Notes under the pieces: model-generated
What the model was told of the DNA's origin: nothing
What the model saw: only the letters and a program-made list of their open reading frames with translations
Databases searched by the model: none
Made by a program: the position numbers and the translations under genes
Origin: Ignisphaera sp.
GTDB taxonomy: Archaea > Thermoproteota > Thermoprotei_A > Sulfolobales > Ignisphaeraceae
DNA length: 33,861 bases
Direction of reading: 5' to 3'
Assembly: GCA_025058535.1 (NCBI GenBank)
Contig: JANXEL010000043.1
Span: 1 to 33,861, forward strand
Shown: piece by piece, positions 1 to 33,861 of the stretch
How the letters are laid out: every line of letters begins with the position of its first letter
Numbering within the stretch: the first letter of the stretch is position 1

Positions 1-974
1 CCAAGGGATTGGAATAGCGGTTGCATATGCAAAGGTAGTGGATAGTGCACCGCTGTTTCTATTCCATTGTTATCTAAACATTTTTGCAGACATTCTCGAG
101 ATTCTGCTGCTTTAATTTTAATTGCATATATATGGTACACATGTTTGGCCCAGGGAAGCTCATAGGGCAATTCTATGTACTCTTTCAGATGACTCAGTCG
201 CATGTTTAATTTTCCTGCATTATTACGTCTCGCATCATTAAGCCTATCTAATTTCCTTAGCTGTGCTCTACCCAATGCAGCCTGTATGGATGTTATCCTA
301 TAGTTACCTCCTAGCTCTACATGCACATACCGCTTCACTTGACCGTGATTTCTCAGCAGCTTCACCCTTTCAATAACATTTTTATTGTTTGAGACAACCA
401 TGCCTCCTTCGCCTGTAGTCATGTTCTTTGTGGCATAGAAACTGAATACAGCTGCATCACCAAAACTTCCGACCTTTTGATTCCATGCTTCAGCACCATG
501 TGCTTGTGCAGCATCTTCTATCAGTATTAATTTTCTGTCTCTAGCAATATCTATCAATGCTTTAACATTTGCTGGCTGTCCAAAAAGATGCACAGCTATA
601 ATCGCCTTTGTCCTACCAGTTATTTTTTCCTGCAAATCGTTCACATCGATATTAAATGTGCTGTACTCCACATCAGTAAATCGTGGAATGGCTCCAACCA
701 TAAGAACAGCAGTAGCGGTTGCAATAAATGTATAGTCAGGAACCAGTACTTCATCGCCTTGCCCTACACCTAACGCTTTCAATGTTAGCGCAAGCGCTAC
801 CGTTCCATTTGACACTGCAGCTGAATAGGATACCCTAATATAATCAGCAAACTCCCTTTCAAACATCTCTACCTCCATACCATGTGCAATCCATCCTGAT
901 CTCAAAACATTAACAACAGCTCCTATATCATCCTCATCTATAACCGGCTTAAATAATTGAATTTTCTTAATCAT
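1..974 (-). CDS. DegT/DnrJ/EryC1 family PLP-dependent sugar aminotransferase (3' end cut by the window edge)
   Basis: The reading frame opens with ATG at 974 and runs without a stop off the left edge, about 324 codons, so the C-terminus is missing. The translation has the family hallmarks: SNGTVALAL near residue 60, a PDYTF segment, EDAAQAHGA (the Asp that contacts the PLP ring nitrogen), and FYATKNMTTGEGG near residue 183, whose Lys would form the Schiff base. Family members usually transaminate keto-sugar nucleotides for glycan synthesis, in the cytoplasm; the substrate cannot be told from sequence. It starts 18 nt after the stop of the M24 peptidase gene on the same strand, so the two are probably co-transcribed. 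Family assignment is firm, substrate unknown. Confidence 0.9.
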   Translation of the reverse strand, partial: MIKKIQLFKPVIDEDDIGAVVNVLRSGWIAHGMEVEMFEREFADYIRVSYSAAVSNGTVALALTLKALGVGQGDEVLVPDYTFIATATAVLMVGAIPRFTDVEYSTFNIDVNDLQEKITGRTKAIIAVHLFGQPANVKALIDIARDRKLILIEDAAQAHGAEAWNQKVGSFGDAAVFSFYATKNMTTGEGGMVVSNNKNVIERVKLLRNHGQVKRYVHVELGGNYRITSIQAALGRAQLRKLDRLNDARRNNAGKLNMRLSHLKEYIELPYELPWAKHVYHIYAIKIKAAESRECLQKCLDNNGIETAVHYPLPLHMQPLFQSL

Positions 975-992
975 GATCTATTTTGCCCCTTT

Positions 993-2132
993 CTACAATT
1001 CTATTACTCTCCTCAATGAAGTGAGCTTTATAGGTCTTGAAGGAGCTACGTACACATCATCTTCTATTCTAATACCAAATTTTTTATGCATGTATATCCC
1101 CGGCTCTATTGTAATAACATCTCCTAATTCAACTTCATGATCGGAAGCCTTCGAAATTCTAGGCTCCTCATGAACGTCGACACCTATTCCATGTCCAAGA
1201 CCATGAACAAAATATCTGTGGATATTCGACTTCATTAGTACACTCCTTGCTACTTCATCGATGTTACTATACCTTTCGCCTACCTTTAAGCACTGTATAG
1301 AGCTGTCTATAGCATCACTTATTATATTAGCAAAATCTCTAATAGTTCCGGCTTCCTTTTGTGGATTACTTGGTAAGATAATCCTCGTTATGTCAGAGAC
1401 GTATCCGTGAACTCTCACCCCAAAGTCAATTACTATAGGCTCATTACCCCTAAATATTGTAGAACTTGGTATGTGGTGTGGTTTAGAAGTATTAGCTCCT
1501 ATTGCCACAATAGTGCTAAATGCAAATCCCTCTGCACCAAGTTCCCTTGCCCTACTCTCTATGAGACCAGCAATAACCTGCTCACTGAGCCCGTTCTTTA
1601 TCCTGGGAATAGTGTCTTCTATAGCTTTCTCTGCTATTTCTATAGCCTTCCTTATCATTTTCACTTCCTCTTCACTCTTGTTACGCCTTATCTTCTTAAT
1701 TATACTCCTTATGTCTATACGAATGGAACTACTATCGTTCCCACAAATCTCATTACTGTCCACAGAAATTCTCCTAGACTCCTTGCACACCCTCGCTATA
1801 TTATTCTTCATATCCTTAACATCTACTATCTCTGTATCGAATTCTATTCCCATAGTTGAAGGAGCGACCGGATGGACAGCTAAGTTTTGTACATAACTGT
1901 ATGTCTCTACAATTCTGTAGTACTCAAGCGATGAAACATAGGCATCTAATTCCATGGTATTCATATCAATGATTATAGCAAAAACTCCTAATTCCTCCGG
2001 TGGTGGGCTATAGAGGTCAGCAAAAATGTAGTTCAATGCATACTTACTCTGAAGCACTACTTTCTCAGTCTCAACATTATGATCTTTTAATGTGCTAAAC
2101 AATTTGCCTAATCTCAATTCAAATGGTCTCAT
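993..2132 (-). CDS. pepQ: M24-family metallopeptidase, Xaa-Pro dipeptidase/aminopeptidase
   Basis: A complete 379-residue protein with the pita-bread fold signature in its C-terminal half. The five metal ligands are visible: Asp in IVIDFGV, Asp in YVSDITR, His in HGLGHGIG, Glu in ITIEPGIY and Glu in GIRIEDDV. It should be a two-metal cytoplasmic enzyme that cleaves the bond before proline, recycling peptides. The N-terminal roughly 150 residues match the non-catalytic creatinase-like domain in size but are divergent. ATG at 2132 is preceded by a good ribosome site, AGGAG at about 2141-2145, six bases upstream. The DegT gene follows 18 nt downstream. The gene symbol is by family resemblance; prolidase and aminopeptidase P activities cannot be separated by eye. 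Confidence 0.9.
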   Translation of the reverse strand: MRPFELRLGKLFSTLKDHNVETEKVVLQSKYALNYIFADLYSPPPEELGVFAIIIDMNTMELDAYVSSLEYYRIVETYSYVQNLAVHPVAPSTMGIEFDTEIVDVKDMKNNIARVCKESRRISVDSNEICGNDSSSIRIDIRSIIKKIRRNKSEEEVKMIRKAIEIAEKAIEDTIPRIKNGLSEQVIAGLIESRARELGAEGFAFSTIVAIGANTSKPHHIPSSTIFRGNEPIVIDFGVRVHGYVSDITRIILPSNPQKEAGTIRDFANIISDAIDSSIQCLKVGERYSNIDEVARSVLMKSNIHRYFVHGLGHGIGVDVHEEPRISKASDHEVELGDVITIEPGIYMHKKFGIRIEDDVYVAPSRPIKLTSLRRVIEL

Positions 2133-2450
2133 ACACGATCTCCTGAGTGTATTCCCTACATCATTTGTTGCGTCAAATTTATTAAGTAGTTTGTTTTATA
2201 TACATTTCTCAATTCCACTTACTCTACCTAATCACATATAAGTCGCATTTGATCTGCGATATAAAAACTAATTGAATATCTGAGGGAAATCTTCAATGTA
2301 ATGTAAGAAGAGGCTGGCGTTTTTATAGAATTAATCTATACATTTACCACAAAAAGTTTTTGAGCTGTCTCTGATCTATGTGTTAGAGAGCCGGCAGAGA
2401 GCTAGCAAGCTTAGGATCCATAATAGCAAAAGATGGAGGTTATTTAGAGA
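2133..2450. promoter_or_regulatory. 318-nt divergent intergenic region with probable promoters and a leader
   Basis: No gene is seen between the M24 peptidase (leftward) and the zinc-ribbon gene (rightward). A TATA-like run, GTTTTTATAG, lies at 2319-2328 and would start transcription near 2350, giving the zinc-ribbon gene an unusually long leader of about 100 nt. Within that leader AGAGAGC occurs twice (2385-2391 and 2396-2402). AGCT-GT-CTCT at 2363-2372 could pair with AGAGAGCT at 2396-2403, with a two-base bulge. The ribosome site GGAGGT is at 2435-2440. The promoter is inferred; the repeats are read directly. Confidence 0.35.
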
Positions 2451-2663
2451 ATGATAGGGCAGAGGCCACTTCCGATAAACCCTTGTCCAAAATGCGGAAG
2501 TGAACTCAGACTTATTATAGAGGCTGAATACCGAGGAAAACAATCCAATATATCCTATGGTTATATTTGTAGCGTATGCCGCTATAAGGAAAGAGTTGAA
2601 CAGATAAGCATAGAATTAAATAGTGATAAACTGCTTATAAGTAGAGTTAAGCATATAAAGTAA
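2451..2663 (+). CDS. small zinc-ribbon protein, unknown function
   Basis: A 70-residue protein. CPKC at residues 12-15 and CSVC at about 43-46 form a four-cysteine zinc ribbon, with a basic Lys/Arg-rich stretch between and after them. Such stand-alone ribbons often bind nucleic acid or ribosome-associated partners, but nothing here identifies a partner. ATG at 2451 has a strong GGAGGT ten bases upstream, supporting this start. The membrane protein gene follows 27 nt downstream, so the genes at 2451, 2691 and 3410 may form one operon. The cysteine pairs are seen; any function would be inference. Confidence 0.8.
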   Translation: MIGQRPLPINPCPKCGSELRLIIEAEYRGKQSNISYGYICSVCRYKERVEQISIELNSDKLLISRVKHIK

Positions 2664-2690
2664 GTTAATAATTTTTAAATACACATTATA

Positions 2691-3413
2691 ATGAAGCCAG
2701 CAAAAGGGTTTATTAATATGATGGATAGCAGTAAAATGATGACAGTGTTGATGACATTGGCATCTATGGTGTTCTTTGCATTTGTATCCACGTTTATACC
2801 TCAGGATCTTATATGGATTGTATTTCTTCTCTACACAATAGTATTCATGTCTCTATCAATGACTTTACCACGCATGCTATCACGAAAAAAACATGGTGAT
2901 ATAAGGGGAGCTATTCTGTTGAAGGTGGACCGTCAAGAAGTTACAAAAATCATGATGAGAGACCAAGAGATAGATAGTGAGATAAAGCCCCAAGTACTCG
3001 CATCTCTAGCTCTGCTACCCTTATCAATAGCTATATGGATTATAGCTTCCTATACAATCTTCCCATATTTAATTCCAGCTTCACGAGACACAATAACAAA
3101 GTTTGAATTATTTACGCGGTATTTGTTATTCTATGCAATTCTAATAGGATTAATGAGAGTCGTGGCGTACTTCTTCACACCTAAAAAGATGCTCGTCCCC
3201 CTCAACAATTATGAGATTAGAAGTGGTGGTATAAAGTCAGGTTCAATTATTATACCTTTTCCCATAGATACAGATCGATATGAAGTGATAGTAAATCATA
3301 GAAGGAGTTTTATAGACATTCATGATAGGAGGACGAAACAGATATACAGACTATACGTGTCTGATGTTAATAAAGTTGAATCATTCATACAAAAGCATGG
3401 GTTTCAAAAATGA
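2691..3413 (+). CDS. four-helix membrane protein, probable DUF2208 family
   Basis: A 240-residue protein with four likely membrane segments (about residues 17-36, 40-60, 103-127 and 142-163) and a C-terminal soluble domain rich in beta-type residues. A basic cytoplasmic loop lies between helices two and three. Size, topology and archaeal context fit DUF2208, a family of archaeal membrane proteins with no known function; this is a recollection of the family, not a search result. The ATG at 2691 has no clear ribosome site; the ATGATGG at 2718 is a possible alternative start. The stop overlaps the ATG of the next gene (ATGA at 3410-3413), so the two are translationally coupled. Confidence 0.75.
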   Translation: MKPAKGFINMMDSSKMMTVLMTLASMVFFAFVSTFIPQDLIWIVFLLYTIVFMSLSMTLPRMLSRKKHGDIRGAILLKVDRQEVTKIMMRDQEIDSEIKPQVLASLALLPLSIAIWIIASYTIFPYLIPASRDTITKFELFTRYLLFYAILIGLMRVVAYFFTPKKMLVPLNNYEIRSGGIKSGSIIIPFPIDTDRYEVIVNHRRSFIDIHDRRTKQIYRLYVSDVNKVESFIQKHGFQK

Positions 3414-3622
3414 GTAATACCACGGCTGCTCCATGGAAAGTACCTAATCCTCTATCTCCAACTCACGACTTAGATTACACATCTTTATTAAGGAGTATGT
3501 TCATCCCATTAAATGAATGCACTTCATCAATATCATTGGCACTGACTATAATGGCAATAACGTTCATTCTAATAGGCATCTCTTTATTAAGAATATCATT
3601 GTGGAAACGGGAACAGAAGTGA
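3410..3622 (+). CDS. small single-span membrane protein, unknown
   Basis: A 70-residue protein whose start overlaps the stop of the upstream membrane-protein gene by four bases (ATGA), indicating coupled translation. The N-terminal half is polar and rich in Pro, Ser and Thr; residues about 40-62 form one hydrophobic helix, followed by a short basic tail (WKREQK) that would sit in the cytoplasm. It probably works with the four-helix protein before it. No family is recognised. The coupling and the clear hydrophobic helix are the reasons to treat it as real. Confidence 0.65.
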   Translation: MSNTTAAPWKVPNPLSPTHDLDYTSLLRSMFIPLNECTSSISLALTIMAITFILIGISLLRISLWKREQK

Positions 3623-3642
3623 TGGGGATAGTGTAATCATCT

Positions 3643-4200
3643 CTATAAAGGGGTGTCAGGTTCACCAATTCTTATATTCTTAAATACGATAGCTTTGGCT
3701 ACGCTTATGGCTGTCAATACATTCCATCTCTTTATCGGTACCGATCTTATATAAATAACCCAATCTGGATTCTCTAAATCTACTCTACGGTTAATACCCT
3801 CAGCAATCATCCTTATTGCTTCAGTACTAGAAAGCTTTGCAAGCTTCCCTCTTCCGTCCATGGTAAATATCTTGCCATGTAATGTTATCCTAAAGGAGGA
3901 GTCCTGTGGTATTCTGATCAATGCGTATTTCTGAACCTCTTGGACTATTCTGATGATTATAGGTTCTACAACGCTGTCTACCGGTATAACACGATGAATT
4001 GGAGTATCTTTCCCATATAAGCATGTTTTCAATCTATACCATGCAGAATAAGGATCTGCAACACTTATTAATATGAGCGAGGATCTGACCCTCACAACAA
4101 TGTATGAAGATCCAATACAGTCGGTAATTTGTGAAAAGGCCCAATTTATATTTTCCTTGCCAGGCTCACATGTCACAACTAGGTTAAAATTCATTCTCAT
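3643..4200 (-). CDS. THUMP-domain RNA-binding protein (Tan1-like)
   Basis: A 185-residue protein. The C-terminal part carries the THUMP pattern: helix with IAEGINRRVDLENPDW followed by a VIYIRSVPI strand. The length and single THUMP domain resemble the archaeal Tan1-like proteins. Yeast Tan1 helps the Kre33 acetyltransferase make N4-acetylcytidine in tRNA; archaeal THUMP proteins are thought to act similarly, so a tRNA-modification adaptor is the best guess. There is no catalytic domain here. The start ATG at 4200 overlaps the TGA of the upstream LSm-like gene (ATGA at 4197-4200), so the two products are made together. Family call is good; the exact partner and modification are inference. Confidence 0.8.
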   Translation of the reverse strand: MRMNFNLVVTCEPGKENINWAFSQITDCIGSSYIVVRVRSSLILISVADPYSAWYRLKTCLYGKDTPIHRVIPVDSVVEPIIIRIVQEVQKYALIRIPQDSSFRITLHGKIFTMDGRGKLAKLSSTEAIRMIAEGINRRVDLENPDWVIYIRSVPIKRWNVLTAISVAKAIVFKNIRIGEPDTPL

Positions 4201-4619
4201 CTCCTCACTATCTTTAAGTATAGAATGCTTTTTCTAGGTATTATAATAGCTTTATTGCTCTGCGCCAGGCCTACTTCATCTCTTGTTACCTTTGTTAGAC
4301 GTCCCTCAATTTCGTTCCCATTAATGAGTTTTGTGTAAACATCAGAACCAATGAATTCCTCATCCAATACGTGCTCCTTTTCACAGCACTCACCTAGACC
4401 ATGTATGTCACTCAATCCTGTAATGATGTAGAGTATGGACTTCCTAGGTATTATCGTTGGCGTGTTCTCGATAGACATCCCCAATTCGTACAGTGCTACT
4501 TCATCAACTATTCCCACAAGCCTCTCTCCATTAATAGTGTGAATTTCCAGACTTCTGCCTTCAAATTTTTCATTTACTATGGCCACACCTCTTCTCTTTG
4601 CTGAATAGTATTGGTTCAC
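4197..4619 (-). CDS. tandem LSm/Hfq-like RNA-binding protein (two Sm-like repeats)
   Basis: The protein has two Sm-like units. The first contains INGERLVG, an acidic/hydrophobic strand and IIPRKSILYI; the second has INGNEIEG, DEVGLAQ and IIPRKSILYL. The repeats share the octapeptide-like core IIPRKSILY and the NG..GxV pattern of Sm motif 1, so one protein carries an internal duplication of an Hfq/LSm-type fold. A 4-nt overlap couples it to the THUMP gene, supporting an RNA-related role. I place the start at GTG 4619 because GAGGTGA at about 4627-4633 lies five bases upstream; the longer frame starting at GTG 4628 would lie inside that ribosome site. Ordinary archaeal SmAPs have a single repeat of about 75 residues, so the tandem form is unusual. 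Confidence 0.7.
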   Translation of the reverse strand: MNQYYSAKRRGVAIVNEKFEGRSLEIHTINGERLVGIVDEVALYELGMSIENTPTIIPRKSILYIITGLSDIHGLGECCEKEHVLDEEFIGSDVYTKLINGNEIEGRLTKVTRDEVGLAQSNKAIIIPRKSILYLKIVRR

Positions 4620-4697
4620 CAGATTCACCTCATACTAGTTTTATCTATTTAAGGAATTTAATAAGTTGATTATACACATGAAACACGCTTTTGAAAG

Positions 4698-4708
4698 CTT
4701 ATAAAAAG
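4698..4708 (+). promoter_or_regulatory. TATA box of cysS
   Basis: CTTATAAAAAG is a good archaeal TATA element in the 150-nt divergent gap. It predicts a start near 4730 and a leader of about 50 nt before the cysS GTG. Position and sequence are seen; activity is inferred. Confidence 0.4.
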
Positions 4709-4781
4709 TTCTTGGAAACTTGTTTAGCATAAAGTTTTAATTTTTATAGTAACGATATGTATAGTGTGGTGACAAACATTT

Positions 4782-6212
4782 GTGTCAATAAAGTTATACA
4801 ACACTCTATCTCGTAAAGAGGAAGTATTTGAGCCTAATACACCACCTATGGTAAAGGCATACTTCTGTGGCCCCACAGTTTACGATTATACACACCTAGG
4901 GCACGTAAGGGCTTATCTGGCTTTTGATTTCATAAAGAGGTATTTGATGCTAAGAGGATACGATGTAACACACGTTCAAAATATTACCGATATAGATGAT
5001 AAGATAATAAAGAGGGCAAGAGATGAGGGTGTTACATGGAAGGAAATTGCAGATAGGTTCACACAAGAATACTTAGATACCTTGCAAAATCTTAGTATTA
5101 AGATAGATGTTCACCCCCGTGTTTCTGAGCACATTGACGAGATTATCCAATTCATTCAAGTTTTAATCGAGAAAGGATACGCCTATGTTGCTCAAAGTGG
5201 CTCGGTATACTTCGACCTCTCTATGTTAGATGATTATGGTAAACTATCAAAGAGATTTAGTGCAAAAGAGTGGCGCCAAGAAGAAGAATTCCTTTCTGAA
5301 AAGAAAAATCCCTTCGACTTTGCATTATGGAAGGCCGCAAAACCTGGAGAGCCGTGGTGGGATTCTCCATGGGGGCGCGGCAGACCTGGATGGCATACTG
5401 AATGCACCGTAATGAGTACAAAGTATCTCGGAATGCAATTCGATATACATGGAGGCGGGCAAGACCTAATTTTCCCCCATCACGAAAATGAAATAGCCAT
5501 GGCTGAGGGCGCCTTTACAATAAAACCATGGGTAAAGTACTGGATCCACATAGGATATCTAACAGTAAAAGGTGAGAAAATGAGTAAAAGCTTAGGCAAT
5601 ATTATTTTAGCTAAGGAGGCCATCAAGCGTTGGAGTCCTGAAGTTCTTCGACTGTGGGCCTTTTCTGCACATTATAGAACCCAGCTGGAATTTAATGAGG
5701 ATGCTATGGAGAACTACAAAAGCATCTATGAAAGGTTGATTCTAGCTGTTGAAACTCTGAAAAAGATGCTCAAATCTTCACAGCAAGTATTTAGCCTTAG
5801 GGAATCTGAAATAGGAGTATTAAAAGATCTTGAAGCTGTGAACCTCTCTTTCTATAATTCAATGGATCACGACTTCAACACTCCAAAAGCCCTTGAATCC
5901 GTACACAGACTCACATCAATTGTATTTAAAGATATAGAACAGAGAGAGAATTACATTCTTGCCTCAAGAGCGTACACCATTCTCTGGAACTTCAATAGAG
6001 TGCTAGGAATTCTAGACAAGTATTTTATGGAGGGTTCTCAAACAAATGTAGAAATTATTAAGAAATTGGTCGATCTCATAATAGATGTAAGAACTGAGCT
6101 AAGGAAAAGAAAAGAATATGTGCTTAGCGATAGAATAAGGGAAGAGCTCTTAAATATGGGTATAAAGGTATTAGATTATAAAAATGAGAGCAAGTGGGTA
6201 TGGCAATATTGA
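4782..6212 (+). CDS. cysS: cysteinyl-tRNA synthetase
   Basis: A full-length class I enzyme of 476 residues that charges tRNA-Cys. Seen in order: zinc-ligand Cys29 in FCGPTVYDY, the HIGH-type motif THLGH at 37-41, HTECTVMS and the HHENE zinc-site region, then GEKMSKSLGN (KMSKS loop) near residue 268. An alpha-helical anticodon-binding tail ends in a Trp-rich SKWVWQY. The start is GTG at 4782, preceded by GTGGTGA at 4765-4771 with a ten-base spacer; the residues that follow, SIKLYNTLSRKEE, are a typical CysRS N-terminus. The next small gene overlaps its 3' end. Its presence means Cys-tRNA is made directly, at least in part, instead of only through the SepRS/SepCysS route found in some methanogens. 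Confidence 0.98.
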   Translation: MSIKLYNTLSRKEEVFEPNTPPMVKAYFCGPTVYDYTHLGHVRAYLAFDFIKRYLMLRGYDVTHVQNITDIDDKIIKRARDEGVTWKEIADRFTQEYLDTLQNLSIKIDVHPRVSEHIDEIIQFIQVLIEKGYAYVAQSGSVYFDLSMLDDYGKLSKRFSAKEWRQEEEFLSEKKNPFDFALWKAAKPGEPWWDSPWGRGRPGWHTECTVMSTKYLGMQFDIHGGGQDLIFPHHENEIAMAEGAFTIKPWVKYWIHIGYLTVKGEKMSKSLGNIILAKEAIKRWSPEVLRLWAFSAHYRTQLEFNEDAMENYKSIYERLILAVETLKKMLKSSQQVFSLRESEIGVLKDLEAVNLSFYNSMDHDFNTPKALESVHRLTSIVFKDIEQRENYILASRAYTILWNFNRVLGILDKYFMEGSQTNVEIIKKLVDLIIDVRTELRKRKEYVLSDRIREELLNMGIKVLDYKNESKWVWQY

Positions 6213-6532
6213 TATGTATATTAGCCTCAGATAGGGTACCTGTAGAAACTTTATCAAAGGTTATAAGTAATGTGATACAGGAAGCGAGAAAGGTCGAGAC
6301 TACTGTCAACTCTATCAATATAGTATTCTACAGTAGGGATATAGAGAATGCTTTTAAGTACAAAAATGTCTTCACAAGATATGTAGATATTGGAGTGCGA
6401 GTATATGTAGAAGACAGGCCTTCACAGTTAATGAAGATATTGGCCCCATGTACTGTAGTATACACAGCTATTGGGGATCATGTAGTAGAAGAACTTTCTA
6501 AGAAAATTGGCATAACCATAAAAAGGGTTTAG
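6200..6532 (+). CDS. small unknown protein overlapping the end of cysS
   Basis: About 110 residues with alternating hydrophobic strands (AILICILAS, INIVFYSR, TVVYTAIG) and charged helices, as in a small alpha/beta fold. No family is recognised. ATG at 6200 is preferred over GTG at 6194, which adds only two residues; either way the gene overlaps the last codons of cysS (stop 6212), so it is probably translated from the cysS mRNA. There is no clear ribosome site of its own. The end of the gene (6529-6532) coincides with the weak last box of a candidate antisense sRNA. Confidence 0.6.
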   Translation: MAILICILASDRVPVETLSKVISNVIQEARKVETTVNSINIVFYSRDIENAFKYKNVFTRYVDIGVRVYVEDRPSQLMKILAPCTVVYTAIGDHVVEELSKKIGITIKRV

Positions 6533-6590
6533 CGGTCCCCGTCGCTCCACCTAACATCATTCTCCTCAGGGGTGCTCCTACGGTCATCCC
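6529..6590 (-). ncRNA. weak candidate C/D box sRNA (antisense orientation)
   Basis: The 87-nt gap between two rightward genes is clearly more GC-rich than its surroundings. Read on the minus strand it has GGGATGA (6590-6584, one mismatch to the C box RTGATGA), a 14-nt guide, CTGA (D', 6569-6566), a 5-nt spacer, ATGATGT (C', 6560-6554), and then a long 21-nt stretch before CTAA (6532-6529), a poor D box. Three of four boxes and the spacing fit; the second half does not fit well. GC-rich islands in AT-rich thermophile genomes often mark structured RNA. Confidence 0.35.
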
Positions 6591-6619
6591 AATTATATTA
6601 TTGTTTAAAGGGTATTAAA

Positions 6620-6919
6620 ATGTATGCTAGGGCGTGCGAAATATGTAATGAATTGCCTGGTACCATTAAGTGCCCAATATGCAATAGACATGTCTGTGAG
6701 AGACATTTCGATAATTCTAATAAGCGTTGCATCATATGCAAGGAGAGTACATGCAATGTCTGCAGTGATAATCTATCCATAACACGATGTAATATATGTG
6801 GTCGAAAAATATGCCACTATTGCTCTATCGAAATAGACGAAGTACGTAAGATTTGTGCGTACTGTATCATTTCCTCAAGATTCAAAGTAGTTGAAAAGCT
6901 TACTGAATCAATGTTATAA
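6620..6919 (+). CDS. cysteine-rich multi-zinc protein, unknown
   Basis: A 99-residue protein with eight evenly spaced metal-binding pairs: CEIC, CPIC, CERH, CIIC, CNVC, CNIC, CHYC and CAYC, enough for about four zinc ions in a treble-clef, B-box or RING-like arrangement. Spacing between pairs alternates short and long, as expected for interleaved (cross-brace) binding. The tail is a basic/hydrophobic helix. I use ATG 6620, which has AAAGGG at 6607-6612 upstream, over a longer frame from 6572 that would run through the GC-rich sRNA candidate. Function is unknown; protein-protein or RNA contacts are usual for such folds. Confidence 0.75.
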   Translation: MYARACEICNELPGTIKCPICNRHVCERHFDNSNKRCIICKESTCNVCSDNLSITRCNICGRKICHYCSIEIDEVRKICAYCIISSRFKVVEKLTESML

Positions 6920-7067
6920 TTGATTATTAAGCTCCGACCCTACCTATGCCATAGAATCGCATCCTTATTTACCATCTTATTTTGGAGGCTACTTCAACTT
7001 AAACAGCAGTTTTATGGCCTGATCGCTACTATAAAACTAATAAGCACACGTTCTAGAGTATGTTTAG
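6920..7067 (+). other. 148-nt gap without a convincing gene
   Basis: An open frame from TTG 6920 to 7111 exists but starts directly on the preceding stop, has no ribosome site and runs into the next gene in another frame, so it is not called. A TATA-like CTATAAAACT at about 7029-7038 could serve the gene at 7077. Confidence 0.3.
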
Positions 7068-7076
7068 GTGTTAATA

Positions 7077-7598
7077 TTGAATATCTCAAACACTATATTA
7101 CAGCATACTGATAATCTCTATAAAGAAATCAATGAAAGATTAGATAGGGCTGTGAGAGAGGGGGCTAGTAAAGAGTACGTTCAAATCTTATCAGAATTGG
7201 TGTCGTTCATATCATCTTTAAGAAAATTCCTAGTCAATGCCTCAGTACTTGATAATATTCACAGCAGTGTGAAAAGTGGTAAGGTATGCTTCCAATGGTT
7301 GTACACTGAGGACGGTGCCCATATCTCCTTAGTAAAGTTTGATCCCTTAGTAACAGTGGCTTATGATAATGCAAGAATATACGTAGGTTTCAATGAGAAG
7401 GGTGTTGGAATTCATGGTAACACTATAGAATATCATATAAATTCGCTAAAGGAAGTTGTATCCTTAAATGAAATCGGCACTATTATAGTTAAAAAGAGCT
7501 TAGTATTAGACACTCTAGGCACACTAAAAACCGTATTGCAGCATTTTATGGAGGACTTTATCAAATGTTCAAGGACATTTAAAGTTAAGAGTATATAA
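7077..7598 (+). CDS. unknown protein, about 173 residues
   Basis: The N-terminal third is helical and charged (a likely short coiled coil, residues 10-60), followed by a beta-rich part with VCFQWLYTEDG, ARIYVGFNEKGVGI and a C-terminal helix. No family recognised. Start choice: TTG 7077 has AGGTG at 7066-7070 six bases upstream, while GTG 7068 would lie inside that site; the difference is three residues. It converges on the RHH gene to the right, with an antisense-strand sRNA gene in the 77-nt gap between them. Confidence 0.65.
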   Translation: MNISNTILQHTDNLYKEINERLDRAVREGASKEYVQILSELVSFISSLRKFLVNASVLDNIHSSVKSGKVCFQWLYTEDGAHISLVKFDPLVTVAYDNARIYVGFNEKGVGIHGNTIEYHINSLKEVVSLNEIGTIIVKKSLVLDTLGTLKTVLQHFMEDFIKCSRTFKVKSI

Positions 7599-7614
7599 TT
7601 ACATAATAGAGCGA

Positions 7615-7674
7615 TCAGTTGGGGATTCTAACATCACAGCATTTTTAGCTCAGGAAGGGCTGGGCTTTCATCAA
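7615..7674 (-). ncRNA. C/D box guide sRNA
   Basis: On the minus strand the boxes read TTGATGA (C, 7674-7668, one mismatch), a 14-nt guide ending CCCAGCCCTTC, CTGA (D', 7653-7650), a 12-nt spacer, GTGATGT (C', 7637-7631), a 12-nt guide TAGAATCCCCAA (7630-7619), and CTGA (D, 7618-7615). Archaeal C/D RNAs guide 2'-O-ribose methylation by fibrillarin, Nop5 and L7Ae. By the D+5 rule the second guide would direct methylation of the fifth base, G, in UUGGGGAUUCUA. The RNA begins one base after the stop codon of the RHH gene, so it may be cut from that transcript. The target is not identified. Confidence 0.75.
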
Positions 7675-7675
7675 T

Positions 7676-8383
7676 CTATGATATCAATAGGTGCCATTTT
7701 CTAGTTGTATTGTCATACACTACTAGTGCGGATTCCTTTAGTTTATAGAATAATCTGCTCTCTATAGAATCCAGAGCCCTTCTAATTTCATCATCATTGT
7801 TTGTACCTATTGTTAATATCTTTTTTGTAAAATTTTCCCAAAAATCAGGATCTACTGCTATCCTCTCATCCTTTGCTTCAATGACCTTTGCATTACTTTG
7901 TTCTAGTCTTGCAAAGAAGCTATCTCTATCTTTGATTCGACTAGCTATATCTCTTTCGAATATCACTTTCTGTTCTTTTAGTATATCAATGGCTGTTTTT
8001 CTAGGGGCCTTGTGCTCGGTTTTCATACGGGATTCAACATCACTTTTCATCTTCAACCTTTCCTCCATCTCTAAAATTTTTTGCTCGATTCCTTCTATTC
8101 TTTCTACGATTTCCGCAGTTTTCCTACTTAGCTCATCCACTTTAGATGTAAAAGGATTTATCTTATCTTGAATCCTCCTCTCCAGCAACAGGACTATTCT
8201 GTCCAGTGCGGCCTGAGGCTTCTTTGGTAATTCATCTATCGTCTCCTCCTTACCCTGTTTACCCAATTCCCTCATTATAAGAGATCTTACGTATTCTGCA
8301 ATAGTTAGAAACCCTTCCTCCTTTGCTCTCTTCTCAAGCTCCTCATAAAGTTTATCATCAATCTTTACCGATACGATTCTCAT
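7676..8383 (-). CDS. ribbon-helix-helix protein with a long coiled coil
   Basis: Residues about 1-45 match the MetJ/CopG/Arc ribbon-helix-helix fold: a beta strand MRIVSVKIDD, then LYEELEKRAKEEG and TIAEYVRSLIMREL. Such domains dimerise and bind DNA through the strand. A heptad-rich coiled coil follows (about 60-125), then a C-terminal globular segment ending in WHLLIS that contains KEQKVIFERDI, reminiscent of a second small domain. At 235 residues it is much longer than a simple CopG repressor. ATG 8383 is preferred to the TTG at 8386; AGGT at about 8391-8394 is the ribosome site. A C/D sRNA starts one base after its stop. DNA binding is likely; target genes unknown. Confidence 0.8.
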   Translation of the reverse strand: MRIVSVKIDDKLYEELEKRAKEEGFLTIAEYVRSLIMRELGKQGKEETIDELPKKPQAALDRIVLLLERRIQDKINPFTSKVDELSRKTAEIVERIEGIEQKILEMEERLKMKSDVESRMKTEHKAPRKTAIDILKEQKVIFERDIASRIKDRDSFFARLEQSNAKVIEAKDERIAVDPDFWENFTKKILTIGTNNDDEIRRALDSIESRLFYKLKESALVVYDNTTRKWHLLIS

Positions 8384-8435
8384 CAACTTTACCTAAATAG
8401 ATTATTTGCCTATAAGAATTAAAAGCTGACTTGCT

Positions 8436-9632
8436 CTATAGACTTTCTATATGAATAAGTTGATTGAGAACGTATTCCCTTATCTCTTTAGCTGACGGAA
8501 GATTTCTAATTAGTTGACCATTATCTAGATATTTTACGAGCATTGGCTTGGCTTGAGAACCATCACTGCACATAATATCTTTACCAGGAACATCTATATA
8601 GTCTTCATAGATGGGTTTACATCTGTACAGCTGCTTCATTCCAGGGAGCTTGCCACGTTTTGTGATGGGTATCCAGGCTCCTCTAGCTTCATCATAGATT
8701 TCAACTATATCCATGCTTAAGTCAACAGATGGTGGAAACGCTATAGAGGTTCCTACACCAAAACCGTCCGCAACTTCTTTTAATCTCACAATGTTATCCT
8801 CATCAACACCTCCACTAATAATTATCTTCGCATTACTAAAGCCATATAGTTTGAGTGTCCATTTGACCTCTTGAGCTATCATGTAAATGTCACCTCTTCT
8901 ACTCCTAGGGGTATCCAAACGAACCCCCCATAGCTTTTTCCCAAGACTCTGTGCTGCTAGCAAACTCTCGTAACGTTCATCATAAAAGGTATCAACTAGT
9001 GCTATTCTAGGTACATCCTCAGATACAACCTCATCAAAAGCTTGAAACGCTTTAACAGGATCTTCAAAAACTATTATTAGGACGTGTGGCATCGTTCCCC
9101 TGGGCTCTATATCTATGAATTCTTTACTCATTGTTCCTGAAACTGCGTCACACCCTCCTATGTATGCTGCTCTGTCTAATGCTGGTGCAAGTGCTGGATG
9201 CTGCGCCCTTAGTCCAAAGAATAGAAGCTGTTTTTCCCCTGCTAACTTCTTGATCCTTGCTGCCTTTGTTGATACACTAGAATAGAATCTTAGAATGCCG
9301 AGCAATGCCGTCTCAAGATGTATAATATCACATATCTTTCCCTCAACTATGGTTAATGGCTGTATCTCTTTAAATATTGTGCCTTCAGGCAGAGAATAGA
9401 GCGTTACATTATTATTTATCAGAAGAGCTACCACCTCTTCAAGTCCTGCAAATACAGCCCATTTATAGTTTTTCGGAAGGCTGTACGCATGAACTTCGTA
9501 CCTCACCATCTTATCGCATAAACCGTATTTCTCCAAAATATTCCTGCTTCTAATAAAGTATATGTCTGTAGCTTCGCCTCTTTTGATTCTATCAGCATCC
9601 AATATATAAAACTGCGGTCCTTTGCCCTTCAT
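8436..9632 (-). CDS. pncB: nicotinate phosphoribosyltransferase
   Basis: A 398-residue protein of the NAPRTase/quinolinate PRTase superfamily, which joins nicotinate and PRPP to give nicotinate mononucleotide in NAD salvage. Diagnostic segments are the ligand loop GTMSKEFIDIEPRGTMPHVL around residue 165, VALVDTFYDE-like IALVDTFYDERYE, the barrel strand GVRLDTPRSRRGD, and SGGVDEDNIVRLKEVADGFGVGTS, which binds phosphate. The C-terminus has CKPIYEDYIDVPG and a nearby second Cys, as in the archaeal subgroup with a zinc-knuckle-like tail. ATG 9632 lies only a few bases after the start predicted from the TATA box at 9658-9666, so the mRNA may be nearly leaderless. Confidence 0.93.
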   Translation of the reverse strand: MKGKGPQFYILDADRIKRGEATDIYFIRSRNILEKYGLCDKMVRYEVHAYSLPKNYKWAVFAGLEEVVALLINNNVTLYSLPEGTIFKEIQPLTIVEGKICDIIHLETALLGILRFYSSVSTKAARIKKLAGEKQLLFFGLRAQHPALAPALDRAAYIGGCDAVSGTMSKEFIDIEPRGTMPHVLIIVFEDPVKAFQAFDEVVSEDVPRIALVDTFYDERYESLLAAQSLGKKLWGVRLDTPRSRRGDIYMIAQEVKWTLKLYGFSNAKIIISGGVDEDNIVRLKEVADGFGVGTSIAFPPSVDLSMDIVEIYDEARGAWIPITKRGKLPGMKQLYRCKPIYEDYIDVPGKDIMCSDGSQAKPMLVKYLDNGQLIRNLPSAKEIREYVLNQLIHIESL

Positions 9633-9655
9633 GAATCTTCCACCCTTAGTGATTA

Positions 9656-9667
9656 CCTATAAATATG
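9656..9667 (-). promoter_or_regulatory. TATA box of pncB
   Basis: CATATTTATAGG on the minus strand. It predicts transcription start near 9636, about four bases before the pncB ATG at 9632. No ribosome site is seen upstream of that ATG, consistent with a short or absent leader. Confidence 0.45.
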
Positions 9668-9741
9668 CGAGCATTTTATACTATTGCGAAAATCGACTTA
9701 CGCAGGCAAGACTATAATTACGATCCTCCAATATACTACTG

Positions 9742-9993
9742 TTATTGTTCTACTCTTATACCCTTCCTCTCAGCGAGTTTTTGCGGCATTATTGTTATAA
9801 TTCCCTGCTCTTCATCCCTTACAACAATGAAATTAGAACCGAACTTCTCGACTATATTTCTTGGTATATAGAGATTGAGTGATAGTGTGAAGTATTCGTA
9901 ACTGTATATCCTATCTTTTACATTTTTATGACCTATTATCCTCCTTACCTCAACCCTTCTGATCCTAAGTTTCGAAGTCCCTACAGTCTCCAC
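9742..9993 (-). CDS. small AbrB/SpoVT-like protein
   Basis: An 83-residue protein. The middle, FTLSLNLYIPRNIVEKFGSNFIVVRD followed across a turn by GIITIMPQKL, follows the swapped-hairpin AbrB pattern (strand, IP, helix with the conserved hydrophobic-Gly, strand, acidic turn, strand ending in P). Such proteins usually form dimers that bind DNA or act as antitoxins, but no toxin gene is adjacent. The start is GTG 9993, set by AGGTGAG at about 10000-10006. It lies downstream of leuS on the same strand with a 60-nt gap and may be co-transcribed. Assignment is from pattern only. Confidence 0.6.
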   Translation of the reverse strand: METVGTSKLRIRRVEVRRIIGHKNVKDRIYSYEYFTLSLNLYIPRNIVEKFGSNFIVVRDEEQGIITIMPQKLAERKGIRVEQ

Positions 9994-10054
9994 CGTAGCT
10001 CACCTAAGCCTTCTCTTTAAGGTGAAAATAAAATAAGCTTTTTTAAAATTAAAA

Positions 10055-12991
10055 TTATTCGATGTATATACCTGGCCTTAAGGGCAATGCAACTTTTTTC
10101 TTGCTGCCCAGATCTGGCACTTTGGCATCCGCAGCCGAGTATACTTCTACGCTAGCTCTTACTTTTTTGACTATATACTCCTGCGCCATAGTAAGCAGCT
10201 CTAATTCATCCACATTTTTGCACCTTAGGTAGAGTTCTTTAATGTCGTCACCAATAGTTGTAGCTATATCGTGTAGCGCTTTTAATACTGTTCCAATGCT
10301 CTTCTTATCCATCTTTAACTCCTTAGAGAGTTTATCTATTATTTCTGATGGTCTAACCCCTGCCGTAATTTCTTCCAGCACTCTTCTCATAATTACCTGA
10401 CTATCACGTGGAGCCACATATATTACAACTCTATGCACCTGGGTCCTTTTGGTTGCTTTAATAATGTTATTTATCGCGTCAATCACCATATTCGCATACC
10501 TAAAGGCTAGTAGAATATTTACGTCAACCTCTCTTGGCACATCAACCATTTTATTGGCAAGCATTCCCTCTAAAAATGTTTTACTCCATATTTCCTCAGC
10601 TATAAATGGAGTGTAAATATTTATGAGACCTAACCATATTCTGATTGCATCAAGTATCTTTCTACTAGGTGTTCCTACAAGTCCTATGTAAGTTCTAATA
10701 AGATCTCTAAGGTCGTAGTATATAGATATACCAGCGTCCCTAATTCTAAATTCTTCAAGAGCACTGATGATCCTCTGAACTCTATACACAAATTCGTTCC
10801 AGAACCACTCATCAATGATGGTCATTTCACTTCGCAGTTTTTCCTTATTATGGAAGAGCTCTGTTATTTCACTTGATAGTGTTTGAAGAAGCTGTGGGTA
10901 TTCATTTTTACATAGTTTTTCAAGCATATCTTGGTCTATATTCTCATCCTGATGCACCTCTGCATTTAATGCTAACAGTAGTCTAACTACGTCAGCTCCG
11001 TATGCGGTTATTAACTTCTTCAGTGGTATTATATTCCTTGCGGATTTGCTCATCTTCTGCTGCCTTACAAGAACCCAACCATTAGCTACTATGCCTTTGG
11101 GACATAATCTTCTTGGAAAGAGTGCGAGGTGATTAAACACAAAGAAGGTTAAGTGATTTGGTATTAGATCCTTACCACTAATCCTCGCATCCAACGGATA
11201 CCAATACTCAAATTCTCTATTCAACTTCTCCAAAACTTCCACAGGTATATTCAACTTGTGTGAAAGTTCTTCAACGCTACCTTTTTTTACGAATACATAG
11301 TCCCAAAACTCCCTAGTCAGCTTACTACTATCAATTCCATACTCTCTTAATTTGTGTATGACAGTATAGAAAGCCATGTAAATGGTTGAATCGCTCAAGC
11401 TTTCTATAATCCATCTACTATCCCATGGAAGTGGCACTCCTAAACCTCTAGTTCTTGCACATGCTCTTCTCTTTAACCAATCAATCGTCGCTTCAAATTG
11501 AGCTATAGATTCCTGTGGTACAATTTTCATATCCCTTAACCACTCCTTTACCGTACTCTTCCATCTGTCATCCCCATAATTTATGAACCATTGATCTTGC
11601 AGAATCTTAACCACAATTTCTGTACCACATCTACAGTAAACGGGTTTATTGATGAGTTCATATATAGGAACGCCAAGTTTATTGGTGATAACATAGCTTC
11701 TTATTCTCTCCCTGGCTTCCTTAACGCTACTACCAGATACATTTGATTCAACAAACTTTCTATGATCTGCTAGATTATTTAGAATAACATCATGCAAATC
11801 ATGTAACATGCAACCTGACTGTAATTCTGATGCATATACGGCTTTTGTAGCCTCATCAAGTTTTTCTTTCTCTTCCTGTGACTTTATATTCATGGTTTTT
11901 AGAATTTCATAAGCCGTAGCAACTCTCTTACCACTGGTTTCTATAATGATTCTCGGTTTAATAGAGAATACCTTATCTGAAAATGATGGATCAGCTTTCA
12001 ATTCTTCAAGCGCTATCGCATCATAGGGAGCATGTGCAGGAACACTCATTACAATTCCTGTTGCAAATGAAGCATCGACAAACTTTGCAGGGAACACTGG
12101 TATCTCCTCACCTGTTATTGGGTTACGTACCCTTACCCCACTTAGTTCACTCCCCTTAACGAATCTGACTACTTCAAAATTCAGCTGGTATCTTAGCCTA
12201 CTACCCGCTTTTTCCCCTATGATCCATATAGATCCATCAGCTGTCCTAATCTCTAGGTACATTTCATCGGGATTAACCCACAGGTTTGTTACACCAAATA
12301 CTGTCTCAGGTCTTAGTGTTGCAGCCGGATACAGAACGTTACTTTCATCTCTAAAGAATATAGCTATAAACTCCCCAATTTCGGGCTCAACATCACCCTT
12401 TGTATCATGCATACCAACAGGCATTTCATGCCTTGGACACCAGCCAACAGGATGTGTTCCTTTTTCAATAAGTCCCTTTTCATACAAGTTAAGGAATTGC
12501 CAATGTATAAATGACTTAAACTCTGGATCAATTGTTGTAAACTCCCTTCTCCAGTCGATAGATAGTCCGAATAAACACATAGTTTCCTTCGATACCCCAT
12601 GGAAATACCTAGCTAAATACAGCGGATCGCTCATTTTTTCTATATTCTCATCCGAAACCTCATATACTCCTCTAAAGAGCTCTATTAACTCCTTATCACC
12701 GCCGGCTATAGCCTCTGCCATTGATATTATTGGCGTACCTGTATAATGGAACCCCATTGGAAATAGAGTGTTGTATCCTTGAAATCGCTTAAAGCGAGCA
12801 ATTATATCTGCTATGAGATATGTTCTGCCATGCCCAATATGTACTGGTCCATTAGGATACATAAAAGCTGCAGTAATGAAGTACTTTTTCATGTTTTCAT
12901 TAGATTCAGCTTCAAATACCTTCTCTTTTAACCATTTTTCACTCCATTTTATCGATAATTCAACAAAATACTTGTTGACATCTACTTCCAT
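10055..12991 (-). CDS. leuS: leucyl-tRNA synthetase, archaeal type
   Basis: A 978-residue class I synthetase that charges tRNA-Leu. Landmarks: YPNGPVHIGHGRTY near residue 45 (HIGH motif), an inserted CP1 editing domain with ATLRPETVFGVTNLWVN (the T-rich editing pocket) and MSVPAHAPYDAIAL (the conserved Asp that fixes the misacylated amino acid), and QQKMSKSARNIIP (KMSKS loop) near residue 640. The length and the position of the editing domain match the archaeal/eukaryotic-cytosolic LeuRS instead of the shorter bacterial form. A C-terminal extension ends in LPLRPGIYIE. ATG 12991 has AGGTAG about eight bases upstream. Neighbour AbrB-like gene follows it. Confidence 0.98.
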   Translation of the reverse strand: MEVDVNKYFVELSIKWSEKWLKEKVFEAESNENMKKYFITAAFMYPNGPVHIGHGRTYLIADIIARFKRFQGYNTLFPMGFHYTGTPIISMAEAIAGGDKELIELFRGVYEVSDENIEKMSDPLYLARYFHGVSKETMCLFGLSIDWRREFTTIDPEFKSFIHWQFLNLYEKGLIEKGTHPVGWCPRHEMPVGMHDTKGDVEPEIGEFIAIFFRDESNVLYPAATLRPETVFGVTNLWVNPDEMYLEIRTADGSIWIIGEKAGSRLRYQLNFEVVRFVKGSELSGVRVRNPITGEEIPVFPAKFVDASFATGIVMSVPAHAPYDAIALEELKADPSFSDKVFSIKPRIIIETSGKRVATAYEILKTMNIKSQEEKEKLDEATKAVYASELQSGCMLHDLHDVILNNLADHRKFVESNVSGSSVKEARERIRSYVITNKLGVPIYELINKPVYCRCGTEIVVKILQDQWFINYGDDRWKSTVKEWLRDMKIVPQESIAQFEATIDWLKRRACARTRGLGVPLPWDSRWIIESLSDSTIYMAFYTVIHKLREYGIDSSKLTREFWDYVFVKKGSVEELSHKLNIPVEVLEKLNREFEYWYPLDARISGKDLIPNHLTFFVFNHLALFPRRLCPKGIVANGWVLVRQQKMSKSARNIIPLKKLITAYGADVVRLLLALNAEVHQDENIDQDMLEKLCKNEYPQLLQTLSSEITELFHNKEKLRSEMTIIDEWFWNEFVYRVQRIISALEEFRIRDAGISIYYDLRDLIRTYIGLVGTPSRKILDAIRIWLGLINIYTPFIAEEIWSKTFLEGMLANKMVDVPREVDVNILLAFRYANMVIDAINNIIKATKRTQVHRVVIYVAPRDSQVIMRRVLEEITAGVRPSEIIDKLSKELKMDKKSIGTVLKALHDIATTIGDDIKELYLRCKNVDELELLTMAQEYIVKKVRASVEVYSAADAKVPDLGSKKKVALPLRPGIYIE

Positions 12992-13122
12992 TTCAGTATC
13001 TACCTGGCAGCTGGCGCATCATACAACTTTACCCTATACTACCATTTACACTTTTTATGCATATATGCTAGCTCTACTTAAATACTGATTGATAGAGATT
13101 ACTAGCAAGTAGGTGACACACA

Positions 13123-13386
13123 ATAAAATGCACTTCCAATAAAAACATCATTAGAACCGCTCTGCTACTATACGCATTTATTGCAGTCGGCTATACCATA
13201 GTACTCGTCCCATTTTACGTAGTTCACATCATCGTTAATCTCATTACTAATCAATTATTTCAGTTACTAAGTTTTATCATAGTGTTTCTGTTTGCATCCT
13301 CATTATTGTTTATATGGTACTACGTAGCGGTAAGAGTGATGGGCCTATTAATAGGTGCACATAAGCATATAAGTATTCAAAAATAA
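13123..13386 (+). CDS. small two-helix membrane protein lacking a canonical start codon
   Basis: An 87-codon frame ending at TAA 13384-13386 encodes two strong hydrophobic helices: about residues 12-35 (LLLYAFIAVGYTIVLVPFYV) and 43-65 (LSFIIVFLFASSLLFIWYYV), followed by a short tail with GAHKHISIQK. The frame has no ATG, GTG or TTG ahead of the first helix. A perfect ribosome site, AGGTGA at 13111-13116, lies six bases before an in-frame ATA (13123), and an ATG at 13128 sits in the wrong frame and meets a stop after four codons. Either ATA (or ATT) is used, a +1 frameshift occurs after that ATG, or there is a one-base error or mutation. No family recognised. Confidence 0.55.
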   Translation: MKCTSNKNIIRTALLLYAFIAVGYTIVLVPFYVVHIIVNLITNQLFQLLSFIIVFLFASSLLFIWYYVAVRVMGLLIGAHKHISIQK

Positions 13387-13427
13387 GATTTTAAATAGAA
13401 AATCATGTTAATAAGCAAGACAACCAG

Positions 13428-13484
13428 ATGATGTACTTGGCCGTTACGGAAGATGAGTCAAATGAGGAGTGTGGTAGCCTCTGA
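13428..13484 (+). ncRNA. probable C/D box guide sRNA
   Basis: Boxes on the plus strand: ATGATGT (C, 13428-13434), ATGA as a one-mismatch D' (13453-13456), a 5-nt spacer GTCAA, ATGAGGA as a one-mismatch C' (13462-13468), a 12-nt guide GTGTGGTAGCCT (13469-13480) and a perfect CTGA (D, 13481-13484). CCA before the C box can pair with TGG after the D box as a terminal stem. The second half fits well; the first guide is 18 nt, longer than usual. The D guide would target AGGCUACCACAC, with methylation at its fifth base, U. The next protein gene starts about 15-33 nt downstream. Confidence 0.5.
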
Positions 13485-13498
13485 TGGGATGAGGAGAC

Positions 13499-14422
13499 TT
13501 GCCCCCAACAGAGTTGATGAAGATATTATCGCGAGCTGACCACATTAAAAGGGAGTTTATTGAGTTTCTATTTAACAACAATCTTGCTTTAGATGATGGA
13601 AAGAAATACCAGTACCTCAACCCACTTCCACACACTCTTAAAAACGCTATAATAATAGATTCAGATAGCATTTTCCTTAAATGTTATGGAACAAGCTTCT
13701 GTGAAGAGGATGCTGCTTTAGAAAACAAATACGTAGGGTATACTGATAGTCTTATACTAGACGGCGTAAGTCTGTATGCCAATAATAAATTTTACGTTCA
13801 CGGGCTTCCCTCAGCTAGGTTGAATGTTATACAGTTGCTAAAAGACGGAGAGATCTTTATCTTATTTCCGAGGGAAATCACTTCAATCCAGATATACAGT
13901 GAACATGAAGGAAACGTAACTTCGCATTCAATTAAAGAGAGTTTAGAATTCAGAAACACAATAGCAACAACCATTTCTAGCGGCCACACCGTACTTTCTC
14001 TACTATTTTACAACCCGGTAATTGTGAGATGTCCAAATAGAAAAGTGTGTATAGTTTGCACCCCAAGTAGAAATGTTATTCTGTCCCTACTAAATGAGCC
14101 AATTATAGGTTTAGTAAGAAGGTACTATCTAACTCGATTCATAACCAAGATGATTATTGGATTGAACATAGAAACGCCATTAATAGAGTTTCTAGACTAT
14201 ACAACAATATCGTTACCTATTACATTTAGTGGTAATTGTATTAGATTAGCCATATTTAATTTGCTACATAGGTCAGCTAACAGTATCATTAAAAGTTACA
14301 GGTACATTACGAAAATAGTTCTTGATAGTGTGACCGAATATAATTACAGGCATAGCATAATTAGAATCGGGCTTCCACCATACTCCAGGACAGAATTTGA
14401 ACTATGCATCCACACGTTATAA
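13499..14422 (+). CDS. unknown 300-residue protein
   Basis: No family recognised. The protein mixes helices and strands, is rich in Ile, Leu, Ser and Asn, and has a small Cys cluster, VRCPNRKVCIVCTPS, near residue 180, which could bind metal. No signal peptide or membrane helix is obvious. The longest start is TTG 13499, just after GAGGAG (13491-13496); the spacing of two to four bases is short, so ATG 13517 is an equally good start. A C/D sRNA gene lies immediately upstream, so the two may share a transcript. The downstream neighbour converges. Confidence 0.65.
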   Translation: MPPTELMKILSRADHIKREFIEFLFNNNLALDDGKKYQYLNPLPHTLKNAIIIDSDSIFLKCYGTSFCEEDAALENKYVGYTDSLILDGVSLYANNKFYVHGLPSARLNVIQLLKDGEIFILFPREITSIQIYSEHEGNVTSHSIKESLEFRNTIATTISSGHTVLSLLFYNPVIVRCPNRKVCIVCTPSRNVILSLLNEPIIGLVRRYYLTRFITKMIIGLNIETPLIEFLDYTTISLPITFSGNCIRLAIFNLLHRSANSIIKSYRYITKIVLDSVTEYNYRHSIIRIGLPPYSRTEFELCIHTL

Positions 14423-14602
14423 GGTAGAATAAAATGGAACACTTACTCGTGGCTGTAAGCTTGGTTAGTTCAATTAAACTATGATATTAGTGTATACGAA
14501 AATCTAGCCCGATTCGAAGTACATTAAAAATTGAATTATTTAAGAGGCCTGTAATTCAATGCAATCTTAGAGAGCTTCAAACCTTGAGCCTGATCGTAAA
14601 AG
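14423..14602. other. 180-nt convergent intergenic region
   Basis: Lies between the 3' ends of the unknown gene at 13499 and the PDO gene. I see no reading frame, sRNA boxes or clear hairpin-plus-T-run terminator; several short T runs occur on both strands. Confidence 0.3.
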
Positions 14603-15283
14603 CTATTGCAATGCCAGCTTCTTTATGGCGTTGAGGAGCTGTTCTTCATATGGTAACCCAACAAATGCTACTCTACCATTAATCACAATTGTAGGTACCG
14701 TAGAGATGGTGTATTTATCAGCTATGTCGGGATTCTCATAAGCCTCAATAATTACTGATTTTACATTGCCGTTGCCGTATATTTTGCTTGCATAGGCAAA
14801 CATATTGGCAAGTAGTACAGCGTAAGGACAGTAGGGACAAAGGGGTGTTACAACTACTTCAATACTCACTCGTCCACGGAGCTGCACTATCTCCTCCACA
14901 GTTTTCGGTGAAAGTCCGTGGTCATTCGTACTAAGCCTAATTATGGTTTCAATAAACCCCTTTATTTCTTCTCCAGCAGGCATTCCAATATATGCTATAG
15001 CGTCATCTAACAATATGATTGTTGGCACCCTATCAATTTCATACATTTTAAATGCATCTCTATCCCTTGAAACTTCGTATATCTCTAACTCTATGGCTTT
15101 CTCATTCCCCACTAGTGGGCTAGAATCCCTTATTGTTCTTACTAATTTCTCGGTCTCACCACATGCAAAACAACCTATTCTATCGTTTGATGTAAATAAT
15201 TTGATTGTTATAGTATTTTTCATTTCTTTTAAGGCTTCTTTCAGGGCCTCTATATCACTTTCCGTCAGATCAACTTTAAACAT
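14603..15283 (-). CDS. protein disulfide oxidoreductase (PDO), two thioredoxin-fold units
   Basis: A 226-residue protein built from two glutaredoxin/thioredoxin units. Unit one has the active site CFAC at residues 38-41, unit two has CPYC near residue 150. Each is followed by a cis-Pro segment: VPTIILLDD and VPTIVINGR. PDOs are cytoplasmic catalysts of disulfide formation, reduction and isomerisation, common in hyperthermophiles whose intracellular proteins carry disulfides. The first motif, CFAC, departs from the CQYC-type motif I recall in studied family members and may have a different redox potential. Start ATG 15283 has AGAGGA immediately upstream with unusually tight spacing. Confidence 0.92.
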   Translation of the reverse strand: MFKVDLTESDIEALKEALKEMKNTITIKLFTSNDRIGCFACGETEKLVRTIRDSSPLVGNEKAIELEIYEVSRDRDAFKMYEIDRVPTIILLDDAIAYIGMPAGEEIKGFIETIIRLSTNDHGLSPKTVEEIVQLRGRVSIEVVVTPLCPYCPYAVLLANMFAYASKIYGNGNVKSVIIEAYENPDIADKYTISTVPTIVINGRVAFVGLPYEEQLLNAIKKLALQ

Positions 15284-15409
15284 TTCCTCTATATATGGGG
15301 GAAGATTATTTTCCGTGCCACTTAAAATCTTTTGCCACCATTGCTCATTACTTCATTATCACTATTTATCTATAACCCACCTTAAAAAGATTAATTACGT
15401 GAAACAGTC

Positions 15410-16237
15410 CTATTCGTAGTACTCCTTATTTATGAACCTTAGAACTATCTCCTTAACCCTTTCAACCTCCTTTTTAATATCCTCATTATTCAATTCTTTT
15501 AATCTTAATTCATTGGATTTGAGTACAAATTCGAAGAGTTTAGATGGATATGCTTCGTTTAATATTTTAGTATTTGGTATGAGGCAGTGCCCACCTATGT
15601 GATCTGGGTAATATATAGGTCTATCTCCCAAAACCTTATGAACTTCCCCTATAAATTCAGCTATAGCCTCTATCTCCGCCCCATAAATTCTAGCAACTCT
15701 GTGTATTTCCTGCCATGATGCTATCATTATCGCTCTATACACAGTTTCCCACAACTTTGCTAATTCTATACTTTCTGGAGCTCCCTTATACACTCTCACT
15801 TTAAAACCTGCAAGGTTTAAGTGTTGAACAGCCTTTTCAACCTCGCTTGATGGTAGCGATACAATCCACTTGGGCCAAAAATATAGATGCTTAACAAGAT
15901 TCGGATGCTTACCTCTAACTGGAGAAAAAACTGTTGTAATATTTATTTTTTGGAATATTTTTCTAGTAGTTCCAGGAACAACAGTAGAATGTATTACTAC
16001 CATCTTGGGTCTAAAGCGTTCCACATAACCACATACTTGCTCTGTAAACTTACCACTATACGGAAAGGTTATATGGAGAAGGTCGACTTGCTGTGGTAGT
16101 TCTTCATACTTGTTGAGAGTTTTGCTTGGATCTATATCATACCCATAGATTTCGTACTTCATGCTGCTCTTAAGTATGTGGTACACAGCTCTACCGACTT
16201 CCCCTAGTCCAATAACGACTACCTTATCCATACTCAT
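15410..16237 (-). CDS. short UDP-glucose/GDP-mannose dehydrogenase-like protein
   Basis: A 275-residue protein. The N-terminus is a Rossmann NAD(P) fold (VVVIGLGEVGRAVY, then YGYDIDP with the acidic residue that favours NAD). The segment ELAKLWETVYRAIMIASWQEI matches the central-domain helix of nucleotide-sugar dehydrogenases that carries the catalytic Lys, and GGHCLIP matches the active-site Cys motif (GGxCxP or GHCxP). The family is usually about 400-450 residues with a C-terminal nucleotide-sugar-binding domain; that domain is absent here. It may oxidise another hydroxy substrate or need a partner. No strong ribosome site; ATG 16231 is an alternative start. Confidence 0.75.
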   Translation of the reverse strand: MSMDKVVVIGLGEVGRAVYHILKSSMKYEIYGYDIDPSKTLNKYEELPQQVDLLHITFPYSGKFTEQVCGYVERFRPKMVVIHSTVVPGTTRKIFQKINITTVFSPVRGKHPNLVKHLYFWPKWIVSLPSSEVEKAVQHLNLAGFKVRVYKGAPESIELAKLWETVYRAIMIASWQEIHRVARIYGAEIEAIAEFIGEVHKVLGDRPIYYPDHIGGHCLIPNTKILNEAYPSKLFEFVLKSNELRLKELNNEDIKKEVERVKEIVLRFINKEYYE

Positions 16238-17291
16238 TCACGTTAATTCATTTAATAAGCTTCTTATCTAAAGTGTTAAACCTTGTATCGCATTAGGGTA
16301 TATAAGTATTCTAGGTCAACTTAATTGTTTACTTTAGGAGGTTTCTGACGTATTCTAGTATAGCCAAATTAATGCGCTCTATTACGAATTAAACTGCTAT
16401 ACCTGCACTCATTTTTCGATGGGTATGTATTTGCCGGTCTGATTGCTTTATCACTGCTATCTAAATAAAGATTCTTAAAATATCTTTCTTACTCCCTAGT
16501 CCCTAGTAAGCAACAATGGGAACAAATCTGCTAATAGCAACGATTTTAGTAGCATCTCTAAATAATACTTACAACTGTAATTCTCGATATGAAGACACCA
16601 TTCTAACGCCATAAACTTTCAGTATTCAATAGGTAGAGCCGAATCTAGAAAAGTCAAGTACACTATTTTTGAGATATCAGTAGTATAAAATGAACTGCCA
16701 CATTCAGTCTAAGGGAATTTATAACAGACAGATATTCTAACTCAGGCTCAGGCATATAGCAGAGAATTATCGCTTACTGATATAGATCTCGTCATACAAT
16801 ACGAGAATATTGAGTTATATAGAGGAGGTGATGGCTGTTCGAAATCGTTTTGCGGTTACAAGTATTGTAATTGACTGTTCTCAAGGCTACTTGTAAGTGG
16901 TCTAGTGCTAAATAATTGTGGTCTGCCAAGAGGAGTTACATAGATTAATTTAAGAGTTAAATGAGGCTGCAGATAGATGGGGGAATAAATATTGAATTAG
17001 TAGAAATAAAAGAGATTGGATCGTTTAAGGATGTCTGTACACTATGATATAATATGATTAGATGAATTGCTGCTAATACAAGTAGAACGATAGCAATTCT
17101 TAAAGCAAAGGACACAGAAAGACACTAATTATAAATGTTGAATGTAGAGCAAAAGCTCTTAAGTTAGTAATGGAGCCGCGCTTAGATGATGTTTTCCCTA
17201 AGCATCTCATGGTATCACAGGGGAAGTTTCTACTGCATTTCATAAAAAATAAATATTAGAAAGCTCAGGTGGTAGATTAATAAAAAGTAGA
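16238..17291. pseudogene. gene-free kilobase with broken coding frames (possible decayed gene or genes)
   Basis: No intact gene is seen. Plus-strand fragments look protein-like: 16516-16614 (MGTNLLIATILVAS...), 16614-16688, 16725-16943 (one frame split only by TGA at 16872), 16961-17119 (one frame split by TGA at 17045 and 17063), and 17104-17259 (51 codons including INVECRAKALKLVMEPRL). They follow one another in different frames, as in a gene or operon broken by stops and indels. GGAGGTG at 16824-16830 abuts ATG 16831, which opens only a 22-codon frame. The last fragment faintly recalls the KEOPS subunit Pcc1 in its RAKAL...EP pattern; this is a guess. Confidence 0.4.
17281..17291 (-). terminator. 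T-run after the 17292-17341 sRNA
   Basis: On the minus strand CTACTTTTTA follows the sRNA D box by a few bases, with five consecutive T at 17286-17282. Archaeal termination commonly uses such T runs. It would end transcription reading through the SpeD gene and the sRNA. Confidence 0.4.
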
Positions 17292-17341
17292 TCAGAGTAG
17301 CTCAGCTACATCACTTTTCTCAGAGCCTTTTAAATCATCAT
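17292..17341 (-). ncRNA. C/D box guide sRNA with a likely tRNA target
   Basis: A near-perfect set of boxes on the minus strand: ATGATGA (C, 17341-17335), 11-nt guide TTTAAAAGGCT, CTGA (D', 17323-17320), spacer GAAAA, GTGATGT (C', 17314-17308), 12-nt guide AGCTGAGCTACT (17307-17296), CTGA (D, 17295-17292). The second guide is the exact complement of AGUAGCUCAGCU, which contains UAGCUCAG, the usual tRNA sequence from U8 through the D stem; the D+5 rule would place the methyl group on the base equivalent to G10. It starts 5 nt after the SpeD stop codon and is followed by a T run, so it is probably processed from the SpeD mRNA. Confidence 0.85.
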
Positions 17342-17346
17342 TCTGC

Positions 17347-17790
17347 TTAGTATTGATTTTTTATGGCTTTAAAACTGCTTCTATCTGCATAGTTTACAGT
17401 ATAGTATTTCGGTTTAAGTGTGTTTATAATGTATTCAAACGCCTTCCAAGGATCACTCATTTCACCACATGTATACACGTCCACTGTAGCATATCTGTAG
17501 CTAAACCACGTATGTACTGCTATGTGACTTTCTAAAACTAGCGCTATTACAGAAACCCCACCTTTCTTGCCACCAAAGCTCCAGCTTTTAATCTCAACGA
17601 GAGTCATATTGGCCAATTTCACGGACTCTAGCACAATATTCTTTAATTTTTCTTCATCGCTAGCTATAGCTACATCTATGTCATATAGATTTCCGTACAC
17701 ATGTTTTCCAACTACTCTATCTTCATCAAATGTTTGATTGGTTCCTTCCTGGTTCATTTCAGACAGGCGCCTAACATCCAGCTGTAGCAT
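17347..17790 (-). CDS. speD: SpeD-family pyruvoyl decarboxylase proenzyme (S-adenosylmethionine or arginine decarboxylase)
   Basis: A 147-residue proenzyme. Self-cleavage before Ser88 in VLESHIAVH would give a small beta chain and a pyruvoyl-bearing alpha chain; His93 and Cys108 (VYTCG) are the usual processing and catalytic residues. GKHVYGNLY is the family N-terminal signature. Crenarchaea carry two SpeD paralogs, one an AdoMet decarboxylase for spermidine and one recruited as arginine decarboxylase; sequence by eye does not settle which this is. A TATA box at 17801-17808 predicts transcription from about 17779, after ATG 17790, so ATG 17757 (residue 12) may be the real start. A C/D sRNA follows its stop. 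Confidence 0.9.
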
Positions 17791-17800
17791 TGTTAGGGGC

Positions 17801-17808
17801 TTTATAAA
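17801..17808 (-). promoter_or_regulatory. TATA box near the SpeD gene start
   Basis: TTTATAAA ends ten bases before ATG 17790. At the usual 22-27 nt spacing transcription would begin inside the annotated frame, near 17779, favouring the ATG at 17757 as translation start. If another promoter is used this does not hold. Confidence 0.4.
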
Positions 17809-17976
17809 CTCAGCGTATATGAGAATTTCAAAGTAGCTTCATCTAGAAATTAAATTGATAGAATCCTACACAAGCACAGATATATGCTACCATAATCAAT
17901 TCCTAACTACTTATCTTATATAATGGTGGAGGTGAATCTGTATTAAGGATTGATCCTAATTTGCAATGTTGAACGA

Positions 17977-18615
17977 TTAAGCTGATGTTATTTTTTGTGG
18001 ACAGAGAATTGAATATGTACAGTATCTACACTCCCATGAATATCGAGGTGCGGGTCGGCCTGTAATGACAGTCTCGACCAACTTGATCAGCTCTTCATCG
18101 CTTACTGCTCCCTTTACCTGAAATTCCACTATTCTACTAGGTGTGATGTATATCAGTAGTGCCTTATTTAGATTTGAAAGCCATAGATATAATCTCGCTT
18201 GAGTAATATGGTGCTCATGTGGTAGATTCTTATCCGAGCTGCTGGATTTAATTTCAATAATGTAATCTTTAACAATGGCATCTACACGTCCTTTTATGAT
18301 ATACGTATTGTTGTCTAAGTTTGTACGAACGCTTTTCTCGTATTCAACTTCAACCTTAATATTGTCCATTCCAAAGAGTAACTGTAGAAGTCTTTCTAGC
18401 CCTTGATGAATAATTTCACCATATAATGTAATTGGACTAAATGCCGTTCCAAGTGCTAGCTCTTTATAGAGTTTTTGATACTTATATTTCAATGGACAAT
18501 AGATGAGGTCTGTGACATAAATTTCATTTCTAAGCTTTTCCTCCAAGCGCTTTTTAGCTTCAGCCACTTTCCACGAGTATAGCAGATTAGTTATATTGAA
18601 TTCGTTTTCAATCAA
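17977..18615 (-). CDS. Cas4/RecB-like PD-(D/E)XK nuclease with Fe-S cysteines
   Basis: A 212-residue protein. A single N-terminal Cys sits in VTDLIYCPLKYKYQ, the nuclease core has GRVDAIVKDYIIEIKSSSS (motif II Asp and the ExK of motif III), a QARLYLWL helix follows (motif IV Q-x3-Y type), and the C-terminus has WECRYCTYSILCP. One early and three late cysteines are the ligands of the [4Fe-4S] cluster in Cas4 and AddB/Dna2-type nucleases. Cas4 trims DNA ends during CRISPR spacer acquisition, but no cas gene or repeat array is nearby, so this may be a stand-alone repair nuclease. Start is TTG 18615 with GGTGG about seven bases upstream. Confidence 0.85.
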   Translation of the reverse strand: MIENEFNITNLLYSWKVAEAKKRLEEKLRNEIYVTDLIYCPLKYKYQKLYKELALGTAFSPITLYGEIIHQGLERLLQLLFGMDNIKVEVEYEKSVRTNLDNNTYIIKGRVDAIVKDYIIEIKSSSSDKNLPHEHHITQARLYLWLSNLNKALLIYITPSRIVEFQVKGAVSDEELIKLVETVITGRPAPRYSWECRYCTYSILCPQKITSA

Positions 18616-18716
18616 GTTCTTCCACCGGTTTTCGCAGTCTCATCTCTCATATAAATTCTCTACGGGGTACCAATTTGCTGAAAATTTATATAGTGTAATT
18701 AAGCTTCTCTAAACAT

Positions 18717-18726
18717 GCTTAAAAGT
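18717..18726 (+). promoter_or_regulatory. TATA-like box of the 18743 sRNA
   Basis: GCTTAAAAGT is centred about 22 bases before the C box at 18743, the distance expected for a transcript starting just ahead of the sRNA. Confidence 0.4.
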
Positions 18727-18742
18727 ACTTGAAACAAAGTAA

Positions 18743-18793
18743 GTGATGAGGGGACCACGGTCTGAAGTAATGATGTTGAATACTTGTGGCTGA
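18743..18793 (+). ncRNA. C/D box guide sRNA
   Basis: All four boxes fit: GTGATGA (C, 18743-18749), 12-nt guide GGGGACCACGGT, CTGA (D', 18762-18765), 4-nt spacer AGTA, ATGATGT (C', 18770-18776), 13-nt guide TGAATACTTGTGG (18777-18789), CTGA (D, 18790-18793). Predicted targets are ACCGUGGUCCCC, modified at its fifth base U, and CCACAAGUAUUCA, modified at its fifth base A; I cannot place them in rRNA from memory. It has its own TATA-like element and ends 5 nt before the ATG of the DUF1152 gene. Confidence 0.88.
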
Positions 18794-18798
18794 GAAGC

Positions 18799-19833
18799 AT
18801 GAGAGAACTTTGCCTATCTATACCTAATAGTAGGAGGGCGCTATTTCTTGCAATAGGTGGTGGAGGCGATATCATTCTAACTACAGTGCTTGCATTATCC
18901 TATGAAAGATGTGGTGGTATTGCATTCATTGGAGGGATTGTTTGGGAGAGATATGTTGTTGATCCAATTCCAGGACCAATCCCTCTATCCGATTTTAGAA
19001 ACGTTGATACTGAGCACCACAATTATATCGCTGTGAACCCTGAAAGCTATGCCATCAGAAACGGAAATATAATTATTCCGCAGATTGTTAGGGTATCTAA
19101 AGTTATTAATAGAAGGATGTATGTTTTTGATATACACAGTGGTCCGAAGACACTAGCTGATGCTCTCAGGCATTTTATTAACCTAGAAAAGATTGATTAT
19201 GTTGTAGGTGTCGATGTAGGTGGCGACTCTATAGCTACAGGATTTGAAGAGTCTTTATGGAGCCCTTTGGCGGATGCGATAAGTGTTGCTGCACTAGCTC
19301 ATATTAACAATGCATATTTAGCTTTAGCTAGCCCAGGTGCCGATGGTGAGCTTGACGTAGAATACATACTTGCCAGAATCTCGAGATTAGCAAGATTCAA
19401 CGGTCTTATTGGGGGGTACGTCTTAGGGCACAAAGACGCCGAGCTGCTTGAGACCTTGGTTAGGGATAGTGTTTCTGAAGCAAGCAGAGCCGCGTTAAAG
19501 GCATTTAAAGGTGAATACGGTGTTCTTGATATACGCTCAGGAAGCCGCAAAGCCAATATTTCACCCCTCTCCCTTGTTGTTTTCATACTGGACGCTACCA
19601 TCGTTGCTAGAGACAGTGTGGCCAGATTCATATATGATGCTAGTAGTATTGCTGAAGCAAGAAGTATTTTAAATGCTATGAACATCTATACTGAGCTGGA
19701 TCTGGAAGAAGATTTATATGAGGAAATTTTAAATGGTAAAAGAATAGATGAAATAAATTTGTATGATATCAGAAAAAAAGGTAGACAAAGGCTCGCTCTT
19801 AGACATTTTATAGATGGGCCGAAAATTACGTGA
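18799..19833 (+). CDS. DUF1152 family protein
   Basis: A protein of about 344 residues that matches the archaeal DUF1152 family: an N-terminal nucleotide-binding-like glycine loop LFLAIGGGGDIILTT, a buried acidic motif VVGVDVGGDSIATGFE near the middle, and LASPGADGELDVEYI. The glycine-rich loop and alternating strands suggest a Rossmann-like fold, but the substrate and reaction are unknown. A TTG at 18784 would extend the frame by five residues but lies inside the C/D sRNA, so ATG 18799 is preferred. If one transcript makes both, sRNA maturation would leave the mRNA almost leaderless. Confidence 0.85.
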   Translation: MRELCLSIPNSRRALFLAIGGGGDIILTTVLALSYERCGGIAFIGGIVWERYVVDPIPGPIPLSDFRNVDTEHHNYIAVNPESYAIRNGNIIIPQIVRVSKVINRRMYVFDIHSGPKTLADALRHFINLEKIDYVVGVDVGGDSIATGFEESLWSPLADAISVAALAHINNAYLALASPGADGELDVEYILARISRLARFNGLIGGYVLGHKDAELLETLVRDSVSEASRAALKAFKGEYGVLDIRSGSRKANISPLSLVVFILDATIVARDSVARFIYDASSIAEARSILNAMNIYTELDLEEDLYEEILNGKRIDEINLYDIRKKGRQRLALRHFIDGPKIT

Positions 19834-19900
19834 GAGTCTGCTGATGGAACATTAAGATTTTGTGTCCTCCATTGTTAAAGCGGCACGTATGTATAATTTA

Positions 19901-19948
19901 TCAGTAACACGGGTTTTCATCATGCTCAGTTACAGCCGTGATCATCAT
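19901..19948 (-). ncRNA. C/D box guide sRNA
   Basis: Both halves are textbook on the minus strand: ATGATGA (C, 19948-19942), 12-nt guide TCACGGCTGTAA, CTGA (D', 19929-19926), 2-nt spacer GC, ATGATGA (C', 19923-19917), 12-nt guide AAACCCGTGTTA, CTGA (D, 19904-19901). Predicted targets are UUACAGCCGUGA and UAACACGGGUUU, each modified at the fifth base, A. The second resembles the UAACACG of the 16S rRNA region near E. coli position 110 for seven bases only. It lies 34 nt after the stop of the winged-helix gene on the same strand, in a convergent gap. Confidence 0.88.
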
Positions 19949-19982
19949 ACTGAATAGCTAATCTACATCTCAGCTAAAAACT

Positions 19983-20237
19983 CTATCTTCTTATTCTTTT
20001 ATATAGTTTAACTAAAACTTGACCAACCAATGTAAGTTTGTACCTACCCCTTCTGGTTCTTTTCAGAAAACCTTCTCTTCTCAATTTCTTTACAATACTC
20101 TTGGCTCTACTTACATCAATATTCCATAGCTCAGCCAGCTCTTCAAGACTAAAGGAAGCTTTTGAGACAGTATCAAGCACTTCCGTATAAGCAATTAAAG
20201 CTTCAAGCTTTGCTATGTATGAAGAATCTAACGACAT
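19983..20237 (-). CDS. winged-helix DNA-binding protein
   Basis: About 84 residues forming a single winged helix-turn-helix: FSLEELAELWNIDVSRAKSIVKKLRREGFLKRTRRGRYKLT is the recognition helix plus wing, followed by a short basic helix. It is probably a transcription regulator or a partner of the TIP49 ATPase encoded 14-26 nt upstream on the same strand. The longest frame starts at TTG 20249, but ATG 20237 follows GGTAGTGA and is preferred; GTG 20243 is another choice. An sRNA gene follows. Fold is clear, target unknown. Confidence 0.8.
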   Translation of the reverse strand: MSLDSSYIAKLEALIAYTEVLDTVSKASFSLEELAELWNIDVSRAKSIVKKLRREGFLKRTRRGRYKLTLVGQVLVKLYKRIRR

Positions 20238-20262
20238 GTTCACTACCAAATTATCTCAAAAG

Positions 20263-21651
20263 TTACTTAATTAATTTTGCTTCCCATTTTTTCGTGAGCT
20301 CTACACTTTGCGTAACATCTATAAATAACTTTGCTGCCTCTTCAATATCTTCCGCTTTAACTTCGTCTCTCTCCTTTCTTTCTGCAATAACTCTAGCTGG
20401 ATGGATAAGTTGTATTGAGTACCTCAGACTTCTTTCACTAGCTATTTTAACAAGAACATCTATCGCATCTTTGGAAAGTTTTATTCCCTCTTCATCTGCT
20501 CTAATCACTATTATTTCTCTCATTTCGTCAGGCGTGTACGGTCTTACTGGTATGATGAGGAGTCGATCCAATAAATCCAGAGGTATTCCATGTGGTGATT
20601 CTATCTCTGTTCCCCTGACTTTAGTTACACCTCTATTGGTGGCCATTATTATTATTGGCGAGAATTCGCTCTCCATAACTCTTGTCAAGAAACTAAACGA
20701 CTCTATATCGAGCATATGAACATCGTCTATAAATAAAACCCCGGGCACCAGTGTAACCTTACCCTCACCTAAAATCTTTCTAACTTGCTCATCTACAGCC
20801 TTTCTTATCTCAGGATCTATTTCTTTCTCTTCGCTGCCTATACCTATAAATGAAATTATTGCTGCTTTTCTTTGAGCAACATAGGCTTCATCAAGATCAT
20901 GCAATGTTACTGTTCTAACAATCTCCTTCTCCTTAAATATCTTACCCTTTGGCATTTCCTCTAGGACTTTGTAAGTCTCTATATCATAGTACTTAGCCTT
21001 CTCAACACCTTTGACCCTACCTAGCTTATAAACTTCCCCACTATCAGCATCAATACTTACCAGATCTCCTTTTTTAATGCTAAATTGCATTAGCTGTAGA
21101 GCTATAGACTGATCCACCTCCAATGTTCTTTCATCATCTTTAGTTGTAAGCGTTACTCTGGCAGATCTCGGGATCTTAGTATATGGATTGAATGGGTGAG
21201 GCGCTAATGCGAACTTTATCTCCTTTACAACCCCTTCGTACACTCTTCTAATTTCTCTAAATCTTATACCGATAGCCCTTCTCACAGCTCTCATCAAAAT
21301 CTCAGTCTTCTTCACCTCCGCTGAATATAGCTCTGCCCCATTCAACATTACAAACGGTGTATCCTCACCTAACTCTCTGGCAATAGCTATAGCCAAGGCC
21401 GTTTTACCTGAACCTGGAGGACCTACAAAGAGTATCGCTCTGCCTGCGAGTCTGCCATCCTTAATCATTTTAACAATAATACCCGCCGATCTTCTTGCTT
21501 CTACTTGCCCTACAAATCCATCCGCTACCTGTATGGGTTCACCCCTATCATCTAAACCAAGCCCCTGTATGTGACTGTGTGCACTAATTCTCTTAAGTAC
21601 CTCCCTTCTACTCTCATCCTTAACTTCCCTGATCATACTCACCATTACCAC
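20263..21651 (-). CDS. TIP49/RuvB-like AAA+ ATPase (Rvb1/Rvb2 homologue)
   Basis: A 462-residue AAA+ protein. Walker A is GPPGSGKT at residues 77-84; Walker B is VLFIDDVHMLD near 300; sensor 1 lies in IIMATNRG and the arginine-finger/lid region in LLDRLLIIP. Between the Walker motifs is a long insertion of about 170 residues with beta strands, the OB-fold domain II that distinguishes TIP49 from bacterial RuvB. Eukaryotic relatives form hexamers in chromatin remodelling and snoRNP assembly; the archaeal role is unsettled. A link to C/D RNP assembly is tempting given the guide RNAs nearby, but is speculation. GTG 21651, ATG 21645 and ATG 21636 are all possible starts, with GGGTGGT just upstream. 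Confidence 0.95.
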   Translation of the reverse strand: MVMVSMIREVKDESRREVLKRISAHSHIQGLGLDDRGEPIQVADGFVGQVEARRSAGIIVKMIKDGRLAGRAILFVGPPGSGKTALAIAIARELGEDTPFVMLNGAELYSAEVKKTEILMRAVRRAIGIRFREIRRVYEGVVKEIKFALAPHPFNPYTKIPRSARVTLTTKDDERTLEVDQSIALQLMQFSIKKGDLVSIDADSGEVYKLGRVKGVEKAKYYDIETYKVLEEMPKGKIFKEKEIVRTVTLHDLDEAYVAQRKAAIISFIGIGSEEKEIDPEIRKAVDEQVRKILGEGKVTLVPGVLFIDDVHMLDIESFSFLTRVMESEFSPIIIMATNRGVTKVRGTEIESPHGIPLDLLDRLLIIPVRPYTPDEMREIIVIRADEEGIKLSKDAIDVLVKIASERSLRYSIQLIHPARVIAERKERDEVKAEDIEEAAKLFIDVTQSVELTKKWEAKLIK

Positions 21652-21706
21652 CCTATATCATGGGTACTGACACTCTCATATTATTACAGACGACTTAAAT
21701 ACTTTA

Positions 21707-23089
21707 TTAATAATAATCTTTCGAGGAATATCTATTCAATTCATGAGCATAAAATAGTGATACTATAAATATGACAAGCAAAATTATGTTTCGTATAGAT
21801 ACAATCCATTGAACCGGGGAATATATAGATAGAGGGTTCTGTTCCAACGATAAACCATGAATATACTTGGATAACCACATCCTCAATTCATAATCCTTAA
21901 AAAATGTAATTATAATAGTTGAATTACATAAATCGGCAACTGAATACAGCAACAAAAGTCTTCTCCTATAAGCCAGCATTAGTAAAGCTAATGGTGTTAT
22001 GAGCATCCACATCTGGGGTTTAAATACATAGTTAAAAATTGTTGTAGACGTTATTGTGAGAAACATTGAACAGATAAATAATTTTATACTTTTTAATTGA
22101 ATTGTAAGGATTGTAAGAACAGTTGTGGTGAGTAGTATTATGTATAGAACTTTATGCGTAGAACTAAGTATATCTGGAATTAACAATAGATAAAGACAAT
22201 TTTCACAGTAGTGCGAAGTATAAAGTGCTAAAACATCTTGGAGACCTTTGGGTCCAGCAGAAAGGTAGACGATGATGTTAGGCACTATGATAATTGATAT
22301 TAAGGTTAGTGCAAGCTTTGTAAATAGCCTTGGGTAAAATTGGCTGTTTCGGATTAATTGTATTAACTCATACACTATGACAACCACAGGTATAGCCATT
22401 AGCATATTACACACTATTGATAAACCGAATAATACAAAGGAGATTACTAGGTAACGGGTATTTGAATTAAAAAACATGCTTTTTGCATACAAATAGAATG
22501 CCATAAAAGCTAGTGATATCGTCAGTATATCCCAGCCATACGTAGCGTAGATAATTGTTGAAGGTAACAGTGGTAACAGTAGCGATAATTTAAGCTCTAG
22601 GTTCAGTAGTTCCACTAGTTTTACAAAATTAATCACAAGTAGAATAAAGGCTATCGCTATAATTGTTATATTCAGGATGTAGTTAACCCTTGCCAGATCA
22701 TCTAGATAGTACTTGTAAGCAATAACATCATACTTCTGAGGTAAAACAATGTGTATAGCAGCACATGTTGTTACATACCATATACCTCCTATAAGTGGGG
22801 GGTGCTCAAACTTGTAATCAGTATATGGTATTGGGCACAGTTTCACACCTTCTATGAGGCTCTTAAACTTGGCATTGTTATACCACACTCTACTTAGCTC
22901 CACAGGATCATTGAGAAGAGCTGAATCGAACAACCTGTAGAATGTGCCATAGGTTATATCAGTATATTTAAGTCCAAAATTTTCAAAGTATATGTATGTT
23001 TTTGGCAAGTGAATGTATGTAGAAATAACTAAAGCTATAATTGTACCAACAATCGTTAACTTCTTAACGTCAGCGACAATATTCTTCAT
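21707..23089 (-). CDS. polytopic membrane protein, probable GT-C glycosyltransferase
   Basis: A 460-residue protein with about ten to twelve hydrophobic helices. After the first helix (residues 12-30) comes a large outside loop containing YTDI and YTDYKFEHPPLIGG; an acidic pair plus an H-P-P motif in the first loop is typical of GT-C enzymes, which use polyprenyl-phosphate sugars to glycosylate lipids or proteins outside the membrane. A second outside loop with a Cys pair (HYCENCLY) could form a disulfide. It is divergent from the next gene, which has the same EHPP motif, sharing an 86-nt promoter region. Sugar and acceptor are unknown. Confidence 0.7.
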   Translation of the reverse strand: MKNIVADVKKLTIVGTIIALVISTYIHLPKTYIYFENFGLKYTDITYGTFYRLFDSALLNDPVELSRVWYNNAKFKSLIEGVKLCPIPYTDYKFEHPPLIGGIWYVTTCAAIHIVLPQKYDVIAYKYYLDDLARVNYILNITIIAIAFILLVINFVKLVELLNLELKLSLLLPLLPSTIIYATYGWDILTISLAFMAFYLYAKSMFFNSNTRYLVISFVLFGLSIVCNMLMAIPVVVIVYELIQLIRNSQFYPRLFTKLALTLISIIIVPNIIVYLSAGPKGLQDVLALYTSHYCENCLYLLLIPDILSSTHKVLYIILLTTTVLTILTIQLKSIKLFICSMFLTITSTTIFNYVFKPQMWMLITPLALLMLAYRRRLLLLYSVADLCNSTIIITFFKDYELRMWLSKYIHGLSLEQNPLSIYSPVQWIVSIRNIILLVIFIVSLFYAHELNRYSSKDYY

Positions 23090-23175
23090 ACACTATCCCT
23101 TTATAAATTTTTAACTTTCAAATAATATATCTCTTATTAGATAGTAATAGTACACGATACAGAGATGAATAAATT

Positions 23176-24609
23176 ATGAGGCTAAGCGAAAAAATACTTT
23201 CACCTATATTATTGATTGTAATCATATTGATAAACGTATGGTTATCTGCATCCAGCGCACTCTATCTTGAGCAAGAAGAGAGCAGCAGATTTCCCCACGC
23301 AAAGGGATACGTTTCTGATGAAGTATGGTACGTCAATGCTGCAAGGAATATTTTACGAAACATATTTAGATTGACACCTAAAATTGAGAAGCCTAAGGCT
23401 ACTCTAGTTTATGCCCAAAAAGATGGTGTAGAAAAAGCTAAGTTAGTGGCCCCCATATACAACATTAACGTAATATACGATTCTTTTATGAAAATAAATG
23501 CATTATACGTAGAGGCTATCAACTATAACAGCATAGAAATTTTTGCTGCTCGATCTAATGCTACCGATATTGTATATGGATGGATACTAGGCGATAGTAC
23601 GGATATCAACAAGTACATGAACTACGAGCACCCACCATCAGCCAAATACTTAATTGCCTTAATGATGCTCATTTTTGGAGACAGACCACTTTTTTGGAGA
23701 ATACCATCTATAATCATGGGCGTTGTAATCACCTTGTTGTCATATCTAATAACATATGCCATATTAAGGTCAAGAGAGGTTAGCTTAATAGCTTCGGCTT
23801 TCGTTGCCGTAGATCCTATGATAAGGCACTTATCTTCTATAGCTATTCTAGACATACATGTCGCTGCTTTTACACTCATAGCAATATATCTAGCGCTAAG
23901 GAATAAGCTGAAGGAAGCATTGCTCGTATTAGGCTTTGCATCAACATTTAAATTTACAGCTCTTACCGCATTTATCCCACTACTATTTATATACATTAGG
24001 GATTTTATGAGACGTTCCACGAAATTCCTTGACGTACTATCTGCTTCCATAGAGTATCTATTTCTAGCCATTTTATCCTTTGTATTTTTCCAAATATTAC
24101 TTTCAGTTCCAATAATAATTAAGACGGGAATTAATGCATGGTTTAGTGAAAGCGTTCTCAAGGCAATATCATGGCATTTATCATTGAAATGCATCGGTGC
24201 AGAATGCCCTACAGCTTCAGCACCTTGGGATTGGTTCTTCGGTTTGAATTCATTTCCTTTGTACATTGATACTCATGGGAGAGTTCTATATGCAGCAGGT
24301 TTCGTACCGGCCTATGCGATAAGCTTTGTACTATTACTCTTCACATTGCCATACAGAAAGTATAGTACAGCTTCACGGGATGCATGGTATGTTCTGCTGG
24401 GCCTCTTCATAGGTTATTGCGTTCTCTGGATAGCTGGATCTAAAACTCAATACAGCTTCTATGCAGTTCAATTAACGGCTCCAATATACATCTTTTTAAT
24501 TATTCAGCTATATGAATATCTAGATAGAGAACGAATTGCCTTAACTTTAAAGGCTTGGAGAGAGGTATTTGCGCAAATCTGGAGCTCAGTAATAGTTATA
24601 TTTAGGTGA
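23176..24609 (+). CDS. PMT-like (dolichyl-phosphate-mannose mannosyltransferase family) GT-C membrane protein
   Basis: A 477-residue membrane protein with about nine to eleven helices. The first loop has YVSDEVWYVNAARNI, the catalytic D-E pair of PMT/GT39-type enzymes, and later YMNYEHPPSAKYLIA, the EHPP motif. A big lumen-side loop carries ECPTASAPWDWFFGL. The family transfers a sugar from a lipid phosphate carrier to protein or lipid outside the cell. It may act in S-layer or lipid glycosylation, fitting the hexose mutase and DUF354 genes farther along. The next gene starts six bases after its stop. Start is ATG 23176; the upstream ATG at 23164 opens only four codons. Confidence 0.8.
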   Translation: MRLSEKILSPILLIVIILINVWLSASSALYLEQEESSRFPHAKGYVSDEVWYVNAARNILRNIFRLTPKIEKPKATLVYAQKDGVEKAKLVAPIYNINVIYDSFMKINALYVEAINYNSIEIFAARSNATDIVYGWILGDSTDINKYMNYEHPPSAKYLIALMMLIFGDRPLFWRIPSIIMGVVITLLSYLITYAILRSREVSLIASAFVAVDPMIRHLSSIAILDIHVAAFTLIAIYLALRNKLKEALLVLGFASTFKFTALTAFIPLLFIYIRDFMRRSTKFLDVLSASIEYLFLAILSFVFFQILLSVPIIIKTGINAWFSESVLKAISWHLSLKCIGAECPTASAPWDWFFGLNSFPLYIDTHGRVLYAAGFVPAYAISFVLLLFTLPYRKYSTASRDAWYVLLGLFIGYCVLWIAGSKTQYSFYAVQLTAPIYIFLIIQLYEYLDRERIALTLKAWREVFAQIWSSVIVIFR

Positions 24610-24615
24610 ACGGAC

Positions 24616-25431
24616 TTGTCCTTAGTTTCACAAATAAGAGCACTACTAGTTAAATTGGCAGACGGTATTGATAGCCTAAATATCGATACTAAGAGTTTTA
24701 GAGGTAGTCTTGAAAACTTGAAACGTATAGAGAGTGTACACTTGTACACTAAAGGCATGGTAAAACGTTTTATAGAGTTGAATGAAGATTTAAAGCATGT
24801 AGGTAGTGCGCTGGATGAGAATAATATAGAGCTCGTTGATAAGAGTGTTAAAAATCTTGAAAATAGGATACATTATATGGTATCGAGTATAGCTAAAAGT
24901 GAATTAAGGATGATCATCTTAATGTCGTTGACAATATTTTTCCTAACCGTAGCCAGCGTTGCTACATCGTATAGTTTTATATACTACCACATGGAGAATT
25001 ATTCTATAGTTTTTATGATCATATCTATGGGCATAGGAAGCGTTGCATTGATAGGATTTTTCCTAAGATTCCTTCTAACAGCATTTTTAATACCGTCAAT
25101 TCCATTAATTTCATTATTGCAGTTAATTGCCATCTTAACTAAAGGCTACATGGATGATTATACATTGATCCTGCTATTTGTTACTTGTTGTTCTCTCTTT
25201 CTATCACTCAATATAAACGTCTACATGGCTAGAATGTACAAGAATGCCATACTCGCATTCCTCAATTTTAGTCAAACAATTGAAAGTATTCTATCTAAAA
25301 TAAATAGAATTGAAATAAGGAGGCTGAGTAGTAGTATGCAAAATCTAGTGGAGGACTATAAAAAGGTCTACAGTAATGAAGCTTATGAGCTTATTAAGTA
25401 TATAGAGGAGATATCAAGAGTCAGAGGTTAA
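24616..25431 (+). CDS. membrane protein with flanking coiled coils, unknown
   Basis: A 271-residue protein. Residues 1-90 are charged helices with coiled-coil character, 95-200 hold four hydrophobic helices, and the last 60 residues are again a long polar helix. This layout suggests a membrane-anchored oligomer or scaffold. No family recognised. The start is TTG 24616, with GGTGAAC overlapping the stop of the PMT-like gene (24607-24609) at a good distance, so the two genes form an operon and the protein may be an accessory of the glycosyltransferase. Confidence 0.65.
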   Translation: MSLVSQIRALLVKLADGIDSLNIDTKSFRGSLENLKRIESVHLYTKGMVKRFIELNEDLKHVGSALDENNIELVDKSVKNLENRIHYMVSSIAKSELRMIILMSLTIFFLTVASVATSYSFIYYHMENYSIVFMIISMGIGSVALIGFFLRFLLTAFLIPSIPLISLLQLIAILTKGYMDDYTLILLFVTCCSLFLSLNINVYMARMYKNAILAFLNFSQTIESILSKINRIEIRRLSSSMQNLVEDYKKVYSNEAYELIKYIEEISRVRG

Positions 25432-25457
25432 CGAAAACATACAATGGTGTATATGAA

Positions 25458-25934
25458 ATGCCTGATAAAACCTCGCCCCAACAACAAAAAACTAAAGAAT
25501 TGAAAACATTTTCGGTACAGGTTGTAACACTAGATCAAATAAGAAATGATAAACGGAAATCAGCGCTGGTCTACATTATAAAATCATTAAAGGAGGTTAG
25601 CGAAAAGGGACTATCATATCTAATTAATTACTTAAAAGAAGAGAAAAAGATTGACTTAGGATATAATATTATTAAGATAGGAAACAAGATTATTGTGAAG
25701 GAGCTAAATGATGATATTAAGCTGCTTCTCTATGTAGGTATTATAGAAATGGATCTAAAAACTAGGAAGCTAAGGCTTACAAGCAATGGGCAGGAATTCT
25801 TAGAGGGTATTAAGGTGATCGATAAGGATTTAGAGCAACTGCTACAGCTTGTTGAAGAATATCGAAATAAAATAGTAGCAATAGATGAAGAAATCTCATT
25901 AATAACCACAAGCATTGCCAGCAGAAGGTCGTAA
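25458..25934 (+). CDS. helical, winged-helix-like unknown protein
   Basis: 158 residues. After a polar, Gln-rich N-terminus (residues 1-20) comes a block of about 90 residues with an HTH-like pattern ending in LKTRKLRLTSNGQEFLEGI, the wing-type LxLTxxGxxxL seen in winged-helix domains, then a C-terminal coiled coil of about 40 residues. It follows the coiled-coil membrane gene by 26 nt and belongs to the same plus-strand group. A DNA-binding or structural role is possible. No ribosome site stands out before ATG 25458. Confidence 0.6.
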   Translation: MPDKTSPQQQKTKELKTFSVQVVTLDQIRNDKRKSALVYIIKSLKEVSEKGLSYLINYLKEEKKIDLGYNIIKIGNKIIVKELNDDIKLLLYVGIIEMDLKTRKLRLTSNGQEFLEGIKVIDKDLEQLLQLVEEYRNKIVAIDEEISLITTSIASRRS

Positions 25935-26035
25935 GATACAAATACTATCAAAGTAATCCATACTTGCAGCACTGTACAAGCTAAGCCCTTATTGCTTATT
26001 CGTATTGATTCATCAGCACCGTTCTACACGTTTAT

Positions 26036-26455
26036 TTATATAGATAGAGTTACCCCTTCTCTTTCCCTTTCTCCTCTCCTTCTTCTAGCCCCTTCACTGA
26101 ATATTTCTACCAACATAGGATTTAATTTACCCTCCTTTTCAAGTGAAAGTATGTGATCTCTAAAGCCTTCGGTATGCCTAACATCAAGCTCTAAAAGCTG
26201 CTGTAATAGTGTAAATACTGTTTTCCACACATCCTCCAATTGTTCCCTGGGCATGTTGCTTATTATGAAAGGGTCCTGGAGCCAGTTGTCGAATGCTTTT
26301 AGGGTTCTCATTATGTGCTGAAATGCCATTCTTATGTATAGTATTAATTCGAGCCTGTCCCCCTTATTTACATTATCATATATGCTGTCAAACCACTCTT
26401 TTATCTTCTTTTGCATTTCTATCCATTGATTTAAATTCTCGTATAGTGACGACAT
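26036..26455 (-). CDS. DUF2153-like helical protein
   Basis: A 139-residue, mostly alpha-helical protein. LDLILYARLAFQH-type sequence (here LELILYIRMAFQHIMRTLKAFDNWLQDP split over residues 36-63) resembles the archaeal DUF2153 family as I recall it. The C-terminus is strikingly charged, GARRRRGEREREG, and may be disordered or bind nucleic acid. It follows the Trm112-like gene by 40 nt on the same strand, behind the phosphohexomutase. No function is known for the family. Confidence 0.65.
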   Translation of the reverse strand: MSSLYENLNQWIEMQKKIKEWFDSIYDNVNKGDRLELILYIRMAFQHIMRTLKAFDNWLQDPFIISNMPREQLEDVWKTVFTLLQQLLELDVRHTEGFRDHILSLEKEGKLNPMLVEIFSEGARRRRGEREREGVTLSI

Positions 26456-26495
26456 TTCCTTACACCTTACTGTAGTAATATGCGTTAAAGGATTT

Positions 26496-26918
26496 TTAAG
26501 TTAAAGGTTTTTCCTCAGAATTTTCAATTAGATTATATGGTTTTCCATATACCCTTACATTTTCATCAAGCTTACCCTCGTGCAATTTAAGGAATTGTAT
26601 ATCCTCCTCCTTCCTTCTATAGTTATCCGGTAGAATTCTAGGTATCTCATCTATTACGGGGTACCATCTATGGCAATTACTACAGTAAATAACTCCTGTT
26701 TTCACCTCATACTTTATGCATTCATCACATTTAGCAGTATCTATATCCTTTATATATTTATTTGCATAGGCACAGTATAGGTCGCATAATGGTGTCTTCA
26801 GATCATGAGGCAAGCTTCTATTGTCATACCTATTGACCTCAATAACCACTAATTCTAATGGAAAGCTTTTATCCTTACAATACGGACATGCTAGATAATT
26901 AAGCAATCTATATTTCAT
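26496..26918 (-). CDS. Trm112-like zinc-binding protein
   Basis: About 140 residues. LLNYLACPYCKDK is the classic Trm112 N-terminus, and GVIYCSNCHRWYPVIDEIPRIL is its C-terminal half: two Cys pairs that share one zinc, plus the YPV-x-IP strand. In between is an insertion with two more cysteines, CDECIKY. Trm112 activates several methyltransferases that modify tRNA, rRNA and release factors. ATG 26918 overlaps the end of the mutase gene (stop 26908) by 11 nt and has AGGGGC about eight bases upstream; a frame extending to 26954 is not needed. The partner methyltransferase is not in this window. Confidence 0.8.
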   Translation of the reverse strand: MKYRLLNYLACPYCKDKSFPLELVVIEVNRYDNRSLPHDLKTPLCDLYCAYANKYIKDIDTAKCDECIKYEVKTGVIYCSNCHRWYPVIDEIPRILPDNYRRKEEDIQFLKLHEGKLDENVRVYGKPYNLIENSEEKPLT

Positions 26919-28296
26919 TATGAGTGCCCCTTGGTTGTACAATATTGAGTACATCCCTTAATATTTTTTCAGCTACATCTTTGCTCCATGATTCAACAGC
27001 TATTCTTAGTAGTGGCTCTGTACCACTAGGTCGTACAAGAAACGAATACTCTTTATCTAATACTTTAACACCATCTATAGCTATTATTCTATACCCTCCA
27101 TAATGTTCCTTAATCTTATTTACAGCTTCTACGCCCTCCTCCCTGTTCCTTATAGGAATTTTAATTCTAATTATAACTGGCTTTTCAATTGAATTAGCTA
27201 TATCAGCTAGAGTGCGATTCTCTTGTGCTAACAATTCAGCCATTAATACTGCTGTCATTGTGCCGTCTCTTACCGGTTGGTGTGGTACATATGCAAATCC
27301 ACCATTATCTTCAAACCCTGAAATTGCCCCTCCTAACTCCACTATTTTTCTAGCTATGTTCAAAAACCCTACACGAGTCCATACAACATCTATGCCCTTA
27401 CTTACTAAATGTTTATCGACTAGAAAATGACTTGTAGATATCGCTGTTACAACTCTTTTAGGAAGTTCAGACCTCTTACTTGCAATATGATTGGAAAGTA
27501 TTATTGCAGATATATCACCTGTGATAAGCTGTCCTCTATTATCAACAAACACCGATCTATCTCCATCACCATCGTGTGCAACACCAAAATCTGCACGAAC
27601 AGCCTTGACTATATCCATTAAGTCTACCAAAGTCTCCGGTGTAGGTTCGTAGGCTCTATAGGGCCTATCTATATCAGCATTCACTGTTATAACCTTTAAA
27701 CCCAGTTCTCTGAGGACTTTAGGTGTAGTTAAGGCTGAAACGCTGTTTGCACAATCAACCACCACCTTCAATTCCTTTCTTTTCAATTTTTCGCTATCCG
27801 CATTTCTTTTAACACTATTTATATAGTGCTCTATAGCTATATCAAACCTCTCAATAGATCTTACATCATTCCAAGAAACTATTCGAAACTTAGATTCAAA
27901 TAGTACTTCCTCCACCTCAGCATCAACCTGCGGGGGAGCTTCTATTCCATCATTTAATATCACCTTTATGCCCACCCATTCAGGCGGGTTATGACTGGCG
28001 GTAACAACTATGCCATAATCAAATCCAAATTCTTTGACACAAAATTGGAGAGCTGGTGTTGGTATAAGGCCCGTATCGTAAACCTTAGAGCCCGCAGCAG
28101 CCAAGCCGCTCAGCACAGTACCATATATAGCTGAATTGCCTAGTCTCCCGTCCCTACCAACGAGCGCCCTAGAGCCCTTCGGAAAATAGCTAGCTATTGC
28201 CAGCGCTAATTTTAGTACGAAATCCGGAGACTCTCTATCCACAATCCACCTAACTCCATCAGTTCCGAACAGCTTTCGCTCTACATTGTCGCTCAT
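26908..28296 (-). CDS. glmM: phosphoglucosamine mutase / phosphomannomutase family
   Basis: A 462-residue alpha-D-phosphohexomutase with all four signature loops: VVTASHNPPEW near residue 100 (phosphoserine), AHDGDGDRSVF near 240 (metal loop), GFEDNGGFAYVPHQPVRDG (sugar-specificity loop) and RPSGTEPLLRI at the C-terminus (phosphate binding). It interconverts hexose 1- and 6-phosphates, likely feeding UDP-GlcNAc or GDP-mannose synthesis for surface glycans. Specificity between glucosamine, glucose and mannose cannot be fixed from the motifs, so the symbol is provisional. It overlaps the Trm112-like gene and is divergent from the DUF354 gene. Confidence 0.92.
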   Translation of the reverse strand: MSDNVERKLFGTDGVRWIVDRESPDFVLKLALAIASYFPKGSRALVGRDGRLGNSAIYGTVLSGLAAAGSKVYDTGLIPTPALQFCVKEFGFDYGIVVTASHNPPEWVGIKVILNDGIEAPPQVDAEVEEVLFESKFRIVSWNDVRSIERFDIAIEHYINSVKRNADSEKLKRKELKVVVDCANSVSALTTPKVLRELGLKVITVNADIDRPYRAYEPTPETLVDLMDIVKAVRADFGVAHDGDGDRSVFVDNRGQLITGDISAIILSNHIASKRSELPKRVVTAISTSHFLVDKHLVSKGIDVVWTRVGFLNIARKIVELGGAISGFEDNGGFAYVPHQPVRDGTMTAVLMAELLAQENRTLADIANSIEKPVIIRIKIPIRNREEGVEAVNKIKEHYGGYRIIAIDGVKVLDKEYSFLVRPSGTEPLLRIAVESWSKDVAEKILRDVLNIVQPRGTHNEI

Positions 28297-28353
28297 TGAT
28301 TGAACACCGAGAGAGTGTATTCTAATACTAAAATAAAGATAGCTAGAAAAATA

Positions 28354-28363
28354 AAATTTATAT
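28354..28363 (+). promoter_or_regulatory. TATA box of the DUF354 gene
   Basis: AAATTTATAT in the 100-nt divergent gap predicts a transcript starting near 28383, 14 bases before the ATG at 28397. The preceding AAGG directly abuts that ATG, too close for a standard ribosome site. Confidence 0.4.
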
Positions 28364-28396
28364 CTATGGGGTAATACTCTTTTTAGGCTGTCAAGG

Positions 28397-29461
28397 ATGG
28401 TTAGATCCGTGAAGATATGGTTGGATGCGCTAACTCCTAAGCAAGCTATGTTATTTGGTTCTATGTATCACGAGTTGGTGCTGCACGGCTACAGTGCCTT
28501 ACTAACTGCTAGAAATTATGAATACACTACTGCGGTGCTTAAGCAGCTCGGTGTAAATTTTGTGGCTATTGGTGGCTACGGTTACGATTTAAAGAGTAAG
28601 CTAGTTGAAGAATTGAAAAGAATGCTGTCTCTTCTCGACACCATAGAATCTTTTGATGCACTGATTGCATATCCTAATCCTGGAGCAGCTAGGGTAGCGT
28701 TTGCCCTTCAAAAACATTATATAGCTTTGACTGATAGCCCACATAGTGAAATCCCGTCCAGATTATCACTGCCCTTAGCCTCAGCAGTTGTTATTTCATC
28801 ATGCATTCCTAAAAAATTGATAGATCAGTACGTATTTGAAGGGAAAACATATATAATTCAGTACAACGGTGTTGATGAAGTTCAGTGGCTCAAAGACTTC
28901 AAGCCCGACAAAGCCTATTTAAAATCGCTGGATTTGGATGAGTATAGCTATATTGTTGTAAGACCTCCTGAAATTATGGCTTCCTACTATAAGAATGGAA
29001 TTGTAGTTAATCAACTAATCGAGAAAATAATTCAGTATTTTATTAACCAGGGTCTGTCCATAGTATACCTACCTAGGTATGATCACGACGCAATTATATC
29101 AATGTTTGGCGGGATGAAAAATTTCATCATACCATCTACAGAGGTGGGTGTAAAGGGTCCACAGCTATTATACCATGCTGTTGCTTCAATATCAGGTGGG
29201 GGCACTATGGCTAGAGAGGCAGCGCTGATCGGAACCCTCGGCATCTCTTTGTTTCCTCAAGAACTTTGTGTTGATACATGTCTCCAGAAGAAAGGTTTTC
29301 CAATTTCGCATCTCCTATCATTTGAAAGTATAGTAGAAAAGATAAAAGAGAGTTTGAGGGATGTTGAAAGATATAAGAAGGAGGCCCTCATAACTCTACA
29401 GACCCTTGAAAAACCAATAAGTGGAGTTTTAAAGGTTTTTGAAGCTCTAAATCTCGTCTAG
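28397..29461 (+). CDS. DUF354 family protein (GT-B glycosyltransferase-like)
   Basis: A 354-residue archaeal protein of the DUF354 type: VKIWLDALTPKQAMLF at the N-terminus, YPNPGAARVAFAL, ALTDSPHSEIPSRLSLPL, and a C-terminal SISGGGTMAREAALIGT. The fold is predicted to be the two-Rossmann GT-B/UDP-GlcNAc epimerase type, and the last motif resembles the donor-nucleotide site. The function is unproved; a sugar-nucleotide enzyme is a fair guess, supported by the divergent hexose mutase. It leads a plus-strand run with rnhB, the Mut7-C RNase, AMMECR1 and dcd genes; rnhB follows after ten bases. Confidence 0.85.
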   Translation: MVRSVKIWLDALTPKQAMLFGSMYHELVLHGYSALLTARNYEYTTAVLKQLGVNFVAIGGYGYDLKSKLVEELKRMLSLLDTIESFDALIAYPNPGAARVAFALQKHYIALTDSPHSEIPSRLSLPLASAVVISSCIPKKLIDQYVFEGKTYIIQYNGVDEVQWLKDFKPDKAYLKSLDLDEYSYIVVRPPEIMASYYKNGIVVNQLIEKIIQYFINQGLSIVYLPRYDHDAIISMFGGMKNFIIPSTEVGVKGPQLLYHAVASISGGGTMAREAALIGTLGISLFPQELCVDTCLQKKGFPISHLLSFESIVEKIKESLRDVERYKKEALITLQTLEKPISGVLKVFEALNLV

Positions 29462-29471
29462 GTATATTACT

Positions 29472-30101
29472 ATGAATATCGTTGCTGGGATTGATGAGGC
29501 AGGAAGGGGACCATTAATAGGAGACATGTTTATGGCCATAATAGTTATGGAGATGGATCAGCTTGCTTTGCTAAGGAAGCTGGGCGTGAAGGATAGTAAA
29601 AAATTGAGCAGAAATCTTAGAGAGAAATTGTTTCCATACATAGTCTCGAATTCGCTCACCGTCATAATCACTAGGGCCACTCCTGAACAGATAGATAGAG
29701 AGAATCTAAATAAATTAGAATTGAAAATGGTTTGCAGACTACTTAGAATAGCATCTGGATTCTACACCATTGATAAAATCTACATAGACGCTTTTAGCGA
29801 ACCGGTAGCTTTAACGAAGGCTATCAGCGACACATGTGGTATAGCAATGGATAGATTGGTCGTTAAATATAAAGCAGATAGCGAATTCCTGGTAGTTAGT
29901 GCTGCAAGTATTGTAGCTAAGGTTCTCCGAGATAATCATATAACTCTGCTGAAGAGAATTTATGGTGAATTTGGAAGTGGTTATCCGAGTGATCATAGGA
30001 CTGTTCTATGGATTAAACACTACTTGAAGCAGCATAATGAAGTCCCCTCAGTAGTTAGAAGATCATGGCAAACGATAAACAGAGTGTTGTCACAGATATG
30101 A
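29472..30101 (+). CDS. rnhB: ribonuclease HII
   Basis: A 209-residue enzyme that cuts the RNA strand of RNA-DNA hybrids and single ribonucleotides in DNA. Catalytic residues: Asp8 and Glu9 in GIDEAGRGPLIGD, an Asp in IYIDAFSE near 100, and a further acidic residue in the KADSEFLVVSAASIVAKVLRD region. KDSKKLS and GSGYPSDHRT are family signatures; the latter supplies the tyrosine that senses the 2'-OH. ATG 29472 is ten bases after the DUF354 stop, so the two are in one operon. Length is normal for archaeal type-2 RNase H. Confidence 0.97.
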   Translation: MNIVAGIDEAGRGPLIGDMFMAIIVMEMDQLALLRKLGVKDSKKLSRNLREKLFPYIVSNSLTVIITRATPEQIDRENLNKLELKMVCRLLRIASGFYTIDKIYIDAFSEPVALTKAISDTCGIAMDRLVVKYKADSEFLVVSAASIVAKVLRDNHITLLKRIYGEFGSGYPSDHRTVLWIKHYLKQHNEVPSVVRRSWQTINRVLSQI

Positions 30102-30238
30102 ATAGAGTTAGATTTTAGATTACGGCAAGCATTAGTTCAAATGGGTTAACAATATAGGTTTTTAAGTTTGCTAAGGATAGCTCTATCCTATATATTGCCA
30201 GAGCGCATTTAGTGAAATAGCTATGCAGGGTGAAATTA

Positions 30239-30778
30239 TTGCCATTCATTCCGAGATTTATAGCTGATGCTATGCTGGGTCACGTAGCAAGATGGCTGAG
30301 ACTACTAGGTTATGATACTCTATACTATAAATCGATAAATGATTGGAAGCTGTTGAAGATAGCAAAAGAAGAGGACAGAATACTTTTAACTAGAGATCAA
30401 GGCCTTTTTAGACGGGCTAGGAAGTATGGCGTGAGAGCTCTGTTTATTGAAGATCCATCAGTGGAAAAGGTTCTAGCACTTATTTCAATAAAGTACAGTA
30501 TATCACTAGAATTCAATAAAGAAGACACCCTGTGCCCGGAATGCAATACTCGACTGAAACACACAACATCAGTTGCAGAAATATCTGCAAAGATAAAAAA
30601 AGAGATAGTGTTAAAATACAAAGAGTTCTGGATCTGTCCCTCGTGTACAAAAGTTTATTGGCAAGGCACTCACTGGAGAACAATATCACTCGTGCTTGAT
30701 GTGGCTCGTCAAGAAAGACTAAAAATTCTTTCTAAAATTAAACCGCTAGAAAGAAGAGTATCAAATGGAGGTGCGTAG
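30239..30778 (+). CDS. Mut7-C RNase domain protein with zinc ribbon
   Basis: About 179 residues. The first 90 form the PIN-like Mut7-C domain: FIADAMLGHVARWLRLLGYDT (first Asp), EEDRILLTRDQGLFRRA (second acidic cluster), then GVRALFI. The C-terminal part has a zinc ribbon, LCPECNTRL and WICPSCTKVYWQGTHWR. These proteins are predicted RNases of unknown substrate. TTG 30239 is the likely start because AGGGTGA (30227-30233) lies five bases before it; the GTG at 30230 is part of that site. The downstream AMMECR1 gene overlaps or abuts it. Confidence 0.85.
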   Translation: MPFIPRFIADAMLGHVARWLRLLGYDTLYYKSINDWKLLKIAKEEDRILLTRDQGLFRRARKYGVRALFIEDPSVEKVLALISIKYSISLEFNKEDTLCPECNTRLKHTTSVAEISAKIKKEIVLKYKEFWICPSCTKVYWQGTHWRTISLVLDVARQERLKILSKIKPLERRVSNGGA

Positions 30779-30782
30779 CGTA

Positions 30783-31451
30783 ATGAATGCACCTCATAGA
30801 TTCAAAGACGTTATAAGCCCTTCTGAAATCTCACTGGATGATGGTATTATACTGACGTCAATAGCTAGAAGAGCTATAGAACACTATGTTAAATACGGCC
30901 AAACAATAGATCTTCCTGAAGGTGTGCCTAGCAAATTACTTAGACCTGGTATGGCCTTTGTAACGATAGACAGGGTTTTAAAAGATAATAAAGAGTTGAG
31001 GGGGTGCATAGGATTCCTCCAACCGGTATCTCCACTCATAAATACTGTGATAAACGCTGCAATAGCAGCTGCCACCGAAGATCCTAGATTTCCTCCATTA
31101 ACCGAGAATGAAATTGATGAGGTGGTTGTAGAAGTATCTATTCTTTCTCTACCACAACCCATAAAGAACGCTAGCAGTATTATCATAGGCAAGCATGGAA
31201 TTATAATCCATAGGGGCTGGAACACTGGAACCTTACTACCACAAGTGCCTATAGAATATTGCTGGGACAGTGAGACATTTGCAGCTGAAGGCTGTATTAA
31301 AGCAGGCTTAGAACCTGACTGCTGGTTGGATGACAGAACTAATGTGTATGTATACGAAGCCTTAGTATTCTATGAAGAAACTCCTAGGGGTACCATAAAG
31401 ATAAGGAATCTTGCAGAAGAATTCAGTAGAAGATGTGGTGGCATACTTTAA
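30783..31451 (+). CDS. AMMECR1 family protein
   Basis: About 222 residues. The diagnostic LRGCIGFLQP sits near residue 75, with TEDPRFPPLTENE and VEVSILSLPQPI after it, and a Cys-containing PIEYCWDSETFAAEGCIKAGL segment later. The protein is conserved from archaea to humans, has a two-domain fold with a buried putative active site, and no proven reaction. ATG 30783 is chosen because GGAGGTG (30767-30773) lies nine bases upstream; ATG 30765 overlaps that site. The ribosome site falls inside the end of the Mut7-C gene, showing tight coupling. Confidence 0.92.
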   Translation: MNAPHRFKDVISPSEISLDDGIILTSIARRAIEHYVKYGQTIDLPEGVPSKLLRPGMAFVTIDRVLKDNKELRGCIGFLQPVSPLINTVINAAIAAATEDPRFPPLTENEIDEVVVEVSILSLPQPIKNASSIIIGKHGIIIHRGWNTGTLLPQVPIEYCWDSETFAAEGCIKAGLEPDCWLDDRTNVYVYEALVFYEETPRGTIKIRNLAEEFSRRCGGIL

Positions 31452-31503
31452 AGCCGCTAGGGTTTATACTCTATACTTGATAAAGAGGATATCGGTGTAG
31501 AGC

Positions 31504-32037
31504 ATGATACTATCCGACTTTGATTTGAGAAACTATATAAGGAGCGGGAGACTTACTATAGAACCGTTTGATGAAATAACAGTACGTGAAAATGGCCTAG
31601 ATCTCAGGCTTGGTAACGAAGTGTGTGAGCTGCTTCCTACAAATGAAGTTCTAGACCCATTTAAAGAGGTAGAGTTGAGCAAGTACTACAAGTGTTGGAA
31701 GTTTGATGAGGTTGTAATTAAACCTCTTGGCATATACTTACTAGCTACAACCGAGTACATAAAGGTGCCTCCGGAACTTATGGCGTTTGTGGAACTTAGA
31801 TCAACCTTTGCAAGGTTGGGTCTATCTATACCACCGACAATTATAGATGGTGGTTTTGAAGGGCAAATTACAATTGAATTACATGGATCCGCTTTTCCAG
31901 TTAGCCTTAGAGCTAATACGCGATTTCTCCATGTGGTGTTCTCTAAAGTTGTAAGTCCTATAGAAAAACCTTATAGTGGTAAGTATCAGGGGCAGAGAGG
32001 TGTACGATTACCTAAAATTCCTCTAGAACGCATATGA
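31504..32037 (+). CDS. dcd: dCTP deaminase
   Basis: A 177-residue trimeric-fold enzyme that deaminates dCTP to dUTP (some relatives go on to dUMP). Signatures: MILSDFDLRNYI at the start, VRENGLDLRLG, VELRSTFARLGLSIPPTIIDGGFEGQITIEL containing the catalytic Glu and the nucleotide-binding Ser-Arg, and SGKYQGQRGVRLPKI for triphosphate contact. It supplies dUMP for thymidylate synthesis and lowers the dCTP pool. ATG 31504 follows the AMMECR1 stop by 52 nt. It is monofunctional by motif; dCTP deaminase/dUTPase bifunctionality cannot be excluded. Confidence 0.94.
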   Translation: MILSDFDLRNYIRSGRLTIEPFDEITVRENGLDLRLGNEVCELLPTNEVLDPFKEVELSKYYKCWKFDEVVIKPLGIYLLATTEYIKVPPELMAFVELRSTFARLGLSIPPTIIDGGFEGQITIELHGSAFPVSLRANTRFLHVVFSKVVSPIEKPYSGKYQGQRGVRLPKIPLERI

Positions 32038-32209
32038 TTTACATTTACTCGGCAGTATGCATCATCATCTATAGTGTGCTATAAAACTAAAACTAATATG
32101 CATAGCCTAAGCCATAGTTTTTAGCCACCAGCATGCATCCTTTCCCACTTTCTAGCCCTAGTGTATCAGCTGTAGATCTCCTCAAGGTAACGATGCTGGC
32201 TGTTCTCTT
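32038..32209. other. 172-nt convergent intergenic region
   Basis: Between the ends of dcd and the unknown gene at 32210. No reading frame is seen. GATGATGATG on the minus strand (about 32064-32073) has no D box at the right distance, so it is not called an sRNA. Confidence 0.3.
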
Positions 32210-33016
32210 CTAAATTAGTTTATTGAATTCGATATCTATCTGCACATCTATCATACTTGTGAAGTTGCCCATGTAGTATGTAAAAAGCCCTTCTTCCTCT
32301 CCTACATTTTCAGGAAGTAGAATATTTCTGCCCAAAACTTTACTGGTAATCAATTGAATATAGGAGTACAGTTCTGCGACTAAGAGCTTAACAACATCAG
32401 TACCTTCAGTTATCTTGTAAGTAATTTTCTTTTCTTTATTAAACTGTACTCCCTCTATAGATATCTCAATGGGTCTGCTATCCATACTTGGCTGGACATA
32501 TATTTGTCCAACGCCATGATGCATACCAACATCTCTAGCATGGTCTATAAATGTCTTACGACTTTCCGTCACATCACCGCATACTAGCTTATCACTATAA
32601 CTATAGAAGTGTTCAACATTGTTTAAAATACCATAGTTTAGTAGCACTTTAACAATTTTAATGTAATCCAACAGCATTTTACTTCTACTCAAAATCATTC
32701 TAATCAATCCAATGATTGGTTGTGCAAATAATATAAAATTCCTATCTGAGTTTAGCTTGAAGTAATTGGATAGCACATTAATCTTAGCCGTAGGACTATA
32801 TACTATTATGCTAAGAGAAGAGCCACTATTTACGAGTTTAAGCAATTCCTCAAATTCAACACAGCAACCTAGACTCAGGAATATAGATGTTCCACCTTGT
32901 ATTCCAGCTAGATCATAAAATCTCTTGGCAATCACAATGCTACCAACAGCTTTTGCTAGCATATCTAATACTTGCTCATACTCATCTCCGCATACCAAGG
33001 CGGCAAAGCCTGTCAT
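32210..33016 (-). CDS. unknown 268-residue protein in the pyrD operon
   Basis: No family recognised. The N-terminus has strand-helix alternation with MTGFAALVCGDEYEQV and IFLSLGCCVEFEELL; the middle is hydrophobic and helical (IIGLIRMILSRS); the C-terminal half has more beta character with HHGVGQIYVQPS. It starts three bases after the pyrD stop, so it is surely co-transcribed. Bacterial PyrD-B partners with PyrK, a FAD and 2Fe-2S protein, but this protein lacks the PyrK cysteine cluster and FAD motif, so it is not an obvious PyrK. It could be another electron-transfer or regulatory partner, or unrelated. Confidence 0.7.
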   Translation of the reverse strand: MTGFAALVCGDEYEQVLDMLAKAVGSIVIAKRFYDLAGIQGGTSIFLSLGCCVEFEELLKLVNSGSSLSIIVYSPTAKINVLSNYFKLNSDRNFILFAQPIIGLIRMILSRSKMLLDYIKIVKVLLNYGILNNVEHFYSYSDKLVCGDVTESRKTFIDHARDVGMHHGVGQIYVQPSMDSRPIEISIEGVQFNKEKKITYKITEGTDVVKLLVAELYSYIQLITSKVLGRNILLPENVGEEEGLFTYYMGNFTSMIDVQIDIEFNKLI

Positions 33017-33019
33017 TAT

Positions 33020-33861
33020 CTATCCCTTAACACTTATTCCCACTGCCTCATTAATGTACTTAAATTCATGCATCAACATCCAATTTCTCAAACCTTTCAA
33101 TATACTGTTAATTACTTTCTGCGGATCTTTTCCGAGTGCAGTACCTATCTGTAGCGCGCGTGCTCCAGCTGCAATGAATTCTGCTGCATCTACCCAGCTT
33201 GAAATGCCCCCACATCCTATTATCTCTGGCTTGAATTCCTTGTAGACCTCAAATACAACTCTAACAGCTATTGGATGTATTGGCGGTCCTGACAATCCAC
33301 CGAATATATTTGTTAGCACTGGTTTTAGCGTATAGACGTCAATATAGAGTGACTTAATGGTGTTAATCAGTGTTAAAGCCCTAGCCCCAGCCTCTAGACT
33401 CTTGCCAGCAGCCTCTACAACTCTATCAGATAAACCCAGTTTTGCTATAACTGGTATGGATACAACTGAGGTTATAGACTTGACGACGTTATACACATTG
33501 TGAGGGTCCATCCCTATTTCAATACCGTAGCCCTTTGTATGTGGACAGCTGAGATTAATCTCTATAGCGTCGGCTCTAGCATCATTAGCTGCCACTGCTA
33601 CTTCTAAAAACTCCTGCTCGTTCACCCCTCCTATACTCACCAGTATTGGTATAGAATGCTTCTTGGCTTCATTAACAAGTTCCGGTATGACTCCCTTACC
33701 AGGATTCTCTAAGCCTACCGCATTAATTAGGCCACCATTAGATAGTTCTACCAGTATAGGTGGATCAAATCCCCGTCTAGCTTTTGGTGTAATGGTTTTA
33801 GTTACTATAGCTGCTACACCGTATCTAGCAAGCCTCAAGATGTGTTCGCAAGTATATCCAA
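33020..33861 (-). CDS. pyrD: dihydroorotate dehydrogenase, catalytic subunit (5' end cut by the window edge)
   Basis: The frame is open through the right edge, so the N-terminus is missing; residues GYTCEHILRLARYG precede the internal TTG at 33838, showing that this is not the start. Seen in order: VAAIVTKTI, NAVGLENPGKG, EINLSCPHTKG (the Cys that acts as base in class 1 enzymes), PVIAKLGLSD (FMN contact), GLSGPPIHPIAVRVV and IGCGGISSWVDAAEFIAAGARALQIGTAL (FMN phosphate site). It oxidises dihydroorotate to orotate in pyrimidine synthesis. Class 1B is likely from the Cys base and IGTAL end. An unknown gene follows after three bases. Confidence 0.95.
   Translation of the reverse strand, partial: GYTCEHILRLARYGVAAIVTKTITPKARRGFDPPILVELSNGGLINAVGLENPGKGVIPELVNEAKKHSIPILVSIGGVNEQEFLEVAVAANDARADAIEINLSCPHTKGYGIEIGMDPHNVYNVVKSITSVVSIPVIAKLGLSDRVVEAAGKSLEAGARALTLINTIKSLYIDVYTLKPVLTNIFGGLSGPPIHPIAVRVVFEVYKEFKPEIIGCGGISSWVDAAEFIAAGARALQIGTALGKDPQKVINSILKGLRNWMLMHEFKYINEAVGISVKG

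Follow-up and report, generated by a model that had tools for sequence, protein, structure and literature searches.

A short sequence on the minus strand in the genome of a heat-loving archaeon, Ignisphaera, which lies directly downstream of a gene of the SpeD family, raises the question whether it encodes a guide RNA and, if so, which RNAs would be modified with its help. The window, i.e., the whole stretch of DNA that was analysed (33,861 nucleotides), is contig 38 of a genome of 1.72 Mb, which consists of 103 contigs and is 94.1% complete. The explanation which we consider best, with a probability of about 0.78, is a C/D box sRNA whose D guide pairs with the tRNA positions 7 to 15–17 and directs the 2'-O-methylation of G10 in many tRNAs.

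Boxes and guides were read directly from the sequence and placed by script on the minus strand, in window coordinates. The core of the gene, from the C box to the D box, measures 50 nt (17292–17341), as obtained from direct reading, related loci and a pattern search. It begins with a perfect C box, ATGATGA (17335–17341), followed by a D' guide of 11 nt, TTTAAAAGGCT (17324–17334), a perfect D' box, CTGA (17320–17323), a spacer, GAAAA (17315–17319), and a C' box, GTGATGT (17308–17314), which has one mismatch versus RTGATGA; a D guide of 12 nt, AGCTGAGCTACT (17296–17307), and a perfect D box, CTGA (17292–17295), complete it. The minus-strand order, ATGATGA-TTTAAAAGGCT-CTGA-GAAAA-GTGATGT-AGCTGAGCTACT-CTGA, is a compact archaeal layout: the boxes C (RUGAUGA), D' (CUGA), C' and D (CUGA) follow each other as in archaeal C/D box sRNAs, and the guides lie directly 5' of D' and D, with lengths in the range of about 10–12 nt which is given in PMC4644070. 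A T run, TCTACTTTTTATT, follows the D box and is a possible terminator. A first interpretation, made without database searches and called the sequence-only reading below, had described the quality of the four boxes, the lengths of both guides and the T run in the same way, and our reading and script placement agree with it on these points.

The complete C/D layout, written as a regular expression, was found at three places in the real window and in none of 300 simulated windows of the same dinucleotide frequencies. Searching the window with Rfam yielded nothing at gathering scores; the weak matches at the place of the sRNA were all to C/D families below threshold, the best one being sR2 (RF01139) with 22 bits versus a gathering score of 42, which does not place the RNA in that family. 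A match in Rfam is not a class-defining feature for C/D sRNAs, because the guides differ between families. As far as can be judged from its sequence, 17292–17341 is a C/D box sRNA gene, and it was regarded as a real gene since the same RNA recurs in relatives (see below).

A search with RF00005 detected 41 tRNA places in the genome, including one that scores under the gathering threshold; running ARAGORN on the fetched loci gave 40 different tRNA sequences, of which some could not be named with confidence owing to introns. By a strict count of at least nine contiguous Watson-Crick pairs including D+5, the D guide fits 17 of the 40 tRNA sequences; 16 of the 40 have at least 10 contiguous Watson-Crick pairs, and six have 11, the best value. 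Pairing starts at D+2 and spans tRNA position 7 to 15, 16 or 17. D+5 is then opposite G10, the nucleotide to which the D+5 rule, established for C/D guides, had led the sequence-only reading. That reading would have lost its target had no tRNA shown nine contiguous matches with the D-proximal bases among them; counted from D+2, the 17 tRNAs do show them, all at the same position, and as far as pairing goes one guide may indeed serve many tRNAs. The guide does fit many tRNAs in the segment which that reading named, U8 to the D stem, but one correction is needed: AGUAGCUCAGCU, to which all 12 nt of the guide are complementary, occurs in none of the 40 tRNA sequences found. Opposite D+1, at tRNA position 6, the matching tRNAs have C or G, which leaves this base unpaired or in a G-U pair; the T which the genus has at D+1 forms a Watson-Crick pair with none of the 17 matching tRNAs, and this is a point against the proposed target. 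The genome contains six sites of AGTAGCTCAG, one of which is the sRNA itself, and none coincides with any RF00005 tRNA place.

When 3000 shuffled guides were subjected to the strict test, 44 matched at least one tRNA, with a maximum of 16 tRNAs; none reached 17. In a looser test, which allowed G-U pairs, the D guide matched 19 of the 40 tRNAs, and 37 of 1000 shuffled guides matched at least one tRNA, a single one of them reaching 34 tRNAs, above the real guide. Segments of tRNAs are shared, and a guide which matches one tRNA therefore tends to match many. On rRNA the D guide was weaker, with best scores of 8.5 (23S rRNA of the related genome G008) and 7.25 (own 16S rRNA), both only with G-U pairs, compared with 11.25 for a tRNA. 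A simple script, in which two offsets had been set by hand, assigned the D stems; on this basis, all 17 tRNAs of the strict count have a G10-C25 pair, a pattern that is partly built in, since a guide that fits GCUC presupposes GAGC on the facing side. The two extra tRNAs of the G-U-tolerant list were Arg(gcg), with G10-C25, and Pro(tgg), with G10-U25.

As positive control for the scan served a different C/D candidate of the window, 19901–19948 on the minus strand, whose D guide forms 10 contiguous Watson-Crick pairs with 23S rRNA (from position 2435 of the 23S rRNA of G008). Its C, D', C' (ATGATGA) and D boxes are perfect, and the D guide recurs at the loci L055–L058 and L105. Another candidate C/D sRNA, 18743–18793 on the plus strand, overlaps the proposed start of a DUF1152 gene; its D' guide, GGGGACCACGGT, has nine pairs with tRNA-Pro(TGG), and GACCACGGTCTGA recurs in loci of relatives (L053, L060, L063, L116).

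The exact D guide was present, by pattern, in four of 60 genomes, among which is the genome of the window itself. For the whole order a strict pattern was used which is looser than the exact guide and forces the boxes and TGAGCTA; it was found in 18 of 214 genomes, or in 10 of the 118 which are at least 90% complete, and its reversed control in none of the 214. The pattern is absent from 196 of the 214 genomes, including G001 and G003 of the same genus, both 99% complete, which counts against the preferred explanation. A search of genome_contigs (84,980 species) returned 13 stretches, with titles that were all Ignisphaera, Desulfurococcales, Tiamatella, Thermoprotei or Thermoproteota. The sameness of TGAGCTA in the carriers is no evidence, being forced by the pattern; the unforced letters C at D+2, C at D+10 and G at D+11, however, are invariant in all 18 and fit G7, G15 and C16 of tRNA. 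At D+12 there is G in 11 and A in seven carriers, fitting C17 or U17, and at D+1 T in 13, G in three and A in two. Copies at one locus are kin, and the 18 carriers are not 18 independent cases.

The tRNAs of four other carriers were read; of the places listed for each, this covered 24 of 25 in G146, 19 of 19 in G147, 45 of 46 in G101 and 29 of 33 in G011. Watson-Crick pairing across all of the positions 7–16 was observed for 12 of 24, eight of 19, 15 of 45 and 14 of 29 tRNAs, respectively. In G011, D+1 has changed to G, which pairs with C6, and all 12 pairs are formed in nine tRNAs.

In 12 of the 18 carriers the sRNA lies within 60 nt after the end of speD or overlaps it, and in the other six the same D guide is found at other places, together with entirely different D' guides. 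Four types of D' guide and context were distinguished by eye: the speD group with 12 carriers, G012 with one, genus g40 with three and genus g57 with two. A double G10 guide in genus g57 was considered, as the D' guide of G146 (L103) fits positions 7–13 of CGTAGTTTAG with seven pairs (a tRNA with UAGUUU); it was rejected because in G147 (L104) the guide is changed at the base facing A9 and the tRNA segment is unchanged, so that the pairing is broken. The pattern TGATGA-(1 to 7)-TGAGCTA-NN-CTGA, which describes the guide downstream of a C or C' box without mismatch and excludes degenerate boxes, occurred in none of 398 genomes of the phylum; G012, the one known carrier fitting it, is outside that sample.

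The gene directly upstream of the sRNA (17347–17790, minus strand) belongs to the SpeD family, according to TIGR03330 (adenosylmethionine decarboxylase, 126.4 bits, cut-off 75.65) and PF02675. Its open reading frame ends at 17347 and the C box starts from 17341, leaving the gap of 5 nt after the SpeD stop which the sequence-only reading had noted. This adjacent place and the T run behind the D box point to an sRNA which is processed out of the speD transcript, and the SpeD-family gene is likely to be the source of the sRNA transcript. A promoter of its own was also considered for the sRNA, i.e., TTTTAAA at 17368–17374 (minus strand), which resembles what we take to be the box-A motif and is situated inside speD, 27–33 nt before the C box; G008 keeps TTTAAAG there, the other relatives differ, and it was not counted as evidence. 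Some C/D genes are less than 25 nt away from protein genes, as stated in a review (PMC7994747). The region around the end of speD was read in this genome and in the 10 others of the genus, and the sRNA was present there in nine of the 11; it was absent in G001 and G003. The earlier suggestion that expression may be tied to polyamine synthesis agrees with the position of the gene and with the speD end being kept in 12 of 18 carriers, but not with the six carriers elsewhere, nor with G001 and G003, which possess speD without the sRNA. Carriers outside the speD context count against any necessary link to polyamines, and the link is positional only.

At least two SpeD-like genes were present in 47 of 60 genomes searched; the copies noted here are 17347–17790 and G000:C22:13628-13939. 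In each speD-linked carrier the single pattern match adjoins the best-scoring SpeD copy. A second C/D sRNA, in tandem and downstream of the speD-linked one, was noticed at L054, L055, L056, L057, L058 and L059, i.e., in six of the 11 speD loci which have the first sRNA, the own locus not being among the six. Its layout comprises a C box GTGATGT or similar, a D' guide like AGGCGTCCTAGA, a C' box ATGATGA and a D guide like TTGRTTCCGGCA. The D' guide of L054 has 11 pairs with tRNA-Gly(TCC, CCC) of the genome to which the window belongs and points to about G22 (numbering by hand).

The sRNA could be real and yet do its main work through the D' guide, on rRNA or some other RNA, with the pairing between D guide and tRNA being secondary or serving folding without methylation. 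The core of the D' guide, like TAAAGGC, is kept within the speD-linked group, and for this reason the D' guide probably has a target and is used. The window guide and variants from the speD group, five in all and not every member, were scanned against the own 16S rRNA, the partial own 23S rRNA with flanks, the complete 23S rRNA of G008 and the own tRNAs. Within the scanned rRNA and tRNA the window D' guide reached at most seven contiguous pairs including D'+5, short of the nine applied to the D guide, and had no convincing target. The best lead was the D' guide of G008, which pairs with positions 94–103 of its own 23S rRNA by nine Watson-Crick pairs and one G-U pair; the same 11 letters are present in a stretch beside the own 16S rRNA gene, which is identical in 114 of 120 positions to that part of the G008 23S rRNA. 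At this site, however, the window guide has seven contiguous pairs only and three further variants have six or seven Watson-Crick pairs, and six carriers keep the D guide despite entirely different D' guides, which makes such a division of labour rather unlikely in our opinion. A longer D' match (eight Watson-Crick and two G-U pairs), found in sequence flanking the 23S locus (L082), was dropped because it is inside an open frame of 344 codons and the flank has no Rfam family at gathering scores.

Considerably less probable still is the idea that a kink-turn, made up of the C/D boxes and located in the 3' untranslated region of the speD mRNA, is bound by L7Ae and controls the expression of speD. 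The 12 carriers at or near the speD end would suit such a switch, but it needs neither the full layout of C, D', C' and D nor a fixed guide, and the other contexts of six carriers argue against it. A C/D-like sequence which arose by chance, with a guide matching tRNA through the shared tRNA segments, would be in keeping with the 44 of 3000 shuffled guides that also match at least one tRNA; the layout in none of 300 simulated windows, and the same RNA in 18 of 214 genomes with a control of zero, render this explanation very improbable.

According to the preferred reading, a C/D box sRNA for G10 of tRNA, the RNA would probably derive from the speD transcript, at its 3' end, with subsequent trimming. 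Once expressed and assembled with L7Ae, Nop5 and fibrillarin, it would base-pair through its D guide with the tRNA positions 7 to 15–17, and the complex would be guided to 2'-O-methylate G10 by the D+5 rule. The predicted targets are tRNAs which read UAGCUCAG from U8 on and have G10-C25; the strict count puts their number at 17 of 40 in this genome. A methyl group on G10, where the D stem begins, would be expected to make the corner formed by the acceptor and D stems more rigid at high temperature.

No paper on Gm10 in archaeal tRNA was found among the open-access papers searched; outside this search was the work of Lui et al. (2018), which reportedly describes tRNA-targeting C/D sRNA families of Pyrobaculum in a survey of 110 families. 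Full-length relatives of TIGR01177, which we take to be Trm11, are present in all 11 genomes of the genus, all with scores under the cut-off of the model. Archaeal Trm11 acts on the same nucleotide, G10, but is a protein enzyme for base methylation (m2G10/m22G10) which needs G10-U25, and G10 is known mainly as a base-methylation site in archaea (PMC12247713, PMC7668247), a point against the preferred reading. Examples are m2G10 in tRNA-Trp of S. acidocaldarius and m7G10 in the initiator tRNA of P. furiosus (PMC12247713, PMC7668247). The nearest hint found of a ribose methyl group at position 10 is a tentative, triply methylated residue, 2H-m2,7Gm10, in tRNA-Glu of P. furiosus (PMC7668247); tRNA of the Glu type is not fitted by the D guide described here.

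Guides for many tRNAs have a precedent, and a summary of such C/D guides is contained in PMC7994747. A C/D sRNA of Pyrobaculum aerophilum likewise 2'-O-methylates a position common to many tRNAs, but its site is C56 in the T loop, the guide is another one and so is the lineage; this Cm56 guide takes the role which the protein Trm56 has in other archaea (PMC6313347, PMC7912444). For the crenarchaeon Sulfolobus acidocaldarius, tRNA-directed guides have also been predicted, for tRNA-Gln (U34, G18) and C50 of tRNA-Gly(CCC), which differ by their positions and by being aimed at one named tRNA each (PMC7668247). With the C/D guide in the intron of tRNA-Trp (Cm34, Um39), a C/D RNP methylates tRNA as well, but this guide resides within the intron of its own target, concerns one tRNA only and is directed to sites in the anticodon arm (PMC7994747, PMC6313347). 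Thus, multi-tRNA C/D guides are already known, as exemplified by Cm56 in Pyrobaculum, and G10 as the target spot looks unusual.

In a wider and decidedly tentative reading, which we put forward as a possibility rather than an expectation, a lineage-specific guide would 2'-O-methylate G10 in nearly half of the tRNAs, those with the strong G10-C25 pair, and would complement Trm11, which acts at G10-U25. On this view, four or more sRNA genes would have come to carry the D guide, either by transfer from one to another or by separate origin; in the Ignisphaera group its production would depend on the speD transcript, and a second sRNA, directed at about G22 of tRNA-Gly, would often lie next to it. 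If this is true, G10, a nucleotide known mainly for base methylation, would also be ribose-methylated, with one RNA serving many tRNAs. The occurrence of one D guide in four gene contexts would then offer a clean case for studying how archaeal guides move and persist, and whether the tRNAs are shared out between guide RNAs and Trm11.
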